Shown: piece after piece, positions 1-64,000 of the stretch
How positions within the stretch are numbered: the first letter of the stretch is position 1
Layout of the letters: every line of letters begins with the position of its first letter
From: Spirochaetales bacterium Spiro_02
GTDB lineage: Bacteria > Spirochaetota > Spirochaetia > Sphaerochaetales > Sphaerochaetaceae
Assembly (NCBI GenBank): GCA_001604275.1
Contig: LVBD01000051.1
Span: forward strand, 1-64,000
Reading direction: 5' to 3'
DNA: 64,000 bases
Notes under the pieces: model-generated
Database searches by the model: none
Told to the model about the DNA's origin: nothing
What the model saw: the letters and a program-made list of their open reading frames with translations, nothing else
Made by a program: the position numbers and the translations under genes

Positions 1-36
1 GGAAATCGAAAAATATACGTTTTTCCCCCGAAAGGC

Positions 37-65
37 TTGCATATTTTTCCATTTTTCCGTATAAA
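37..65 (+). promoter_or_regulatory. Sigma70-type promoter of the first ABC operon
   Basis: TTGCAT (37-42), 17-bp spacer, TATAAA (60-65). Predicted start near 72, upstream of a terminator-like hairpin and of the ATPase gene at 188. Seen by inspection only. Confidence 0.55.
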
Positions 66-86
66 CCTCTTAACAACATGACAATG

Positions 87-124
87 GAGTCGTGGATACA
101 TGGCGTATCTGCGACTCTTTTTTT
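87..124 (+). terminator. Intrinsic terminator in the leader of the ABC operon (possible attenuator)
   Basis: GAGTCG (87-92) pairs with CGACTC (112-117), and an inner GATAC/GTATC helix is separated by a TG/TG mismatch. Seven T follow (118-124). There is no A-run on the left side, so it acts on the plus strand. It lies between the promoter at 37-65 and the first gene, so it either attenuates the operon or ends a very short RNA. Confidence 0.6.
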
Positions 125-187
125 ATTCTTGCGCTCGCGGGTCGTCCCTGGAGGGGCGTCTGATGGAGCTCGGAAAAGGGGAGGGCT

Positions 188-943
188 ATGGAAAAGGCGA
201 AAGACGACATCATTCAGTTGCAGGAACTTTGCATGAGTTTCGGCGATCTACAGGTGCTCGACCATATCGATCTTAGAATTCCTGAAGGATCGAAGACCGT
301 CATCATCGGGCCCTCCGGGTCCGGCAAGAGCACGTTGCTTCGTTGCATCAACCTGTTCGAACATCCGCAGGAAGGTCGTGTCTTCGTGGATGGCCATGAG
401 TTGACGAACAAACCTCGGAGGGAACTGTGCAAGGTACGCCAAGGCATCGGCATGGTATTCCAGAGCTTCAATCTGTATCCGCATAAGACCGTTCTGGAAA
501 ACCTTTGTCTTGCGCCGATCGTTCTGAAGAAGGAGAAGCGCCGGGATGTCGAGGAGCGGGCGATGATGCACCTGAATCGGGTAGGGCTGGCCGACAAGGC
601 CGCCAGTTATCCGCAACAGCTGTCCGGCGGACAGCAGCAGCGTGTGGCGATCGCCCGGGCGTTGAACATGAATCCGAAGGTCCTGCTGTTCGATGAACCG
701 ACCAGCGCGCTGGATCCTGAAATGATCAGCGAAGTGCTGGATATCATGCAGAAGGTGGCGCAGGAGAACATCACCATGGTGGTGGTGACGCATGAGATGG
801 GCTTCGCGTCGAATATCGCCGATAGGGTGCTGTTTCTCGACGGCGGCAAGATCGTCGAGGACGGTTCTCCGAAAGAAGTCTTCAATCATCCGAAGAACGA
901 GCGTACGAAAGCGTTCCTGTCGAAGATACTCAAAAGCGCCTGA
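188..943 (+). CDS. Polar amino-acid ABC transporter ATP-binding protein
   Basis: GlnQ/HisP-type ATPase (251 aa) that powers import of an amino acid across the inner membrane. Walker [10 protein letters not shown] is at residues 41-49, the Q-loop near 91, signature LSGGQQQR at 145-152, Walker B VLLFDEP at 165-171 and the H-loop His at 202; length is normal for the family. The start is set by GGGGAGG three bases before the ATG. It heads an operon with a binding protein (1076) and two permeases (1980, 2651). The substrate cannot be read from this subunit; the linked binding protein suggests an acidic or polar amino acid. Confidence 0.93.
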
Positions 944-1075
944 CCGACACTGTTCCGTCCGTCCTGCGGATGGTTACGCAAGCAGTTTCACGGGATTTGC
1001 CCGTTGTTTCATTGGAATCGGGGTCGGATGCATACCGGCCATGGACATCTATATCTTGAAGGATGGGGGAAAAGT

Positions 1076-1864
1076 ATGAAAAAACGTTTGTTTGCTGTTG
1101 CTTTGTTTCTGTTGGTTTGTTCGGTAGCGTTGTTCGCCCAAGGGGCGTCGGAAGGGTCTGATGAAATCGCCAAGATCAAGGCGAAAGGAGTGCTGTCCGT
1201 AGGATGCAAGGTGGATGTTCCGAGCTTCGGATACAAGAACATCAATACCGGCGAAGTCGAAGGGTTCGAGATCGATCTATCGAAAGCTGTCGCGAAGAAA
1301 ATTTTCGGTGATGAGACCAAAGTGGAATTCACCGGCGTGACAGCCAAGACGAGAGGTCCTCTGCTTGATACGGGCGAGCTTGATATGGTCGCTGCGACGT
1401 TCACTGTTACCGAAGAGCGGAAGCAGAGCTGGGATTTCTCCCAGATCTATTACGTCGACGCTGTTGCGGTCATGGTCAAGAAAGCTAGCGGCTTTACCAG
1501 TTTCAAGGATCTGGATGGCAGGACAGTGGGGGTCGCCCAGTCCGCTACGACGAAGAAATCGCTGGAAGCTGGAGCCGCCGAAGCCGGCATCACGCTCAAA
1601 TACAGTGAGTTCGCCACGTATCCCGAGCTGAAGGTTGCCTTGGACTCAGGCCGAATCGATGCTTTCTCCGTCGACTTCGCGATTCTCAACGGTTATATGG
1701 AGGATTCCTGCATGATTCTTCCCGAGCGGTTCGCTCCCCAGGACTACGGTATCGCCGTCAAGAAGGGGAACACGGCGTTGCTTGACCTCGTCAACGAGAC
1801 GATCGACGAACTGCGAGCTTCCGGCGAACTGGATGCGATGCTCGTCAAGTGGGGATTGAAGTAG
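1076..1864 (+). CDS. Amino-acid ABC transporter periplasmic substrate-binding protein (PEB1/GlnH-like)
   Basis: Exported binding protein (262 aa) of the SBP family 3 fold. The N-terminus is a signal peptide (MKKRL, then a hydrophobic stretch ending VALFAQ), with a Gly/Ser/Glu-rich mature start typical of spirochaetes and no lipobox Cys. The mature domain shows DVPSFGYKN, VEGFEIDLSKAVAKK and ATFTVTEERKQ, resembling the Asp/Glu-binding PEB1 group, so acidic or polar amino acids are the inferred ligand. The start is the ATG at 1076 next to GGATGGGGGA; upstream in-frame Met codons lack this context. It follows the ATPase gene and precedes two permeases. Confidence 0.88.
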   Translation: MKKRLFAVALFLLVCSVALFAQGASEGSDEIAKIKAKGVLSVGCKVDVPSFGYKNINTGEVEGFEIDLSKAVAKKIFGDETKVEFTGVTAKTRGPLLDTGELDMVAATFTVTEERKQSWDFSQIYYVDAVAVMVKKASGFTSFKDLDGRTVGVAQSATTKKSLEAGAAEAGITLKYSEFATYPELKVALDSGRIDAFSVDFAILNGYMEDSCMILPERFAPQDYGIAVKKGNTALLDLVNETIDELRASGELDAMLVKWGLK

Positions 1865-1979
1865 GGCCTGTTCCGGAAATGGATGCCGTCCGGTGTGCGA
1901 ACGCCGGACGGCTTGCCGGTCCGACCGACGACGATCATGTTTTCGCCGCTCGTTGCCCGGCATCAGATTCGAAGAAAGC

Positions 1980-2651
1980 ATGGGGAAGCGAATGTTCAAG
2001 ATCTGGATGTGGGAACGGTTGTTTTCGGATTTCGGAGTGTTCCTCCGTGGATTCGCAGTGACCGTCGGAGTCTCTGTCTGCGCCCTTGCGCTGACGCTGG
2101 TCATCAGCCTCGTCGTCGGTCTGTTCCGCTGTTCCGGAAATCGTGCGCTGAGTGCATTCAGCCGTGGCTACATGAGCTTTTTCCAGAATACACCGTTGGT
2201 TGTCCAGATTTTCTTCTTTTACAACGTATTGCCGCGACTGAACGTCATTCTCAGTCCGTTCGCCGTCGGGTGTTTCGGCCTGTCCCTGTATACCGGGGCG
2301 TTCGGCGCCGCGGTGGTGGAGGCCGCTGTCAATGCGGTTCCCCACGGTCAGCTCGAGGCCGCCACCTCACAAGGGTTCGGATTCCTTCGCACGATGTTCC
2401 ACATCGTCCTGCCGCAGGCGATGAAAGTCGCTTTGCCTCCCATGACGAACCAAGCGGTCAATCTGATTAAGAATTCCTCGGTTCTCGCGATGATCGCCGG
2501 CGGGGAATTGATGTATCGCGCCGATTCATGGGCGAGTGATTCCGCCGTCTATGGTCCGACGTTCGTCGTTACCGGTCTGCTGTATCTGTCGTTGTGTCTA
2601 CCGTTGTCGATGGCGGCCAGAAAGCTTGAGAAAAAGACGAGGCATCCCTGA
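1980..2651 (+). CDS. Amino-acid ABC transporter permease (HisM/GlnP family), first subunit
   Basis: Inner-membrane permease of 223 aa with about five hydrophobic segments. The conserved EAA loop reads EAAVNAVPHGQLEAATSQGFG, the contact site for the ATPase. The start is either ATG 1980 or ATG 1992; GGGGAAG sits between them, so the exact start is uncertain by four residues. The stop overlaps the next ATG by one base (TGATG at 2649-2653), indicating coupled translation with the second permease, with which it should form a heterodimer. Confidence 0.9.
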   Translation: MGKRMFKIWMWERLFSDFGVFLRGFAVTVGVSVCALALTLVISLVVGLFRCSGNRALSAFSRGYMSFFQNTPLVVQIFFFYNVLPRLNVILSPFAVGCFGLSLYTGAFGAAVVEAAVNAVPHGQLEAATSQGFGFLRTMFHIVLPQAMKVALPPMTNQAVNLIKNSSVLAMIAGGELMYRADSWASDSAVYGPTFVVTGLLYLSLCLPLSMAARKLEKKTRHP

Positions 2652-3316
2652 TGATGAGTTTCTTCGAACCGTATTCGCTTTCCGAAGTGCTGCTGTTCCT
2701 TTTCAAAGGTCTGGGCGTAACGATGATGATCGCGCTTCTGTCGATTCTGTTCAGCTTCCTGTTCGGGACGATCCTCGGAGTGGCGAGATACAGCAGCAAG
2801 GGGATCCTCGGCAAGCTCGCCGCCGTATACATCGACTGTGTCCGGAATATCCCGCTGTTGCTGTTCATCCTCAGTTTCCGGCTCATGTTTCCTTCCTACG
2901 TGTTCGGCTACAAGATTCCGTACAAGCCTGTTGTTTCGGCGATCCTGGCAATGACCGTATTCACCAGCGCGATGGTCGCGGAAATTATCCGCGGCGGCCT
3001 CAATTCGATACCGAAGGGGCAGTGGGAGGCTGCGACATCGCAAGGGTTCACGTTCGCTGGAACGATGGTCCACATCATCCTGCCCCAGGCGCTGAAAAAA
3101 ATCCTCGTGCCTATGATGGGACAGTTCGTCACATGCATCAAGGACACTTCGTTCTGCCAGGTCGTGGGAATCTCCGAGCTGATGCTGAATGCGACGATCG
3201 TGATGGGCAAGTTCCGCTATGCGTCCCAGGTCATCGTCCTGTATTCGCTTGTGGCGTTGATCTACTATCTGGTGAACATCTCCGTCCTGCATCTGTCGAA
3301 AAAGATCAAATTCTAA
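2651..3316 (+). CDS. Amino-acid ABC transporter permease (HisM/GlnP family), second subunit
   Basis: Inner-membrane permease of 221 aa, paralogous to its neighbour. It has several hydrophobic helices and an EAA loop (EIIRGGLNSIPKGQWEAATS) near residue 120. Its ATG overlaps the preceding stop by one base. Together with the products of 188-943, 1076-1864 and 1980-2651 it completes a standard polar amino-acid uptake system. No clear terminator follows it; the 103 bases before the CcdA gene contain a possible promoter. Confidence 0.9.
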   Translation: MMSFFEPYSLSEVLLFLFKGLGVTMMIALLSILFSFLFGTILGVARYSSKGILGKLAAVYIDCVRNIPLLLFILSFRLMFPSYVFGYKIPYKPVVSAILAMTVFTSAMVAEIIRGGLNSIPKGQWEAATSQGFTFAGTMVHIILPQALKKILVPMMGQFVTCIKDTSFCQVVGISELMLNATIVMGKFRYASQVIVLYSLVALIYYLVNISVLHLSKKIKF

Positions 3317-3404
3317 CATGCTCCGTCTCATCGCCATTTTTTCGTCGTAGTTGTCCGAGAGATGATGTTTCGTGACAAAGTCACTTTTCGATCCGCTTGA
3401 CATC

Positions 3405-3413
3405 TGGTATGTT
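3405..3413 (+). promoter_or_regulatory. Possible extended -10 promoter immediately before ccdA
   Basis: TGG followed by TATGTT (3408-3413) is an extended -10 element only six bases from the ATG at 3420, with no Shine-Dalgarno between. The -35 region is poor. If real, the transcript would be leaderless. Confidence 0.3.
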
Positions 3414-3419
3414 TCCCCC

Positions 3420-4088
3420 ATGGGATATCTAACTGCATTTTTAGAAGGAATCGTGACGTTCGTCAGCCCCTGCATTCTGCCGATGATCCCTTTGTATCTC
3501 GGCTATCTTGCCGGAGGGATCACGCCTGAGGGACGCAGCGGGAAACTCATCGGAAACAGCATCGCGTTCGTAGTCGGCTTTTCCATCGTGTTCGTGATGA
3601 TGGGTGCCGCCGCCAGCGCCGCCGGGCAGTTTCTCAAGGACCACCTCACGTTGCTCAACCGCATCGGGGGCGTGCTGATCATCCTGCTGGGGCTGAACTA
3701 TGTCGGTGTCGTATCTTTGCCGTTTCTGAGCGGCGAGCATCGTCTCAAGCTGAAGGACATGCAGAGCATGGGGTTGCTCAAGTCCTTGCTGTTCGGCATG
3801 GTCTTCTCTCTGGGCTGGACCCCCTGCGTCGGACCGTTCCTCGGTTCGGCGTTGATGATGGCGGCGAATTCCTCCCAGATCGCCACCGGCATGTTGACCT
3901 TGGTGTTCTATGCGCTCGGGTTGGGCATTCCGTTCATACTTGTAGCGGTACTGGTCGGGCAGCTGGAAGGTGCGTTCTCCGCGATCAAGAAGCATTATCG
4001 TATCATCATCCTTGTGGCAGGAATCATCTTGATCGTCATGGGGGTCGCTCTCGTCGCCGGTTTCAATCCGGCATCACTGTTCGTATAA
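3420..4088 (+). CDS. ccdA: CcdA-type thiol-disulfide transmembrane electron carrier
   Basis: Polytopic inner-membrane protein (222 aa from ATG 3420) of the DsbD/CcdA family, which passes reducing equivalents from cytoplasmic thioredoxin to exported thioredoxin-like proteins. The two conserved redox cysteines are visible in FVSPCILPMIP near the N-terminus and GWTPCVGPF near the middle, with about six hydrophobic helices. The start at 3420 gives the family-typical MxYLxAFLEGIxTF beginning; an in-frame GTG at 3372 would add 16 residues. The next gene, nine bases downstream, encodes a membrane-anchored thioredoxin-like protein, its expected partner. Confidence 0.88.
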   Translation: MGYLTAFLEGIVTFVSPCILPMIPLYLGYLAGGITPEGRSGKLIGNSIAFVVGFSIVFVMMGAAASAAGQFLKDHLTLLNRIGGVLIILLGLNYVGVVSLPFLSGEHRLKLKDMQSMGLLKSLLFGMVFSLGWTPCVGPFLGSALMMAANSSQIATGMLTLVFYALGLGIPFILVAVLVGQLEGAFSAIKKHYRIIILVAGIILIVMGVALVAGFNPASLFV

Positions 4089-4097
4089 GGGGAAACC

Positions 4098-4883
4098 ATG
4101 GACAAGAAACAGAGAAATCTTATTATTACCGTCGTCGTTCTGGTTGTCGTGATTGTCGGGGCGTATGTTGTCTATCAGTCGGTGCTTTCCAAATCGTCGG
4201 CAACTGCTCCGGCATATGTGCCGACGTTGTCCGCGGCCGCTGTTTCCGAGCAGCCTGCTTCTTCGCAAGATGCGGTTCCCGCGCAGCCTTCAGAATCTGA
4301 AACGATCCAAGTGGCGCCGGACGAACCGAAAAGCGCGGATTCAGCCTCTGCCGATGTCGTTTCTCAGAAGACGGCTGAAGAGGAAGCCGAGCCACCGGTG
4401 GCGGTGTCTCCCGCTGACGCCGACCAAGAAACGGGGGATGGGACGGCAGAAGCCCAGGCTTCTCCGATGGTTCCGAGCCTTCCGATCACAGCGCTGGACG
4501 GAACGGCGACCTCGCTTGACCAAGTACGTGCCGGTCGGCCTGCGGTGCTGAATTTCTGGGCGTCTTGGTGTCCTCCATGCAAGAAGGAAATGCCGGATTT
4601 CCAGAGCGTCTGGGAAGAGATGGGAGACGAGGTTGCGTTCATTCTGCTTGCTACGGCCGATGGCCGGAACGATACGGTCGAGAACGTTACGAAATACATT
4701 GCTTCCGCTGGCATCACTGCGCCAGTGTACTATGACGACGGAAGCTATGCCTATATATTCGGTATCAATTCCTTTCCGACGACTGTGTTCATCAATCCTG
4801 ACGGGACGCTATCCCACGGTTATATCGGCATGATCAGCAAAGAAGTCCTGTCTTCCGAATTGCGGAAGATGCTCGGGAAATAG
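4098..4883 (+). CDS. Membrane-anchored thioredoxin-like protein (TlpA/ResA family)
   Basis: Exported thiol-disulfide protein of 261 aa. A single N-terminal hydrophobic anchor (about residues 8-29) is followed by a low-complexity Ala/Pro/Glu/Ser linker to about residue 125. The thioredoxin fold carries the active site WASWCPPCKKEMP and ends with a cis-Pro region (FPTTVFI). The long acidic linker probably spans the periplasm. A strong AAGGGG ribosome site precedes the ATG, nine bases after ccdA, so the two are co-transcribed. Likely roles are reduction of exported thiols, cytochrome maturation or peroxide defence; the sequence does not decide. Confidence 0.86.
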   Translation: MDKKQRNLIITVVVLVVVIVGAYVVYQSVLSKSSATAPAYVPTLSAAAVSEQPASSQDAVPAQPSESETIQVAPDEPKSADSASADVVSQKTAEEEAEPPVAVSPADADQETGDGTAEAQASPMVPSLPITALDGTATSLDQVRAGRPAVLNFWASWCPPCKKEMPDFQSVWEEMGDEVAFILLATADGRNDTVENVTKYIASAGITAPVYYDDGSYAYIFGINSFPTTVFINPDGTLSHGYIGMISKEVLSSELRKMLGK

Positions 4884-5286
4884 AGTCCATGCCGACGCTT
4901 GTTCCACCGGCATCCCGCTGAGGCGAGATGTCGATCGTTTTTTGCGCTCTGTCGTCAGCCAAGTCTACACCACCATACAGTTTTTTTGTTCGTAACAATT
5001 AATTGCAATATAGGTAATTAATTCCAAGAAGCCCAATTTGATTGCTATATGATTGCTCGGTCATTGCTACATGCCTGCTCGGTCATTGCTACATGCCACC
5101 GAAAGAGCTTTCCCTCTGGAAAGTTCAGTCGCTTTGGTTACCACTGATTTATGAGGAAAAATAAAAAACAGCCAGTCTGAGTTAGCAATATCTAACTTTT
5201 TGTTGTATACTGACATCGCACTGTACGTCGTGATGCATATCACACGCATACATCGGCGTCAATCGATTATTCTTGGAGGTGGGGGG
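4884..5286. other. Intergenic region with tandem repeat, no gene
   Basis: No credible coding frame or RNA gene. It holds a perfect 22-bp tandem duplication (5054-5097), an AT-rich stretch, an inverted repeat GTTAG-N6-CTAAC (5181-5196) followed by T5, and a possible -10 TATACT (5206-5211) for the methyltransferase genes. Confidence 0.6.
5054..5097. repeat. Perfect 22-bp tandem duplication
   Basis: Two identical adjacent 22-bp units, 5054-5075 and 5076-5097, each beginning TGCTCGGTCATTGC and ending TACATGCC. A partial related copy (GATTGCT) lies just upstream. Confidence 0.9.
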
Positions 5287-6160
5287 ATGGATGGGACACG
5301 AATCGTCGATGACTCTCCGGGAACGGCGGATGGGGATGTGTCCGAAGCTGTTCGGAACACACTATGCATTCCGCTCTGGGGAAGGATGCTTGCTGCGCAA
5401 CACTTTCCTCACTTGTTCCCTGACCATGATGCGAAGCGAATCCTTGCGGAAATGCATTGCGATCTGTCTTCATCGAAATTATTCAAGTTGCAGTATGCCT
5501 ATCTCGACTGTGCGATCCGGCAATATGATTTTGCATGCGAAATCAACGCATATCTTGCAGAGTATCCCCGTGCCTGCGTCGTGGAACTTGGCGCCGGGCT
5601 TTCTGTACTGCGCAGACAGATGCAGAACGAGAGTAATGCATGGTACGATCTGGATCACCCCCAAGTCATCGCCTTGAGGAGACGGCATATTCCTTCCGGT
5701 GAACGAGAGAGAAACATCTCTTGCGACTTAAACGATCTCTCATGGTTCGATTCCATCGACCTCAATCCTCGAGACGGAATCGTATTCATTGCAGGTGGTT
5801 TGTTCTACTATTTCACGACAAAAGAGGTCCGTCGTCTGCTTGTAGCCATGGCCGAGAGGTTTCGCGGCGGCATGATCGCGTTCGACACTACAAATCATCG
5901 AGGTCTGCGGGGGGGTGAATAGGGAAGTGCGTATGGCGGGAAACGCGGCTAAATCGTACTTTTCGCTTGAAGCCCCGGCACGTGAATTGGAAGCATGGTC
6001 ACCGAACATCGTCAATGTTCGGGAAACGGACTATATGCGAGGCTATCAACCGAGCGGATTTCGGCCGTCGTTGCTGACGAAACTTGTGATGAAGATTTTG
6101 ACTGGGGTCCATATGTCGTTCATCGTCCATGCCGAATTCCTTCAGGAGCGGACGAAATGA
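5287..6160 (+). pseudogene. LCMT/PPM1-like SAM-dependent methyltransferase, interrupted by frameshift at G7
   Basis: The first part (5287-5922) resembles the leucine-carboxyl/TcmP-like O-methyltransferase family: VVELGAGLSVLRRQ is the SAM-binding motif I, WYDLDHPQVIALRR is the acidic second strand, and GGLFYYFTTKEV follows. It stops at 5920 just after seven consecutive G (5909-5915). The family's C-terminal part (SLEAPARELEAWSPNI, then a hydrophobic end) continues in the +1 frame to 6160. Removing one G gives one frame of about 290 aa, normal for the family. The second frame's stop overlaps the next ATG (ATGA), as expected of a real gene end. The start at 5287 has GGAGG seven bases upstream. 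Sequencing error, decay and phase variation are all possible. Confidence 0.75.
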
Positions 6161-6795
6161 ACAAGAGCTTCTGGGACCGATTTGCATGGTTGTATGATGT
6201 CGCCATGAACAAGGGAGAGGCCGGCGATCATGCCGCTGTCCGGTATATCGCACAATATCTGCACCCAGAGGATGTCATGTATGAGGCCGCTTGCGGAACT
6301 TGCAGGTATTCCCGTCCTCTAGCACAGCATGTATCGAGCATCCGATGCAGCGATTATTCCCGGAAGATGGTCGAAACGGCATTCCGGAAGGTCAGGAAGA
6401 TGAATATTCCAAATATGGACATATGTGTAGGGGATGTCATGGCGATCGATGCCCCCGACGCGACGTTCGACGTAGTGATGGCTGCGAACGTCCTGCACTT
6501 GCTGCACCGACCCGAAGAAGCGCTTCGGGAACTGGCAAGGATACTGAAGCCCGATGGATTGCTGGTAGTGCCGAATTTCGTCGATGTCGGATCGACCAAA
6601 CGAAACGGGCGGTTCATGTCATTGCTTTCCCGGCTCGGGTTCAGCGCGGCGAGGCAGTGGTCTACGGATGCATTTCTAGACTTTATACAGGATCAAGGAT
6701 TCCAGCTTGTTTCGCATGCCATGTTCGATTCTCGTCAACCGCTGTGCGTTGCGATCGTCAGACTGCGGGCAAACCGGTCTCTCGTAGGGAGGTAG
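6157..6795 (+). CDS. Class I SAM-dependent methyltransferase (Methyltransf_11/UbiE-like)
   Basis: Cytoplasmic methyltransferase of 212 aa. Motif I appears as YEAACGTCRYSRPLA, unusual in having AACGT rather than the common GxGxG. The later motifs DVVMAANVLHLL and LARILKPDGLLVVP are clear. The start at 6157 has AGGAG upstream and overlaps the stop of the preceding frame by four bases (ATGA). It sits between two other methyltransferase genes in an apparent operon. The substrate is unknown; small-molecule or lipid modification is a guess. Confidence 0.8.
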   Translation: MNKSFWDRFAWLYDVAMNKGEAGDHAAVRYIAQYLHPEDVMYEAACGTCRYSRPLAQHVSSIRCSDYSRKMVETAFRKVRKMNIPNMDICVGDVMAIDAPDATFDVVMAANVLHLLHRPEEALRELARILKPDGLLVVPNFVDVGSTKRNGRFMSLLSRLGFSAARQWSTDAFLDFIQDQGFQLVSHAMFDSRQPLCVAIVRLRANRSLVGR

Positions 6796-6798
6796 CAT

Positions 6799-7431
6799 AT
6801 GGGATTCGGTGCATCAAACCGGTTCGATACACAGTTTCGGAAACCCCGCGGGTTCCGTGGCAAATTACTGATTCGGGGAATGAATGCCGGTCATCGCAGG
6901 CTGTATGCATGGGGACTCGCCGGTTTTTCCATTCCATCCGGCGAGCGCGTGCTCGACGTCGGGTGCGGAGGCGGGGAGGCGATCCGGATGATGCTCGACA
7001 ACTATCCCGGCACGGTCGTGGACGGTGTGGACTATTCAGCCGATTGCGTCGCAATGAGTCGCAATCGGAACAAGGCGTACCTTGGAAGCAGGACGACGAT
7101 CTGCGAAGGCGACGTTCTGGCGCTTCCTTTTGCAGATAGCGCATACGACGTTGTCACTGCGTTCGAGACGATCTATTTCTGGCCCGATCTCGATGTCGCG
7201 TTCTCCCAGATTGCGCGCGTGCTTTCGCCGGGCGGCAGATTCCTGATCGTCTGCGAATCCGGCGATCCTTCTGAAAATGACTGGGAACGACGGATCGAAG
7301 GAATGAAGATCCATACCCCGACTGCGTTGAAGGATCGTCTGTCAGGTCTGGGGTTCCTGATTCTGGAAGATTCCCGCAGATCAGGATCGAGCGAGTTTCG
7401 CATCATCGCGCAGAAACGGATGAACGTGTGA
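6799..7431 (+). CDS. Class I SAM-dependent methyltransferase (Methyltransf_11)
   Basis: Cytoplasmic methyltransferase of 210 aa. Motif I VLDVGCGGGEAI, an acidic residue in GVDYSADCV, GDVLALPFADSAYDVVTAFETIYFWPD and VLSPGGRFLIV give a canonical SAM fold. GGGAGG precedes the ATG, three bases after the previous stop. It is the third gene of the methyltransferase group and ends six bases from the convergent hemolysin-III gene. Substrate unknown. Confidence 0.85.
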   Translation: MGFGASNRFDTQFRKPRGFRGKLLIRGMNAGHRRLYAWGLAGFSIPSGERVLDVGCGGGEAIRMMLDNYPGTVVDGVDYSADCVAMSRNRNKAYLGSRTTICEGDVLALPFADSAYDVVTAFETIYFWPDLDVAFSQIARVLSPGGRFLIVCESGDPSENDWERRIEGMKIHTPTALKDRLSGLGFLILEDSRRSGSSEFRIIAQKRMNV

Positions 7432-7437
7432 CGAGCG

Positions 7438-8112
7438 CTAGACGAGATATTTCCAGAATCCGATGAAGAAGAACAGGCTGCCGCCCACGCAGAACAGATG
7501 CCAGATGGCATGGTAGTGCGGGATCTTCTTGATCGCATAGAAGACGACGCCGACGGTATACGTAATTCCTCCTGCGAGGATCCACGAAAGCAACCCTTCG
7601 GGTAGCGCGGGGATGATATCGTTCCAAAAAAAGACGAGCAGCCAGCCCATCACAAGATAGAGTACGACATGCAACGGTTTGAGCCTGCCCCAGAACACCA
7701 GCGTGAACACGACTCCCGCCAATGCAACGATCCAGACGCCCCATGTGATTGCGACGGTCTTCGGGGTGTCGATGTACAGGAGAATGGGCGTATAGGTTCC
7801 TGCGATCAGGAAGTAGATGTTGCTGTGGTCGAGAATCCTGCAGAACCGTTTTGCATCGCCGACAGGAAGATGATGGTATAAGGCTGAAGCACTGTAGAGC
7901 AACAGCATCGAACAGCCATAGACGACCAGCCCGAACTTCAACGCTCCTCCTTCCGTGGTCGGGAGTTTCATGAGGATCATGATCAATGCGATGACCGCGA
8001 GGCCCGCGCCTACGAAATGGGTGAGCGCATTCTCCCGTTCGGCTTTTGCGTCGTCATGTGTATGAAGGCTGATTTGTCGCTCCAGCCACGATGCTTCGTG
8101 CTGCTGTTTCAT
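7438..8112 (-). CDS. Hemolysin III family / PAQR-type membrane protein
   Basis: Seven-helix membrane protein of 224 aa. An N-terminal cytoplasmic segment ends in ERENALTHFVGAG. Conserved motifs include SALYHHLPVGDAKRFCRILDHSNIYFLIAGTYTP and a late HAIWHLFCVGG. The Ser, Asp and three His residues match the metal site of the PAQR/CREST hydrolase superfamily. The start at 8112 has AAGGAG nine bases upstream; an in-frame extension to 8193 lacks support. Bacterial members are linked to membrane-lipid homeostasis; the name hemolysin is historical. Confidence 0.88.
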   Translation of the reverse strand: MKQQHEASWLERQISLHTHDDAKAERENALTHFVGAGLAVIALIMILMKLPTTEGGALKFGLVVYGCSMLLLYSASALYHHLPVGDAKRFCRILDHSNIYFLIAGTYTPILLYIDTPKTVAITWGVWIVALAGVVFTLVFWGRLKPLHVVLYLVMGWLLVFFWNDIIPALPEGLLSWILAGGITYTVGVVFYAIKKIPHYHAIWHLFCVGGSLFFFIGFWKYLV

Positions 8113-8155
8113 CGATTCATTCTCCTTGTGGCGGTTTGTCCGCCTACGCCGTATA

Positions 8156-8184
8156 AGAATATGCCTGCAGCGGGGAAGAGACAA
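8156..8184 (-). promoter_or_regulatory. Promoter of the hemolysin-III family gene
   Basis: On the minus strand TTGTCT (8184-8179), a 17-bp spacer and TATTCT (8161-8156), about 45 bases upstream of the ATG. Confidence 0.45.
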
Positions 8185-8268
8185 CGGTTCCAATGAATCC
8201 TGCCGACTTTTTTTCTACTAGTGACTTTTTACTATGCGCGGATTTCCTCCTTGCCGATATCCGCTTGT

Positions 8269-8361
8269 CATTTCCATACGGAAATGGTATCTATTGATAC
8301 AGGATCCCCTTGCGGGGAGGAAAGAACCGTCTGGCCGATCGACGATCAAGGGAGCCGGCGG
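8269..8361 (+). promoter_or_regulatory. Hairpin-rich leader of the UPF0316 gene (candidate structured RNA)
   Basis: Three adjacent perfect hairpins: CATTTCC/GGAAATG (8269-8286), GTATC/GATAC (8287-8300) and TCCCC/GGGGA (8305-8318). A fourth helix of CCG-CTGGC with GCCGG-CGG (8327-8361) encloses GATC/GATC. It ends about 60 bases before the start codon. Confidence 0.4.
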
Positions 8362-8424
8362 AAGGGCTTTCAGTATATGCTGTCCAAGTATGTACCGGAA
8401 GCCTTTTCATTTTTTGGAGGAATG

Positions 8425-8982
8425 ATGGATAGAATCGCTGAATTCCTGACTGGAAAGACGATCTACGTCTATCTGTTCGTTTTCTTCGGAAAACTGCTGG
8501 AAGTCGCCTTGGCATCGCTGCGTTCCCAGCTGATCCATAAAGGGGAGCGGTTGCTCGGCGGCATCGTCGCTGTCTTTGAATATACTTTCTGGCTCACGAT
8601 CACTGCGACGGTCATCACAGGATTCGCTGACGACCTGATCAAGATGCTCGTCTTGATCGCGGCGTTCGCTACCGGCAATGTCCTTGGTTCTTTCCTAGAA
8701 GAAAAGCTTGCGCTTGGATATGTGTCGATCAGCATCGTGTTCATGGAGAAGCAGAATGCATTGCAGGCTGCCGATCTGCTGAGAAGTCAGGGACACGCTC
8801 TGACCATTATTCCATCGCAAGGCATCAACGGCGCGGAACGAACCGTACTGCAACTGACTGTAAAACGCAAATATTCGACGTCGATCAAGTCCTTGATCCG
8901 CACCCATTTTCCGCAAGCCGTCCTTTCTGTCTCCGCTACCCAGCAGATTTTCGGCGGAACATTCGCCAAAGCGTTCAAGTGA
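8425..8982 (+). CDS. UPF0316 / DUF2179 family membrane protein
   Basis: Membrane protein of 185 aa. An N-terminal three-helix domain (DUF5698 type) contains YLFVFFGKLLEVALASLRSQLIHKGER and a Gly-rich EEKLALGY. It is followed by a small soluble DUF2179 domain (about residues 110-185) with a beta-alpha-beta pattern. The start is ATG 8425 (or 8422) after GGAGG at 8416-8420; the open frame extends further upstream but through the hairpin region. Function of the family is unknown. It ends 12 bases from the convergent ATPase gene. Confidence 0.82.
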   Translation: MDRIAEFLTGKTIYVYLFVFFGKLLEVALASLRSQLIHKGERLLGGIVAVFEYTFWLTITATVITGFADDLIKMLVLIAAFATGNVLGSFLEEKLALGYVSISIVFMEKQNALQAADLLRSQGHALTIIPSQGINGAERTVLQLTVKRKYSTSIKSLIRTHFPQAVLSVSATQQIFGGTFAKAFK

Positions 8983-8994
8983 CGGATGCCAGGT

Positions 8995-9735
8995 TTACAG
9001 TATATGGTCGAGAAAGAGCTTCGTCCGATCGTTCCGAGGGTGTTCGAAAATCTGTTCAGGAGTGCCGTATTCGATGATTTCTCCGCCGTCCATGAAAACT
9101 ACTTTCGTTGCGGCGGCTTTTGCGAATCCCATTTCATGGGTCACCAGCAACATCGTCATACCGCTCTTGGCAAGATCAAGCATGACATCGAGCACTTCCT
9201 TGATCATTTCGGGATCGAGAGCGCTTGTCGGTTCGTCGAAGAGCATGATTTTCGGCTGCATCGCCAGCGCGCGTGCGATCGCGACACGCTGCTGCTGTCC
9301 GCCTGACAGCTGACTGGGAAACGACTGGGCCTTCTCTTCCAATCCGACACGCTTGAGCAGATCCATCGCTAGCTGCTCCGCCTGCTTCCTGTCGATCTTC
9401 TTGACCTTCATCGGCGCGAGAATGATGTTCTCCATTACCGACAGATGTGGAAAGAGGTTGAAGCTCTGGAATACCATGCCGACTTCCTCGCGGATTTTGC
9501 GGATGTCGACGTTCGGTGCGGTAACCTCGTCATCATCGACGAAAATCTTTCCGGATGTCGGAATCTCTAGTTTGTTGACGGAACGGAGCAGCGTGCTTTT
9601 CCCGCTGCCGGATGGACCGATGATCACGACTACTTCTCCATCGTTCACTTCCAATGTCGCGTTCTTGATCGCATGGACGGTCGATTTGCTGGTATCGAAA
9701 TCCTTGCTGAGGTTTTCAATCTTGATTCTAGCCAT
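8995..9735 (-). CDS. Polar amino-acid ABC transporter ATP-binding protein (probable arginine/basic amino acid)
   Basis: GlnQ/ArtP-type ATPase of 246 aa: Walker [10 protein letters not shown] near 39-47, Q-loop FQSFN, signature LSGGQQQR, Walker [15 protein letters not shown] and H-loop THEMGFA. It overlaps the permease gene by eight bases and shares its promoter. The operators around the permease and the linked binding proteins match ArgR sites, so arginine or another basic amino acid is the inferred substrate. Confidence 0.92.
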
Positions 9736-10606
9736 TCTCGTGCAGCCTTTCCTCGAGCATCCCCACGAGGCGGGACAGTAGCAAGGTGATGACCAAGTAG
9801 ATCAGTGCGACGATCAGCATGGTCTCCAGCGAAAGGAATGTCCGGGATATGTATTCCCTTCCTTTTCTCAGGATATCGCTGAGGGCGAGCGTGGAGACCA
9901 GCGACGAATCCTTCAGCATGGAAATGAATTCATTTCCGACGGCCGGAAGGATCACCTTGACGGTCTGTGGCAGGATGACATGTCTGAAAGCCTGTCCCCG
10001 ACTGAGCCCAAGAGCGATGGCCGCCTCCATCTGTCCTTTCGGTACCGCCTGAATGCCGGCTCTGACGATCTCGCCCATATATGCGCCAAAACAGATCGAC
10101 AAAGCGATGATCGCGGCGACCATGCCTTCGATATGGAAGAAGCGACCCATGGCATAGTAGATGAAGATCAACTGGACCAGCAACGGGATGCCTCGGATCA
10201 ACTCGACGTAGACACCGCTGATCATGTTGATGAAACGGCTCTTGCTGACCGACCCGAGTCCGCAGAACAGCCCGATGACGATCGCTCCCATGATCGCGAA
10301 AATCGTCACTTCGAAAGTGACCGGAGCGCCTTTGATGGTCACGAGGAAGATGTCGCGGTAGGGGGAAGGCTTGAAGACGACCAACCCGGCGAGCAGGGCG
10401 AGCGCGGCGAAGAATGTAATTCTCCATGCATTGAGTACATGGTTGTCGTCCTTGCGGGGGATCAGCACGCCGTCGGTCATCTGTATGGTAGTGCCCCGCT
10501 TTTTCTGAGTCGCATGAGGATCCACGGAGACTGTCTTCTGTCGGACAACCTGTGTCTTGATCTCCGTAGCGATCGCGTTTTCCGTATCTGTCGTAGAATG
10601 TTCCAT
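9728..10606 (-). CDS. Polar amino-acid ABC transporter permease with long N-terminal extension
   Basis: Inner-membrane permease of 292 aa. The first 60 residues are a polar, Thr/Lys-rich cytoplasmic extension not usual for the HisM family. Hydrophobic helices follow, with the ATPase-contact EAA loop ([21 protein letters not shown]) near residue 190. The start at 10606 is fixed by AGGAGGTGAC directly upstream. Only one permease gene is present, so it probably forms a homodimer. Three binding-protein genes follow upstream at 11130-13746. Confidence 0.9.
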
Positions 10607-10732
10607 GTCACCTCCTGACTCAACGTCCATCGAACGTATCGAAAACCGGGAATACCCCGATATCGGCGGCGACGCACGTAGGAGATTGTATTCTGATTTC
10701 TATTCCGGTCGTATGATCTTGGCTGCTTCTTC

Positions 10733-10746
10733 TGTATAGAAATTCA
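10733..10746. promoter_or_regulatory. ArgR-type operator (ARG box) of the permease/ATPase transcript
   Basis: TGTATAGAAATTCA matches TGNAT-N4-ATNCA at all ten fixed positions. It lies about 12-25 bases downstream of the predicted start of the permease transcript, a repressing position. Confidence 0.65.
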
Positions 10747-10763
10747 TTTTTTCCGTCTGTGAG

Positions 10764-10793
10764 ATTATATGGATATTGCCATATGCAAGTCAA
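10764..10793 (-). promoter_or_regulatory. Sigma70 promoter of permease-ATPase operon
   Basis: Minus strand TTGACT (10793-10788), an 18-bp spacer and a perfect TATAAT (10769-10764). Confidence 0.7.
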
Positions 10794-10997
10794 CATATCT
10801 GTATGCATTATATCGGATAATTTTGAAACGAAATCGGGTGCGATGCGTCCGGTTTCAATCGAAAAAAAATACACTTTGACTGTATTTTTTTGCATAAGAA
10901 CCAATTGTGGCCGTATTGCCCGCCGTGTTGCGGAGAAACATATCATGGTCGGCCACTGCCTCACCTGCCGGTCGACCGACCAGATATCCATCACTAC

Positions 10998-11041
10998 AAA
11001 AAAAGCCCGTACAAGATAGTCTTCCTACCTTGGATACGGGC
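10998..11041 (-). terminator. Intrinsic terminator of the 11130-11894 binding-protein gene
   Basis: Minus-strand stem GCCCGTA/TACGGGC with an inner eight-pair helix CAAGGTAG/CTATCTTG, followed by seven U (A-run 10998-11004 on the plus strand). Confidence 0.85.
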
Positions 11042-11129
11042 GTCTTTGCTCGTCTCGAAATCGCTTTTACGATCTCTTCGTTTACCGTCCCCGACGGCTG
11101 TCCTGTCTCCGATCGACCGTCGTTCGGCT

Positions 11130-11894
11130 CTAGATCAGATTCCACTTCGCCTTCAGCTCGTCCATTTTTCCGTTCGCCTGAAGTTTCGCGATGCAGTCGT
11201 TGATGATGGTCAGCAGTTCCGTGTTGCCTTTCTTGACGCACATGGCGATTTCTTCTATGTCGGAACTGGCGGTTCCGGTCACTTCCAGCTTTCCTTTGTA
11301 ATTCTCGTTGCTCAGGACGAAATCGCTGGCGATCAAGGAATCGCAGACGACCGCGTCAAGAGTTCCGTTGATCAGATCCTCGACGGCAAGCGGTATTTCG
11401 TCATACGCCTTGACTTGGATCGCCAAATCGGTCCGTGCCTCCAGCGCGAAATTGCCGGTCGTACCGATCTGCACGCCGACGCGCTTGCCCGCCAAGTCTT
11501 CGATGGACGCCTGGTCGGTTTCGCCGGACATGGAGAGGATGCTTTGTGTCACAAGCAGGATCGGGGTGCTGAAGTCCATCGTCGCCTTGCGTTCCTCAGT
11601 AACGGAGACGCCGCTGGCGACCGCATCGTACATTCCGTTCATCAGTCCGGCGAAAATTCCGTCCCAAGCAACGTTCCTGCTGGTCATCGGAATTCCTGTC
11701 ATTGCGGAGAACTCCTTGATCAGGTCGATTTCGAATCCGACGATCTCCCCATGTTCGTCGACGAATTCCAATGGCGGCCACGTACAATCGCTCGCGAATA
11801 CATAGCTTTTCGCAGCGCTTTCTTTCTGTCCGTTGGAGAAGGCGGGAATCATGCAGGTGAGGCAGATTAGAACCACAGCAATACTTTTTTTCAT
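11130..11894 (-). CDS. Basic amino-acid-type ABC substrate-binding protein 1
   Basis: Exported binding protein of 254 aa, SBP family 3. The signal peptide (MKKSIAVVLICLTCMIPAFS) is followed by a short polar linker NGQKESAAK. The mature start CTWPPLEFVDEHGEIVGFEIDL and SVTEERKATMDFSTPIL are shared with the two tandem paralogues. AGGAGGGTGAT precedes the ATG at 11894; a longer frame to 11975 runs through the operator and is not supported. Two perfect ArgR-type boxes flank its promoter, and a strong terminator follows, so it is its own transcription unit. Ligand inferred to be arginine or lysine. Confidence 0.88.
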   Translation of the reverse strand: MKKSIAVVLICLTCMIPAFSNGQKESAAKSYVFASDCTWPPLEFVDEHGEIVGFEIDLIKEFSAMTGIPMTSRNVAWDGIFAGLMNGMYDAVASGVSVTEERKATMDFSTPILLVTQSILSMSGETDQASIEDLAGKRVGVQIGTTGNFALEARTDLAIQVKAYDEIPLAVEDLINGTLDAVVCDSLIASDFVLSNENYKGKLEVTGTASSDIEEIAMCVKKGNTELLTIINDCIAKLQANGKMDELKAKWNLI

Positions 11895-11924
11895 TGTATC
11901 ACCCTCCTGAAAGAACTTTTGGCA

Positions 11925-11953
11925 ATCATGAATTTTTATGCATGATTGGTCAA
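11925..11953 (-). promoter_or_regulatory. Promoter of binding-protein gene 1
   Basis: Minus strand TTGACC (11953-11948), a 17-bp spacer and CATGAT (11930-11925). One ArgR box lies in the spacer and -10 region. Confidence 0.5.
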
Positions 11954-11974
11954 TACATTTTGAATGATTATACA
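11929..11974. promoter_or_regulatory. Two perfect ArgR-type operators, binding-protein gene 1
   Basis: TGAATTTTTATGCA (11929-11942) and TGAATGATTATACA (11961-11974), both matching TGNAT-N4-ATNCA at all ten fixed positions. They are 32 bp apart, about three helical turns. Confidence 0.75.
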
Positions 11975-12044
11975 ATAAGTTGTATATTATTTTCTTGTTT
12001 TGTTATTATCGTAACAAATAGTCGCCGAAAGACTGTCAGGATGC

Positions 12045-12812
12045 CTAGAGAAGGTTCCATTTCGCTTTGAGTTCGGCCATCTTTCCATTCTGCTTGAGCG
12101 TGGCGATGCAGTCGTCGAGCAGATCGACGAGAGCAAGATTTCCTTTCTTGACTGCGATCGCGATCGGTTCTGTGATTTCTGATGCCACGCCGGATACCAT
12201 GAGCCTTCCTGCATAGTTCGGATTGCTCAGTACATAGTCGCTGGCGATCAATGAATCGCACACGATTGCATCGAGATTCCCGTTCATCAAATCTTCGATA
12301 CCGAAACCGACTTCGTCGTATGCCTTGATCGTAAGATCGAGCGAAGGCTGATCTTTCAGTGCGTCCTCGAGAGCTATGTGCCCCGTTGTACCGAGCTGAA
12401 CGCCGACTTTCTTTCCTGCAAGCCCCTGTAGGTCGTTCATTCCGGAGGTCCCCTGGTGAACGATGATCGATTGCGTTACATACAGGATCGGGGTGGTGAA
12501 CTCCATCGCGCCCTTGCGTTCTTCGGTGACCGACACTCCGCTGGCGATCGCATCGTATGCTCCGTTCGCCAAGCCTGCGAAGATGCCGTCCCATGCGACA
12601 TTCCTCACGGTCATGGTGTATCCGGTCATGGTCGCGAATTCATGGATCAGGTCGATTTCAAAGCCGACAATATCGCCGTTCTCATCGACGAATTCCAATG
12701 GAGGCCATGCACAGTTCGCGGCGAATACATAGGAATTCTCTTCTTTATTTCCATTGGAAAAAAGCGGGAGCAAGCACAGTAGCAACAGTGTTAGTGAAAT
12801 CAGTTTTTTCAT
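12045..12812 (-). CDS. Basic amino-acid-type ABC substrate-binding protein 2
   Basis: Exported binding protein of 255 aa, close paralogue of its neighbours. Signal peptide MKKLISLTLLLLCLLPLFS, linker NGNKEENS, then CAWPPLEFVDENGDIVGFEIDL and SVTEERKGAMEFTTPILYV. The start at 12812 has AAGGA upstream. Its promoter carries two perfect ArgR-type boxes in the same geometry as gene 1, indicating duplication of gene plus promoter. Only a weak hairpin follows it. Confidence 0.88.
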   Translation of the reverse strand: MKKLISLTLLLLCLLPLFSNGNKEENSYVFAANCAWPPLEFVDENGDIVGFEIDLIHEFATMTGYTMTVRNVAWDGIFAGLANGAYDAIASGVSVTEERKGAMEFTTPILYVTQSIIVHQGTSGMNDLQGLAGKKVGVQLGTTGHIALEDALKDQPSLDLTIKAYDEVGFGIEDLMNGNLDAIVCDSLIASDYVLSNPNYAGRLMVSGVASEITEPIAIAVKKGNLALVDLLDDCIATLKQNGKMAELKAKWNLL

Positions 12813-12835
12813 TGTGGTTCCTTTGTGTAAGGCAG

Positions 12836-12865
12836 ATGATTGCATAAGTATGCATTATTTGTCAA
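12836..12865 (-). promoter_or_regulatory. Promoter of binding-protein gene 2
   Basis: Minus strand consensus TTGACA (12865-12860), an 18-bp spacer and AATCAT (12841-12836). One ArgR box fills the spacer. Confidence 0.55.
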
Positions 12866-12887
12866 GATTTTTATGAATAATTATACA
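12841..12887. promoter_or_regulatory. Two perfect ArgR-type operators, binding-protein gene 2
   Basis: TGCATAAGTATGCA (12841-12854) and TGAATAATTATACA (12874-12887), 33 bp apart. Both match TGNAT-N4-ATNCA at all ten fixed positions, one between -35 and -10 and one upstream of -35. Confidence 0.78.
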
Positions 12888-12932
12888 TAAATTACATTTA
12901 TTACACTGATTGGTGCATGTTCATGCGTATGT

Positions 12933-12969
12933 AAAAAACCGTCTCTGAATCGCAGTGATCCAAAGACGG
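12933..12969 (-). terminator. Intrinsic terminator of binding-protein gene 3
   Basis: Minus-strand stem of 13 pairs (two G-U) starting CCGTCTTTGGATC and closing GATTCAGAGACGG, followed by six U. Confidence 0.88.
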
Positions 12970-12996
12970 CTGAGTAAACAGGGCTGTGGCTTCAGT

Positions 12997-13746
12997 CTAC
13001 AGGATATTCCATTTCGCTTTCAGTGCGGCGAGCGAACCATCCGCTTCCATCTTGGCGAGCCCTTCGTTGATCAGGTTCAGGAGCTTCGTATCGCCTTTCT
13101 TGACCGCGATCGCTATATCCTCCTGCGTGAACGGTTCTCCGACGACGGTGATCTTTCCTTTGTAGTTATCGTTCGCCAAAACGAAGTCGCTGGCGATCAA
13201 GGAATCGCAAACGGCGGCGTCGAGGTTTCCGTTCATCATGTCCTCGATGGCGAGCCCGATATCGTCATATGCGCGCTTGACGACATTGTAGTCATCCAGA
13301 GCGAAGTCGCCGGTCGTCCCGATCTGGACACCGATCTTCCGTCCGTCGAGATCCTGGATTCCTTTGAATTTCTCGGCATCGCCCGTTCTGACGATGACCA
13401 CTTGTCCTGCGCTGAGGATAGGGGTCGAGAAGTCCATGGTGAGCTTGCGTTCGTCGGTGACCGTGACGCCTGAGGCGACTCCGTCGTATGCGCCGTTGGC
13501 AAGACCGGCGAAGATCGTATCCCATGGAATGTTCTTCACCGTCATCTTCACTCCGATTTTTTCACCGATCATCGGCATCAATTCGACTTCGAATCCGGTG
13601 AGGACGCCGTTGTCGACGAATTCAAGCGGCGGCCAGGTCGCATCGGCGGCGAATACAAATCCGTCGGTCTTTTCTTTCTCTCCGCCGGCGAATACCGGAG
13701 CAAGGCAGGCGAGCAGAACGCACAGGACAATACATGCTTTCTTCAT
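12997..13746 (-). CDS. Basic amino-acid-type ABC substrate-binding protein 3
   Basis: Exported binding protein of 249 aa. Signal peptide MKKACIVLCVLLACLAPVFA, then GGEKEKTDG and ADATWPPLEFVDNGVLTGFEVEL, and TVTDERKLTMDFSTPIL. It is the most divergent of the three tandem paralogues. AAGGAAG lies upstream of the ATG. No ArgR-type box is found in its promoter; instead a near-palindrome TTGATTGATCAGTCAA (13777-13792) covers the likely start site, so its control may differ. It has its own terminator. Confidence 0.88.
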   Translation of the reverse strand: MKKACIVLCVLLACLAPVFAGGEKEKTDGFVFAADATWPPLEFVDNGVLTGFEVELMPMIGEKIGVKMTVKNIPWDTIFAGLANGAYDGVASGVTVTDERKLTMDFSTPILSAGQVVIVRTGDAEKFKGIQDLDGRKIGVQIGTTGDFALDDYNVVKRAYDDIGLAIEDMMNGNLDAAVCDSLIASDFVLANDNYKGKITVVGEPFTQEDIAIAVKKGDTKLLNLINEGLAKMEADGSLAALKAKWNIL

Positions 13747-13776
13747 GTGGGCACTTCCTTATGGAAAATGATTTGA

Positions 13777-13820
13777 TTGATTGATCAGTCAATAGTGAGA
13801 TTTCAGGAGCAAAATGTCAA
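13777..13820 (-). promoter_or_regulatory. Promoter and near-palindromic operator of binding-protein gene 3
   Basis: Minus strand TTGACA (13820-13815), a 17-bp spacer and CACTAT (13797-13792). TTGATTGATCAGTCAA (13777-13792) overlaps the predicted start. The -35 lies just past the stop of the PAP2-family gene. Confidence 0.45.
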
Positions 13821-13823
13821 TCG

Positions 13824-14291
13824 TCAGGCTCCGACGATGATGTTCGTCACCACGATTCCGGTAATCAGGCCGACGACGATGCCTCCGACGACTTGTGAGA
13901 AGCTGTGACCGAGCATCGTCTTGAGGTTCTCCGGAGTGAACTGCCCCTCCCGATGGATATCGGAAAGGATTCTGCTCCATTCGTTGATGACTTCCGCCTG
14001 TTTGCCTGCTTCCCTTCGGATGCCCATCGCATCGTGGATGACGATCGCGGCGAATACGACGGCGATTGCAAGTTCGGTGGTAGCGAATCCTTGCGTCATC
14101 GAGATGCTCGTGACCAACGCGATGACCGACGCGGTGTGGGACGAGGGCATGCTTCCAGTGGAAAGAACCAGCCTGATCTTAAATTCGCGATCGAACAGCA
14201 GGTGGATGAACGGTTTCAGCGCTTGTGCGATCAAAGCGCTGAAGAAAGCCGAGATCAATGGCGCATTGGATACTAGATTCTCAAAGGTCAT
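13824..14291 (-). CDS. Divergent PAP2 family protein (DUF212/YuiD)
   Basis: Small membrane protein of 155 aa with about four hydrophobic helices. Motifs include STGSMPSSHTASVIALVTS and VIHDAMGIRREAGKQAEVIN, the divergent form of the acid phosphatase/PAP2 motifs, and GHSFSQVVGGIVVGLITGI. Members are presumed membrane phosphatases, unproven. GAGGAAGAG lies about 12 bases before the ATG. Confidence 0.85.
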   Translation of the reverse strand: MTFENLVSNAPLISAFFSALIAQALKPFIHLLFDREFKIRLVLSTGSMPSSHTASVIALVTSISMTQGFATTELAIAVVFAAIVIHDAMGIRREAGKQAEVINEWSRILSDIHREGQFTPENLKTMLGHSFSQVVGGIVVGLITGIVVTNIIVGA

Positions 14292-14474
14292 AGCTATGCA
14301 TTCTCTTCCTCAAACTCGCGATTCAGGGGGGCGGCGACGCCTGTTTGCTGATGGTTCATCCCCTCGATTCCAAACTGTAGTCTGTTTTGGCTTCTTTGCC
14401 AACAACATCATGTGCGATCCTTGCGAGTTATGATTCTTTTTTTCATGATGCGCTTCGATGCGACAACTGATTGC

Positions 14475-14503
14475 TTGCAAGTCGATTCGGAAACTGCTAT
14501 ATC
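14475..14503 (+). promoter_or_regulatory. Possible promoter of the MFS gene
   Basis: TTGCAA (14475-14480), 17-bp spacer, TATATC (14498-14503), about 75 bases before the ATG. Confidence 0.35.
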
Positions 14504-14578
14504 TGAGTCCATCGGGAAGTTTCGTCCGAAGAAGTACCAGATCCTGCCGACGACGATTTCCGTTCGGAGAAAACAGAC

Positions 14579-15784
14579 ATGGAAATGCAGCAGCGGACTG
14601 ACGTCGTTCAGTTCTGGGTCCTGAATATTGCGTCGTTTTTCGGGCAGATGTCCATCGCCATGGTGAACCTTGCGGTCGTCTACCATCTGCGTCTGAAGTT
14701 CGGTCTTTCGGCGCAGATGATCGGTATCGCGGCAAGCGTATACACCTTTACCTATCTTCTGTTCTGCATGGCCGGCGGCGGGCTCTGCGCCCGGATGCGC
14801 CCCCGCCACTGTATCGAGCTGTCGATGGCCGGCATGGGAATCTCCGTGGCTTGGTTCGCCGTAAGCGGGACGATCGCATCGGCTTTCGTCGCGTTGGCGC
14901 TGTACGGCGCGTTCATGTCCATGCTCTGGCCGCAGGTCGAAGGCTGGTTCTCCCGGGGCAAGGAAGGCGCTCAGCTCAACCATGTCTCCAGCGCGTTCAA
15001 CTTCTCATGGTCGTTCGGGGCGGGCCTTTCCCCGTATATCGCCGGCGTTCTCGTGGAACGATCCACCACGCTTCCGTTGTTCTCGGGAATCTGTGTGTTC
15101 GCGGCGGTGTTCCTGCTGATCGCCATCGCCAGCGCCGTGGAGCCGGGAATCCGCGCTGTTCCGAGCGAGCGCGCACATGTCGGTACGGCGCATGTCATCG
15201 ATCAGAGCACTCCGCTGAGGTTCCTGTGCTGGTCGGGCATCGTGTTGGTCTATACCGGACTGAGCGTAGTTCAGACGATCTTCCCCCTGTATGCGCAGGA
15301 TGTCATGGGAATTCCTGAAAGCACGGCGGGGCTCCTGCTGCTGATACGGGGCGTGGCGACATGCTTTACGTTCGTGATCCTCGGCAAGACGAGCCGCTGG
15401 CAGTTCAAGCTTTCGTTCATCATCGTCACCCAGCTTCTGTTCGGGGGAGCCTGTTTCGCAGGATCTTTGCTCCATGGCGGAGACTCGATGGCCGCATTTG
15501 TAGCCTACGGCGTTTTCTTCCTCGCGTTCGGCGTGTTGTTCGCGATCGCTTATACGCTGAGCATGTTCCATGGAGCGTCGGGGTGCGTGAATCGTTCTCG
15601 GAGGATGATGATCCACGAGGTTCTGCTGACGATCGGCACGATCGTGGGGGCGATCTTCGGGGGGGCGATCTATGAGCGCTTCGGTTTCGATCGGATTCTG
15701 TATGTCATCGCCGTGCTCTCCTGCCTGCTGGTGCTCGTCGAGCTTGCCGCATGGCTGTCTGGCGCCAGACGAAGTAGAGTCTGA
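14579..15784 (+). CDS. Major facilitator superfamily transporter
   Basis: Inner-membrane permease of 401 aa with twelve predicted hydrophobic segments in two halves split by a loop near residue 205 (RAHVGTAHVIDQSTP). The loop-2 basic pattern appears as GGGLCARMRPRHCIELS. The start at 14579 has GGAG nine bases upstream. Neighbours give no substrate hint: it lies between a PAP2-family gene and the aconitase operon. Confidence 0.85.
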   Translation: MEMQQRTDVVQFWVLNIASFFGQMSIAMVNLAVVYHLRLKFGLSAQMIGIAASVYTFTYLLFCMAGGGLCARMRPRHCIELSMAGMGISVAWFAVSGTIASAFVALALYGAFMSMLWPQVEGWFSRGKEGAQLNHVSSAFNFSWSFGAGLSPYIAGVLVERSTTLPLFSGICVFAAVFLLIAIASAVEPGIRAVPSERAHVGTAHVIDQSTPLRFLCWSGIVLVYTGLSVVQTIFPLYAQDVMGIPESTAGLLLLIRGVATCFTFVILGKTSRWQFKLSFIIVTQLLFGGACFAGSLLHGGDSMAAFVAYGVFFLAFGVLFAIAYTLSMFHGASGCVNRSRRMMIHEVLLTIGTIVGAIFGGAIYERFGFDRILYVIAVLSCLLVLVELAAWLSGARRSRV

Positions 15785-15808
15785 ATCTCATCGCCCGCAT
15801 GACGGGTT

Positions 15809-15837
15809 TTGCATTTCTTCTGGGTTTCCGCTAGTAT
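15809..15837 (+). promoter_or_regulatory. Promoter of the acn-icd operon
   Basis: TTGCAT (15809-15814), 17-bp spacer, TAGTAT (15832-15837). A short CCCG/CGGG hairpin followed by T4 (15794-15810) just upstream may end the MFS transcript. Confidence 0.45.
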
Positions 15838-15879
15838 TGCAGGTATTGGATATGAATAAACAATGATGGAGTGAAAATC

Positions 15880-17847
15880 ATGGGCAAAACGTTGACTGCG
15901 AAAATTCTTGAAGCCCACCTGATGGAGGGAAGGCTGGTGCAGGGGCTGCCGATCGGGATTCGGATCGACCAGACGCTCACCCAGGATGCCACGGGGACCA
16001 TGGCCTATCTTCAGTTCGAGTCGATGGGCTTGCCCCATGTACAGAATGAACTTGCCGTCAGCTATGTCGACCACAACACCGTGCAGGTAGGTTTCGAAAA
16101 CGCAGACGATCATCTATATCTACAGAGCGTGGCGGCGAAATACGGCATCGTATTCTCCCGTCCTGGAAACGGAATCTGCCATCAGGTGCATCTGGAGCGA
16201 TTCGGGGAGCCCGGCAAGACGTTGCTCGGAAGTGATTCCCATACGCCTACCGGAGGTGGCCTGGGCATGATCGCCATCGGAGCGGGGGGACTCGATGTCG
16301 CCGTCGCCATGGCAGGCGGCGCATTCCATCTCATCGCTCCGAAAGTCATCGAGATCCGGCTCCATGGCGAACTGCGTCCGTGGGTATCCGCCAAGGATGT
16401 GATCCTTGCGGTGCTTGAGCGGTTCACAGTGAAAGGAAACGTGAACTGTGTGTTCGAATATACAGGAGACGGGATCGCGTCGCTGGAAGTACCCGAGCGT
16501 GCCACGATCTGCAACATGGGTGCGGAATGCGGCGTGACCACCAGTTTGTTTCCGTCTGACGAAAATACCCGACGGTTTCTCGAGGCCCAAGGGCGGGAAG
16601 CGGCATGGAAGCCTCTTTCTGCGGACGGCGATGCCGTATATGACGGGCTTTTCGAGATAGATCTTTCCTCATTGGAACCTCGTTGCGCAGCGCCGCACTC
16701 TCCGGGGAACATCCTGCTGATCAAGGATCTGGCGGGAAAGAAGATCGACCAGGTGGCGATCGGATCCTGTACCAACAGTTCCTATGCCGACATGCGGAAA
16801 GTCGCTGATATTCTTGACGGACGGATTATCGCTCCCGGTGTCAGCCTCGGCATTGCGCCGGGGAGCAGGGAAGTGCTGCTGATGCTTTCCCAGGATGGTT
16901 CCTTGGAGAAGATGATCGCTTCCGGCGCAAGGATACTGGAAAGTGCTTGCGGCTTTTGCATCGGAAATCATTTCAGCCCGAATACCAATGGCGTATCGTT
17001 GCGGACAAGCAATAGGAATTTCGAGGGGCGGAGCGGAACCAAAACCGGCCAGGTCTACCTTGTCAGTCCCGAAACCGCCGCCTTGGCAGCGATAGCCGGT
17101 ACGTTCGTCGATCCGCTTTCCGACCATGGCGTGGCCTATCCTTCCGTCGGAATGCCGAGCCGCTTCATCGTCGATGACGGGATGTTCATTTTTCCGCCGA
17201 AAGACGGATCTTCGGTCGAAGTCGTACGCGGACCGAACATCGGGGCGCCTCCGACGAATACACCGATGAAGAAGAATCTCCGTGGCACAGTCGTGATCAA
17301 GGTCGGGGACAAGATCACGACCGACCATATCATGCCGGCGGGACAGCGACTCAAGTTCCGTTCGAATATTCCGGCATATTCCCAATACGTCTTTGAACCG
17401 GTCGATGCCCAGTTTGCCCAACGTGCCGCGGCGGCCCGTGATGAGGGGCAGGATAATGTGATCGTCGCCGGTCTGTCCTATGGGCAGGGATCGAGCCGGG
17501 AGCATGCCGCGATCTGCCCGATGTATCTTGGCGTGAAGGCGGTGGTAGCCAAATCGATCGAACGGATCCATCAGAACAATCTCTGTAATTTCGGCATCGT
17601 GCCGCTGACGTTCGCCGACGAGGGGGAGTATGATTTGATCGGGCAGGGGGACGAGGTCGTGATCGAGGATCTCCCGGGGCAGTTGCGGAACGCTGTCGAA
17701 GCACGAGCCGAAGGAACGGCGTTCCCGGTAGTCCTTACGGATGTCACCAACGGTGTTTCGATCGATCTTGTGGCGGATGTCACCCCGGCTCAGCTGAAGA
17801 TGCTTCTGGCCGGAGGTCTGCTCAACAGCTTGAAGGAGAACGAATGA
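15880..17847 (+). CDS. acn: Aconitate hydratase
   Basis: Cytoplasmic [4Fe-4S] enzyme (655 aa) interconverting citrate and isocitrate. The cluster cysteines are visible in [11 protein letters not shown] and [35 protein letters not shown] marks the N-terminal domain, and the swivelling C-terminal domain contains [17 protein letters not shown]. The size is that of the shorter mitochondrial-like/archaeal-type aconitases rather than the 890-residue AcnA. The start is ATG 15880, with GGAG upstream. Its stop overlaps the isocitrate dehydrogenase start (ATGATG), so the two are coupled. Confidence 0.93.
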
Positions 17848-19088
17848 TGCCCATGGAGAGAATTCGGAAAGAGCGTGGGAAGCTTGTGGTTCCCGATAAG
17901 CCGGTGGTGCCGTATATAGAGGGTGATGGCGTTGGTCCGGAAATTTCCTCAGTCATGCGTTCCGTCCTCGATGCCGCAGTGGACGCGGCATATGGCGGAA
18001 AACGTCGATTGGAGTGGATGGAGGTTCTGGCCGGAGAGAAGGCCGCCCGCTCGACGGGAGGCGACTACCTGCCCCAGGAGACGATCGATGCGATCAAGGA
18101 ATGCAAGGTCGCGATAAAAGGTCCGCTCACGACGCCAGTAGGAGGCGGGATCCGGAGTCTGAACGTCGCGCTACGACAGGATATGGATCTGTATGTCTGT
18201 TTGAGGCCGGTCCGTTGGTTCGAAGGCGTGCCTTCGCCCATCAGACATCCGGAACTCGTCGATATGGTCGTGTTCCGAGAGAATACCGAGGATATCTACG
18301 CCGGCATCGAGTGGGAGAGCGGAAGCACGGAGGCCAAGTCCGTGATCAGCTTCCTTCGGACAGAGATGGGGGTGAAGAATATCCGTTTCCCAGAAACGAG
18401 TGCGATCGGTGTAAAGCCAGTTTCCAAGGAAGGGTCGGAACGATTGATCAGAGCGGCGATACGGTACGCCCTCAAGAACGGCCGAAGAAACGTCACCTTG
18501 GTCCACAAAGGGAACATCATGAAGTTTACTGAGGGTGGGTTCCGCAAGTGGGGGTACGCCCTTGCCGAACGCGAATTCGGAGCTGTCCAGGACGAGAAAG
18601 GAACTTGGCGCATTCCCAGAGAGGGGAGTGAACCTCTGGTCGTCAAGGATTGCATTTGTGATGCGTTCCTGCAGAATATCCTTCTCAAGCCGGCCGACTA
18701 TGATGTCGTAGCAACGCTGAATCTCAACGGAGACTATGTTTCCGACGCGTTGGCCGCGGAAGTCGGCGGAATCGGCATCGCGCCTGGTGGGAACATCAAC
18801 TACGACAGTGGGATCGCGGTCTTTGAGGCCACCCACGGTACTGCGCCGGATATTGCCGGGCAGGACAAGGTCAATCCCCTTTCCGAAGTCCTTTCGGGGG
18901 AGATGCTCCTTCGCTACATAGGATGGACAGAGGCTGCCGACATGGTGACGGAAGGGGTCCGAAAAGCGATCGCAAGCGGAAACGTCACCGCAGACTTCCA
19001 TCGTCTGATGGTCGCCGAGGGAAGAAACGCGAAGTTGCTGGGGACCAGGGAGTTTGGTGCTTATCTAGCGTCATGCATCGGACGTTGA
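17844..19088 (+). CDS. icd: Isocitrate dehydrogenase
   Basis: Oxidative decarboxylation of isocitrate to 2-oxoglutarate; 414 aa, the length of E. coli-type Icd, which uses NADP. Motifs: [11 protein letters not shown], the substrate Ser in [46 protein letters not shown] and the cofactor region [24 protein letters not shown] precedes the ATG, which overlaps the aconitase stop. Its 3' end overlaps the convergent HAD gene by 28 bases. Together with aconitase and the nearby citrate synthase it makes 2-oxoglutarate for glutamate and arginine synthesis. Confidence 0.94.
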
Positions 19089-19780
19089 CCGTGCACTCGT
19101 GCGGTTGGTCGCTGGTCCGGAAACTCGAACAGGGAGAAATCGGTGATGATACCGACAACCCCCTCCATGCTTGCTGTCGTCCTGATATCCGCGAAGTCAG
19201 AATTAACCGCCCAGATTTCACCGACTCCCGCACAGCGGGCGCTTTCGATACCACTTCGTGTGTCTTCGAATACAATGCATTGGCTTGGTTCCATTTCTAG
19301 CCGTCTTGCGGTTTCCAGATAGACCGCGGGGTGGGGCTTGCCGGGAAAAGTTCCCCTGTCATAGACGATTCTGTCGTCCGAAAACCATGTGGCGAGGTCG
19401 AACCATTCCTTGTACCTTGCCAAGTTCCCGGCTCCGCAACTGGTGGCGATCGCTATCGGGACACCGCGTTCGACGCATTCGTCGAGCAACGTCCGGGCTC
19501 CCGGAGCAAGACGACGCCTGTCATTCCTGTCCATGCACAATCTGATGTACTGCTTTTCTTTTTCAGCCGATAGTTCCTCGATTATCCGTGGTGACGGGGG
19601 ATAGCCCAGAATATATTCGATGGTCGAAGCATTCGTGCGACCATTGAGCATGTCGAGCTCTTCGTCGGACAGCTGTGTCCGGCGGAGAGCTCTGGAAAGC
19701 GAGCGCCAAGATTCCCGATTCTGCCATGTATCCCAGTACAAAGTTCCATTGAAATCGAAAATCAATCCGAACATGTCCAT
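19061..19780 (-). CDS. HAD-superfamily hydrolase with DFNGT motif
   Basis: Cytoplasmic haloacid-dehalogenase-fold protein of 239 aa, of the beta-phosphoglucomutase-like group with a helical cap after motif I. Motif I reads [12 protein letters not shown]: the nucleophile Asp is kept but the usual second Asp is Asn. Motif [10 protein letters not shown], motif III Lys in [10 protein letters not shown] and motif [14 protein letters not shown] are present. The start at 19780 has GGAAGGAAAG. The Asn form is recurrent in anaerobe HAD proteins, so it need not mean inactivity. It overlaps icd tail to tail. Confidence 0.8.
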
Positions 19781-19846
19781 TCTTTCCTTCCCCGGATACT
19801 CTCATGCCTAGGACGACATGCGGCCATGGCGGAGTTCGCTATTTGT

Positions 19847-21142
19847 CTATCGTTGGTCGAGCGGCTGAACTTTTCGAACGAACGGACCGTTGTACACTTG
19901 CCGCGGGCGACCGATCTTCTGGTACGGGTCATGCCTCCATTCAAGCCAATGGGCGATCCAGCCGGGGAGCCTGCCCATCGCGAACAGAACAGTGAACATC
20001 GAAGAAGGGATTCCCATCGCATGAAAAATGATTCCTGTGTAGAAATCGACGTTCGGATACAAGTTCCGTTCGATAAAGTAGTCGTCGGCAAGTGCGACGC
20101 GCTCCAGTTCCATGGCGATGTCCAGCAACGGGTCCTGAACGTTCGTCGCTTCCAGGACTTCCTTGCAAAGCTTCTTCGCGATCTTTGCACGGGGATCGTA
20201 TGTCTTGTATACTCGGTGGCCGAATCCCATCAGTCGGAACGAATCACCTTTGTCTTTCGCTTTCTGGACGACTTCCTCGACCGAGAGTCCTTCGGAATAG
20301 ATTCTGCTGAGCATCTCGACAACCGCCTGGTTCGCTCCTCCGTGCTTGCTTCCCCATAGTGCGCAACATCCGGCGGACACCGAAGCGTAGAGGTTCGCTT
20401 CACTGCTGCCGACCAGCCTGACCGCGGAAGTCGAGCAGTTCTGCTCATGGTCCGCATGGAGGATCAGCAACTGGTTCAATGCCTTCACATGGACAGGATT
20501 CCTATCGTACGGCGTGACTGAAGAGTGAAACATCATATTGAGAAAGTTCTCACAGTACGAATACTTGTACGATGGTTCGACAAAGTCGAGGCCCCGCATC
20601 TGCCGATAGCTGAACGCCGCGATCGTACGCATTTTCGATAGCAGCCTTGTTACGGTCAAGTCGATGTTTTCCTCGGGATCGACATCGTCCATCTCAGGAT
20701 AGAACGCTGAAAGGGATGCGACCATCGCGGCGAGGATCGCCATCGGATGGGCGTGGTGGGGATAGGCTCGGAAGAAATTCCTCATGTCGACATGGAGCAG
20801 GGAATGCTTGTTGAGCAGGTCGGCGTAGGTCCTGCGCTGTTCTGCATCCGGCAACTCTCCCTTGACCAGAAGGTATGCCACTTCGACGAAATCGCAATTG
20901 TCGACGAGATCCTGGATATCATAGCCGCGATACCGAAGAATCCCTTGCTCACCGTTGATGTAGCAGATCGAACTAGCGCATGATCCCGTATTGACGAAGC
21001 CCGGGTCGTAGGTGATGTAGCCGGTATCCTTCCGTAGGGAGGTGATGTCGATCGATTTGTCTCCCATGTTGTCGGTGATGACCGTCAACGGAAGTTCCTT
21101 TCCCTCAAGAATCAATTTTGCACTATTTTTCGCTATCTCCAT
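19847..21142 (-). CDS. gltA: Citrate synthase
   Basis: Condenses acetyl-CoA and oxaloacetate to citrate; 431 aa, hexameric GltA type with an N-terminal beta-domain. Catalytic His residues lie in ILHADHEQNCSTSAVRLVGSS and WGSKHGGANQAVVEM, and the catalytic Asp in YPNVDFYTGI. FGHRVYKTYDPRA binds CoA. The start at 21142 follows AAGGAG with seven bases between; a longer frame to 21268 is not supported. It faces acn-icd across the HAD gene, giving the oxidative TCA branch in one place. Confidence 0.94.
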   Translation of the reverse strand: MEIAKNSAKLILEGKELPLTVITDNMGDKSIDITSLRKDTGYITYDPGFVNTGSCASSICYINGEQGILRYRGYDIQDLVDNCDFVEVAYLLVKGELPDAEQRRTYADLLNKHSLLHVDMRNFFRAYPHHAHPMAILAAMVASLSAFYPEMDDVDPEENIDLTVTRLLSKMRTIAAFSYRQMRGLDFVEPSYKYSYCENFLNMMFHSSVTPYDRNPVHVKALNQLLILHADHEQNCSTSAVRLVGSSEANLYASVSAGCCALWGSKHGGANQAVVEMLSRIYSEGLSVEEVVQKAKDKGDSFRLMGFGHRVYKTYDPRAKIAKKLCKEVLEATNVQDPLLDIAMELERVALADDYFIERNLYPNVDFYTGIIFHAMGIPSSMFTVLFAMGRLPGWIAHWLEWRHDPYQKIGRPRQVYNGPFVRKVQPLDQR

Positions 21143-21264
21143 ATACAAACTCCTTCCGCCAACGTCGGTGGCGGTCTTCGGACTCATACGCTTGTTTCGC
21201 AAAATGGTACGATGAACCGATCGGTCGCGGCGCAGACTCCTGCGAGGGGGCCTGCTTCGGTGCG

Positions 21265-22176
21265 TCATTCAGGAAAGCAATCAGATTCCGACAACCTGTC
21301 GAGCACCAGAACGAGTGCCTGGGTTCCGTTCCTTCCGTTGCCGGTCCCCTGCAACGCTATGTACAGCTGGTTGACCAGCGCGAGGCCGGGAAGTGCTAGC
21401 TGCATTCTGCGGGCTTCCTCCAGCGCAATTCCCAAATCTTTGACGAAATGGTCGATGAAAAAACCAGGCTGGTAGTCATTGGCGATGATTCTGGGGGCAA
21501 GATTATCGAGCGTCCAGCATCCGGCGGCCCCCTTGCTGATCGTTTTGACCATCGTTTCGAGGTCAAGCCCGGCTTTCCTTGCATAGAGCATCGCTTCGCA
21601 GACCCCGATCATCGTACCTGCGATAGCAATCTGGTTCGCCATCTTCGTCTGTTGGCCCGCTCCCGGACCTCCTTGCAGTACATAGCTTCGCCCCATCAAT
21701 GAGAAATAGGGACGCATGGCTTCGAACGTTTTCCGTGCACCGCCGACCATGATGGACAATGTCGCCTCTCTGGCGCCGACATCGCCTCCCGAGACCGGAG
21801 CATCGAGGCTGTCGCATCCCAGTTCGCAGGCTTTTTCATTGATGGAGATCGCCAGCGAGGGTTTCGTCGTGGTCATGTCGACGAAGACCATGCCCGGCCT
21901 TGCTCCTGAGAACAGACCGTCCTCGCCGAAATAACACGTTTCGACATCCACAGGGAAACCGACCATGGTGAAAACTACATCGCATTTCTGTGCGACTTCT
22001 TTCGGAGACCGCGCTAGGATTGCGCCTTCGTCGAGCAACGGACGGGTTTTCTCCGCCGTTCTATTGTAGACGACGACCGCATGTCCGCCTGAAAGAAGCT
22101 GATGGCACATCCAACGCCCCATCACCCCGGTCCCGATCCATCCGATTACAGACTGTTCCTGGGTTCCTGCAAACAT
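21265..22176 (-). CDS. NAD(P)-dependent beta-hydroxyacid dehydrogenase (3-hydroxyisobutyrate dehydrogenase family)
   Basis: Cytoplasmic reductase of 303 aa in the GarR/MmsB/GlxR family. The Rossmann motif is IGWIGTGVMGRWMCHQLLSGG, the substrate motif DAPVSGGDVGAREATLSIMVGG, and the catalytic Lys lies in GAGQQTKMANQIAIA. GGAGG precedes the ATG. Possible substrates are tartronate semialdehyde, succinic semialdehyde or 3-hydroxyisobutyrate; context does not decide. It lies 122 bases upstream of gltA on the same strand. Confidence 0.87.
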   Translation of the reverse strand: MFAGTQEQSVIGWIGTGVMGRWMCHQLLSGGHAVVVYNRTAEKTRPLLDEGAILARSPKEVAQKCDVVFTMVGFPVDVETCYFGEDGLFSGARPGMVFVDMTTTKPSLAISINEKACELGCDSLDAPVSGGDVGAREATLSIMVGGARKTFEAMRPYFSLMGRSYVLQGGPGAGQQTKMANQIAIAGTMIGVCEAMLYARKAGLDLETMVKTISKGAAGCWTLDNLAPRIIANDYQPGFFIDHFVKDLGIALEEARRMQLALPGLALVNQLYIALQGTGNGRNGTQALVLVLDRLSESDCFPE

Positions 22177-22203
22177 GTTGATCCTCCAGAAGTTGCAATT
22201 TGC

Positions 22204-22209
22204 ATTATA
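22204..22209 (-). promoter_or_regulatory. -10 element of the hydroxyacid dehydrogenase gene
   Basis: Minus-strand perfect TATAAT (22209-22204), 27 bases upstream of the start codon. The -35 is poor. Confidence 0.4.
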
Positions 22210-22313
22210 TCCTACTCGATTTTCTTCAAAAAGGAAATAAGGAGGCGTTCGCTGGAAAAGAACACTTTCCTCAATTCATAACCATGAGTATAATGAGATA
22301 TCGGAGGCACGGT

Positions 22314-22631
22314 ATGGAACAAATCAGGGAAGCGAGTCTGCCCCCGGACGAAAAAGTGGTGGATATCGCCAGTTTCTTCAAAGTATTCGGTGATCCAACC
22401 CGTCTGAAGATTCTCTTCCTGCTGGAAGCGGGGGAATTGCCGGTGAGCGCGATCGTCGATGCGCTCGGCATGCAGCAGTCCGCGATCAGCCAGCAGCTCA
22501 AGTTGCTGAAAGCCTCTAGGCTCGTCAGATGGAGGAAAGAAGGTCGCAATATCTTTTATCGGCTTGATGACGACCATATCGCACGGATACTATCGTTGGG
22601 GAGCGAACATTACGAAGAAACCTTGAACTAG
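22314..22631 (+). CDS. ArsR/SmtB-family metal-sensing repressor with alpha5 (Zn-type) site
   Basis: Winged-helix repressor of 105 aa. KVFGDPTRLKILFLLE and the recognition helix QQSAISQQLKLLKASRLV are typical. The alpha3 Cys-x-Cys site of As/Cd sensors is absent (ELPVSAI). The C-terminal helix has D86, H88, H99 and E102, the same spacing (2, 11, 3) as the Zn site of SmtB (D104, H106, H117, E120). This supports Zn, Co or Ni sensing. GGAGG lies seven bases before the ATG. It is 12 bases upstream of a flavodoxin-ferredoxin gene, which it probably regulates. Confidence 0.85.
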   Translation: MEQIREASLPPDEKVVDIASFFKVFGDPTRLKILFLLEAGELPVSAIVDALGMQQSAISQQLKLLKASRLVRWRKEGRNIFYRLDDDHIARILSLGSEHYEETLN

Positions 22632-22643
22632 GAGGAATTCGAT

Positions 22644-23438
22644 ATGGTCGGACATGTCCATGTGCTGTATTTCAGTCCGACGGGAAACAGCAGGACGACT
22701 GCCAACGCCGTGGCGTTCGGATTGGAAGCCGGTATCGATCTGAACCATGACCTGACGTGCCGTGCCGCCCGCAAGGAAGTTGAACGTTCAGGCCTGTCGT
22801 TTGATTCGAACGATATCGTCGTGTTGTGCGCTCCCGTATATGCGGGGCGCCTTCCATCCTGCTTTTCCTGCCTGTTTTCTTCAATCCATGCCAACGGAGC
22901 CAGAGCCGTGCTGTCCGTCACGTACGGAAATCGTGCGTACGATGATGCGCTGATCGAACTGGAGGATCTGTGTTGCGGGGCGGGGTTCGTCCCGCTGTGT
23001 GCCGGAGCTTTCGTCGGGATGCATTCGTATGACCGACGCATCGGGGCGGATCGTCCCGATGCCAAGGATCTCGACGCGATGCATGCGTTGGGGAGAATCG
23101 CTTTGGAGAAGATCGAGGAACAGGCCTCGATTGCCGAAAAGATACCGGGTAACCGACCGTATCGGCAGGGAATCGTACCTTCGGTTCCTCCGTACGGACC
23201 GATCGTTTCAGGGTTCTGCACGCGTTGCGGAATCTGCGCCACGGTATGCCCCGTTGATGCGATTCCAGCCACAGGACCGTATATTACCGATCCGGCGGCA
23301 TGCATCCACTGTTGCGCCTGCATCCGGGCATGTCCTGAAGGCGCCCGTTCCATGGAGGATCTCCGGCATCAGGTGATCGTGAAACGGCTTGAGCAGGGAT
23401 GTCTCGACGTCCGGCGCGAACCTGAACTTTTTTCTTGA
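22644..23438 (+). CDS. EFR1-type flavodoxin/ferredoxin fusion protein
   Basis: Cytoplasmic electron carrier of 264 aa. The N-terminal flavodoxin-like domain has the FMN phosphate loop YFSPTGNSRTTAN and CAPVYAGRLP. The C-terminus carries two [4Fe-4S] motifs, CTRCGICATVCPVDAIP and CIHCCACIRACPEGA. AGGAGG lies eight bases upstream of the ATG. Partner and role are unknown; co-location with a metal-responsive repressor suggests metal or redox stress. The terminator downstream (23452-23495) belongs to argG on the other strand. Confidence 0.86.
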   Translation: MVGHVHVLYFSPTGNSRTTANAVAFGLEAGIDLNHDLTCRAARKEVERSGLSFDSNDIVVLCAPVYAGRLPSCFSCLFSSIHANGARAVLSVTYGNRAYDDALIELEDLCCGAGFVPLCAGAFVGMHSYDRRIGADRPDAKDLDAMHALGRIALEKIEEQASIAEKIPGNRPYRQGIVPSVPPYGPIVSGFCTRCGICATVCPVDAIPATGPYITDPAACIHCCACIRACPEGARSMEDLRHQVIVKRLEQGCLDVRREPELFS

Positions 23439-23451
23439 ACGATGGAAGAAT

Positions 23452-23495
23452 AATAAAAACGCCGCGACTATCCATGATAGGATATCGTCGCGGCG
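23452..23495 (-). terminator. Intrinsic terminator of argG
   Basis: Minus-strand stem CGCCGCGAC/GTCGCGGCG (23495-23487 with 23468-23460) followed by a U-rich tail. Confidence 0.85.
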
Positions 23496-23513
23496 TAGTC
23501 CCTACGGGAAGGG

Positions 23514-24731
23514 CTAGTTTCTGCTCGCCGACGCCATCAGCCTGATGGCGTTGATATTGATGAAGCCCTTGCAGTCGACAGGATGGTATCCGCCGGCCTT
23601 GTCCATGCTGCCGAGCGCTTCGTTGTACAGCGAACAGGGACTGGTGATACCTGCATTGATGACGTTTCCTTTATACAAGGCGATCTTCGCCGTGCCTGTC
23701 ACATGCTTCTGACTCTGCTCGAATGCGGCGGTGAGCATATCGAATTCGGGGGCGTGCCAATAGCCGTTGTAGATCAGCTCCGCGTACTTGGGCATCAGGC
23801 TGTCGCGCAGATGCATGACCTCCTTGTCCATCGTAATTCCCTCAAGGTTGTGGTGGGCTTTCCAGAGGATCTCGCAGCCCGGAGTCTCGTACACGCCGCG
23901 GCTCTTGATTCCGATATAGCGGTTCTCCACCATGTCGACACGTCCGATCGCGTTATCATGTCCCATTTTGTTCAAGTATAGGACCATGCCGAGCGGATCC
24001 GTCACCACGGTTCCGTCGCCTTCGTTCGTTACCTTCACAGGAGTTCCATCCACGAACTCTATGGACAGAAGCGTTTCCTTGTCCGGCGCATCCTGCGGAG
24101 AAAGCGTCAAGGAAAAAACGTCGGAGGGGCAGCGGTTCGCCGGATCCTCGAGAATGCCTGCCTCGTGGCTGATATGGATCAGATTCTCGTCCTCGCTATA
24201 CGGCTTCTTGACGGAAGCCTTGACCGGAATGCCGTATTTCTCAGCGTACGCAAGCATATCGGAACGCCCTTCGAACTGACTGAGCCATTCTGGATCCTTC
24301 CATGGACTGATGATCTTCACTTCCGGCATATGCATGTAGTAGCCGAATTCGAACCGTACTTGGTCGTTGCCCTTGCCGGTGGCTCCATGGGCCACATAGA
24401 CCGTTCCTTCCCGCTTCGCGATCTCGATCTGCCGTTTCGCGATGATCGGTCTCGCAATGGAAGTGCCGAGCATGTATGTCCCCTCGTAGATCGTGTTCGC
24501 CTTCATCGCCGGGATGACGTAGTCCGTTACGAGTTCCTTGCGTAGATCTTCGATATATACTTTCGAAGCTCCCGTCGCGAACGCTTTCTTTTCGATCGCC
24601 TCGAAGTCTTCGTTCTGCCCCACGTTCGCGACATACGCGATAACGTCGAATCCTTTGTTCGCCAGCCATTTTAGAATGACCGATGTGTCCAGGCCGCCAC
24701 TATATGCCAGGATGATCTTCTCTTTGCTCAT
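23514..24731 (-). CDS. argG: Argininosuccinate synthase
   Basis: Joins citrulline and aspartate with ATP in arginine synthesis; 405 aa, standard length. The ATP-binding PP-loop is [13 protein letters not shown] near the N-terminus, and [13 protein letters not shown] and [14 protein letters not shown] follow. GGAGGG lies upstream of the ATG. argH is not adjacent in this window. The promoter carries two near-perfect ArgR-type boxes, consistent with arginine feedback. Confidence 0.95.
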
Positions 24732-24778
24732 ATCGTGTATCCCTCCATAGGATCTCTTGTTCCAGATTCGTTGACAGG

Positions 24779-24808
24779 ATTGTATGCGAAACTTGATAAA
24801 ATATGCAA
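24779..24808 (-). promoter_or_regulatory. Promoter of argG
   Basis: Minus strand TTGCAT (24808-24803), an 18-bp spacer and TACAAT (24784-24779). Confidence 0.55.
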
Positions 24809-24881
24809 TACATTTTGTATATTTATTCGTAAAAAAGGGGTCTGTTGCGCTCAGGAACGCAAAAGATTAAATATTTATTCA
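24794..24881. promoter_or_regulatory. ArgR-like operators upstream of argG
   Basis: TGTATATTTATTCG (24816-24829) and TAAATATTTATTCA (24868-24881) each match nine of ten fixed positions of TGNAT-N4-ATNCA. A weaker TGATAAAATATGCA (24794-24807) overlaps the -35. Confidence 0.6.
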
Positions 24882-24979
24882 TGGATTTTGTGCTATTAGC
24901 GCCACATATGTTACGCTGTGGGGAGCTTTGCATCGTATTTCGGACGGCGATCGCCCTGTCATTCGATGTACTTCGACTC

Positions 24980-25018
24980 TTGTCATGATTGAGTCATTAT
25001 GATATCATAATGATATCA
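24980..25018 (+). promoter_or_regulatory. Promoter with overlapping palindromic operators, ABC-2 exporter
   Basis: TTGTCA (24980-24985), 17-bp spacer, TATCAT (25003-25008). A perfect 18-bp palindrome CATTATGATATCATAATG (24995-25012) covers the spacer and -10. The octamer TGATATCA occurs at 25000-25007 and again at 25011-25018, 11 bp apart (one helical turn). Confidence 0.6.
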
Positions 25019-25086
25019 AATACAACGAGTCGGACCTTGGGACGGAGTCGGAAAGGCGCCATCCAGAGTGTCCGGAAGGAAACGAG

Positions 25087-25890
25087 ATGGAGCAAGTCCG
25101 GGAATCCGGTGATTTCGCGATTGCGTTCGACCATGTGACGAAACGATATGACGGGAAAGAGACTCCGGCTGTCGAAGATTTGAATCTGGCGATTCGAAAA
25201 GGTGAAATATTTGGTTTCCTGGGACCGAACGGGGCGGGCAAGTCCACGACGATCAGGATGCTGGTCGGAATGCTCAGACAGAACTCGGGAACGATCACGG
25301 CCGATGGGTTCGACAATATCGTCAGCTCCGTCGGTCTGAAGCGATGTCTCGGATATGTCCCCGATGAACCGGTGTTCTACGAACGGATGAGCGGATTGCG
25401 CCATATCAACTTCATCTGCGATCTGTACGGAGTACCGCAGCGCCTTCGGAAAGAACGGATCGGGAAACTTGCCAGTCTGTTTGAAATGACCGAAGTTTTG
25501 GATGATCCGATCAGTAGCTACTCCCATGGCATGAAACAGAAACTCGGGGTGATCGCCGCGCTGGTTCACGATCCGATGATACTGGTTCTGGACGAACCCA
25601 TGGTCGGTCTTGATCCGAGATCCTCCTTCATCCTGAAGGATGTCATGCGGGAATTCTGTAGGAAAGGCCGGACGGTATTCTTTTCGACCCATGTGATGGA
25701 GGTCGCAGAGCGGCTTTGCGACCGTGTGGGAATCATTTCGAAAGGAAGGCTGCTGTTCGAAGGCACGCTTGAGGAACTGAAACTCCGCAAGGGCGGTGAA
25801 GACGCCACGCTTGAGGAACTGTTTCTGCAGATGACCGGTCAGGCCGATGTCGCAGGCCTGGCGAAAAGAACCGAGGAGGTCCTGGAATGA
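25087..25890 (+). CDS. ABC-2 type transporter ATP-binding protein
   Basis: Exporter-type ATPase of 267 aa. Walker A GPNGAGKST is near 53-61, then the signature SYSHGMKQKLGVIAAL (SHG in place of SGG), Walker B ILVLDEPMVGLDP and an H-loop FSTHVMEVAERL. GGAAGG precedes the ATG. The stop overlaps the start of the permease gene (ATGA at 25887-25890). The substrate is unknown; drug, peptide or polysaccharide export are all possible. Confidence 0.9.
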   Translation: MEQVRESGDFAIAFDHVTKRYDGKETPAVEDLNLAIRKGEIFGFLGPNGAGKSTTIRMLVGMLRQNSGTITADGFDNIVSSVGLKRCLGYVPDEPVFYERMSGLRHINFICDLYGVPQRLRKERIGKLASLFEMTEVLDDPISSYSHGMKQKLGVIAALVHDPMILVLDEPMVGLDPRSSFILKDVMREFCRKGRTVFFSTHVMEVAERLCDRVGIISKGRLLFEGTLEELKLRKGGEDATLEELFLQMTGQADVAGLAKRTEEVLE

Positions 25891-27620
25891 GCCTTCGGGT
25901 CGTGCTGCTTCTTGTCCGCACCTATTATCTGGGAACCCGCCCATGGGAGCAATTGTTCAGCCGCTCCGCATCGCGCGGCCGTGGTGTCGAAACGAAACAT
26001 ACCGCGACGACCGTACGGCGCATCGGCTACGTTCTGCTGTCGATCCTGCTTTTCTTTTCATTCGTGATGGTGATGGTGATGTTCGGCTTCAACTACTACT
26101 CGTTTCAGTCGATCGGCCGGACTCTTGGATACCCTGATATTGGTGCGATGATGGCTCAGTTCATCGGCGCTGTCATCGTCTTCCTGTTTTCCTGCATGAG
26201 CGCACCCTCGGTCCTGTACAGGGGAAAGGATCTGTCTTTACTGATGTCCGTTCCTATCCGACGGAGCGAACTGCTTGCGAGCAGGATGGTGTTGCTCTAT
26301 CTTTCGATGGCTTCGCTCTACTTCTTCATCGTGTTTCCCGGAATCGTGATCGTGTATTTCGTCACGGGCATTTCCGTTCCGCTGTTTTTGGGAGCCGTAC
26401 TGACACTGCTGCTCGGTCCGTTGGTTCCTGTGCTGCTGGGATCTTTGTTCGGGATGCTGATCACAAGATTGATGAAGGGCAGGAAGCATAAATCGCTCAT
26501 CGAGGTCTTCTCGATCATCGTGATGATGGCGCTCATCATCTATTCGCAAAGCAGCATCATGCGTTTCACGGATGGTTCGGGACTGTTCGAAGGCTCGGCC
26601 GCGGATGATCTGGGTCGAACGTATGGAGCCCTCTTCGAAAGACTCCACCATGCGTTGCCGCTTTTCGCATGCCAGGCTTCGATGTTGTTTTCTGTCGGCG
26701 GACGCCTCAACCCGTACCTAGCGGCGGCGGCATGCATCGTAATGAACGCTGTCCTCGCTCTAGTGGCGATGTTCCTGCTTGAGGCGTCGTATGGCCGATG
26801 CGTCTCGATTGCGCTCTCAGGAGAAGGGAGATCGAGACGCCGGGAGACAGCCGGTGCGACGGAGCGGTTCGGGGATCGGTCGGCGTATCGTCCCGCTTCA
26901 TTGCGTTCCACGCTCATTCGAAAGGAATGGGATGTTGTGCGCGGAACATCTTCGTTCTTCGTTGAAATCATCGGCGAAGTCTGTGTTCCAATCATCCTCG
27001 TAGTGGTATACGCTCTCAGCGGATTGCTCGGAGAATTGTCGGAAGGACTTGGCGCCCTGACTGTTTCTCCCTGGTTCCCCGCGGCCGTTTCAGGGATTTT
27101 GCTGCTGATGTCGTCGTTCACGATGATCAGCTCCACGAGCGTGTCCCGTGAAGGTCCTCTGTTCGACCTGTGCAGGTCCTGGCCGATTCCCGCCTCGGTG
27201 CAAGTCGATGCGAAACTTGTCTTCCATATGCTGCTGATGTATCTCTCCCATGCTGTCTATCTCCTGGTGGCGGTGTTCCTGCTCGGAATCGGTTTTGAGA
27301 ATCTGCCGTGGATGCTTGCGCTTGGGTTTTTCACAATCCTTGGAACCGGAGCACTTTCCTTGGCTGTCGATTATCGTCGGCCGCTGCTGGACTGGAAGAT
27401 TCCCCAACAGGCGATGAAGCGGAATTTCAACGGACTGATCGGCATGGGAATCGGACTGCTCTATCTGGCTGTCGTCGCATCCGCCGTCTTGCTTGCGTAC
27501 CTTGCGGGGCTGACACCCGTCGCCTCGATGTATGTCGGATGCGCCGCATCGGCCGTCGGCGCGTTCGCTTCCCGAAAGATCGCGCTTCGGCAGGGGCGGT
27601 CGGCGTATCTTCCCCGCTAG
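25887..27620 (+). CDS. ABC-2 type exporter permease, large
   Basis: Integral membrane protein of 577 aa with about 12-14 hydrophobic helices in two halves; the middle (residues about 310-350, SGEGRSRRRETAGATERFGD) is hydrophilic and basic. The size suggests a fused double permease, so one copy may suffice per transporter. Translationally coupled to the ATPase at 25087. No sequence motif indicates the substrate. It ends ten bases from the convergent lipoprotein gene. Confidence 0.82.
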   Translation: MSLRVVLLLVRTYYLGTRPWEQLFSRSASRGRGVETKHTATTVRRIGYVLLSILLFFSFVMVMVMFGFNYYSFQSIGRTLGYPDIGAMMAQFIGAVIVFLFSCMSAPSVLYRGKDLSLLMSVPIRRSELLASRMVLLYLSMASLYFFIVFPGIVIVYFVTGISVPLFLGAVLTLLLGPLVPVLLGSLFGMLITRLMKGRKHKSLIEVFSIIVMMALIIYSQSSIMRFTDGSGLFEGSAADDLGRTYGALFERLHHALPLFACQASMLFSVGGRLNPYLAAAACIVMNAVLALVAMFLLEASYGRCVSIALSGEGRSRRRETAGATERFGDRSAYRPASLRSTLIRKEWDVVRGTSSFFVEIIGEVCVPIILVVVYALSGLLGELSEGLGALTVSPWFPAAVSGILLLMSSFTMISSTSVSREGPLFDLCRSWPIPASVQVDAKLVFHMLLMYLSHAVYLLVAVFLLGIGFENLPWMLALGFFTILGTGALSLAVDYRRPLLDWKIPQQAMKRNFNGLIGMGIGLLYLAVVASAVLLAYLAGLTPVASMYVGCAASAVGAFASRKIALRQGRSAYLPR

Positions 27621-27630
27621 CGTAGCTTTC

Positions 27631-28095
27631 TCAGCGCACCGCAAGCTTGAGGTCGGCGCGGTTGCCGTTACCTCCAGTCAGCACCCACACGGGTTCCACC
27701 GACTTGAGGTACGGAATAGTGTCACCGGCTTTGCTGACTTCCGCCTCGATCGAATATTTTAAGTAGGGGAGGATGTCCTTCAGGCTGTAGCGGATCGTGA
27801 AATTGACGGGGAACCGTTGCGGGTTCCTGATCCTCTGGTGGGAAATCTCCCGTGTGGCTCCGGTGACGAAGTCGTGTTGGATCAGAGCGATATCCACCAC
27901 CATCGCGGCATCGGAAAAAGAGTATGTCCCTGGATACGTGATGCTGCCAGTGATGACTCCGTAATCGTATGCCGCATCGGCGGCATGCGTAGCGTTTTCC
28001 TGCACGGAAGAACAGGACGACAGCAGGATAGCCATGCAGCACAGCAACGGCAGAATCGCGCCGCATGCAGCATGGAATCTGATTTTTGTCTCCAT
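27631..28095 (-). CDS. YbaY/YscW-like lipoprotein
   Basis: Exported lipoprotein of 154 aa. The N-terminal signal ends in the lipobox LLSSC. The mature region VITGSITYPGTYSFSDAAMVVDIALIQ and FPVNFTIRYSLKDI, ending in a Gly-Asn-rich strand, resembles the YbaY/YscW (type III pilotin-like) beta-sandwich seen as single-gene lipoproteins. The start at 28095 has only a weak AGGA; an in-frame TTG at 28113 is the alternative. No secretion genes are nearby, so a general envelope role is more likely. Confidence 0.7.
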   Translation of the reverse strand: METKIRFHAACGAILPLLCCMAILLSSCSSVQENATHAADAAYDYGVITGSITYPGTYSFSDAAMVVDIALIQHDFVTGATREISHQRIRNPQRFPVNFTIRYSLKDILPYLKYSIEAEVSKAGDTIPYLKSVEPVWVLTGGNGNRADLKLAVR

Positions 28096-28164
28096 CGTCC
28101 TGTCCAAACTCAACTCCTCGTCGGTCCGTTACAAAAAAATCATTACATCGAAAATCGCCGAATG

Positions 28165-28938
28165 TCAAACATTCGAAAGCCGATTTCGCGGCGTTCTGTG
28201 CCTGTGCGGCCTCATGCAGTCCTCTTTTGTCGCCAGAAAGTCGCGGACCAACGTGCATATCCCATCGACAGATCGCGCGAGTGGGAACCCGCTTCGTTCA
28301 GTCGTGTCCTCCATTTCGTCCCAATCGACGATGATCCCGAAATCCGCATGCCGAAGCATGGGGATATCGGTGGGGCCGTCCCCCACTGCGATCGTGAGCG
28401 GACGAATCCCTGTTCTTGAGGCGATGCGTGCAGCCTCCGCTTCCAGCAGGAATGCTTTATCCTGCGGACCGCTGACGGCGATCGAGATGTCCCCGATGCG
28501 ACCGTCAATGATTTCGAACGTTTTTCCGAACAGAGCGCCGAAACTTCGTCTGACATCCATTCGCAAAAGATATCGTTCTATCAGATTGACGGTTCCGCAA
28601 CTGATGACGCAGTATTCAGCGTCCACGTCGTCGCGCAAAATCCTCAATGGGACAAGCGCGGACGATCCTGCGAGCGAACGGATATCCTCGACGATTTCAT
28701 CGAGCAGGTGCTCCGGAGCGTGTCGCGTGAATCGTACATACGTTTCCGTGAATTCGCCGAGACTGAGCAGACCTTCCATGTCGTTCCGTACCGCTTGCAT
28801 CGCTTCCGTTCGCTCTTGGGGGCTTCGGTTTTCCACCGCCTTCATGAGAAGCCGTTGCTCGCTGTCATACGGACGCAACGGATACAATGTCCCGTCAAAA
28901 TCGAAAGCAATCAGTACGGTTCTTCGTCGGTCGCACAT
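28165..28938 (-). CDS. HAD-superfamily phosphatase (phosphoserine phosphatase-like)
   Basis: Cytoplasmic hydrolase of 257 aa. Motif I AFDFDGTLYPL with both Asp, motif II VISCGT, a Lys in GPQDKAFLLEAEA and motif IV AVGDGPTDIPMLRHAD give a complete HAD active site of the SerB/MtnX-like group. There is no Shine-Dalgarno; a promoter (TTGCGC-17-TATACT) ends six bases before the ATG, so the mRNA may be leaderless. The substrate is unknown. Confidence 0.82.
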   Translation of the reverse strand: MCDRRRTVLIAFDFDGTLYPLRPYDSEQRLLMKAVENRSPQERTEAMQAVRNDMEGLLSLGEFTETYVRFTRHAPEHLLDEIVEDIRSLAGSSALVPLRILRDDVDAEYCVISCGTVNLIERYLLRMDVRRSFGALFGKTFEIIDGRIGDISIAVSGPQDKAFLLEAEAARIASRTGIRPLTIAVGDGPTDIPMLRHADFGIIVDWDEMEDTTERSGFPLARSVDGICTLVRDFLATKEDCMRPHRHRTPRNRLSNV

Positions 28939-28944
28939 GAACGC

Positions 28945-28973
28945 AGTATATACTGTCAGCCTATGCGGCGCAA
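28945..28973 (-). promoter_or_regulatory. Promoter abutting the HAD phosphatase start codon
   Basis: Minus strand TTGCGC (28973-28968), a 17-bp spacer and TATACT (28950-28945). The predicted +1 falls at the A of the ATG (28938). Confidence 0.45.
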
Positions 28974-28987
28974 CGGGATCCGGCCAT

Positions 28988-29024
28988 AGAAAAAGGAGAA
29001 CGGTCCAGAAGTCCCGCTCTCCTT
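28988..29024 (-). terminator. Intrinsic terminator of hflK-hflC
   Basis: Minus-strand stem AAGGAGA/TCTCCTT with inner CGG/CCG, followed by U5. Confidence 0.85.
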
Positions 29025-29053
29025 GCGAGCGTTAAGCCGGCTTGGAATCGACC

Positions 29054-30037
29054 CTATTGCGAAGGATTGCCGTACAGCAAGTTGAAATACTCCATGTCCG
29101 TGCTGAGCACCTTGTCCATCTGAGGTATCGTCTTCCTGTACGATTCCAGCGATCTCCACAGCTTGAAGAAATCAGGATCAACCTCGTATGCCTGGGAGTA
29201 GATTCTCGCAGCCTGCGCGTCCGCGACGCCTTTGATCTGTTCCGCTTTCGCATAGGCTTCGGAAAGAATCGTCTTTTGGTCGTTCTCGGTCTTTCCCTGC
29301 CACTGGGCGAGCTGGCCACGTCCATAGGATCGATACGCTTCGGCGATCTGGTTCCGTTCCTTGATCATCCGTTCATAGACGCTCTGCGTCAGATCGTCGC
29401 TGTATCGGATCTGGCGAATGATGATGTCGATCATCGTGATTCCATAGGCTTGGGTGAAACCAGAGGCCATCTCGAACATCCGTTGCGACAGCCCCTCTCG
29501 TCCGATTTTGATCGTTTCCTGCTGGGTCGAAGTCACTGTCAGGTTGCGAAGACGCTCGGCGTCTTCGATGTTGTCCACGTTCTGAACCTGCTCCTCGACT
29601 TTGATCTCGTTGATCTGGTTCGAGTTCCTTACAGCTTCATTGAGATAGTTCTCGCTGATGACCGTCCTGATCGTCGAATCCAGCACGTCGTTGAGCCGCG
29701 ATTTTCCATTGGAGATCGTATTGACTGTCTCGTAGAACTTCACCGGATCGCTGATCCTCCAGCGGGCCGTCGTGTCTACCCAGATGAACTGGTTTTCCTT
29801 GGTCGGGATGCGCTGGGCGTCGCCATCCCAGGAGAGTATCTTCTTCGGATATTTGATCACATTGTCGATGACCGGCATCTTGAATTTCAGACCGGCCGTG
29901 GTCTCTGTGTTCACGATTTTTCCGAAACGGGTCACGACCGCTTGCTGGCCTTCGTCAAGAATGAAGAACGGTCCCAGCAGGAGGAAAATGACAAGCAGAA
30001 CGCCGATCACGACGAGGACGGTTACTGTCTTTTTCAT
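29054..30037 (-). CDS. hflC: Membrane protease modulator HflC (SPFH/prohibitin family)
   Basis: Membrane-anchored protein of 327 aa that with HflK surrounds and modulates the FtsH protease. One N-terminal helix (about residues 4-27) is followed by the SPFH domain (FILDEGQQAVVTRFGKI, DTTARWRISDPVKFYETV) and a coiled-coil with AYAKAEQIKGVADAQAARIYSQAY. Its start overlaps the end of hflK by four bases (ATGA). FtsH itself is not in the window. Confidence 0.93.
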   Translation of the reverse strand: MKKTVTVLVVIGVLLVIFLLLGPFFILDEGQQAVVTRFGKIVNTETTAGLKFKMPVIDNVIKYPKKILSWDGDAQRIPTKENQFIWVDTTARWRISDPVKFYETVNTISNGKSRLNDVLDSTIRTVISENYLNEAVRNSNQINEIKVEEQVQNVDNIEDAERLRNLTVTSTQQETIKIGREGLSQRMFEMASGFTQAYGITMIDIIIRQIRYSDDLTQSVYERMIKERNQIAEAYRSYGRGQLAQWQGKTENDQKTILSEAYAKAEQIKGVADAQAARIYSQAYEVDPDFFKLWRSLESYRKTIPQMDKVLSTDMEYFNLLYGNPSQ

Positions 30038-31029
30038 TTCGCACCTCCCATGAGTTTGTCGACGGAACCGATCGGCAGGAAGTTCTCGAGATTCTTGTCG
30101 ATGAGTAACATAGCTCCAGAGTCCCCTTGTCCGTTGATGATTTCCTCCATCGTCTCTATGTAGAGCCGGATTCCTGTGATATCCTTGCTCTGTTCATACG
30201 CCTCCCGAACGGAATTGAAGCGGGCGACGTCGCCTGTGGCCTGGTTCACTCGTTCCGCCGCGTAGCCTTGCGCCACCTGTATCAGCCGATTTGCCTCTCC
30301 TTGCGCGCTGGGGATCGCACGGTTGTAGCTTTCCTTGCCCTCGTTGATCAGGCGGTTCATGTCCTGGATAGCCTTGTTGACATCCTCGAACGCATCCTGG
30401 ACGGTACCGACCGGCGGAACGATGTTCTGCAGCTTGATCGTCACGACCTTGATGCCCAGATTGTAGGAATCGAATATCTTCTGCATCGCATCCTGCGCTT
30501 CGACTTCGATTCTCGTCCGTTCGCTCGTCATGACCGACAGGATCGGAAGGTCTCCGACCAACTGGTTCATCACCGACTGGCTGATGTCCCTGATCGTCGT
30601 GTCCCTATCCTGCACGTTGAACAGCCAGGCCGAGGGATTCTCGATCTTGTACTGGACGATCCATTCCACATCGATGATGTTCAGATCTCCGGTAAGCATG
30701 ACCGATTCCCGGGGGTACTCAGCCGCGTTGATCAGCGGGTTCGTTCCCAACTGGCTGTTGGAACGATATCCGAACGTCATGTTCTGGACGATCTGGGTGG
30801 GTACGTTGTAGTTCACGTCGATTCCGAACGGAAGTTTCGTCTGAAGTCCCGGACCGACCGTTCTGTTGTACTTGCCCAGCCGCAGGACAACCGCCTGCTC
30901 CGTCTGGTCCACGACGAAGAAACTGCTCATGACCAAAGCGATCAAAACCAGTACTCCGATGATGCCGAGGATCAGTTTCGGGCTGATGCGGAATTGCTTG
31001 CGCGGGGAAGACTGCCTTGTATTTTCCAT
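30034..31029 (-). CDS. hflK: Membrane protease modulator HflK (SPFH/prohibitin family)
   Basis: Partner of HflC, 331 aa. A basic, polar N-terminus and one transmembrane helix (LILGIIGVLVLIALVMSSF) precede the SPFH domain (FVVDQTEQAVVLRLGKYNRTVGPGL) and a coiled-coil (YNRAIPSAQGEANRLIQVAQGYA). The start at 31029 has AGGAG five bases upstream. First gene of the leftward pair; diverges from metG. Confidence 0.93.
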   Translation of the reverse strand: MENTRQSSPRKQFRISPKLILGIIGVLVLIALVMSSFFVVDQTEQAVVLRLGKYNRTVGPGLQTKLPFGIDVNYNVPTQIVQNMTFGYRSNSQLGTNPLINAAEYPRESVMLTGDLNIIDVEWIVQYKIENPSAWLFNVQDRDTTIRDISQSVMNQLVGDLPILSVMTSERTRIEVEAQDAMQKIFDSYNLGIKVVTIKLQNIVPPVGTVQDAFEDVNKAIQDMNRLINEGKESYNRAIPSAQGEANRLIQVAQGYAAERVNQATGDVARFNSVREAYEQSKDITGIRLYIETMEEIINGQGDSGAMLLIDKNLENFLPIGSVDKLMGGAK

Positions 31030-31245
31030 CTCTTCTCCTAGCGGAGACCTCATGGACGCCGGATTTCTTCAGAGAAGAATCGTCCGAGATCGCCTGCGTG
31101 ATTCGCCCGTCACAAGACTTCGCCCGGCAAGACGACCGCGACGGCACACTGTACAATGTATATCGCAGGCAGGCCATGGTCAAGGAACTTACGGAAAAAG
31201 GGGAATGCCGGAGCCGGCGATCGCCGACGAATCCTCTTGTTCATA

Positions 31246-31274
31246 TTGAAAAAAGGCGGACGGAGGGCTATGAT
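31246..31274 (+). promoter_or_regulatory. Promoter of metG, adjacent to the start codon
   Basis: TTGAAA (31246-31251), 17-bp spacer, TATGAT (31269-31274). The predicted +1 at about 31281 leaves only about three bases of leader before the ATG at 31284. Confidence 0.6.
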
Positions 31275-31283
31275 AGACGGACT

Positions 31284-33539
31284 ATGAAAAAACGAAGACT
31301 GATTACATCGGCGTTGCCGTACGTGAACAATATTCCCCACCTCGGGAACCTGACGCAGGTTCTTTCCGCCGATGCGTTCGCACGCTTCTGCCGTTCCAGG
31401 GGCTATGAGACGCTCTACATCTGCGGAACCGATGAATACGGTACCGCTTCCGAGACCCGTGCGTTGCAGGAAGGGGTCACTCCCCGCCAGCTGTGTGACC
31501 ATTATCATGTGATCCATCGTGCGATCTACCAGTGGTTCGATATCTCATTCGATCGTTTCGGTCGGACGTCCGACCCCATCCAGACAGAAATCGTCCAAAG
31601 TATTTTCAAGGATGTCGATGCCGCTGGATATATCAGCGAGAAGGAGATCGAGCAACTATATTGTCCGAGCTGCGAACGATTTCTCGCCGACCGATATGTC
31701 GAAGGGACCTGCCCTCATTGCGGCAGCCACGATGCCAGAGGCGATCAGTGCGACAGCTGCCAGACTCTGTTGGAACCCACCGAACTGATCGATCCCCGCT
31801 GCGGAGTGTGCGGTACCAGGCCGGAGCTCCGCAAGACGCGGCATCTCTACCTCGATCTGCCCAAGGCGCTTCCGCTGCTGGAACGATGGATCGACGAGGC
31901 CAGCGTGCAAGGGTTCTGGGCGAAGAACGCAGTGCAGATGACACGTTCCTGGATTCGTGACGGATTGAAGGAGCGGTGCATCACTCGCGACTTGAAGTGG
32001 GGTATCCCCGTTCCCAAGCCAGGATTCGAGGACAAGGTGTTCTATGTATGGTTTGACGCCCCGATCGGATACATCTCGATTACAGCAGGGTATACCGATC
32101 AGTGGAGATCATGGTGGCAGAATCCCGATGAGGTCGACCTGTTCCAGTTCATCGGCAAGGACAACATTCCGTTCCATACTGTCATTTTCCCCTCCACGTT
32201 GCTTGCAACCGGCAAGAACTGGACGATGCTTCATCATATGAGTTCCACGGAGTATCTCAATTACGAGGGAGGAAAGTTCTCCAAGAGCAAAGGAATCGGA
32301 ATCTTCGGGAACGATGTCCAGGAAACCGGCATTCCTGCCGATGTCTGGCGGTTCTATATGTATTACAACCGTCCGGAGCGTAGCGACGTGACGTTCACCT
32401 GGAAGGAGTTTCAGGAAAAGGTGAACGGGGAGCTGATCGGCAACCTGTCCAATCTGGTCAATAGGACGCTGACGTTCGTCAAACGGTTCTATGGGGGGCG
32501 CCTGCCGGAAGGTAGCATCGACCAGAGTCTGGCGAAAGCTATCATCGACCAGGAGACTGTGATCACCGACCTGCTGGAACATGCCGAGGAACGCGAAGCC
32601 CTCCGGCAGATTTTCGTTCTCTCCTCAATGGGGAACAAGGCGTTCCAGGATGGTGAGCCTTGGAAGAAACGGACGGAGGATCCTCCGTCCGCGGCGTCGC
32701 TGCTGCGGACGCTCATCTACCTGATCCGGGACTTGGGGATCATGATCGAGCCGTATATGCCCTCGACATCCGGGAAATTGCTTTCCTGGCTCGGATGTCG
32801 GAACGACCGTTGGCCGCAGCTCGCCACGTTCACGGGAGTAGAATCCATAGGCACGGTGGACTATCTGTTCACGAAACTGGATGATTCCCTGATCGATGCG
32901 TTGCGCGAGCGATACAGTGGATCACAGAGTGAACGGGCGGAAAAGGAAAAAGAGAAAGACGTACACAAGGACAAGGAGCAAGCAATGTCTGATACAATGA
33001 GCGCAACGCCGCAGGGTGCCGTCCCGGCGGATGAAACCATCGCCCAGCAGTTCGCCCGTCGGGTGGTCCTGAAGGTATCCCGCATCATCGAGGTTGAGAA
33101 ACATCCCAACGGCGACATGCTGTACATCCTCAAGCTGGATTGCGGCGAAGCTGAGCCGAGGACGATCGTCTCGAGTATCGTCCCGTATTATCGCGCCGAT
33201 GAGCTGCTGGGGAAGCATATTGTCCTGGTCAGCAATCTCAAGCCTGCGAATTTCCGCGGGGTGAAGAGCCGCGGCATGTTGCTGGCGGCCAACGATCCGA
33301 ATGCGGAGCCACATACGACCTGCGAGGTGCTCTTCGCTCCGCAGTTCGATGTCGGTACGGTGCTTGAGCCGGAAGGTTTCGATCCTCCCGCGGCGGATGT
33401 ATGCTATGTCAAGCCAGACCATTTCTTCGCAATGCCGATCTATGCCGAAGGCGGGGTTGTAAAGGTCGACGGCAGGGCGATCGGTGCGGACGGAGTATCC
33501 CTGACCACCAGTCGATATTTGGACGGCCCGGTGAGTTGA
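31284..33539 (+). CDS. metG: Methionyl-tRNA synthetase with C-terminal tRNA-binding domain
   Basis: Charges tRNA-Met; 751 aa. The HIGH-type motif is PHLGN at 18-22, and the KMSKS-type motif is KFSKS at 331-335. The connective-peptide zinc knuckles have Cys pairs at 127/130, 143/146, 156/159 and 173/176. A Lys/Glu-rich linker (EKEKEKDVHKDKE) leads to an EMAP/Trbp111 tRNA-binding domain (VVLKVSRIIEVEKHPNGDMLYILKLD). The start is fixed by the family's MxKxxLITSALPY beginning. No Shine-Dalgarno is present; the promoter directly abuts the ATG. Confidence 0.95.
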   Translation: MKKRRLITSALPYVNNIPHLGNLTQVLSADAFARFCRSRGYETLYICGTDEYGTASETRALQEGVTPRQLCDHYHVIHRAIYQWFDISFDRFGRTSDPIQTEIVQSIFKDVDAAGYISEKEIEQLYCPSCERFLADRYVEGTCPHCGSHDARGDQCDSCQTLLEPTELIDPRCGVCGTRPELRKTRHLYLDLPKALPLLERWIDEASVQGFWAKNAVQMTRSWIRDGLKERCITRDLKWGIPVPKPGFEDKVFYVWFDAPIGYISITAGYTDQWRSWWQNPDEVDLFQFIGKDNIPFHTVIFPSTLLATGKNWTMLHHMSSTEYLNYEGGKFSKSKGIGIFGNDVQETGIPADVWRFYMYYNRPERSDVTFTWKEFQEKVNGELIGNLSNLVNRTLTFVKRFYGGRLPEGSIDQSLAKAIIDQETVITDLLEHAEEREALRQIFVLSSMGNKAFQDGEPWKKRTEDPPSAASLLRTLIYLIRDLGIMIEPYMPSTSGKLLSWLGCRNDRWPQLATFTGVESIGTVDYLFTKLDDSLIDALRERYSGSQSERAEKEKEKDVHKDKEQAMSDTMSATPQGAVPADETIAQQFARRVVLKVSRIIEVEKHPNGDMLYILKLDCGEAEPRTIVSSIVPYYRADELLGKHIVLVSNLKPANFRGVKSRGMLLAANDPNAEPHTTCEVLFAPQFDVGTVLEPEGFDPPAADVCYVKPDHFFAMPIYAEGGVVKVDGRAIGADGVSLTTSRYLDGPVS

Positions 33540-33613
33540 CGGTTTCAGCGACTTGACACTGAACATTCCCGGGTCGTCTGAATGTGGCGCGGGATTGATG
33601 CGAATGACTGCAG

Positions 33614-33640
33614 TCATGCTCCCCGTGAGCATGGCTTTTC
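33614..33640 (+). terminator. Intrinsic terminator of metG
   Basis: CATGCTC (33615-33621) pairs with GAGCATG (33627-33633), loop of five, followed by GGCTTTTCTTT. Confidence 0.55.
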
Positions 33641-33690
33641 TTTATCACATCGCCTTTTTTGACGGGTGGACAACGGTGGGGGAGGCTCCT

Positions 33691-34755
33691 ATGAAAGTGA
33701 CTGAGATCGACTACAAGACGTTTTCCTGCAAGGGCAATCCCTTTCAAAGCAGTTTTTGGGCGATGGCGAAGCGTCCTGCTGGATGGAAGCCGCAAGCGTT
33801 CGTCATTGAGATCGATGCCGACGGAACCGTTTGGACCGACAACCTGCTGGTGCTCACCAAGAAATTCTCACCGGGAATGTGTCTATCCTATGTTCCGTTC
33901 GGACCTTCGGTATTCTCGTCCCCGATGGCTCCCGTCGAGTTCCTTCGCGATTTGTCGAAGGAGTTGCGGAAACTTCTCCCGGGCGGAGTGTTCGCAATCC
34001 GTTACGACTTGCCATGGGACGAACCGGAGGAACCGAATACGTTGAAGATCGACGGGCGCAGATTCCGGACGAGTCTGGAAAGCGTGCAGCCGGAAGGTAC
34101 TGTCCGTCTGGATCTTGCCGATGGGTACGATGCCGTCGCAGGACAGTATCGCGAACGTGCGAGACGAAACCTCCGCAAGGCGCGGTTGCAGACGAAGATC
34201 GAGGCTTGGAACGGCACAAAGGAGGACTTCGATAGCTGGTATGAGGTATATCTGGAAACGGCGAAACGGGATGGATTCTCTGCGCGTCCGAAAAGCTATA
34301 TGCGCCGGCTGCTGGTGTTCTCAGGGAAGATGTCCGGCGATGTACGGTGCGATCTGTATCTGGCGAGACACAAAGGAAAGATCGTAGGGGGCTGCATGAT
34401 CATCGAGTCTCCGGACATCGCTGTATATCTTTTCGGCGCTTCGCTTCGTTTCGATGATTTTTCCTGTTCATACGCTCTGCAGGACTATGCCGTCCGCATG
34501 GCGTGCGAACATGGATGCAAAGTCTATGACCTGCACGGTATTCCGGGGCCGGGAGGCAGGGGAGCTCATTTGCGGGGATTGGATCTTTTCAAGCGATCTT
34601 TCGGCGGACATGCGTACTACCGGACTCCTTCGACCGACTATGTATACCGACACATCATGTGGAGGATTTTTACGTCAGGGGAGAAGATGCGCTATCGGAT
34701 CCATCGGCACCAGATGTCTCCATGTCTGCAATCTTCCGGATCGAGTGAGTCCTGA
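33691..34755 (+). CDS. FemAB/GNAT-type lipid II aminoacyltransferase-like protein
   Basis: 354-aa protein with the double GNAT fold of FemX/FemAB transferases. ARRNLRKARLQTKIEAW, the motif YLARHKGKIVGGCMII and YDLHGIPGPGGRGAHLRGLDLFKRSFGG are characteristic. Such enzymes add amino acids from aminoacyl-tRNA to the peptidoglycan stem peptide. The start at 33691 follows GGGGGAGG by five bases; longer frames are not supported. It is convergent with murD, with 86 bases of overlap, and both encode peptidoglycan functions. Confidence 0.85.
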   Translation: MKVTEIDYKTFSCKGNPFQSSFWAMAKRPAGWKPQAFVIEIDADGTVWTDNLLVLTKKFSPGMCLSYVPFGPSVFSSPMAPVEFLRDLSKELRKLLPGGVFAIRYDLPWDEPEEPNTLKIDGRRFRTSLESVQPEGTVRLDLADGYDAVAGQYRERARRNLRKARLQTKIEAWNGTKEDFDSWYEVYLETAKRDGFSARPKSYMRRLLVFSGKMSGDVRCDLYLARHKGKIVGGCMIIESPDIAVYLFGASLRFDDFSCSYALQDYAVRMACEHGCKVYDLHGIPGPGGRGAHLRGLDLFKRSFGGHAYYRTPSTDYVYRHIMWRIFTSGEKMRYRIHRHQMSPCLQSSGSSES

Positions 34756-36046
34756 ACTTGTCGCCGCGGTCGAACTCGTGCTGGAACAGTTCGAAGGATG
34801 CGGCTCCAGGGGAAAGCATGATGACCTGGGCGTTGTCCTGGGCTCCAGCGATACGCTGTCGGGAGATTTCAAATGCTGAATCTACCGCGGCGCCCATGTC
34901 GGAAAAAGGGCCGTGATATGCAAGCCCCTCCCGTTCGAGCAACGGAATCAATTTGTTTCTGGTGAACGATCCATCGAGCAGATGCAGGCTTGCGGCTTCT
35001 TTTAGCGCGATGAGCATGCCTTCGGCTTTCAGGTTCTTGTCCGTCCCTCCGCAGATCAGATGTATCGGAAGGGGGCTGCAATTCTCGAAACTGAACAGAA
35101 CAGCCTCCGGGATGGTAGCGGCGGAATCATTGATGAACATGATCGGGCCGGCGACTCCTACCTGCTCCAGTCTATGGGGAACTCCTTTGAATGATTTGAG
35201 CGCCTTGAGGACCTCTCGCCATTTGAATCCTAGGAGTCTGCAGATGGCATATGCGCATCGCAACGGAGAATTTTCCGCCATTACTTTTCCAGCGAGCTTG
35301 TCGATGCCGTGTATTTTCTTGGGGGAGATGTCCACAAAGTCCTTGACGAGTCTGATCAGCTGGTCAGGCACCAGGACGGTTTCGCAATGGCGTCCAAATA
35401 GTTCCAGCTTGTCGTGGCGATAGCTTTCGATGTCTTTGTAGGCGTTCTGGTGATCGGCGTACAGGCTCGTCAGCGCAGCGAGCCGTATCTCTGGCATATC
35501 TCCTTGAAGTGCGGCATACATATCCCGGATCTGCCAGGACGAGAACTCGCAGACGAGGTATTCGGGAATGTTCTGTCCGTTCGCCTTTCTCTTTTCCCAA
35601 TCCGAGAGGACCGTGAACGCACTGATTCCCATGTTTCCGCATTGCACCGCTTCATGCCCGAACGTGTTGAGGACATGCGCGACCGCTGCGGCGGTCGTTG
35701 TCTTCCCCTTCGTGCCAGTAATGGCGATGATCTTGGTTTCTTCGCACCAAGGGGAGGCGAACAGCCATGAAAAGTCAGTGATCACCGTTCTTGAGGCGAG
35801 CAGATATGGATTGTCCGGAGCGATAGCCGGATTCTTGATGACAATGTCCGCCCACAGGAAGTCTTCCATCCTGTGTTCGCCCATGATGCATGCGGCCCCC
35901 CGATTTTCAAGAACCTCCATCGTCTCCCCCAGGACATCGGTCCCCCTGAGATCCGTCACACGGACTTCGTCCCCACGATCGAGAAAATAATTCGCTGCGG
36001 CGAATCCTCCGCCATGTGCTCCAAGGCCAAAGATGAGAACTCTCAT
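34670..36046 (-). CDS. murD: UDP-N-acetylmuramoyl-L-alanine--D-glutamate ligase
   Basis: Mur ligase of 458 aa that adds D-Glu to the peptidoglycan precursor in the cytoplasm. The N-terminal Rossmann-like domain begins MRVLIFGLGAHGGG. The ATP loop is ITGTKGKTTTAAAVAHVL, the carbamoyl-Lys region is within YADHQNAY, and the C-terminal domain has KSFKGVPHRLEQVG and FINDSAATIPEA. The last 20-30 residues lie in the overlap with the FemAB-type gene and look like a non-conserved tail. Confidence 0.93.
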   Translation of the reverse strand: MRVLIFGLGAHGGGFAAANYFLDRGDEVRVTDLRGTDVLGETMEVLENRGAACIMGEHRMEDFLWADIVIKNPAIAPDNPYLLASRTVITDFSWLFASPWCEETKIIAITGTKGKTTTAAAVAHVLNTFGHEAVQCGNMGISAFTVLSDWEKRKANGQNIPEYLVCEFSSWQIRDMYAALQGDMPEIRLAALTSLYADHQNAYKDIESYRHDKLELFGRHCETVLVPDQLIRLVKDFVDISPKKIHGIDKLAGKVMAENSPLRCAYAICRLLGFKWREVLKALKSFKGVPHRLEQVGVAGPIMFINDSAATIPEAVLFSFENCSPLPIHLICGGTDKNLKAEGMLIALKEAASLHLLDGSFTRNKLIPLLEREGLAYHGPFSDMGAAVDSAFEISRQRIAGAQDNAQVIMLSPGAASFELFQHEFDRGDKFRTHSIRKIADMETSGADGSDSASSPLT

Positions 36047-36311
36047 TATGGAAAGCCACCCCCTGTATCTTCTTCTATATTACATATAACAGGAGAGCGG
36101 GGCAATTGATGAATATGGAAAGCTGTCCGTCGTGCGTCGTAAAGCATCGGAATATGTGCTGAGTTTCGCTTAGGTACTGAAATCAGGAACGGGCGATCAT
36201 CCCCGGTCCGTCGCGTTCTTGCATGGCACGACCGCCGAAACCGAGCATCGCCGTGCGGGGAGGGCGCCGTACACATTGGAAAGACAATGCTCCTACGGGT
36301 TCCTCGGGTAC
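36047..36311. other. Gene-free region upstream of murD
   Basis: No credible gene. Near murD a minus-strand TTGCCC-17-TAATAT could be its promoter (about 36078-36108). A GC-rich segment (36220-36270) can fold via GCACG/CGTGC but matches no RNA family I know. Confidence 0.4.
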
Positions 36312-36341
36312 AAAAAAACCGTCGGAGCGACCGACGGTTTT
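36312..36341 (-). terminator. Terminator of the COX24-type mini-gene
   Basis: CCGTCGG (36319-36325) and CCGACGG (36331-36337), a perfect stem with a five-base loop. Flanked by A7 on the left and T4 on the right, so it is strongest leftward and possibly bidirectional. Confidence 0.88.
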
Positions 36342-36363
36342 GCAATAGATTGCGTAAAAGAAG

Positions 36364-36453
36364 TCATTTCTTCTTATGGCGATTCATTCTGAGCTTTTTC
36401 TTTCTCTTATGAGTAGCAATCTTATGCTTCTTTCTTTTTCTTCCACAAGGCAC
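36364..36453 (-). CDS. AURKAIP1/COX24 (mS38/bS22-like) mini-protein
   Basis: A 29-residue, extremely basic protein (Lys/Arg/His about two thirds) with the family pattern RKKHKIATHKRKKKLRMNRHKKK, shared with the C-terminus of mitochondrial COX24/AURKAIP1 (mitoribosomal mS38). Small bacterial homologues are ribosome-associated in known cases. The start is a GTG at 36453, set by AAGGAG at 36466-36461 with seven bases between; a perfect terminator follows the stop. It is easily missed because of its size and GTG start. Confidence 0.82.
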   Translation of the reverse strand: MPCGRKRKKHKIATHKRKKKLRMNRHKKK

Positions 36454-36639
36454 AGTAGAGCTCCTTATCCAACGGTTGAGTTGCCGGTTTCCCGGTACCA
36501 ATAGGATTGTAATTACCGGAACATTATGCAGGGTTGCCGCATGAAGGTCAAGTATCGGAAGGAAAAAATCATGACGGAAGGCTTGCTCCCCCATGCCGAT
36601 AGGGGAACGCTCCTTCCGTAAAGCGTCTACAGCACTTCG

Positions 36640-37044
36640 TCAGGGACGCTTCTTCCGTCGTTGACATTCGGGACAGATGACATTGAAGACAGTTTCGTGC
36701 CGTTGTACGATGCACCCGGTACGTTCCTCCATTTCCCGGTCGATGACGTTGTCGTAGTCTCCCGGGGCGTCGAGCAGAGCGCCGCACTCTGAACAGAGAA
36801 GGTGATCATGGCGATCGGTCCGGCAGTCGAAACGTTCCGAATCCGGACCGTGGACCTGAAGGATATCCCCGCTTTCCACCAGCAGGTGAAGATTACGATA
36901 CACAGTGCCCCTACTGATCTTTTCATCCTGTTCATGAATCTCCAGGAACAGCTGGTCTGCGTTCGGATGGTCATGGTGGCGATTCACCGCATCGAGAACG
37001 AGCTGTCGTTGCCTGGAGAATCTGTGCTTCTTCTGCTCTTTCAC
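36640..37044 (-). CDS. perR: Fur-family peroxide regulator, PerR type
   Basis: Winged-helix metalloregulator of 134 aa. All five regulatory ligands of PerR have equivalents: H26, D73, H79, H81 and D92 (PerR H37, D85, H91, H93, D104, with matching spacing). Two CxxC pairs, C84/C87 and C124/C127, form the structural Zn site. Asp at the positions equivalent to 85 and 104 favours peroxide sensing over the iron sensor Fur. The start is a GTG at 37044 with GGGGG upstream. It is 23 bases downstream of katA, last gene of the operon. Confidence 0.8.
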   Translation of the reverse strand: MKEQKKHRFSRQRQLVLDAVNRHHDHPNADQLFLEIHEQDEKISRGTVYRNLHLLVESGDILQVHGPDSERFDCRTDRHDHLLCSECGALLDAPGDYDNVIDREMEERTGCIVQRHETVFNVICPECQRRKKRP

Positions 37045-37067
37045 GAAGGAGCCCCCGGTTGTTGATT

Positions 37068-38588
37068 CTATCCCTCCATCTTCTCAGAAAGAGTTGCCTG
37101 AATCAAGCCATTGTTGTCGAGTTTGGACAATGCTATGACAGTGTCCATATCCAACCCTACCGCTTTTGCGAAACGCTTTCCGTATTCCTTGTCGGCTAGA
37201 TAGCAATGGGCGGCATGCCGATACTTGATGTTCCGGGTCGCCGGCGCAATATCGGCGGCGGTATTCGCAATGAGGACGTTCTTCTGCTCTTCGTCCATCA
37301 GCCTCCATAGTTCGCCGCCGGCTTTGAAACAGTCGTCGGTCGGATCCTCCTTCGGGTCATAGCGATACATCGCGCCTTCCAGATCGAGCGGCGGTTCCAT
37401 GACCTGCGGCTGTGCTGTCCAGACCCCATAGCTGTTCGGGGTATATGCCGGCGCCCCTCCGTAGTTCCCGTCCACCCGCATCGCTCCGTCACGATGGTAT
37501 TCGTTCGTCTCGACTTTCGCACGGTTGACAGGAATCTGATTGTGGTTGACGCCCAGCCGATACCGTTGCGCGTCGCCATAGGAGAACAGGCGTCCTTGAA
37601 GAAATCTATCCGGGCTGAATCCGATGCCTGGAACCACATGCGCCGGAGTGAACGCCGCCTGCTCGACTTCCGCGAAATAGTTCTCAGGATTACGGTTCAA
37701 TTCCAGGACTCCGACTTCGATCAACGGAAATTCCTTGTGGCGCCAGATCTTCGTGATATCGAACGGGTTTTCATAATGCTTTTTCGCCTGCTGTTCCGTC
37801 ATGATCTGGACATACATCGTCCATTTCGGGAAATCGCCGCGTTCAATAGCTTCGTATAGATCCTTTCCATGATATTCACGATCCATACCGTTGATCTTCG
37901 CAGCCTCTTCATTACTGAGGTTCTTGATTCCCTGCTGGGTCTTGAAATGGAATTTGCACCAGACCCGTTCGTTCCGATCGTTGTAGAACGAGAATGTGTG
38001 CTCCCCGAAGAAATGCATGTTCCGAAACGATGCGGGAATGCCACGGTCGCTCATCACGATGGTGATCTGATGGAAGCATTCGGGCAGGATCGTCCAGAAA
38101 TCCCAGTTGTTCTGCGCCGATCGTCTTCCCGTCCGCGGATCTCGTTTCACGGCCCGGTTCAGATCCGAAAAGTTATGGACGTCACGGATAAAGAATGTCG
38201 GCGTATTGTTGCCGACGAGATCCCAGTTCCCTTCTTCCGTATAGAATTTCACCGCTACTCCGCGGATATCCCGCTCGCAGTCCGCGGCACCGCGTTCGCC
38301 GGCGACCGTAGAAAATCGGACGAACAGGTCCGTAGTAGTGCCCTGTTGAAGGACCTTCGCCTTCGTGTACCGCGAGATATCGTGCGTCACAGTCAATTTG
38401 CCGTATGCGCCCCATCCTTTCGCATGCATGCGGCGTTCCGGAATGACTTCCCGGTTGAAATGCGCCATTTTCTCCATCAGCCAGACATCCTGCATCACTA
38501 CGGGGCCCCGTGGTCCCGCGGTGATCGAGTTCTCGTTGTCGGGCACCGGCGCGCCGACCTCATTCGTCAGTTTCTTGTGTTTGTCCAT
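37068..38588 (-). CDS. katA: Catalase (monofunctional haem catalase)
   Basis: Decomposes hydrogen peroxide; 506 aa, small-subunit (clade 3) size. Catalytic His is in [13 protein letters not shown], the conserved [20 protein letters not shown] follows, and the proximal haem Tyr lies in [17 protein letters not shown] 38588 has AAGGAG with seven bases between; the in-frame ATG at 38594 is too close to it. It overlaps the upstream DUF4491 gene by 29 bases and is followed by perR. Confidence 0.95.
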
Positions 38589-38934
38589 GCTCATGCTCCT
38601 TGCTTTTTCCCCTCCGTGACATGTGTATGTCTCGAGTAGAGGTCTCTTTTCGTTTCCTGTCCGGATTCGCAGGGAACCAGCCTTTCTCGACTCGGGCTGT
38701 CTGCTCCTTCAGTTCCCTGATGCTCCAGAAACAGGAAAATCCGATGATCGCACATATGGCCGATGCAAGCAGCGGCCGGATACACAACGCTATGGTGCAG
38801 AAAACGAGGCCGCCGATCAGAAACAACGGCCAGATCCGTTCCGTAAAATGATATTCACAGTAGATGACGATCGGGTGGAATATCCCGATGATGCAGAATG
38901 TAGCGATTCCGATGATGATGCCTGAAAAATTCAT
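38560..38934 (-). CDS. DUF4491 family membrane protein
   Basis: 124-aa protein. The N-terminal [24 protein letters not shown] and [13 protein letters not shown] match the small DUF4491 membrane family. Three hydrophobic helices are followed by a highly charged C-terminal tail (residues about 90-124, rich in Arg/Lys/Glu/His). Its 3' end overlaps the start of katA, so the tail may exist partly for translational coupling. Function unknown. Confidence 0.78.
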
Positions 38935-38949
38935 GACGGCGTCTCCTGT

Positions 38950-39615
38950 TCACAACGATTGGCACATGGCGAGCATCCACAGGTACTGAATGGTCTTCGG
39001 AATCATCAGAATGCCGATCCACGGCTTTTTACCTGAGAATATGACGACCGGTATGTAGCAAGCGAAACTGGCTGTGATGGCAAGATACATGTTTCCGAGC
39101 GCGACAGACTGGGTACGATGGACGAAGAACCATGCTGCGACGATCATTCCCTGAAGTAGGAACGGAATGTTGCGGATGATCCGCCATGAACCATCGGCTT
39201 TCTTCCGCTGCCAGCTGTTATCGCCGGAAAGGCAGAGTCCGATTCTGGTCGAAGCGAGGCAGTACAGAGTGATCGTCCATGGCGCAGACACAGGCTCGTG
39301 GATCGCCATGTGGCCGATATGCCAGAGGAAGAGATAGAAGACGGTCATCGTAATGGAGGTGATTTGCCGTCCTCTGCCGAGCGCCTGAGCGCCCGCTTCC
39401 GGATGATACGACGACATCAAGGAGCGGATTCTCGGTATCAGGTGGAAAGCATCTCCACCGACCAGGATCATGGCCATGATGGCGGCGAGAAGGCGAATCG
39501 TTGTCAGATTTCGGGCGAACAGCAGGAGGAATGCGAACATGCTCGCAACCAGAATATATGTTGCGTCGAATATCGCTTCGCCGATCGTAGCTCGGGTTTC
39601 CATCGATAGCTTCAT
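38950..39615 (-). CDS. Hypothetical seven-helix membrane protein
   Basis: 221-aa membrane protein with about seven hydrophobic segments. Motifs include a His-containing GGDAFHLIPRIRSLM, FYLFLWHIGHMAIHEP and STRIGLCLSGDNSWQRKKADGSW. I do not recognise the family. The start at 39615 follows GGAGGGG and overlaps the DUF454 gene by four bases. The conserved-looking His/Asp residues in membrane segments could bind metal or haem, which is inference only. Confidence 0.7.
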   Translation of the reverse strand: MKLSMETRATIGEAIFDATYILVASMFAFLLLFARNLTTIRLLAAIMAMILVGGDAFHLIPRIRSLMSSYHPEAGAQALGRGRQITSITMTVFYLFLWHIGHMAIHEPVSAPWTITLYCLASTRIGLCLSGDNSWQRKKADGSWRIIRNIPFLLQGMIVAAWFFVHRTQSVALGNMYLAITASFACYIPVVIFSGKKPWIGILMIPKTIQYLWMLAMCQSL

Positions 39616-39983
39616 CGTCCCCTCCGTTTCCGCGCGATGACCAGGATATGGACGGTTACCGCGACACCCACGACGCACAGCACGGTGAGCATCAGGGGAG
39701 TACGGACAAGAGCCATGGAGATCAGGAGCATGGTCCAGAGATACGCTATGCTGGTCAGAAGCGTTTTTCTGGATAATCCCGTCCCCTCCTCGTAATTCCT
39801 GATATGTTCACGAAAAAAACCGATTCGCATGATTTGCGCCTTCAACTTCGGCGTGGATGAGAAGCAGGCTGCGGAAATGATTACGAAAGGCGTCGTAGGC
39901 CATACAGGGAGAAATACTCCTATGGCTCCTAGGGCAAGCGATACGAATCCGATGGCTGCCAATGCTGTACGTTTCCACTTCAT
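39612..39983 (-). CDS. DUF454/YbaN family membrane protein
   Basis: 123-aa inner-membrane protein: ALGAIGVFLPVWPTTPFVIISAACFSSTP and EGTGLSRKTLL are family hallmarks, with three to four helices. First gene of the five-gene operon that ends with katA and perR. In other bacteria DUF454 genes often lie near haem or iron genes (general knowledge). A promoter and palindromic operator lie just upstream. Confidence 0.85.
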   Translation of the reverse strand: MKWKRTALAAIGFVSLALGAIGVFLPVWPTTPFVIISAACFSSTPKLKAQIMRIGFFREHIRNYEEGTGLSRKTLLTSIAYLWTMLLISMALVRTPLMLTVLCVVGVAVTVHILVIARKRRGR

Positions 39984-39996
39984 GCTTTATCCAAAT

Positions 39997-40017
39997 TAGT
40001 AATAAGACTCATTACTA
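39997..40017. promoter_or_regulatory. Palindromic operator at the start site of the catalase-perR operon
   Basis: Perfect inverted repeat TAGTAAT (39997-40003), seven-base spacer, ATTACTA (40011-40017). It covers the predicted +1 (about 40016), the usual place for a repressor. PerR is the obvious candidate. Confidence 0.6.
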
Positions 40018-40022
40018 TTAAC

Positions 40023-40051
40023 AGTAGATACTAGTTTCTTCCTCCTGTCAA
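40023..40051 (-). promoter_or_regulatory. Promoter of the DUF454-DUF4491-katA-perR operon
   Basis: Minus strand consensus TTGACA (40051-40046), a 17-bp spacer and TCTACT (40028-40023). Confidence 0.55.
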
Positions 40052-40243
40052 TGTTTTTCTTCATGCTCCAATATTCGTTCGAACACCGAGAAATGGTTCC
40101 CTAGGGGATTACCATACAGAACTTTGATTCAAAAAAATTATCATATGCTCAAAAAAATATAATCATGTTTTTTGATATTGCAATTTTTTCAAAAAAAATT
40201 TAGCATATACGTAAATTATATCATTGATTTTGGAGGTGTTCCT

Positions 40244-41488
40244 ATGAAAGAGAGCACACCGGATTTTGAATGGATCGTCAGGACCCATGGACACAGAGAC
40301 CTTACAGCCTCGAGAGAGATGTTCCCTCTCGAAGTATGCCGGACGGCTCAGGCGTTTCATCGCCAGATTCCCGGATATAAGAAAACTCCGTTGCAGTCGC
40401 TGCCGCATCTCGCCTCGATGCTTTCCGTAGGCGGTATCTATGTCAAGGACGAGTCGCGTCGGCTTGAGCTCAACAGCTTCAAGATACTGGGCGGTTCTTT
40501 CGCGATTTATCGGTACATCCAGAAACTGCTGGCTTTGCCCGACAGCGAAATGACATACGATTACCTTACGAGCGCGGAGTGCCATGACAGACTCGGCGAG
40601 ATCACTTTTGCGTCAGCTACCGACGGGAATCATGGAAGGGGAGTAGCCTGGGCTGCGAGCAAACTTGGGCATAAGTGCGTGATATATGTGCACAAGGATA
40701 CGTCGCAGGCCAGGATCGATGCGATCCGCGGCTATGGCGCCGTCGTGAAAGTCATCGACGGAACCTACGACGATGCGGTGAAACAGATTGTCGTGGATGC
40801 TGACAAGAACGGCTGGGTAATCATTTCCGATACCTCATGGCCTGGGTACACCGAAGTTCCGACATGGATTATGCAAGGCTATACGACCATGATGCTGGAG
40901 ATCCAGGATCAATTCTCAGATTTTGAGATCGAAAAGCCGAGCCATGTCTTTGTCCAGGCCGGGGTCGGAGCTCTGGCGGCTTCAGTCATCGGCTTCTATT
41001 CCGCGCGATTCCCGGACGATCCTCCGAAGTTCATCGTCGTCGAACCCGACAAGGCTCCATGCCTCTACCATAGCGCGCAGATCAACGACGGGCTTCCTCA
41101 CTCTGTCGGAGGCGACCTCGACACAATCATGGCGGGGCTGGCCTGCGGGGAGCCTTCTCCGATCGCTTGGGCGGTGCTGAAGGAATGTGTCGATGTGTTC
41201 GTCCAGGTTCCGGACTACATCGCAGCTCGGGGAATGCGCATCCTTGCGACTCCTCTGAAAGGCGATCCGTTCGTGATTTCGGGTGAGTCCGGAGCGGTGG
41301 GGCTCGGTTTGTGTTATTCGCTACTTACGGAAGATGGCGCTGATTCCCTCAAGGAAGCCTTGAAGATCGACAGGGACAGCAGGCTGCTGTTCATCAATAC
41401 AGAGGGGAATACGGATCCCACGGATTTCCGCCAGATCATCTGGGATGGCAGGGATCCTGTTCCGAAACGGTTCTGGACGCAGCGCTGA
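40244..41488 (+). CDS. dpaL: Diaminopropionate ammonia-lyase
   Basis: PLP enzyme of 414 aa (YgeX type, fold type II) converting 2,3-diaminopropionate to pyruvate and ammonia. The PLP-binding Lys is in ELNSFKILGGSFA. ASATDGNHGRGVAWAASKLGHKCVIYVHK and the phosphate-binding SGESGAVGLGL are as expected. GGAGGTG lies seven bases before the ATG at 40244. A very AT-rich stretch (40130-40235) precedes it, a possible promoter upstream element. It is a single-gene unit with a strong terminator; D- or L-diaminopropionate or a related amino acid may be a carbon and nitrogen source. Confidence 0.9.
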   Translation: MKESTPDFEWIVRTHGHRDLTASREMFPLEVCRTAQAFHRQIPGYKKTPLQSLPHLASMLSVGGIYVKDESRRLELNSFKILGGSFAIYRYIQKLLALPDSEMTYDYLTSAECHDRLGEITFASATDGNHGRGVAWAASKLGHKCVIYVHKDTSQARIDAIRGYGAVVKVIDGTYDDAVKQIVVDADKNGWVIISDTSWPGYTEVPTWIMQGYTTMMLEIQDQFSDFEIEKPSHVFVQAGVGALAASVIGFYSARFPDDPPKFIVVEPDKAPCLYHSAQINDGLPHSVGGDLDTIMAGLACGEPSPIAWAVLKECVDVFVQVPDYIAARGMRILATPLKGDPFVISGESGAVGLGLCYSLLTEDGADSLKEALKIDRDSRLLFINTEGNTDPTDFRQIIWDGRDPVPKRFWTQR

Positions 41489-41514
41489 TTACTTGTCGCT
41501 GAAGATTCTCTTTC

Positions 41515-41543
41515 GCGGGTGCCATTGGCGCCCGCATTTTTAT
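41515..41543 (+). terminator. Intrinsic terminator of dpaL
   Basis: GCGGGTGCC (41515-41523) pairs with GGCGCCCGC (41527-41535), loop ATT, followed by ATTTTTATTT. Confidence 0.92.
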
Positions 41544-41702
41544 TTCTAGTTGCGAACCGATGTCGGAAAATTGGTGCGCCGTCGTTTTCCCGATGCGGGA
41601 GACTCGAAACATTTTCTGACTGCACAGCTAACCTGTTTGCTTCTGGAGAAATGAGAACAATTGAAGACTTGAGGATATGTCCGAGATATGGTATGCCCAG
41701 CC

Positions 41703-41732
41703 TTGACTCTGTTCGCCGGTAAATGCTACATT
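41703..41732 (+). promoter_or_regulatory. Promoter of the rpsF operon
   Basis: TTGACT (41703-41708), 18-bp spacer, TACATT (41727-41732). Confidence 0.5.
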
Positions 41733-41746
41733 TTCTAGACCTCTTT

Positions 41747-41764
41747 ATCCACCTTGGGGTGGAT
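41747..41764 (+). promoter_or_regulatory. Leader hairpin of rpsF (candidate S6:S18 site)
   Basis: ATCCACC/GGTGGAT, a perfect seven-pair stem with TTGG loop, shortly after the predicted start and 23 bases before rpsF. S6:S18 autoregulatory hairpins are known in this position, but I cannot confirm the full motif. Confidence 0.45.
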
Positions 41765-41787
41765 CATTCAGTCCGTAAGGAGGAACC

Positions 41788-42069
41788 ATGAGAAATTATG
41801 AGTTCACCGTCATCTTCGACGCGAACGAAGAGAAGACGGCCGCAGGCATGGAAATCGTGTCGACAGCATTCGCGGATGCTGGTGTCGAAATCACCAAGCA
41901 GGAAGATATGGGCGTGAAGATTCTCGCCTATCCTATCAAGAAGCAGGAAAAAGGACATTACGTCTATTTTGAGCTGAAGGCGGAACCTTCGAGCATCAAA
42001 GGGTTTGAACAGGCCTTTCTGCTCAGCCAGCCCATACTCAAGTTCCTGTTTGTCAATAAAGAAAAATAA
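41788..42069 (+). CDS. rpsF: Small ribosomal subunit protein bS6
   Basis: 93-aa 30S protein that binds 16S rRNA as a heterodimer with S18. MRNYEFTVIFDANEE and YPIKKQEKGHYVYFELKAEPSSI are typical. AAGGAGGA precedes the ATG. First gene of rpsF-ssb-rpsR-DUF2232-rplI-dnaB, a classical ribosome/replication operon. Confidence 0.95.
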   Translation: MRNYEFTVIFDANEEKTAAGMEIVSTAFADAGVEITKQEDMGVKILAYPIKKQEKGHYVYFELKAEPSSIKGFEQAFLLSQPILKFLFVNKEK

Positions 42070-42099
42070 ACGATCTTGTATCGTATTGGAGCGTGATGT

Positions 42100-42588
42100 A
42101 TGGCAAATGACTTGAATGTTGTTGCGTTGGTCGGACGTCTGACTCGAGAAAGCGAACTGAGGTATACGAACGGAGGTTCCGCTGTCTGCAGGTTTTCCAT
42201 CGCTGTCAACCGGAGAAAGAGGTCGGGTGACAAGTGGGAAGACGAGGTCAGCTATTTCGATTGCGCCTTGTTCGGGAAATCAGCAGAGTCCATGAACCAG
42301 TATCTGGAAAAGGGGCGGCAGGTCTCCATCATCGGTGAATTGCGCCAGAATCGATGGGAGCAGGACGGGCAGTCGCGTAGTAAAGTCGAGATATTTGTCA
42401 ACAGTCTCCAGCTTCTTGGAAGCGGGTCCGGGGATCAGCGCGGTGGAGGAAGGTCTGAAGACGCACCTCGCCAGGGTGGTGGCTATGGCGATCAGTCGCG
42501 TTCCGGCGCGGTATCGCAACCCCGTCCGGCCACACCGGCTACGAATGACTTCGGTCCCGAGCAGTTCGACGACGACATCCCGTTCTGA
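42100..42588 (+). CDS. ssb: Single-stranded DNA-binding protein
   Basis: 162-aa SSB. The N-terminal OB fold (NVVALVGRLTRESELRYTNGGSAVCRFSIAVNRR) is followed by a Gly/Ser/Gln-rich disordered linker from about residue 105. It ends in the acidic tip DDDIPF that recruits partner proteins. GGAG lies upstream of the ATG. Second gene of the rpsF operon. Confidence 0.95.
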   Translation: MANDLNVVALVGRLTRESELRYTNGGSAVCRFSIAVNRRKRSGDKWEDEVSYFDCALFGKSAESMNQYLEKGRQVSIIGELRQNRWEQDGQSRSKVEIFVNSLQLLGSGSGDQRGGGRSEDAPRQGGGYGDQSRSGAVSQPRPATPATNDFGPEQFDDDIPF

Positions 42589-42622
42589 CCTGGAAGCGAA
42601 TCGATATCGATACAAAGGAAAA

Positions 42623-42658
42623 CCGGCTTTGCCGGATTCCCCGCCGGTTACGGGCGGG
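42623..42658 (+). promoter_or_regulatory. Mutually exclusive hairpins before rpsR
   Basis: CCGGC (42623-42627) can pair with GCCGG (42631-42635). AACCGGC (42621-42627) can instead pair with GCCGGTT (42643-42649). CCCGCC (42640-42645) can pair with GGCGGG (42653-42658). The second option excludes the first and third. Confidence 0.45.
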
Positions 42659-42683
42659 TGAAATACCTAAGGAGTAGAGTTTC

Positions 42684-42983
42684 ATGCGCGATGATAAAGA
42701 TGCTATGACGAATGATGGCATGGACGCCAAGGGCGGCGCCGGCCTCAAAGATCGGAGATTTGGCGGCAAGAAAGGCAACTTCAAGAAGAAGGTGTGCAAG
42801 TTCTGTGCACAGAACGCTGTCGCCGATTATAAGAACCCTGAAATGCTCAAGCGCTACATCACTGAGCGTGGGAAGATTCTTCCCAGTCGGATTACCGGAA
42901 CTTGTGCAAAGCATCAGCGGGCGTTGACCACTGAAATCAAACGTGCGAGGGTTCTTGCGTATCTCCCCTTTGAAAAGAAGTAG
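42684..42983 (+). CDS. rpsR: Small ribosomal subunit protein bS18
   Basis: 99-aa S18 with an N-terminal extension of about 25 residues ([20 protein letters not shown]) before the conserved [46 protein letters not shown]. Cysteines in CKFC and TCAKH are of the zinc-ribbon-type form. AAGGAG lies upstream. Binds S6 and 16S rRNA. Confidence 0.94.
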
Positions 42984-42999
42984 GGAGGAGTCTGAGACG

Positions 43000-44007
43000 A
43001 TGCAACGCAATGTAACCCGTGATAGGTTGGTGCGTGATTCTCTGCTGGCGGTCGTAGCCAGTCTGATTCTCTACCGGCTGATGTTCACGAGTCTTCTGTT
43101 CACAGTACCGTTGCTTGTATCGGCTTCGAAGTTCGAGAACAAGAAGGCCGCATTGCTTCCTGTGGCAGTGGTGTTCTTGGCGATCCTTTGCGGGGAACTG
43201 TTCTCCGCACGCAATGTGCTGGGGAAGCCTGTCGCATCGTTGATCCTCTCGATCGGCTTGTTCATTCCGATGGTTCTGTTGGTGGCCGCGGCTGTCTGGA
43301 TCTGGTTCTGCGGCACGAGAAGTCTGGTTCGATATCTCGCTTCCTGTGCTTTCGCAGTTGTGGCAGGAATCGGACTGGTGGCGTGGTTGCAAAGTGGATC
43401 CGAAACGGTTCGGAATGTCAGGGATCTGTACGCCTCGACATTCAAGACTGTGTTCGATTCATTCCTTCCGACCAATCCTGCGTTGCTAGCGTCGGAGGGT
43501 GCCGTCGATGCGGCGGCGGAAACTTCGATACTCGGAGTCAATGCCGATGTATTGTTCGCCTTGTCCATGCAAGTGGTGTACCGTTCGTTCGTACCTATGT
43601 GCATGGCGTTCATCGGGGTTTCCGTCTTGCTGGCTGAAAGCATGACCAACTACCGGAACATCGCTTGGCAGAACCGAGTGGCGCTCTGGAGGTTGCCGGA
43701 GGAGACGATCTGGGTATTTCTTGGAGCTTGGACGCTGGTTCTTGTCAGCCTGCTTGTTCCGTTGCCCGGGGTAGTGGAAGCGCTGGTAATGAATCTTGCG
43801 CTTTCGGTATCGTTGCTGTATCTGGTTCAGGGAATGTCGATCATCCTGTTCCTGATCAGGAAGCGCTACCCACAGTTCACCGTCCTGCGGATGTTGGTTT
43901 CGGTGGCTGTCGCGCTGATGTTGCCCGGAGTGAACGCATTGGTCATCCTTGCGCTTCCGTTGCTGGGAGCCTTGGAGACATGGATTATTTTTAGAAAGAA
44001 CGACTAA
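43000..44007 (+). CDS. DUF2232 (YybS-like) membrane protein
   Basis: 335-aa inner-membrane protein with about eight hydrophobic helices and a polar central loop (ALLASEGAVDAAAETSILG). Position between rpsR and rplI/dnaB matches the YybS gene of Firmicutes and spirochaetes. AGGGAGGAG lies upstream of ATG 43000. Function is not established; ECF-transporter-like folds have been suggested for the family. Confidence 0.78.
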   Translation: MQRNVTRDRLVRDSLLAVVASLILYRLMFTSLLFTVPLLVSASKFENKKAALLPVAVVFLAILCGELFSARNVLGKPVASLILSIGLFIPMVLLVAAAVWIWFCGTRSLVRYLASCAFAVVAGIGLVAWLQSGSETVRNVRDLYASTFKTVFDSFLPTNPALLASEGAVDAAAETSILGVNADVLFALSMQVVYRSFVPMCMAFIGVSVLLAESMTNYRNIAWQNRVALWRLPEETIWVFLGAWTLVLVSLLVPLPGVVEALVMNLALSVSLLYLVQGMSIILFLIRKRYPQFTVLRMLVSVAVALMLPGVNALVILALPLLGALETWIIFRKND

Positions 44008-44019
44008 GGAGTTTTCGAT

Positions 44020-44637
44020 ATGAAGATCATTCTGAATCAAGACGTACCAAATCTCGGTGAAGAGGGAGACGTCTGCGAAGTCAAGAACGGTTATGCCCGC
44101 AACTACCTGTTGCCTTCTGGCGCCGCCGTGCATTACAACAAGAGTAATGTAGCAATCTTCGCAAGCCGTGCCGCCGCTATCGAAAAGCGGAAGATTGAGA
44201 AGCGCGCCGCAGCCGCTACGCTGAAGGAGAAGCTCGATTCGCTTACGCTTACTATCGTGGTTTCTGCGGGCGAGAGCGGTAAGCTTTTCGGTTCCGTGAC
44301 CTCTTCCATGGTACAGGAAGCTCTGGCCAAGGCAGGTGTCGAGCTGGAACGGAAGAAAATCGAAGTCGCCACTCATGCGATCAAGATGACAGGGATCTAC
44401 CATGTTCGCGTCCATCTGTACGAGAACGAGGCTTCCCTTGTCAAGCTTGTCGTTGAAAGCGAGGCCGATGTAAAGAAGCGCAATGCTGAAGCAGCAGCTG
44501 CTGCCGCAGTGGCTGAGAAGGAAGCGGCTGAGAAAGCTGCTCTTGAGGCGGTTGCCGCAGCTGCCGCAGTCGAAGAGGCGCAGGCGCAAGCCCTTGCCTC
44601 GGAGAACATCGCAGAAATCGCTTCCGACGCTGAATAA
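44020..44637 (+). CDS. rplI: Large ribosomal subunit protein bL9 with Ala-rich C-terminal tail
   Basis: 205-aa L9. The N-terminal domain MKIILNQDVPNLGEEGDVCEVKNGYARNYLLPSGAA and the C-terminal domain to about residue 150 are normal. An extra tail of about 55 residues is nearly all Ala, Glu, Lys and Val and probably a single helix. AAGGAG precedes the ATG. Fifth gene of the operon. Confidence 0.94.
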   Translation: MKIILNQDVPNLGEEGDVCEVKNGYARNYLLPSGAAVHYNKSNVAIFASRAAAIEKRKIEKRAAAATLKEKLDSLTLTIVVSAGESGKLFGSVTSSMVQEALAKAGVELERKKIEVATHAIKMTGIYHVRVHLYENEASLVKLVVESEADVKKRNAEAAAAAAVAEKEAAEKAALEAVAAAAAVEEAQAQALASENIAEIASDAE

Positions 44638-44654
44638 GCTTCAGGCGATTTGCG

Positions 44655-46040
44655 ATGGCTTCCAATACCGTTCTGGGGGGGAGGGTCCCCCCACACAATG
44701 ATGAGGCGGAACGCGCCGTTCTTGGCGCGATCTTGCTCAATGATCGTGTGCTTGCCGACATCATGGATTTCCTCCATAAGGAGGATTTCTACAAGACCGG
44801 GCATCAGACGCTGTTCGAAGCCATCGTTGATTTCCGTCAGGAAAATAGTTCTCAAGCGATCGACCTGATCACGATCACTGAATACCTCCGCAAGCAGGAT
44901 ATCCTGGAGCGTTGCGGAGGTATTTCCTATATTTCCTCGCTCACTTCCGATGTCCCTACCACGACCAATGCGGTATACTACGCCCAGATTATCAGAGGGC
45001 TTGCGCTTCGACGAAGGTTGCTGGAGATTTCCAGCGAAATGCGTGAGAAAGCGTTCGACGAAGCTCAGGATGTAATGAAGATGGTCGATGAAAGCGAGCA
45101 GTTGCTTTCGGATATCAACACTTCGACCCCCGGGGGGAACAAGTATTATGATATCAAATCATTGGTCAGTCGGGCTACTGATCGGATTCTGGAACGTTTC
45201 GACAAAGGTATCACCGATGGTCTGGAGACCGGATACAAGCGTCTTGACGATATGACCGGCGGCTTCAAGCCGAGCGAGTTCATTGTCATCGGAGCGCGAC
45301 CTTCTGTCGGAAAAACCGCTTTTGCTCTTTCCATAGCGCAGAATATGGCGGTGCGCAAGAACATCAAGGTTGGCTTCTTTTCTTTGGAAATGAGCGCAGA
45401 TTCCTTGACAGAGCGTCTGTTGTCGTCGGAAAGTAAGGTCGACTTCAAGCGGATTCGGAATGCCACGCTGAAACATAGTGATCTGAATGCGATCATGGAA
45501 GCCTCCGGAAGACTGTATGAGAAAACGCTGAAAGTCCAGGATACTCCGAACATGAAGCTCCTTGAGCTACGGGCCCAGGCGAGAAGGATGCGGCGTGAGG
45601 ATCATATTCAGATCATTTTCGTAGATTATATCGGGCTGATCGACGCTGAGGCTGGTGCCCAGGTTCCCCGGCACGAACAGATCGCCTACGTATCACGTTC
45701 CATGAAGGCTCTTGCCCGGGAATTGAACATTCCGATCGTCTGTCTTTCCCAGGTCGGACGTCAGAGCGAAGGCAAGGAGCCTACTCTGGCGGATTTACGC
45801 GAGAGCGGAGCCATCGAACAGGATGCCGATGTCGTGATTCTGATGCATAGGGAACGAATTTCTTCCTCCGATGACGGAGGGGAGGATTCGAAGAAGCAGA
45901 ATGAAAAGAATCGGGACGGACATCTTGTACAGCCCACGAAAATCATTCTAGCAAAGCAGCGCAACGGCGAGACCGGCTATTTTGAACTTGGTTTTGTCAT
46001 GAATCTCGTTCGCTTCGAAGAACTTGAAAGGGATTTCTGA
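44655..46040 (+). CDS. dnaB: Replicative DNA helicase
   Basis: 461-aa hexameric 5'-3' helicase of the replication fork. The N-terminal domain begins VPPHNDEAERAVLGAILL; the RecA-type domain has Walker A GARPSVGKTAFAL at about 213-225, Walker B IIFVDYIGLI and RESGAIEQDADVVILMHRE. The C-terminus carries KIILAKQRNGETG. Last gene of the rpsF operon, ending eight bases from the convergent rseP. Confidence 0.96.
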   Translation: MASNTVLGGRVPPHNDEAERAVLGAILLNDRVLADIMDFLHKEDFYKTGHQTLFEAIVDFRQENSSQAIDLITITEYLRKQDILERCGGISYISSLTSDVPTTTNAVYYAQIIRGLALRRRLLEISSEMREKAFDEAQDVMKMVDESEQLLSDINTSTPGGNKYYDIKSLVSRATDRILERFDKGITDGLETGYKRLDDMTGGFKPSEFIVIGARPSVGKTAFALSIAQNMAVRKNIKVGFFSLEMSADSLTERLLSSESKVDFKRIRNATLKHSDLNAIMEASGRLYEKTLKVQDTPNMKLLELRAQARRMRREDHIQIIFVDYIGLIDAEAGAQVPRHEQIAYVSRSMKALARELNIPIVCLSQVGRQSEGKEPTLADLRESGAIEQDADVVILMHRERISSSDDGGEDSKKQNEKNRDGHLVQPTKIILAKQRNGETGYFELGFVMNLVRFEELERDF

Positions 46041-46048
46041 TCGGATGT

Positions 46049-47443
46049 CTATCGGTTCAGCCAGAAGAATCGCATGTCCGAAAATGTCATGAACCCGAGA
46101 ATCAGCAATACGCATCCCATACCGATGAACTGAAGAATCAGATATGCTTTCGGAGAGACTTGCCTTCCGATGAGGATTTCGATCACGCTCATCATGATCA
46201 GCCCCCCATCCAACGCGGGGATCGGCAGAAGATTCGCTACTGCCAAAGAGATGCTGACGACGCCAAGCAGATAGAGCATCGCCCGGACGCCCGCTTTCGG
46301 ACTTTCCGCAAATCCTTGCGTGGTGATATTCCCGATGAGCATGGATGCTCGCCATGGCCCCGTAAACGATGATCTGATGTCTTCGTCCCCTGCGATCACG
46401 GCCCAGATGCTCGCAAATGTGTTCCCGACGAGTCTGCAAGCCTGACCGACCGAATGTATGAAACCTGTGCTGAAGCTCATTCCTTCCACTGTCTTGATGT
46501 CGCTGTGCAATGCGAAATTGAATGTCGAAGTCCCGCCATCATTCAAGCCGGGAAGGAAGGTGATCACCATGGTTTCGTTTCCGCGCACTACGGTCAGCGC
46601 GACGGTATCCGTCCCTGTTGTCCGCAAGTAGTCGGCAAGGTCGAGTTTATTCGTGACTGGCGTCCCCCCTATTGCGATGATCGTATCCCCGGGAAGGAGT
46701 CCTGCGAGAGATTCGGGAGAATCCGTTTCGACAGAACCGACGACGGGTTCGATGAACGCGCTGATTCCGAACCAATAGGTTCCATCCTCCCGTTTTGTCG
46801 GAGTGACCGTGTAGTCAAGCCGCTCGCCGTCACGCAACACGGAGAATCCGGCGGACGAACCGTCGCTGGTCTTGAGATGTTCCATTAACTGCTGGAAGTC
46901 TTCGATCTGGATTCCGTCGTACGATTGCACGATGTCGCCGCTCTTCAGGCCGGCCGCGGCGGAAGGTACCTGCGTCGCATCGTCGGAAATCGAGAACAAT
47001 GCGGGATAATCGCTGGCTACGACGATCTTCGGTGGATCCGATAGCGCCTGATAGCCGATCATGGAAAACATCGTATACATGATGATCGCAAACACGATGT
47101 TCGCGAACGGTCCTGCAAGATAGGTGAGGAGCCTACGCCATGGCGCTACCGAGAACAGAGAGCCTTCTTCCGCATGCTCGAATCGTTTCTGTTTTGCTTC
47201 CAATGCGCGGGTCAGATCGTCGGATCCTCGCATTCTGCAATATCCGCCGAATGGAAGCAGGCTGATCCTGAACTCGGTGTCCTTGCGTTTGAGCGCCCAT
47301 ACTTTCGGGCCCATCCCGAACGAAAAGACTTCAACGACAATTCCGAATGCCCGTGCGGCGAGATAGTGTCCACCTTCATGGACGAAGACCATGATTCCGA
47401 TACCGAGCAGCCCGACTATTGCACTGAGGATGATCTTGAACAT
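46049..47443 (-). CDS. rseP: Site-2 intramembrane metalloprotease RseP
   Basis: 464-aa membrane protease that cleaves transmembrane substrates such as anti-sigma factors and signal-peptide remnants. The zinc site HEGGH is at residues 22-26 in the first helix, and the second motif NLLPIPALDGG is near the C-terminus. Two PDZ-like domains lie between (SAAAGLKSGDIVQSYDG and SLAGLLPGDTIIAIGG). The start at 47443 is two bases after the dxr stop; longer frames overlap dxr. Last gene of the rpsB-rseP run. Confidence 0.93.
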   Translation of the reverse strand: MFKIILSAIVGLLGIGIMVFVHEGGHYLAARAFGIVVEVFSFGMGPKVWALKRKDTEFRISLLPFGGYCRMRGSDDLTRALEAKQKRFEHAEEGSLFSVAPWRRLLTYLAGPFANIVFAIIMYTMFSMIGYQALSDPPKIVVASDYPALFSISDDATQVPSAAAGLKSGDIVQSYDGIQIEDFQQLMEHLKTSDGSSAGFSVLRDGERLDYTVTPTKREDGTYWFGISAFIEPVVGSVETDSPESLAGLLPGDTIIAIGGTPVTNKLDLADYLRTTGTDTVALTVVRGNETMVITFLPGLNDGGTSTFNFALHSDIKTVEGMSFSTGFIHSVGQACRLVGNTFASIWAVIAGDEDIRSSFTGPWRASMLIGNITTQGFAESPKAGVRAMLYLLGVVSISLAVANLLPIPALDGGLIMMSVIEILIGRQVSPKAYLILQFIGMGCVLLILGFMTFSDMRFFWLNR

Positions 47444-47445
47444 GC

Positions 47446-48621
47446 TTATGTTGCGACCTCGTTCAATGCGATTTCCGCGATTCTTCTGGCTTTCGCATCC
47501 TGTATAAGAACTTGCCGGTAATCTCTGGCGGATTCCGACCAGTCGTGCTGCAGCGTCTGTTCGACGATGCGGTTGATATCGGTGAAACTGCATGCGCGAT
47601 TGAGAAAGGCATGGGCGGCGACTTCGTCGGCGGCGTTGAAAGCGATGCAGTACGAACCTCTTTCGCGGCTACATTCGAATGCCAAAGGAAGCAACGGGAA
47701 CCTTGCCTCGTCCGGTTTCTCGAACGTCAACGAAAGATTCGTGAAGTCAAGGGGTGCAACGACATGGCGCAACGCTAGTTGTCCGTCGGACAAAGCCTCC
47801 ATGATGGGCAACGTCATGTCTGAAGGAGACATCTGGGCGTAGATAGCGCCGTTCTTCAGCCTGACAAGGGAATGCACGATACTTTGCGGATGGATAGCGA
47901 CATCGATATTGTCGGAAGAAAAATCGAACAGATATGATGCTTCGATGACTTCCAGCCCTTTGTTCGCCAGCGTAGCCGAATCGATGGAAATTTTCGCCCC
48001 CATTCGCCAAGTAGGATGAGCGATCGCCGCCTCGACCGTTATGTCGGGGAAACTCCCTGCAGGAAGCGTTCTGAATGGGCCGCCGCTCGCGGTCAGGATC
48101 AACTGTTCCACATGGCTTCTTCCATGTGCGCCAATCAAAGCATACAGCGCGCTATGTTCGCTATCCACCGGAATGATCCTCCGCCCTCTGTCCTGAGCAT
48201 ATGTGAGAAGGAACTGTCCGGCCATGACGACGCTTTCCTTGTTGGCGAGCGCTACATCCTTGCCTGAATCGAGCGAAGCAAGCGTAGCGAAAAGCCCGGC
48301 AGCGCCGGCGATCCCGTTGAGCACGATGTCCGCATCCAGTTCCCGGAGCATCGCTTCCAGACCATCGGCGCCATGATAGCAGCGGACATGTGGAGGGAGA
48401 AGTCGCTGAAGCGAACCGATGTCCGCATGTTCGTCGGTCAGGCAGACAGCGCCGCATCGGGTATCGACGGCAGCTTTCGCCAGCGCCTGGAAATCGGTAT
48501 GAGCCGATAGCGCCTTGACGAGAAACTTTCCCGGTTCGCTTCGGCATATTCCATGCAATGCGGTCTTCCCGATGCTTCCGGTGCACCCAAGCAATATGAC
48601 GGAACGTGAGAAGCTTTCCAT
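47446..48621 (-). CDS. dxr: 1-deoxy-D-xylulose 5-phosphate reductoisomerase
   Basis: Second step of the MEP isoprenoid pathway, NADPH-dependent; 391 aa. NADPH motif LLGCTGSIGKTALH; metal and substrate motifs PVDSEHSAL and TASGGPFRTLP; MGAKISIDSATLANKGLEVIEASYLF. It starts one base after cdsA ends and is followed by rseP two bases later, so it is fully embedded in the operon. Confidence 0.95.
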   Translation of the reverse strand: MESFSRSVILLGCTGSIGKTALHGICRSEPGKFLVKALSAHTDFQALAKAAVDTRCGAVCLTDEHADIGSLQRLLPPHVRCYHGADGLEAMLRELDADIVLNGIAGAAGLFATLASLDSGKDVALANKESVVMAGQFLLTYAQDRGRRIIPVDSEHSALYALIGAHGRSHVEQLILTASGGPFRTLPAGSFPDITVEAAIAHPTWRMGAKISIDSATLANKGLEVIEASYLFDFSSDNIDVAIHPQSIVHSLVRLKNGAIYAQMSPSDMTLPIMEALSDGQLALRHVVAPLDFTNLSLTFEKPDEARFPLLPLAFECSRERGSYCIAFNAADEVAAHAFLNRACSFTDINRIVEQTLQHDWSESARDYRQVLIQDAKARRIAEIALNEVAT

Positions 48622-48622
48622 A

Positions 48623-49480
48623 TCAGAGAATCCATTGAGTCAGCAACAGTAGGAAAGCGGGAGCGCTTACGATGGTGGAATCGATCGAGTCAAGCAAACC
48701 GCCCCGTCCCGGAATGATGGTTCCGGAATCCTTCAACCCGGCGGAACGTTTGAATGCGGATTCGATCAGATCGCCTGCATTGGCTGTGATGGAGATCACC
48801 AAGCCAAGTACGATGGCTTCGCCGATAGATATGGTAGCGGCAAGTTCCGGAACCAATGCCGTCATGGCGACGGACAGCAGGATGCTCATCGCGCTTCCGC
48901 CGATAAAACCCGCTATGCTTTTGTTCGGACTTACTTTGAAGACGCCACGGTTGGATTTGCCGAGCCACATTCCGAACAGATAGGCGAATACATCATTTCC
49001 GAAGACGATCAGGAACATCAGGAGCAGCAGGTATGCGGTATTGTCCAGCACGAACAGCCTGATCAAGAAACTTGTGAAAAACGAAGGGTAGATGATCAGC
49101 ATCGCGGTACGGGAGACACGATCCAAGGTTCCTTGGAAATGATCTGATGCCCCACGGAAGATTTCACGGAGAAACGCGACGAAGAACAATATGATCAGCG
49201 TGATGTCGAAAAGTTCCATGGAGGGGATGATCGTAAGCTCGATCCATTGGACAGCTGGTAGCACACAGGGAAGCCAGAACGGAATCAACGGTCTTTCCTC
49301 CCGCGATTCCTTCGCTTTCGGGAACAGCATATGCTCCATCTCGTGGGAGCCGATCAACGCCGCCAGAACGACGACTACGGAGAACGCAAGGTGATTGTGC
49401 TGCGGAAAAAAGAAAATGATGACGAACAGCAACGGAACCGCTGTGAGCGTGGTGATCAGCCGTTTGCCGAAAGAATTCAT
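48623..49480 (-). CDS. cdsA: Phosphatidate cytidylyltransferase
   Basis: 285-aa membrane enzyme making CDP-diacylglycerol. About eight helices; the signature is FKVSPNKSIAGFIGG and near the C-terminus GDLIESAFKRSAGLKDSGTIIPGRGGLLDSIDS. ATG 49480 overlaps the uppS stop by four bases, with GGAGGTG upstream. Standard uppS-cdsA-dxr order. Confidence 0.93.
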   Translation of the reverse strand: MNSFGKRLITTLTAVPLLFVIIFFFPQHNHLAFSVVVVLAALIGSHEMEHMLFPKAKESREERPLIPFWLPCVLPAVQWIELTIIPSMELFDITLIILFFVAFLREIFRGASDHFQGTLDRVSRTAMLIIYPSFFTSFLIRLFVLDNTAYLLLLMFLIVFGNDVFAYLFGMWLGKSNRGVFKVSPNKSIAGFIGGSAMSILLSVAMTALVPELAATISIGEAIVLGLVISITANAGDLIESAFKRSAGLKDSGTIIPGRGGLLDSIDSTIVSAPAFLLLLTQWIL

Positions 49481-50199
49481 GCTATGACACCTCCGAACTT
49501 TCTCGTCCGCTTCGCAAAATCCGCGCACACAGTCTGAACTTGCAGGCTCCCCCAATCAGGCCAAAGCGTATCATAGAAAGCGAACTCTGCATAGGCGCTG
49601 TCCCAGAGCATGAAATTGCTCAGCCGCTGTTCTCCCGCACTTCTGACAATGATATCCGGCGGAGGAACCTGCGGCGTGTCCAGATTTGCGGCGATGTCCG
49701 CCGGAGTTATCGAACGAGGTTCACCCTTGGTTTTCTCCTGCCAGCGGTTGACGGCTCTGGCGATTTCATCCTGACCTCCGTAGTTGATCGCCAGGACACA
49801 AGTCAACGTCTGGTTTGAAGCGGTCTCCCGGATCGTCGTTTCGATCGTACGTACGGCTTTCTCCGGCAATGCCGACACATCGCCGCGGACAAGAATCTTG
49901 ATTCCGTGCTCCCTATAGAAGGAGAGTTCCCCGTGGAGCTTAGTAGCGATCATGGTCATGAGATAGGAAACTTCCTCTTCGGATCGTTTCCAGTTCTCAG
50001 TGGAAAATGCATATAGGGTGACATATCTGATTCCCAGCCGTGCCGACTCCGCAATGACCCTCCGGGCGGCTTTCAGGCCAGCGAGATGTCCTGCGGTACG
50101 GGGAAGCCCTTTTGCAGTCGCCCAGCGACCATTGCCGTCCATGATGAAACCGATGTGAGTTGGAACAGTGCCCGGGATCTCCGATATGTCACGCTCCAT
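49477..50199 (-). CDS. uppS: Undecaprenyl diphosphate synthase
   Basis: 240-aa cis-prenyltransferase making the lipid carrier for peptidoglycan. HIGFIMDGNGRWATAKGLPRTAGH holds the catalytic Asp; YAFSTENWKR and the C-terminal DIIVRSAGEQRLSNFMLWDSAYAEF are diagnostic. The start at 50199 directly follows the frr stop. Provides substrate for the lipid II pathway represented elsewhere by murD and the FemAB-type protein. Confidence 0.95.
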   Translation of the reverse strand: MERDISEIPGTVPTHIGFIMDGNGRWATAKGLPRTAGHLAGLKAARRVIAESARLGIRYVTLYAFSTENWKRSEEEVSYLMTMIATKLHGELSFYREHGIKILVRGDVSALPEKAVRTIETTIRETASNQTLTCVLAINYGGQDEIARAVNRWQEKTKGEPRSITPADIAANLDTPQVPPPDIIVRSAGEQRLSNFMLWDSAYAEFAFYDTLWPDWGSLQVQTVCADFAKRTRKFGGVIA

Positions 50200-50200
50200 G

Positions 50201-50755
50201 TCAGATCTCCATGATTTCTTTTTCCTTGGCATCGGAGAGCGCATTGATCTGCCCGATGTAGGAATCAGTCATCTTCTGGATCTTCGTTTCTCCCTCTTTC
50301 TGCTGGTCTTCGCTGATATCTCCGCCTTTTTGCAGTTTCTTCAGCTCATCGATCGCTTCACGACGGATGTTCCTGATGGCGACACGGCTCTGTTCCGCAG
50401 TGCCTTTCGCACTTTTCGCAAGATCTTTCCTCCGTTGTTCTGTGAGGGGAGGGAAGTTGATCCTCAGAAGTTTTCCATCGTTGTTCGGATTGAGGCCGAG
50501 TTCGCTTTTGAGGATCGCTTTCTCGATCGGGGACAGCAAGGTCTTGTCCCAAGGTTGTATGACGACGAGTCTGGCTTCCGGCACGGAAATGCTGGCGACC
50601 TGGCTCAACGGAGTTTCCTGACCATAGTAATCGACCTTGATCTTGTCGAAAAGCGCGGCGGTGGCACGACCAGTGCGAAGCGCGCTATATTCGGTTTCCA
50701 GAGCTGCCACGCTCTTTTTCATCTTAGATTCACAATTTTCGAGGACTTGCTGCAT
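50201..50755 (-). CDS. frr: Ribosome recycling factor
   Basis: 184-aa RRF that splits post-termination ribosomes with EF-G. SKMKKSVAALETEYSALRTGRATAALFDKIKVDYYG and RINFPPLTEQRRKDLAKSAK are typical. GGAG lies upstream of ATG 50755. The 83-base gap to tsf contains a hairpin (ACTGA/TCAGT, about 50793-50815) that may act on mRNA processing. Confidence 0.95.
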   Translation of the reverse strand: MQQVLENCESKMKKSVAALETEYSALRTGRATAALFDKIKVDYYGQETPLSQVASISVPEARLVVIQPWDKTLLSPIEKAILKSELGLNPNNDGKLLRINFPPLTEQRRKDLAKSAKGTAEQSRVAIRNIRREAIDELKKLQKGGDISEDQQKEGETKIQKMTDSYIGQINALSDAKEKEIMEI

Positions 50756-50838
50756 GCTACACGCTCCAATTTGATATCGTAAACACGACCGCCCACTGAA
50801 AGAATCAGTGAGCGGTGGACGGACTTCGTGGATGAAGC

Positions 50839-51681
50839 TTATGCCTCCGCACCCGCACGATAGAACTGGAAGCTGACGATCTGAAGCTTCGCTCCCACTT
50901 CCTTCGACAGGGCGTTGAGCTTCTGCTCGACGGACACTTTGTCGTCCTTGACGAACGGCTGCTGCAGGAAGCAAACTTCGCTGTACAGCTTGTTGACCTT
51001 CCCTTTGACGATGCCCTCCAGCACTTTCTCAGGCTTGTCCATGCCGGCTACCTGAGCCCGGAAGATTTCCGTCTGCTCTGCGGTATATGCCGGATCGACG
51101 GTCGAGGCGCTGAGGAACATAGGCGTGAACGCCGCGACGTGCAGCGCGCAATCGTGTGCGAACTCGGTGACGGTTTCGTTCTTGAACGCCTCCGGTTTGT
51201 CGCTCTTCAGTTCGACCATGACGCCCAGAGAACCTTCGCCGTGGATGTACGAGGCGACATAGGTGTCGGCGGGAACGTCGATGACGACGAAACGCTTGAG
51301 CTGCATATTCTCCTTGATGACGGAAATGAGCTCCGCTACCATTCCTTTCAGCTCATCGTTGGGTTCGGTATATCCTTTTTCGATGATGGTCTTGGTCATG
51401 TCCTCGCCAAGCTTGACGAAATCTTCGTTGCGGGCGACGAAATCGGTCTCGCACGACAGTTCGAGCATGACCGCCTTACCGTTCTCGACGCGAATGAAGA
51501 CACGACCGTTGTCGGTGGCACGATCGCTTCGCTTCGCGACAGCGGCGAGCCCCATCTCCTTGAGGATCTTCTCGGCGGCGGCGAAGTCGCCGTCAGCCTT
51601 TATGAGAGCCTTCTTGCAATCCATCATTCCGGCGCCTGTGGCGTCACGGAGTTTTTTTACGGTATCTGCTTTAATTTCCAT
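50839..51681 (-). CDS. tsf: Translation elongation factor Ts
   Basis: 280-aa nucleotide exchange factor for EF-Tu. Begins MEIKADTVKKLRDATGAGMMDCKKALIKADGD; the core has VMLELSCETDFVARNEDFVKL and the C-terminal domain VLEGIVKGKVNKLYSEVCFLQQPFVKD. It lies three bases after rpsB, the usual pairing. Confidence 0.96.
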   Translation of the reverse strand: MEIKADTVKKLRDATGAGMMDCKKALIKADGDFAAAEKILKEMGLAAVAKRSDRATDNGRVFIRVENGKAVMLELSCETDFVARNEDFVKLGEDMTKTIIEKGYTEPNDELKGMVAELISVIKENMQLKRFVVIDVPADTYVASYIHGEGSLGVMVELKSDKPEAFKNETVTEFAHDCALHVAAFTPMFLSASTVDPAYTAEQTEIFRAQVAGMDKPEKVLEGIVKGKVNKLYSEVCFLQQPFVKDDKVSVEQKLNALSKEVGAKLQIVSFQFYRAGAEA

Positions 51682-51684
51682 GTC

Positions 51685-52599
51685 TCAGTCCTTATAGAGG
51701 GTTTCTTCATCGATCTCGATGTCATCCTTGTCTGCATCGTCCTCGTCTTTCTCGTTTCGATCATCGCCCGCTTCATACTTCGAGTAGTCGGCCTGAGCGT
51801 CATCGTCGGTGGAGAACACGATGGCTTCGTCTTCCTCTTCGTCCTTATCGGCGACGGGCTCTACGACCGCTTCCTGCTCCTCCGGACCTCCCAAGGTCTC
51901 GATGATCTGGATTCCTGCTTCGTTATCCGCATCGACGACAGCGTTGGCGATGATTTCGACGAACAGAGAAATCGCCCTGATGGCATCGTCATTTCCGGGA
52001 ATGGGGTAGTCGATGTCGGTCGGATCGCAGTTCGTGTCGACGACGGCGATGACGGGGATGCCCAGACGCTTGGCCTCCGCTACGGCGATGGCTTCTTTCT
52101 TCGTGTCGATGATGAACAGGGCTCCTGGAAGATCTTTCATGTCCTTGATGCCGCCGAGATTCTTTTCGAGCTTCGCTTTTTGCTTGGACAGCAACGCGAT
52201 CTCTTTCTTCGTGAGGCTATCGAACGTGCCGTCGACTTCCATCTTTTCGATTTTCTTCAGCGTCGCGATGGATTTCTTGATGGTGGCGAAGTTGGTGAGC
52301 ATACCGCCGAGCCAGCGATTGTTCACATACGGCATGCCGCAGCGTTTCGCTTCGGTTTCGATAGCCTGCTGGGCCTGCTTCTTGGTACCGACGAACAGAA
52401 TCGTCTTTCCGTTCTTGACCTGTGCCCTGACCGCGTCATATGCTTCTACGATACAAGCGCTCGTCTTCTGCAGGTCGATGATATGGATCCCGTTTCTTTC
52501 GGAAAAAATAAAACGAGCCATCTTTGGATTCCATCTTTTGGTCTGATGGCCGAAATGCACGCCTGATTCAAGCAGGCTCTTCATGGTTACTACGGACAA
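51685..52599 (-). CDS. rpsB: Small ribosomal subunit protein uS2 with acidic C-terminal tail
   Basis: 304-aa S2. The start is best a TTG at 52599: AGGAGG (52610-52605) lies five bases upstream, and the N-terminus then reads [19 protein letters not shown] as in other S2 proteins; the ATG at 52584 would cut this off. The body is normal to about residue 235, followed by an Asp/Glu-rich tail of some 70 residues. Leads the translation/envelope operon, preceded by maf. Confidence 0.95.
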
Positions 52600-52707
52600 A
52601 ATTCCCTCCTGCTGACGACACACTGTACCGCTGCAAACCCGTTATGCCGCGCACACGTCGTCACCCTTCATCTGTTTCTCACCCTGCGGGCGGATATTCT
52701 GCAGTCC

Positions 52708-53427
52708 TCAAAGAACCGCAGTATCGACTACTATGCCAGAAATCATTGAAATTGGCAAGCCCACCACTGTCGCGTAGTCCCCTTCGATCGATTCGACGAG
52801 ACCGGCGCCGGCACCCTGTATCCGATACGATCCCGCGGCTCCTTGCCATTCCCCCGTCTCAAGATAGTCGTTGATTTGGGCATCCGATAACGTTCGGAAC
52901 ACGACAGAGGCCCTGTCGTATCCCCAAATCGTTTCGATCGAGCCATCGGAGGACACCTCCCGTTGGAATGTCCGCGAATTATGCCCGGCATGATTGAGCC
53001 GGATAGTACCGGTAGGATACGCGAGCGCCCAACCGGTATAGACTTCATGGACGACGCCCGAGAACGACATCAACTGCTTGAAAGCGTCTTCCCTGTCGGA
53101 GGGTTTTCCGATCATCCTTCCTTGGAACGAAATCATCGTATCGCAGGTCAGCGCAGGGAATTGCACGCCATCCCGCGCAAGATACGCCGAGAGCTTTCTT
53201 CGGGCGATCGCGGTGACTTTCTCCGCCGGGGCGGTCTGAGGCACAGTTTCGTCCGCATCGGTGGGAATGACGGCTACGTCGATGCCTGCGTTCACAAGTT
53301 CCGCCTTACGCGCTGGGGATGCCGAAGCGAGGACGATGCGGGGAAAGACGCAGGCCAGTTTCTTCTGGTCCTCCGTCGGTTCCTCCGGCACGGACCAAGG
53401 GTTACGTGTCATGCTGTTCATTCGCAT
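52708..53427 (-). CDS. maf: Maf family nucleotide pyrophosphatase
   Basis: 239-aa Maf/YhdE-type protein, thought to hydrolyse non-canonical nucleoside triphosphates. Motifs: RIVLASASPARKAEL, ALTCDTMISFQGRMIGKPSDREDAF, TGWAL and EWQGAAGSYRIQGAGAGLVESIEGDYATVVGLP. The first 30 residues are an extension relative to usual starts. GAGGAG lies upstream of ATG 53427 (or 53421). Its start overlaps the 3' end of the ABC-F gene. Confidence 0.9.
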   Translation of the reverse strand: MRMNSMTRNPWSVPEEPTEDQKKLACVFPRIVLASASPARKAELVNAGIDVAVIPTDADETVPQTAPAEKVTAIARRKLSAYLARDGVQFPALTCDTMISFQGRMIGKPSDREDAFKQLMSFSGVVHEVYTGWALAYPTGTIRLNHAGHNSRTFQREVSSDGSIETIWGYDRASVVFRTLSDAQINDYLETGEWQGAAGSYRIQGAGAGLVESIEGDYATVVGLPISMISGIVVDTAVL

Positions 53428-55381
53428 TCATCTCCTCTATTTCCCCGGTGATTTCGAACCACTGCTCCGATTTCGCCTCATGCAATTGCTGCAGTTCCTG
53501 CTTGCGTTTCGCAAGCGCCGTGATTTTCTCCGAGACGGAATAATTCTCCGCCATCCCCATGAGGGCCTCCGTCTCGGCTATCTGTCGTTCGATGTCCTCC
53601 GCTTCCTCCAGCAACGAATCGGCCTGCTGCTGGAGACTTTTCCGTCTGTTGCGTCGGCGGTTCGCCTCTTTGCGAGCCTCCGCGGCGTTCTGTATGTCAC
53701 CGCTTTCCGTCTCTCCTGGAGCGGAACCGTCCGAACGGCGTTTGTTGTTCCCGGCGAGGGAAGCCACCTGTTCCTTCTGCTCCAGCTTCCATGAGAAATA
53801 CTGGTAGTCGCCTTCGAAGAATTCGGGTCCATCGGAGGATAGATAGAGAATTCTTGTCGCGATCCGTTCGATGAAGTAGCTGTCATGGCTGACGAACACC
53901 ATGGTTCCGTCATATTGGCGGAGCGCCTCGAGGAGCATGTCCTTGGCGTTTATATCGAGATGGTTCGTCGGTTCATCGAGAATCAGCAGGTTCGCAGGGT
54001 GCAGCAGGATCTTCAACAACGCAAGTCTGCTTCGTTCTCCTCCAGAAAGGACGGAGACTTTCTTGAATACATCGTCATCGCTGAACAGGAAGGATCCGAG
54101 CAAGTTCCGGAGGCGAGGGATATCGACCGTGGCTGCTACGGATTCTACTTCCCCCATGACATCGTTCGTCTGGTCGAGGGTATGCTCCGTGTCCTGCGCG
54201 AAATATCCGGTCTTCAAGCCAGCTCCTTCCCTGATGGTTCCTGTAAAGTTCCTGTCGATACCCGCAAGCATCCTCAGGAGCGTCGACTTGCCTGCGCCGT
54301 TCCTCCCTGTCACGGCCAGTCGTTCCCCTTTTCGCACGACAAAGGACAGATCATCGAAGATATGATGTTCCCCATAGCTTTTCGAAAGATGTTCCACGAT
54401 CAGTACGTCGTTGCCGCTATGCGGCGCCGGAGGGAAGGAGAAGGATAGTTTTTTCAGGTGGGAGGGAACGACGACAGGTTCAAGTTTCTCAAGCTGCTTG
54501 ATCCTGCTCTGTACCTGCTTGCTTTTTGTCGCTTTGTATCGGAACCGTTCTATGAACCGCTCGGTCCGCTCCATTTCGGCTTGTTGCCGTTTGTAAGCTT
54601 CTTCAAGCGCCTGGAGCTCGGATTCCCGCTGCCTGAGATAGGACGTATAGTTTCCAGCGTACCTCGTGAGCTTTCCGTTGAACAGCTCGTAGACTTCATC
54701 GACGGTTTCATCGAGGAAGTATTGGTCATGGCTGACGATCATCACTCCTCCGCAATAGAGCTTCAGATAGTTCTTGAGCCAGACCCTCGCCTCGATATCG
54801 AGATAGTTCGTCGGTTCGTCGAGCAGCATGATGTCGGGCTCCTCTGCAAGCACTTTCGCCAATGCGATCCGCATCTGCCAGCCGCCGGAAAATTCGGCGC
54901 AATTCCGGACGAAGTCGTCCTGGACGAATCCAAGCCCCTTGAGTATCTGTTCCATCACGGCATTTCTCTGATAATAGCCGCTATCGATCAAGTGCTGCTG
55001 GATCTCATGAAGCTCCAGCAGCATCGACTGGTGCCCGTCGTTTTCCGTGACCCCTTCGAGCTTCGTTTCAAGTTCGCTCTGTCTGGCAAGCATCGGAAAG
55101 AACCTGCTGTACGCCAGTTCCATTTCCTCCATCACGGTCCGATGGCCGAGGACGATGTCCGATTGGGGAAGGTAGGCGACCCGCATGCCCTTTGTCATGC
55201 TGATGGTCCCTGAATCCGACTGTTGCTGTCCCGCCACGATCTTGAGGAGCGTCGATTTTCCTGTGCCGTTGCCTCCCGCAAGCGCCGCCCTGCTGGATTC
55301 CGAAAGCGAGAATCCAACATCGTCCAACAGGTCCCTGTCGCCGAATGCAAGGCGAATGTTTTGAATGTGAAGCGTGCCCAT
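53402..55381 (-). CDS. ABC-F family ATPase
   Basis: 659-aa soluble protein with two ABC domains and no membrane part; ABC-F proteins act on the ribosome as translation factors or antibiotic-protection proteins. Walker A sequences are GGNGTGKST near 36-44 and GRNGAGKST in the second half; signatures FSGGWQMRIAL and LSGGERSRLALL; Walker B MLLDEPTNYLD and LILDEPTNHLD. A basic linker (YKATKSKQVQSRIKQLEKL) joins them and a coiled-coil of about 90 residues ends the protein. The start at 55381 has AAGGATAGGA. Closest to the Uup/YkpA/YdiF group. Confidence 0.92.
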   Translation of the reverse strand: MGTLHIQNIRLAFGDRDLLDDVGFSLSESSRAALAGGNGTGKSTLLKIVAGQQQSDSGTISMTKGMRVAYLPQSDIVLGHRTVMEEMELAYSRFFPMLARQSELETKLEGVTENDGHQSMLLELHEIQQHLIDSGYYQRNAVMEQILKGLGFVQDDFVRNCAEFSGGWQMRIALAKVLAEEPDIMLLDEPTNYLDIEARVWLKNYLKLYCGGVMIVSHDQYFLDETVDEVYELFNGKLTRYAGNYTSYLRQRESELQALEEAYKRQQAEMERTERFIERFRYKATKSKQVQSRIKQLEKLEPVVVPSHLKKLSFSFPPAPHSGNDVLIVEHLSKSYGEHHIFDDLSFVVRKGERLAVTGRNGAGKSTLLRMLAGIDRNFTGTIREGAGLKTGYFAQDTEHTLDQTNDVMGEVESVAATVDIPRLRNLLGSFLFSDDDVFKKVSVLSGGERSRLALLKILLHPANLLILDEPTNHLDINAKDMLLEALRQYDGTMVFVSHDSYFIERIATRILYLSSDGPEFFEGDYQYFSWKLEQKEQVASLAGNNKRRSDGSAPGETESGDIQNAAEARKEANRRRNRRKSLQQQADSLLEEAEDIERQIAETEALMGMAENYSVSEKITALAKRKQELQQLHEAKSEQWFEITGEIEEMNANEQHDT

Positions 55382-55444
55382 CGTCCTATCCTTGGAAGCA
55401 TGCGCGAATATGCCGACGTTTGTCGCCGACAGTTCCGGCGGGTG

Positions 55445-55473
55445 TTGCAGATTAGCTGTTTTACCAGTATGAT
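55445..55473 (+). promoter_or_regulatory. Promoter of the aroD-aroE fusion gene
   Basis: TTGCAG (55445-55450), 17-bp spacer, TATGAT (55468-55473); leader of about 107 bases. Confidence 0.55.
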
Positions 55474-55587
55474 AGAGTCTAGCATATGCTCGCCCGTGGA
55501 GGCAAGCAGGCCTTTCATACGGCCGCCTGGATATCCATCCATTCTGCTGGCGACCGGAACGCGTATTCGGACTGGGAGGATTTCCGT

Positions 55588-57048
55588 ATGCTTTGTCTGA
55601 CATTGACAGGTACCACTCTGGAAGAGGATTTCGCCCAGTACGAACGAAACCGGCAATGGATCAAGCTGGTCGAGCTCCGCATCGATTTGCTGGACGAATC
55701 CGAGCTCTCGACCGCTTCCTCCTTTCCCGATCGTGTCGATGTTCCGGTTATCCTGACATGCCGAAGAATTTCCGATGGAGGGAATTGCGGCCTGCCCGAA
55801 CGGCAGCGTTTGTCTCTGGTCAGGACTGTCGCCGCTGGACATTTCGCGTATGTCGATATCGAGGACGATGTAAAGAAGACCGAGTTTGAACACGAGCTGC
55901 ACGAGCGAGGTATCAAGATAATCAGATCGTATCATGACTGCCAGGGAATGCCCGCCGATATCTATTCCCGTCTTTCGCGGATGGCTACGAAAGGGGATAT
56001 CCCGAAAATCGCCGTGACCCCGAAGACGTTCATGGATGTGATTTCCTTGTTCCGTATCGAACAGGAACTGGCCGACGTGCCGGAGAAGATCGTGATCGGG
56101 ATGGGGGACATGGGAGTCCCTACCAGGATCCTGTACAAACGTACAGGGTCGTTCCTGACGTTCTGTTCCGACGGTCGGTCGATAAGCGGTGCCCCCGGAC
56201 ATCTGACGCCGAAAATGATGAGCGAATTGTACCGGGCGGACCAGGTCGACAAGCAGACGCATATCTACGGTGTCATCGGGAACCCCGTGCTGCATACAGC
56301 TTCTCCTATGATCCACAACCCCGGGTTCCATGCGATCCGTTTCAACGCAATCTATGTTCCCTTCCTCGTGGATTCCGTCCGTTCGTTCTTCAAGTTGGCG
56401 GAAAGTCTCCGAATTTACGGTTTTTCCGTCACGATTCCCCATAAGCAGGATGTCCTGCCATACCTGGGGAGAATCACCAGGGAAGTGAAGCAGATTGGTT
56501 CCTGCAACACCGTCGTCCGGATACAGAACATGTGGAAGGGGATCAATACCGACTATTACGGATTTCTTGCGCCGATTCAACGGGAAATCGAGCAGGGGCG
56601 GATTCATTCGGCGCTCGTCATCGGCGCCGGTGGCGCCGCCCGTGCCGTGGTGTGGGCGTTGCATAACCACAACATCAAGGTGACGATAGTCAACCGTAGC
56701 AAAGAGAAAGCGAAAGCGCTCGCGGAAGAAACGATGGGGGGATATGACTCGCTGGAGAACATCTGCGCATACCAGGGACAGGTCGACCTGGTGGTGCAGA
56801 CAACTTCCGTAGGCATGGCTCCTGATATCGACGGTGATCCGGCGCCGGACTTCCGCTTCATAGGATCCGAGATCGTCTACGATCTGGTATACAAGCCCCA
56901 TGAGACGAAATTCCTCGCTAGGGCGAATGCCGCCGGTTGCCGGATACAATACGGCATTGACATGCTGGTCCAGCAGGGAAAACTACAATTCGAAGCCTTC
57001 ACCGGCTATCATTATCCTCAGTGGGCGTCCATCTACGAGATGGAATGA
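55588..57048 (+). CDS. aroDE: Bifunctional 3-dehydroquinate dehydratase / shikimate dehydrogenase
   Basis: 486-aa fusion catalysing steps 3 and 4 of the shikimate pathway. Residues 1-215: type I dehydroquinase with E29, H116 (SYHDC) and the Schiff-base Lys K140 (PKIAV). Residues 225-486: shikimate dehydrogenase with GNPVLHTASPMIH, catalytic K286 in FSVTIPHK, D322 in NTDYYGF, NADP loop GAGGAARAV at 346-354 and a terminal QQGKLQFEAFTG. GGGAGGA lies eight bases before the ATG; the longer frame from 55486 lacks support. aroC and aroK lie on the other strand at 60915-62607. Confidence 0.93.
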   Translation: MLCLTLTGTTLEEDFAQYERNRQWIKLVELRIDLLDESELSTASSFPDRVDVPVILTCRRISDGGNCGLPERQRLSLVRTVAAGHFAYVDIEDDVKKTEFEHELHERGIKIIRSYHDCQGMPADIYSRLSRMATKGDIPKIAVTPKTFMDVISLFRIEQELADVPEKIVIGMGDMGVPTRILYKRTGSFLTFCSDGRSISGAPGHLTPKMMSELYRADQVDKQTHIYGVIGNPVLHTASPMIHNPGFHAIRFNAIYVPFLVDSVRSFFKLAESLRIYGFSVTIPHKQDVLPYLGRITREVKQIGSCNTVVRIQNMWKGINTDYYGFLAPIQREIEQGRIHSALVIGAGGAARAVVWALHNHNIKVTIVNRSKEKAKALAEETMGGYDSLENICAYQGQVDLVVQTTSVGMAPDIDGDPAPDFRFIGSEIVYDLVYKPHETKFLARANAAGCRIQYGIDMLVQQGKLQFEAFTGYHYPQWASIYEME

Positions 57049-59240
57049 TGGAGATTCCGATTTTCCTCGCAGTAATGCCCGCCAAGCAATGAAAGCCTCT
57101 GCCGCTTGACAAGGAACATCCGGCTGACCGGAATGGTTCGTTCCTCCATCGTCGGAAGAACGATGCCACGGAGCATCGCATCCTGGCTGGTCGGATACAT
57201 CAGCTCCTTCGCCTGGAGGAGAATATTCTTTTCTTCGTCATTGTCATATATTCGAACCTCGAGGATCATGTCGTCTTTTCCGACTGCGCTTTTGCAGAGA
57301 TTCAGTTTGCCCCGGAAGTCGAACCCCGATGCGGATAGCAATCCCGTGTATAATCTCTGCCTGACAACCTGCTGTGGAACCAGCAGTAAACTGCTTCTGA
57401 AGCGGCTGTCCATTTCTTCCGCATCAGTGCCGTCGAGGTGCAGTCGATCGATGGCTTGCGCGATTTCTTCAAGGAACCGGGGACGCGTCCAAGGCTCCAG
57501 GCGTTTCGCGGTCAACGAAAAACCTGACGCAGGGGCGCGTGTCCCGTTCAGTGTCTGCGGAGCTTGTTCCATGATCATGAGCAACGACAAGCCAGTTTCC
57601 TCAATCTCGTCTTGTTGTCTGACGTTCGCTGATAGACGAGCAGCATTTGGTCGCGTCCTCCACATTTCTTCCTGGATGGTCTTGGGAAGCATATCGGCTC
57701 CAGCGGTCTGTAGCAACAGTCGCCAGCGAGCTTCTTCCCTCCTGCTGAACAGATAGACGCCTTCCTGGATTCGTTGAACGATGTAGGGTTGCAATTGGGG
57801 ATGTTGGTCGATGATCCTCGTCATCCTCGTATCGCAGCAGACGACGATGCCGTCATAGATTCGGACGCTGTGGTATGCGGCGTACCATTCACCCATCATC
57901 TGCACAAGGTGCGTCGGCAATCGATTTGCGGAAGCTTTTTCAAGATACCCTGCGATTTCTTCGAAAGAAAGCCCGTAGTCGAGCGCATGGCGGAAGCTTT
58001 GCCGGGTAATTTCGTATCTGCACAGCACATCCACTTGCCTGACTTCGCCGATCAAATAGAGTAGGTCCTCCGAAGTTCCGCAAGAGTTCCTCCGTGAACC
58101 GCTGTAGCTGACCGTGCAGTCGCTGTCGACTGTCAGCGGCGATGTCAGCTGTTCATCGTCGTTCTGAAGGAACAGACGCCGAGCGGTTTCGGTGACCTGG
58201 TAGCCCATATCGGCACCAGAATCGGAAACGTTGTCCATGATACCAAGGACGAGAAGCGCATCGAGGAATCCATCGGCGATTTCGACGGAAAACGACAGTC
58301 CGTTCCTCCGAGCCAGAATGCGCATCAGACGGTCATAGCTTTTTCTGGAAAACGGAGGAAGGGCGTTTGCAAGCGCCAGGAAATCGACGGCAAGTCTTCC
58401 GCATGATCCGTATGTCGACGTAAGGTCGGCGTTGCCGTTGGCGTTCCTGACGATACGGGTGAACGCGGCCGACAGCAGCAAGAGGGTGACAGCCCGGTCG
58501 TTCAGATTCAGCAAAGCATCGCAAGAGCGCCTGCTGACAGTATGCCTGCCGTCCGGACTTGCGGCGACGACCTGGAGGAATTCAAGGAGCTTCCTGAGCA
58601 TGACGAAGAGCTTCGGAACCCTGTCCGGCTCAATCGTCGGGAACATTCCTTCCATCGGGGCCGAAGCATACAGTCTGGCCTCCATCGCAGCCGAATCGGA
58701 GACTTGTCCTTGGACAATCAGGTTGAGGTAGCCTCTGAGAATGTTCTCCGTAACCAATGCGGGGGAGGGGTGCCTTTCTCTGTCGGAGCTTTCCCCGCAA
58801 AACAGAGACGTCAAGCTGAAAATCTCTTTTTCGAGTCGAGTCTCGAGCAGCGGGTTGACAGCTACCGCCGAAAGGCCTTTTCTGTCTTCCGCAGGAAGAA
58901 GGAGCAGTCGTTCCTCCAGATTGACGATCCGTCTTTGTAGTTCCGCATACGGATAGTCGTCACGGAATAGATCAAGGATATCGTTCTCACATGGGGTTCG
59001 CATCAGATGGACAGCGGTCAGAATCATGGCATCGTCGTCGTCGATCAATGCGACGATCCGTTCCTGGTTCAAATCATTGAGGAAAAAGTTTGTGAGTCGA
59101 GCTGTCAACGTCGGCTTGTGGAAAGGCGTTCCGACCGGTCCGAGATAATTCCGCACAAGGAAGAAGTAGTTTTCGTCGCTATAGCGGGCGAGCATTCTCT
59201 GCCAGCGGGCGATCGCTTCCCGGTCATTGTTCACCGCCAT
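57033..59240 (-). CDS. XPB-associated protein with helicase C-terminal domain 3 (PF13625-like)
   Basis: 735-aa, largely helical protein without ATPase motifs. The segment around residues 400-500 (VDVLCRYEITRQSFRHALDYGLSFEEIAGYLE and IVVCCDTRMTRIIDQHPQLQPYI) matches the helicase-associated domain also found next to XPB genes in actinobacteria. The rest shows no recognised domain. Its start overlaps the XPB stop by ten bases, so the two are translated together. It presumably binds XPB or its DNA substrate; a nuclease role like archaeal Bax1 is possible, but no catalytic motif is evident. Confidence 0.8.
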   Translation of the reverse strand: MAVNNDREAIARWQRMLARYSDENYFFLVRNYLGPVGTPFHKPTLTARLTNFFLNDLNQERIVALIDDDDAMILTAVHLMRTPCENDILDLFRDDYPYAELQRRIVNLEERLLLLPAEDRKGLSAVAVNPLLETRLEKEIFSLTSLFCGESSDRERHPSPALVTENILRGYLNLIVQGQVSDSAAMEARLYASAPMEGMFPTIEPDRVPKLFVMLRKLLEFLQVVAASPDGRHTVSRRSCDALLNLNDRAVTLLLLSAAFTRIVRNANGNADLTSTYGSCGRLAVDFLALANALPPFSRKSYDRLMRILARRNGLSFSVEIADGFLDALLVLGIMDNVSDSGADMGYQVTETARRLFLQNDDEQLTSPLTVDSDCTVSYSGSRRNSCGTSEDLLYLIGEVRQVDVLCRYEITRQSFRHALDYGLSFEEIAGYLEKASANRLPTHLVQMMGEWYAAYHSVRIYDGIVVCCDTRMTRIIDQHPQLQPYIVQRIQEGVYLFSRREEARWRLLLQTAGADMLPKTIQEEMWRTRPNAARLSANVRQQDEIEETGLSLLMIMEQAPQTLNGTRAPASGFSLTAKRLEPWTRPRFLEEIAQAIDRLHLDGTDAEEMDSRFRSSLLLVPQQVVRQRLYTGLLSASGFDFRGKLNLCKSAVGKDDMILEVRIYDNDEEKNILLQAKELMYPTSQDAMLRGIVLPTMEERTIPVSRMFLVKRQRLSLLGGHYCEENRNLHHSIS

Positions 59241-60898
59241 ACCTCGATATGATAGGAGTACCCCTGCTCGGCAAGAAATTTCTGACGGTTCGCGGCGAAC
59301 TCCTCTTCGGTCGAATATCGCGTGACGAGCGAGTAGAAATTGCTCGAGCGTTCTTTCGGCCTCAGGATGCGTCCGAGGCGTTGCGCTTCCTCCTGTCGAG
59401 ATCCGAATGTCCCCGAAATCTGGATCGCCACCGACGCGTCTGGGAGGTCGATCGCGAAATTCGCGACTTTCGATACTACGAGTATCCGCTGTTTCCCATT
59501 CCGGAATCGCGAGAATAGTTCATCGCGTTTCGCATTGCTCGTCGTTCCTGTGATCAACGGGAGTTTGAATTCTTTTGCAACCTGCTGGAGCTGATCGATA
59601 TACTGGCCGATCACAAGGATGAAGTCATCGGGATGGCGTCGGAACAATTCCCGGATGACATCCATCTTCAGTGGGTTCTCGCTGGCTATGCGATATTTTT
59701 CCCGCTTGTTCGCCAGCGCATAGGGAATTTCCAATTCTGCTGGCAAAGGGATGCGGATCTCATGGCAACTGGCCTCCGCAATCCAGCCCTTGCTTTCCAG
59801 CTCCCCCCAGGGAACGTCGAACCGTTTCGGTCCGACGAGGGAGAACACCTCATCCTCCCGGCCATCCTCACGGATCAGGGTGGCGGTCAGGCCCACGCGG
59901 AAAACCGCCTGTAGTTCCGCGGTGACCTTGAACACCGGAGCCGGAAGCATGTGGACTTCGTCGTATATGATCAGACCCCAGTTTCCGTCTTTCAGGAGCC
60001 GCAGATGGGGGAAATCCCCCTCCTTGTCCGGTCTCCAGGTCAATACCTGATATGTGCAGACGGTAATCGGCTTGATCTCTTTCTTTTCTCCGGTGTACTC
60101 ACCGACTTGATCGGCGGACAGATCCGTCTTGTCGCGGATCTCGGCGATCCATTGATGGACTGCGGCTACATTGGTCGTGAGGATCAATGTCCGCGTGGAG
60201 AGCCTGCTCATGATCTCCATGCCAACGATTGTCTTGCCGGAACCGCATGGCAGGACGATCGTTCCGTAACCGGTACCTGGCCCTCCGTCCCCGATCAAAG
60301 CATCGGCTGCAAGCAACTGGTAGTCCCTCGGCTTGAAGCTTTTTCCCGTCCCTGTCCTTTCCTTGAGCCGGCAGGGGACCGGTTCTCCATGAGTCAGCGG
60401 AATTCTGTCGTCCACCGGGAAGCCGAGCTTGACGAGCTGGAGCTTCACTTCCCCCCGCTGATATCTGTCGAGCAGGAATGTATCGTCTCCGTTCGCCGTC
60501 AAGAGCTTCGCCAGCTGGTTTCTCGCTTGGATTTCCTTCGCATACCGCGGTATCGTGACTTTCAAAAGATAGTGGGATTCATCGGAAGGATCGATGGGAA
60601 GCGTCATGACGATGGTGCCGAATCGACCCGCGGTTTCCTTGATATAGAAACCGACCGATTCCGGGATGTCGAACCGCGACCATCGCTGAAGTCTCGTTTC
60701 GATATCCGCGACAGACAGCCCGGCTGAAGTCGCGTTCCAGAGCGATAGGGCGGAAATGGCGAATGTATGCACGTGCTCCGGTGATTTTACAAGTTCTGAG
60801 AACGCGATGATGTCATCCCGGCAACTTCCCGCGTCCGGGGAATGGACGTCGAGCAGCATCGTATGGTCGCTCTGAATGATCAACGGTCTGTCTCCCAT
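59231..60898 (-). CDS. XPB/Rad25-family DNA helicase
   Basis: Superfamily 2 3'-5' helicase/translocase, 555 aa from ATG 60898 (a TTG at 60904 with AAGGAG five bases upstream is an alternative start). An N-terminal domain of about 180 residues resembles the damage-recognition region. Walker A LPCGSGKT near 216-223, DEVH near 313-316, the XPB-specific RED motif in LIREDGRED near 343-345, and motif VI QRLGRILRPK near 506-515. Bacterial XPB proteins unwind DNA and are tied to nucleotide excision repair by homology. Encoded downstream of aroC and coupled to the PF13625 gene. Confidence 0.92.
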   Translation of the reverse strand: MGDRPLIIQSDHTMLLDVHSPDAGSCRDDIIAFSELVKSPEHVHTFAISALSLWNATSAGLSVADIETRLQRWSRFDIPESVGFYIKETAGRFGTIVMTLPIDPSDESHYLLKVTIPRYAKEIQARNQLAKLLTANGDDTFLLDRYQRGEVKLQLVKLGFPVDDRIPLTHGEPVPCRLKERTGTGKSFKPRDYQLLAADALIGDGGPGTGYGTIVLPCGSGKTIVGMEIMSRLSTRTLILTTNVAAVHQWIAEIRDKTDLSADQVGEYTGEKKEIKPITVCTYQVLTWRPDKEGDFPHLRLLKDGNWGLIIYDEVHMLPAPVFKVTAELQAVFRVGLTATLIREDGREDEVFSLVGPKRFDVPWGELESKGWIAEASCHEIRIPLPAELEIPYALANKREKYRIASENPLKMDVIRELFRRHPDDFILVIGQYIDQLQQVAKEFKLPLITGTTSNAKRDELFSRFRNGKQRILVVSKVANFAIDLPDASVAIQISGTFGSRQEEAQRLGRILRPKERSSNFYSLVTRYSTEEEFAANRQKFLAEQGYSYHIEVWR

Positions 60899-60914
60899 GC
60901 TCAATCGCGCTCCT

Positions 60915-62003
60915 TTATCGGATGTCCGATGGCCGAGGTACTCTTCCGAATGCCGTATACCACGCGTCCAAGATCGTGATCGCGGCCATGGCTTCCACTA
61001 CGACGACCGCCCGCGGACATACACACGGATCATGGCGTCCATGAACCTCCACGATCCGTTCCCGTCCATCCAAGTCCATGGTCCGCTGGGGAAGGGAGAT
61101 CGATGGGGTGGGCTTGACGGCGATGCGGAACACCAATGGGGCGCCGCTGGACATTCCGCCGAGGACGCCTCCGGCGTGATTGGTCAGGAACATCGGCTTT
61201 CCGTTGCCGTCGAGCGCCATTTCGTCATTGAACCGCGAGCCTGACGAGAGCGCGCAGGAAAAGCCATCGCCGAATTCGATTCCCTTTACCGCCCCGATAC
61301 TGAGCATCGCCTGTGCGATTTTCGCATCGAGCTTATCGAACACGGGCTCTCCCAAGCCGGGAGGAAGCCCCGTCGCGATGCATTCGATGATCCCTCCCAC
61401 GCTGTCCTGGGCTTTACGGGCGGCTTCGATCCGTTCCTGCATCCCGATCGCAGCCTGTTCGTCGGGGCAGTTCAGCGGATTCGACGGTGCGACATCCCAG
61501 TCACGGCGACTTGCTGCGACATCTCCGATCCTGACGGTTCCCGCAACGATTCCGATTCCTTTCAGTTTCAGTATCTGCATGGCGATCGCACCCGCCGCGA
61601 CTCTCGACGACGTCTCCCTTCCAGAAGATCTTCCCCCGCCGCGCCAGTCGCGGATACCGAATTTCTGCTGCCAGGTCCAATCAGCATGTCCGGGGCGGTA
61701 GAGCCCTGCGATTTCGTCGTAATCCGACGATTTCTGGTCTCCGTTGCGAATCTCCATGGCAAGCGGAGCTCCTGTCGTCAGTCCTTGGAACATGCCGCTG
61801 AGGATACTGACTTCATCCTGTTCCTTTCTAGCGGTTCCAAGGGCATTGGCTCCGGGACGTCTTCTCTCCATCATCCGGCGCAGTTCCTGCACATCGATCG
61901 GTATTCCAGGTTCAAGTCCGTCCACGACCACCCCGAGCGCAACCCCATGGGATTCTCCGAATGTCGTGACATGCAAAGCCGACCCGAAACTATTCGCACT
62001 CAT
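60915..62003 (-). CDS. aroC: Chorismate synthase
   Basis: Last step of the shikimate pathway, FMN-dependent; 362 aa. FGESHGVALGVVVDGLEPG, RRPGANALGTARKEQDEV, RGGGRSSGRETSSRVAAGAIA and FLTNHAGGVLGGMSSG are diagnostic. It overlaps aroK by 14 bases and precedes the XPB gene by 16 bases, all leftward. Confidence 0.95.
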   Translation of the reverse strand: MSANSFGSALHVTTFGESHGVALGVVVDGLEPGIPIDVQELRRMMERRRPGANALGTARKEQDEVSILSGMFQGLTTGAPLAMEIRNGDQKSSDYDEIAGLYRPGHADWTWQQKFGIRDWRGGGRSSGRETSSRVAAGAIAMQILKLKGIGIVAGTVRIGDVAASRRDWDVAPSNPLNCPDEQAAIGMQERIEAARKAQDSVGGIIECIATGLPPGLGEPVFDKLDAKIAQAMLSIGAVKGIEFGDGFSCALSSGSRFNDEMALDGNGKPMFLTNHAGGVLGGMSSGAPLVFRIAVKPTPSISLPQRTMDLDGRERIVEVHGRHDPCVCPRAVVVVEAMAAITILDAWYTAFGRVPRPSDIR

Positions 62004-62607
62004 GGCAAGGCTCCTTATGGTAGGTTCGAAGGACGTTGGAAAGAGATTTCATGAGGAAACGGCATGTTTCTTCAGGTCTCTCACAATCCGGCAATTGTAT
62101 CATAAAATCGCATTGGCTTCTATAGCGTGCGTCTCTTTCGGCGTAGAGTTTCGCGAAAGAACCTTCGGGATCCCGTTCGTCCAGGAACGGCGGAATTCCC
62201 CCCGCGATAATGCGATTGAACAGCACGGAACAGTCGTTGGTAAGGTATGCGACGATCCCTCTGCCCTTGACCGCAGCCATTAGGTCTTCGTTGTCACATG
62301 CGCCACCCCCTAGCGAGACGATCGACCGGATCCCCGTGAACGGAAACTTGTCGCAGAGCGCCGTCGCGGCATCGTTCGACGAGGAGAGGAATCGCTTCAT
62401 CGAAGCCGCCTCGGCGCGCTTGAATGCTACCGGCCCGACCGAGCGATAGAAACTTCTGATGTCCGCGCATCCCTCAGGGAGATCGTTCGCCATGATGGCG
62501 TCGCTATCGTAGAACGGAACGCCGAGCTTCCGCGCACAAAGACACCCCATCGTTGATTTTCCGCTATGCTTGATTCCTGCGAAAAAAAGAATATACGACT
62601 GGGTCAT
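61990..62607 (-). CDS. aroK: Shikimate kinase
   Basis: 205-aa P-loop kinase phosphorylating shikimate. Walker A GIKHSGKST at about 11-19, the shikimate-binding DSD in VPFYDSDAIM, GGGA in IVSLGGGACDNED and the lid ERDPEGSFAKLYAERDARYR. It is somewhat longer than the usual 170 residues, with an insertion after residue 75 and a polar C-terminal tail. First gene of the leftward aroK-aroC-XPB-PF13625 group. Confidence 0.88.
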   Translation of the reverse strand: MTQSYILFFAGIKHSGKSTMGCLCARKLGVPFYDSDAIMANDLPEGCADIRSFYRSVGPVAFKRAEAASMKRFLSSSNDAATALCDKFPFTGIRSIVSLGGGACDNEDLMAAVKGRGIVAYLTNDCSVLFNRIIAGGIPPFLDERDPEGSFAKLYAERDARYRSQCDFMIQLPDCERPEETCRFLMKSLSNVLRTYHKEPCHECE

Positions 62608-62724
62608 CCGTCACCATCCACAGCAAGTCCCGCGTCCCGTTTTCCGAAACGAGGAAGAATTGACGGAAAGTATAGCATGCGGATGGCAGGGACTGCAAAT
62701 GGGTCGGCGCGAAGAAGCCGTGCG

Positions 62725-63207
62725 TCAGCGACGGTCGAAATAGTCAATCCACTGCTCTGGATATGCTTTTGGAGCGGGGACATAGGCGGAAGGCACGTTG
62801 TTCCGTCTGTATCGACGTTCCTGCCGGCGATATGATCGGAGCGCTACTTTCTCCATGTACCGGGCTTCGTGGTAGTTCTTCCATGTATCGTCAAGATGCT
62901 TGTTGTGCGCGATGGTTTTTTTCAGTGCATAGCGGAATGTCGTGACGCAAAGCATCCAAAGCGCCGATATCGCCAGCGCGGCGACGAGAGAGGTCTGCTC
63001 GGGACGGGGTGCAGAAGGAATTGTGGAGACGATCGTCAGCAACTGAGTTCCGGTGACCCAGACGAGCGCCAGGGAGATGGCCATGGGAATCAGCCAGTAG
63101 AAGCCCTGCCGCTTGAACAGGAACCGGAGGCATGAGACGAATGCGAGAAAATTCAGTAGCAACGCCAGCAACGGCAGGACATACGATTCCAAGATGTTCC
63201 TCCGCAT
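62725..63207 (-). CDS. Hypothetical small membrane protein
   Basis: 160-aa protein with three N-terminal hydrophobic segments (about residues 8-25, 38-58 and 72-92) and a basic, Tyr/Arg-rich cytoplasmic C-terminus (YRRQERRYRRNNVPSAY). I do not recognise the family. Only a weak AGGA precedes the ATG at 63207. It lies between aroK and a divergent dGTPase-like gene. Confidence 0.65.
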   Translation of the reverse strand: MRRNILESYVLPLLALLLNFLAFVSCLRFLFKRQGFYWLIPMAISLALVWVTGTQLLTIVSTIPSAPRPEQTSLVAALAISALWMLCVTTFRYALKKTIAHNKHLDDTWKNYHEARYMEKVALRSYRRQERRYRRNNVPSAYVPAPKAYPEQWIDYFDRR

Positions 63208-63292
63208 CGTACATATATCCTAAAGATATGCATACGAACGATTATATGCTACCATCAACATATCACATGCGTATCGATTGGGGAATAAGAAG

Positions 63293-64000
63293 ATGGCGAA
63301 ACTGAAGAATCTGCTTGACGACGTCGAACTCCAGCGGCGGATGCATCAGCGTCCCGACGATGTACGCGGCGCATATTATCGTGACACTACGGCGATCATC
63401 CATAGTTCTCCTTTCAGAAGGTTGAAACACAAGACGCAGGTTTTTTTCTCTCCAAGCAACGACCATATCTGCACGCGCATGGAGCATGTGCTGCACGTGG
63501 CGTCGATCGCGACCGCGATCTGCCGCGGTCTGGATCTCAATACGGAGCTTGCCTGGGCGATCGGCATGGGGCATGATCTGGGGCATACTCCGTTCGGCCA
63601 TGTGGGAGAGCGGATTCTCGACGGGTTCATGAGGGAGCGGGGGATGGGCGGGTTCGAACACGAGCTGAATTCCTTGCGGGTGGTGGACTTCCTCTCCGAA
63701 CACGGAAAGGGCTTGAACCTGACGTATGCCGTCAGGGACGGGATAGCCTCGCATTGCGGCGAGCATTTCGTGCAGACGTTGAAACCGGACTTTTCCGTGA
63801 AGGACCTCGCGTCGTATGTCTCCAGAGCTTCTCTTGTTCCTGCCACTTGGGAGGCGACGGTGGTTCGTTTTTCCGATTCGATCGCATATCTGGGAAGGGA
63901 TTTCGAGGATGCCACCAGGCTCTCGATCGTGGATCCAAAGGAGCTGCCTCCGATCGTGGGCGAACGGCTTGGCAGGACGAACGGGGAAATCATCAACTCC
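63293..64000 (+). CDS. Deoxyguanosinetriphosphate triphosphohydrolase-like HD protein (3' end beyond window)
   Basis: Partial; 236 codons without a stop to the window edge. HD-domain dNTPase family: DTTAIIHSSPFRRLKHKTQVF, then RMEHVLHVASIATAI (metal His 64/68), GMGHDLGHTPFGHVGERIL (the HD pair at 94-95) and a later SDSIAYLGRDFED. Such enzymes hydrolyse dNTPs to the nucleoside and triphosphate. GGGGAATAAGA precedes the ATG. Whether it prefers dGTP cannot be told. Confidence 0.88.
   Translation, partial: MAKLKNLLDDVELQRRMHQRPDDVRGAYYRDTTAIIHSSPFRRLKHKTQVFFSPSNDHICTRMEHVLHVASIATAICRGLDLNTELAWAIGMGHDLGHTPFGHVGERILDGFMRERGMGGFEHELNSLRVVDFLSEHGKGLNLTYAVRDGIASHCGEHFVQTLKPDFSVKDLASYVSRASLVPATWEATVVRFSDSIAYLGRDFEDATRLSIVDPKELPPIVGERLGRTNGEIINS

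Follow-up and report, generated by a model that had tools for sequence, protein, structure and literature searches.

Which regulator controls the amino-acid importer encoded in this DNA, and what does the importer carry? The window (the whole stretch analysed, 64,000 nucleotides from Spirochaetales bacterium Spiro_02) contains co-located SBP_bac_3, BPD_transp_1 and ABC_tran genes, the make-up of a PAAT amino-acid ABC importer. Like other PAAT transporters (the Art, Gln and His systems), it has SBP_bac_3 binding proteins, one permease and one ATPase; however, there are three binding-protein genes here, and at least two of them have their own promoters with predicted ArgR boxes. The original prediction placed five perfect TGNAT-N4-ATNCA boxes in this cluster, at 10733, 11929, 11961, 12841 and 12874, and each is an exact match there.

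Boxes and promoters of the importer

The genes and predicted signals of the cluster are as follows.

8995 to 9735, minus strand: ABC ATPase (PF00005); top NCBIfam match GlnQ, under the GlnQ cut-off
9728 to 10630, minus strand: amino-acid ABC permease (PF00528); reaches the TIGR01726 cut-off
10733 to 10746, no strand assigned: perfect ArgR-type box, downstream of the -10 of the predicted permease promoter
10764 to 10793, minus strand: predicted promoter of the permease-ATPase operon, TTGACT-18-TATAAT, with the -10 at 10769-10764
11130 to 11894, minus strand: SBP2, solute-binding protein (PF00497; P0002), 65% identical to SBP1
11925 to 11953, minus strand: predicted SBP2 promoter, TTGACC-17-CATGAT, with the -35 between both boxes
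11929 to 11942, no strand assigned: perfect box within the -35/-10 spacer of the SBP2 promoter
11961 to 11974, no strand assigned: perfect box upstream of the SBP2 promoter -35, pitch 32 bp
12045 to 12812, minus strand: SBP1, solute-binding protein (PF00497; P0001)
12836 to 12865, minus strand: predicted SBP1 promoter, TTGACA-18-AATCAT, with the -35 between both boxes
12841 to 12854, no strand assigned: perfect box within the -35/-10 spacer of the SBP1 promoter
12874 to 12887, no strand assigned: perfect box upstream of the SBP1 promoter -35, pitch 33 bp
12937 to 12971, minus strand: terminator-like hairpin in the SBP3/SBP1 gap
12997 to 13746, minus strand: SBP3, solute-binding protein (PF00497; P0003)

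As originally described, in both the SBP1 and the SBP2 promoter one box occupies the -35/-10 spacer and its partner lies 32 or 33 bp upstream of it; the -35 hexamer falls between the two. Two boxes overlap the promoter in SBP1 and SBP2. The permease operon is different, with a lone perfect box, at 10733, on the downstream side of the predicted -10. By eye, a second terminator-like hairpin is seen near 10999-11045, between SBP2 and the permease gene. Hairpins thus lie in the SBP3/SBP1 and SBP2/permease gaps, in keeping with separate promoters. Since the totals of the promoter scan (6 sites versus a shuffle mean of 4.1) and the terminator scan (5 versus 5.0) are close to those of shuffled sequence, we rely on position and conservation for these signals. 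The SBP3 upstream region within the window has no box at up to one mismatch, whereas SBP3 counterparts in relatives carry box pairs. A one-mismatch box, TGCATGTTCATGCG, lies at 12914-12927, 40 bp from the 12874 box, and is a possible third site of the SBP1 promoter.

How often would such boxes arise by chance? The rate originally given, about one per Mb, is an underestimate by more than tenfold, since dinucleotide-shuffled copies of the window contain a mean of 1.05 or 1.2 perfect boxes per 64 kb (two runs), or roughly 16-19 per Mb. A sixth perfect box in the window lies at 55528, away from the cluster. The claim that the cluster is a non-chance signal stands, as region 10601-13000 (2.4 kb) holds five boxes against a mean of 0.064 and a maximum of 2 in 5000 dinucleotide shuffles, none of which reached five. 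With the AT-rich intergenic pieces shuffled singly, the mean is 0.060 and five or more again appear in 0 of 5000. When each of these two binding-protein promoters, SBP1 and SBP2, was shuffled 20000 times, neither ever produced a box pair at a pitch of 32-33 bp. The boxes might be accidental products of AT-rich promoter DNA and of the -10/-35 sequence, and the downstream box does partly overlap the -10 region, but the shuffles, together with conservation of the pair at 16 of 19 same-family loci (see below), make this extremely improbable. Chance clustering of the five boxes is ruled out by the local shuffles.

Conservation and spacing of the paired boxes

Relatives of SBP1 (E-value 1e-40 or better) occur in 31 of the 61 genomes. 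Of the 30 places with a retrieved locus, 1 is in this genome, 19 are in same-family genomes and 10 in genomes of other families; the match in G056 came without a locus. Allowing up to one mismatch per box, pairs at 32-33 bp occur at 16 of the 19 same-family transporter loci versus none of the 10 other-family loci. The same-family loci hold 21 pairs in total (16 at pitch 32, five at 33), and 50 shuffles of these 19 loci gave a mean of 0.08 pairs and a maximum of 1. At the same threshold, three same-family loci (L072, L077, L082) have no 32-33 bp pair; one other-family locus (L079) shows a 32-bp pair once two mismatches are allowed in one box. The pair is found at none of three loci in genomes without ArgR (L085, L087, L088) and at none of seven loci in other-family genomes with ArgR. 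Since the latter genomes lack the 32-bp pair at homologous transporters, presence of ArgR does not by itself predict the pair.

Genome-wide, with up to two mismatches over the pair, 32-bp pairs sum to 68 in the 37 same-family genomes (G000 included) versus 2 for a reversed control, and to 20 versus 5 in the other 24 genomes, while pitch-21 pairs in the same family sum to 99 versus 10; these ratios overstate the signal, because dinucleotide composition is not preserved in the reversed control, and many of the two-mismatch sites listed resemble coding DNA.

How does the arrangement compare with known systems? Neither the regulator nor the box is new, and ArgR is already known to control amino-acid importers; the difference lies in the spacing. 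The importer boxes fit the ARG-box palindrome, with a consensus of the TNTGAATWWWWATTCANW type as given in an excerpt of PMC4865122. In E. coli, artJ, artPIQM and hisJQMP likewise have ArgR boxes over the promoters of amino-acid ABC importers that use several binding proteins, and the operator, in the part of PMC6640053 that describes it, consists of two 18-bp boxes with 3 bp between them (pitch 21). Here the pitch of 32-33 leaves 14-15 bp between 18-bp boxes, with the -35 inside the gap; the importer thus departs from the E. coli design, while the genome's own argR, at pitch 21, has the E. coli spacing. The nearest spacing is that of B. subtilis AhrC at argC, where two ARG boxes are likewise set far apart, with 11 bp between them, and an extra single box lies inside argC (excerpt of PMC3293853). 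The sites in our case differ from argC in lying at an importer (and at argG in relatives) and in their 14-15 bp gap. Streptomyces ArgR likewise uses an ARG-box palindrome upstream of arginine genes, with 2 bp between the boxes of its operators (same excerpt). The original description of a double-box layout of ArgR/AhrC therefore has to be amended: the operator is a modest conserved variant, whose paired sites straddle the promoter and are set roughly one DNA turn farther apart than in the classical arrangement. A 32-bp spacing that is kept in many genomes and common to unrelated genes offers a natural test of the distance that an ArgR hexamer can bridge.

ArgR and the candidate arginine regulon

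A search for argR, proposed with the original prediction, finds one intact ArgR encoded in the genome, in an open frame of 156-160 amino acids. Profile searches place its N-terminal wHTH domain (PF01316, E 3.5e-18) above the cut-off and identify the C-terminal arginine-binding domain (PF02863, E 3.9e-24), which is present in 52 of the 61 genomes searched. The closest solved relative is AhrC (phmmer matches to the AhrC/ArgR structures 1f9n, E 2.1e-24, and 1b4a), and the GTxxGDDT motif is kept, as GTLAGDDT aligned with GTICGDDT of AhrC. We take the GDD motif to be the arginine-site motif, with a role in arginine binding. The promoter of argR itself has a perfect box and a one-mismatch box at pitch 21. 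Among the first nine argR loci retrieved (L001-L009), this genome's own is the only one with a pair at pitch 21 (up to two mismatches), and two have pairs at pitch 22; four further loci with pitch-21 pairs at argR (L208-L211) were selected from genome-wide pitch-21 matches, not at random. At one locus (L117), a 32-bp pair precedes argR.

The window also contains an arginine biosynthesis gene.

23514 to 24731, minus strand: argG, argininosuccinate synthase (PF00764, PF20979)
24794 to 24829, minus strand: two imperfect boxes ahead of argG at pitch 22, with 1 and 2 mismatches
24868 to 24881: further one-mismatch box near the argG pair

The distance between argG and the transporter is about 11 kb in the window and 4.6-8 kb in six relatives. 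In this genome, the boxes at argG are all imperfect, and argC has none. In nine relatives (L120, L128, L136, L146, L198-L202), a 32-bp pair with a central -35-like TTG lies upstream of argG, and in three others (L197, L203, L204) the same arrangement precedes argJ or argC. The gene at L197 was confirmed as ArgJ, that at L204 is argC by its semialdehyde dehydrogenase domains, and that at L203 is argC by resemblance; some of the listed 32-bp sites in relatives, not all, were inspected.

A single ArgR, argG in the window, conserved pairs at the transporter and the same pair at argG and argC/argJ make ArgR control of the importer very likely, in agreement with the original prediction. Could a different dimeric regulator with a similar AT-rich palindrome use these sites instead? 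The loose motif is not rare, which would leave room for one, but the same motif stands upstream of argR, argG and argC/argJ, and we consider another regulator very unlikely. From the sequence, we conclude with high confidence that the genome's single ArgR uses the five boxes as operators and would repress the importer when arginine is plentiful.

How might this repression work? With plentiful arginine, arginine-loaded ArgR would occupy the two boxes flanking the -35 at each of the SBP1 and SBP2 promoters and would also sit on the lone box immediately downstream of the promoter of the permease operon. Bound ArgR would keep RNA polymerase off the importer promoters, and when arginine is scarce the importer would be made. 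Binding of ArgR to the boxes and its dependence on arginine are inferred here, and repression is the presumed direction because the boxes overlap the promoter. With the -35 hexamer between the two boxes, arginine-loaded ArgR should block the promoter. The boxes are about three helical turns apart, on one face of the DNA, with the -35 covered, and repression by occlusion is the most likely mode, judging from the promoter anatomy and from the precedent of E. coli carAB P2, where ArgR and RNA polymerase are mutually exclusive (as stated in an excerpt of PMC6245113). ArgR might alternatively activate the importer: the upstream box lies just 5′ of the -35, a position open to an activator, and catabolic genes are activated by AhrC (excerpt of PMC3293853). 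We regard activation as unlikely, however, since the second box fills the -35/-10 spacer in both promoters and the permease box lies downstream of its promoter, both of which favour occlusion.

If ArgR represses the importer in this way, the importer, argG and argR would form one arginine regulon. Our literature search found no paper on the ArgR regulon in this bacterial group, one hit being to ArgRS; a single regulon would link the otherwise unassigned importer with argG and argR there.

Probable ligand, and boxes elsewhere in the genome

Do the boxes also reveal what is transported? The original prediction read from them that the transporter serves arginine or basic amino acids. This step does not follow, as a regulator tells when the importer is made and not what its cargo is. 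Nor do the binding proteins themselves settle the assignment: matches to the NCBIfam LAO, cystine, arginine and glutamine models are all below the cut-offs, and the best score is 147 bits, against a cut-off of 256.35 for TIGR01096 (arginine-specific ArtJ/ArtI/LAO). The nearest solved relatives are of mixed ligand. The closest solved sequence is AncQR, which we take to be an ancestral Gln/Arg binder, followed by several amino-acid binders including ArtJ; the nearest relatives also include T. maritima 6svf and Geobacillus ArtJ 2pvu, both presumably arginine binders, and glutamine binders.

The importer most likely takes up arginine or a related polar amino acid, and probably arginine itself, a best guess that derives from regulation and gene neighbourhood and not from the binding-protein sequence. 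A less probable alternative is that ArgR binds the boxes as a general nitrogen or amino-acid regulator while the importer carries something else (glutamine, cystine, histidine or a broad set). That all four NCBIfam matches fall far under their cut-offs, that AncQR is the closest solved sequence, and that perfect single boxes also precede glutamate dehydrogenase, SSF symporter, aspartokinase-like and oadB-like genes would fit such an importer; the occurrence of the 32-bp pair at argG and argC/argJ elsewhere, and the closeness of the importer cluster to argG, speak for arginine.

Across the genome, TGNAT-N4-ATNCA with any centre occurs 60 times, versus 43-49 scaled from shuffles and 8 for the reversed pattern. 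As this total barely exceeds the shuffle expectation, chance accounts for many of the single boxes beyond the cluster, and we set the free-centre count aside as evidence. Boxes with an AT-rich centre occur at 25 places, versus 1-2 for the reversed pattern and about 5 by scaled shuffles; argR, carA, two glutamate dehydrogenase genes and a sodium:solute symporter are among these places. Perfect single boxes lie upstream of sodium:solute symporter, carA, two glutamate dehydrogenase, aspartokinase-like and oadB-like genes (L053, L054, L039, L052, L048, L045). It is possible that these single boxes mark a wider ArgR regulon.

Eight of the 25 AT-centred places fall in repeat-like element ends rather than at ordinary genes (C3, C9, C18:25936, C28, C30, C65, C67, C69:131007). 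Seven copies of an element end, GAGCCAATTTCAAAAC, lie at contig ends of the genome (L010, L013, L020, L026, L040, L041, L044). They are of two types with boxes just inside, four of type A (two boxes at pitch 22, where the contig reaches) and three of type B (one box). By eye, two A/B pairs have matching 4-bp flanks, GTCA and TTGA, the pattern expected of target duplications; types A and B may therefore be opposite ends of a single element. The body of the element was not seen in this genome's assembly, and of 16 viral contigs with the 16-mer none continues like the element by eye. A 15-mer of the end occurs in 14 of 392 genomes. The element was discovered via its boxes, which biases the view of their association; at the end loci read outside this genome, the first 110 bases have no box at up to one mismatch, so the boxes are not a general feature of the terminal sequence. 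Our literature search found no paper on ArgR boxes in insertion sequences.

It is tempting to picture two operator classes family-wide, a pair two turns apart at argR (pitch 21) and one three turns apart (pitch 32) sandwiching the -35 at arginine import and synthesis genes, perhaps differing in arginine sensitivity, alongside, in this genome, a multicopy mobile element with ARG-type boxes inside both ends and an activity possibly tied to arginine. This combined picture is speculative, and we hold it to be rather doubtful.

In a relative (G224, L187 1437-1515), GAGCCAATTTCAAAA forms both arms of a small inverted repeat with no ArgR box. Among 20 genome contigs matching the end plus a box, one is alike (L167, from a Spirochaetales MAG) and the rest were judged unrelated by eye. 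Related ends with one box each occur close to the L056 contig end in this genome and at 7017-7066 of L167.

Follow-up and report, generated by a model that had tools for sequence, protein, structure and literature searches.

A distant relative of the TFIIH subunit p52, with an added WYL-like domain, is encoded beside the XPB helicase in a spirochaete and in other bacteria

The window analysed here is a 64,000-nucleotide stretch of contig LVBD01000051.1 from Spirochaetales bacterium Spiro_02. It encodes an XPB-type DNA helicase whose gene overlaps that of a large partner protein, and it raises the question of what this partner is and what it might do for the helicase. In human TFIIH, a complex of repair and transcription, XPB is anchored by the subunit p52. 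It is well supported by the results below that the partner is a distant relative of p52, although published work denies any such bacterial relative. According to a review from 2026, what XPB does in bacteria is still elusive, and no bacterial partner is reported there (PMC13024598). Literature searches for XPB with WYL domains and for bacterial p52, which took in few subscription papers and no bioRxiv content and leave a prior mention possible, found nothing, and the first-pass annotation appears to have been right in calling the partner's function undescribed: no published function was found.

The pair lies at the end of an aroK-aroC-XPB-partner series on the reverse strand. The two upstream genes, aroK (61990-62607, the first of the cluster) and aroC (60915-62003), are presumably what their names say, the names following the earlier annotation. 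The XPB gene (59231-60898, reverse strand) encodes 555 amino acids from an ATG at 60898 that is preceded by AAAGGAG; a TTG at 60904 is a possible alternative start and would give 557 amino acids. The partner gene, also on the reverse strand, runs from an ATG at 59240 to a stop at 57033 and encodes 735 amino acids. The two reading frames overlap by 10 nt (59231-59240), with the XPB stop codon TGA lying inside ATGGCGGTGA, a layout typical of translational coupling, which may operate here. Downstream, an aroD-aroE fusion (55486-57048, forward strand) is convergent with the partner, and the 3' ends of the two genes overlap by 16 nt on opposite strands. The mfd gene, for the transcription-repair coupling factor, is found at 67975-70548 of the same contig, past the window end and approximately 7 kb from XPB.

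The position of the pair among shikimate genes had been suggested to reflect growth-linked expression, a reading that is unsupported as a general principle because the setting is not conserved beyond the window's family. Within that family the aroK-aroC-XPB-partner order is kept together with the convergent aroDE and, beyond it, ABC-F and Maf-like genes. Elsewhere in the class, all that other families retain is the convergent aroDE adjoining the partner, and aro genes are absent near XPB and partner in other phyla; the shikimate setting is local synteny, with no evidence of a shikimate link. The convergent partner/aroDE pair is itself more widely kept: many families of this class have it, including some without aroK-aroC.

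The helicase carries the full set of XPB hallmarks, including the RED motif, that the first-pass annotation attributed to it. It scores 804 bits against the NF045503 model "DNA repair helicase XPB" (cut-off 610), and contains a Walker A motif (LPCGSGKT) at 216, DEVH (motif II) at 313, RED within TATLIRED at 338-345, and motif VI (QEEAQRLGR) at 502. Its best relatives in the PDB by phmmer are human and yeast XPB (E = 2e-73), which match over the full length including the N-terminal domain, and archaeal XPB proteins rank behind them (E = 2e-47 and 6e-39). The N-terminal clutch domain (PF13625) is encoded at 60497-60883 (reverse strand; residues 8-136, 88 bits, E = 4.9e-25), and the same Pfam domain occurs in the partner.

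In the partner, the PF13625 clutch (57768-58130, reverse strand; residues 371-491) scores 42.7 bits (cut-off 34.2) and is the sole domain above a curated cut-off, so that the earlier description of a 735-residue protein with a PF13625 segment, starting within the end of XPB, stands. So does the statement that it has no recognised catalytic motif, as no catalytic family was matched by Pfam, NCBIfam or PADLOC. The PADLOC search for defence systems returned merely generic helicase matches, and a defence-system reading of the pair was dropped.

Relatives of known structure are detected only by profiles: the single partner sequence has no match in the PDB, and its Tfb2 match in a single-sequence Pfam scan is faint (E = 0.13, 11.6 bits). 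When a profile built from 40 homologues from spirochaete genomes was compared with all PDB chains, p52/Tfb2 made up the first six matches (human, E = 1.7e-7), with XPB N-terminal domains below them (3e-4). With homologues of other phyla added (L104-L148), p52/Tfb2 again came first (E = 6.3e-10 and 1.1e-9), and human p52 was aligned at residues 26-393 of 446. The stretch common to human p52 and the partner is readable by eye, the partner side being EITRQSFRHALDYGLSFEEIAGYL...RLPTHLVQMMGEWYAAYHSVRIYDG. Conversely, a search with the Pfam Tfb2 model picks up bacterial partners in the expected region (E = 6.9e-5 to 7e-4), with scores below its cut-off: PF03849 requires 34.5 bits, and the window's partner reaches 11.6 and the best relative 22.4. 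No partner passes this threshold, and the family is therefore a distant homologue only, outside the curated one.

The predicted structure gives the same answer. An AlphaFold2 model of the partner (pLDDT 86.4, pTM 0.84) was compared by Foldseek with 350,542 PDB chains, and ranks 1-13 were all p52/Tfb2 (probability 1.00, E = 5.3e-9 to 6.5e-5), most of the alignments spanning approximately 500 columns; XPB N-terminal domains followed, and then the WYL regulators PafBC, CapW, BrxR and DriD. TM-scores between the partner and p52 are low (0.2-0.3) because the domain orientations differ. Residues 1-366 (58143-59240, reverse strand) form a helical/winged-helix array that matches the part of p52 upstream of its clutch, and the clutch at residues 371-491 is closest to that of p52. 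In the secondary structure of the model, the end of the clutch is followed by a small alpha/beta segment (57705-57872, reverse strand; residues ~457-512 with the clutch end), a putative counterpart, by position only, of the C-terminal, p8-binding module of p52; the segment has no significant match, and the Tfb5 model hits one member of the partner family at E = 0.14.

The C-terminus of the partner resembles WYL domains. Residues ~589-715 (57096-57476, reverse strand) give Foldseek matches to WYL proteins, and the Pfam WYL family (PF13280, cut-off 21.8) is matched below threshold in relatives of the partner (20.6 bits in L134 and 17.6 in L104), so that the assignment depends on the modelled fold and on these sub-threshold matches. 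The domain thus shares its fold with the C-terminal domain of the damage regulators PafBC and DriD. It differs from them in sitting on a p52-like scaffold beside a helicase, and in that the C-terminus of the window's family lacks sequence-detectable WYL similarity: a profile search from this region gave no WYL match.

The pairing of XPB with the partner extends far beyond the window. Of 40 loci examined in relatives, 37 have XPB directly upstream of the partner and in the same orientation; the pairing is no coincidence, and the earlier suggestion of a two-component unit is upheld. When XPB was used as bait to collect 80 named loci from GTDB species, the partner was found on the same fragment in 53, drawn from the Spirochaetota, Deltaproteobacteria, Bacillota (Paenibacillus), Chloroflexota, Planctomycetota, Gemmatimonadota, Hydrogenedentota, SAR324 and Actinobacteria. 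Its presence in the last of these had also been noted, and is borne out by five loci (L139, L141, L142, L145 and L146) in which a member of the same family, by iterated profile, adjoins XPB in reversed order, upstream of it. Where XPB has no adjacent partner, the partner is encoded elsewhere in 16 of 18 genomes, including that of Treponema vincentii.

Some loci depart from this arrangement. In Hydrogenedentota (L107:6662-9805, L108:3337-6513 and L113:2111-5218), the place of the partner after XPB is taken, within 1-2 nt, by an AddB-like gene with ADDB_N and a PDDEXK_1 nuclease; the partner is encoded elsewhere in the two genomes checked. On an Anaerolineae contig (L137), XPB is followed by a tandem pair of partner-like genes (4911-7160 and 7164-9557), the second with two PF13625 stretches, possibly an expanded complex. 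In a 1.1-Mb treponeme-like genome, the partner is split into two parts that lie in separate frames, well away from XPB (G122:C1:25113-27496), and may be decaying or mis-sequenced.

Across the window's class, the partner is present in all 51 genomes with XPB and absent from 17 of the 18 without it, the lone exception holding a 436-aa fragment (Fisher p = 3e-15, uncorrected for relatedness, with 16 of the absences from one family). One whole reduced-genome family of the class lacks the pair. Weak partner matches in other classes (E = 1e-7 to 1e-9), seen in a phylum-wide survey, possibly represent XPB's own clutch; they were excluded from this count. In archaea, the partner occurs in three of four genomes, all of one phylum, with a bacterial-type, clutch-bearing XPB, and in none of 26 whose XPB is clutch-less or matches only downstream of most of the clutch. 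The presence of the partner follows that of a clutch-bearing XPB; it therefore tracks the clutch, as expected of a clutch-binding subunit. Archaeal sequences with a bacterial-type XPB and partner (L154 [G395:C21], G407:C39 and G370:C5) may reflect transfer or contamination, and G407 and G370 carry a short archaeal XPB besides the bacterial-type one.

We consider it probable, with some confidence, that the partner is a distant bacterial counterpart of p52 (Tfb2) that docks XPB by clutch-clutch pairing, and that the pair is a minimal XPB-p52 module, a motor that opens double-stranded DNA at damaged or blocked sites. In human TFIIH, the clutch of p52 (residues 306-399) has the fold of the XPB N-terminal domain, and the two clutches pair pseudo-symmetrically via their beta-sheets, recruiting XPB, holding RecA2 and stimulating the ATPase (PMC6422496). 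Because the clutches pair in TFIIH and both halves of the interface lie in overlapping genes here, a clutch-clutch mechanism is most likely. The PF13625 clutch of the partner would bind that of XPB, and would thereby recruit the helicase, position its RecA2 domain and stimulate its ATPase. The p52-like winged-helix array would act as a scaffold and as a contact arm toward DNA, repair factors or polymerase. The WYL domains of PafBC and DriD bind single-stranded DNA (ssDNA), which activates both regulators through these domains (PMC11804915; PMC12340889), and a WYL tail is also known from Pif1 helicases (PMC9964779); the WYL-like tail of the partner may similarly bind ssDNA exposed by XPB or by damage, and gate or retain the motor where strands open. 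The pair would then be a two-subunit DNA-opening machine, in which a p52-like scaffold with an ssDNA-responsive tail docks and activates XPB. We infer, on these grounds, that XPB and its partner form a physical complex with ATPase stimulation and ssDNA sensing, and that the pair contributes to excision repair or helps to clear stalled transcription. Repair at sites where DNA is open or blocked is the process most likely served; since Mfd is also encoded in the genome, the pair need not have a repair or transcription-coupling role.

The main alternative is that the pair is mainly transcriptional, its winged-helix and WYL-like partner bringing XPB, as a translocase, to promoters or RNA polymerase in the way that TFIIH works at initiation, rather than to sites of repair. 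The action of XPB-p52 in eukaryotic promoter opening, the work of the WYL proteins PafBC and DriD with RNA polymerase, and the winged-helix array of the partner all favour it. However, nothing that we found ties the pair to RNA polymerase, and its wide but patchy distribution, with the reduced-genome family entirely without it, speaks against core transcription; we regard this alternative as rather unlikely, though worth keeping in mind.

Since it might be objected that the clutch alone is common to the partner and p52, residues 1-366 were modelled by themselves (64 rows; pLDDT 91.7, pTM 0.89). The partner could have merely borrowed an XPB-type clutch, the remainder being an unrelated winged-helix regulator, in which case it would bind XPB and be no homologue of p52. 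This would agree with PF13625 being the one domain that exceeds a curated cut-off, and with the commonness of winged helices: by sequence alone, the N-terminal part finds yeast Tfb2 second and fourth (E = 0.015 and 0.046), outranked by a generic winged-helix match (E = 0.007), and its similarity to Tfb2, so taken, is borderline. The clutch-free model, however, has p52/Tfb2 as its first five PDB matches (probability 0.99-1.00, E = 1.4e-3 to 6.5e-3) across nearly its whole length (337-353 columns), and no other family comes near in number of matches. The order of matches in the profile and fold searches, p52 before XPB N-terminal domains, also opposes a borrowed clutch, as do the clutches themselves: with an HMM built from partner clutches, the scores of p52 (31-43 bits) equal or exceed those of XPB (30-33), whereas an HMM of bacterial XPB clutches gives human and yeast XPB 65-70 bits and p52 only 7-11. 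Clutch borrowing is on balance improbable, and homology of the partner to p52 over both array and clutch is well supported.

The clutches fall into two separate lineages, an XPB type and a p52/partner type. The clutch of the window's XPB, taken alone, matches the yeast and human XPB N-terminal domains (E = 3.5e-10) and no p52 chain in the PDB at E ≤ 10. In a tree of clutches, bacterial and eukaryotic XPB group together (support 99/98), and three p52 sequences fall among the partners, with planctomycete partners (98/88), on long branches. It could nevertheless be argued that the p52 clutch arose within eukaryotes by duplication of that of XPB and resembles the bacterial partner by convergence: monophyly of the eukaryotic clutches, those of p52 and of XPB together, is not rejected by the AU test (p = 0.27, on 100 columns and with little power). 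We judge this very improbable, in view of the 99/98 grouping and the HMM cross-scores, and because it leaves the clutch-independent match of the N-terminal array unexplained. Given the AU result, no direction of descent is claimed.

Almost no credence can be given to a helicase-nuclease pair of the Bax1 type with a nuclease hidden in residues 500-735, as the earlier comparison with archaeal XPB-Bax1 implied: archaeal XPB does have the nuclease partner Bax1 (PMC7672443; PMC13024598) and an AddB-like helicase-nuclease gene follows XPB in Hydrogenedentota, but this region is modelled with good confidence as a WYL-like beta-barrel, no nuclease family is found in the partner by Pfam or NCBIfam, and the 26 sampled archaeal genomes with only clutch-less XPB have no partner, so that this identity was rejected and XPB-p52 of TFIIH is the better fit.

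The p52-like partner can thus be placed among known systems. With p52/Tfb2 of TFIIH (GTF2H4, PF03849) it shares a helical/winged-helix array followed by a clutch, colinear and of the p52 fold, the clutch having the fold of the XPB N-terminal domain and occurring together with a clutch-bearing XPB; it differs in being bacterial, in scoring below the Pfam Tfb2 cut-off and in adding a C-terminal WYL-like domain. In the window's genome, XPD/rad3 reached at best 34 bits (cut-off 247), and a search for Tfb4/p34 gave no match, as did the control search for that run. With archaeal XPB-Bax1 the pair has in common a two-component unit built on XPB; its partner is without a nuclease, and is predicted to dock on the clutch of XPB, a domain missing from the short archaeal form. 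The actinobacterial combination of XPB and a PF13625 protein, of the Rv0861c/Rv0862c type (two genes that we take to be adjacent), has the same partner family next to XPB and differs in having the partner upstream.

What appears to be new here is a probable bacterial version of the XPB-p52 module known from TFIIH, to which a WYL-like domain has been added. It is conceivable, though we lean slightly against it, that a working proto-TFIIH exists in bacteria as a heterodimer of XPB and p52 with its own ssDNA sensor, and that the XPB-p52 core of eukaryotic TFIIH derives from this bacterial pair, or has a common ancestor with it, rather than deriving from archaeal XPB-Bax1. In this respect the pair bears on the origin of TFIIH. 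A p52 counterpart provides bacterial XPB with a concrete partner and a predicted interface, and with ATPase stimulation as a property to assay; the pair also serves as a two-protein model for that part of TFIIH which is altered in XP and TTD patients.
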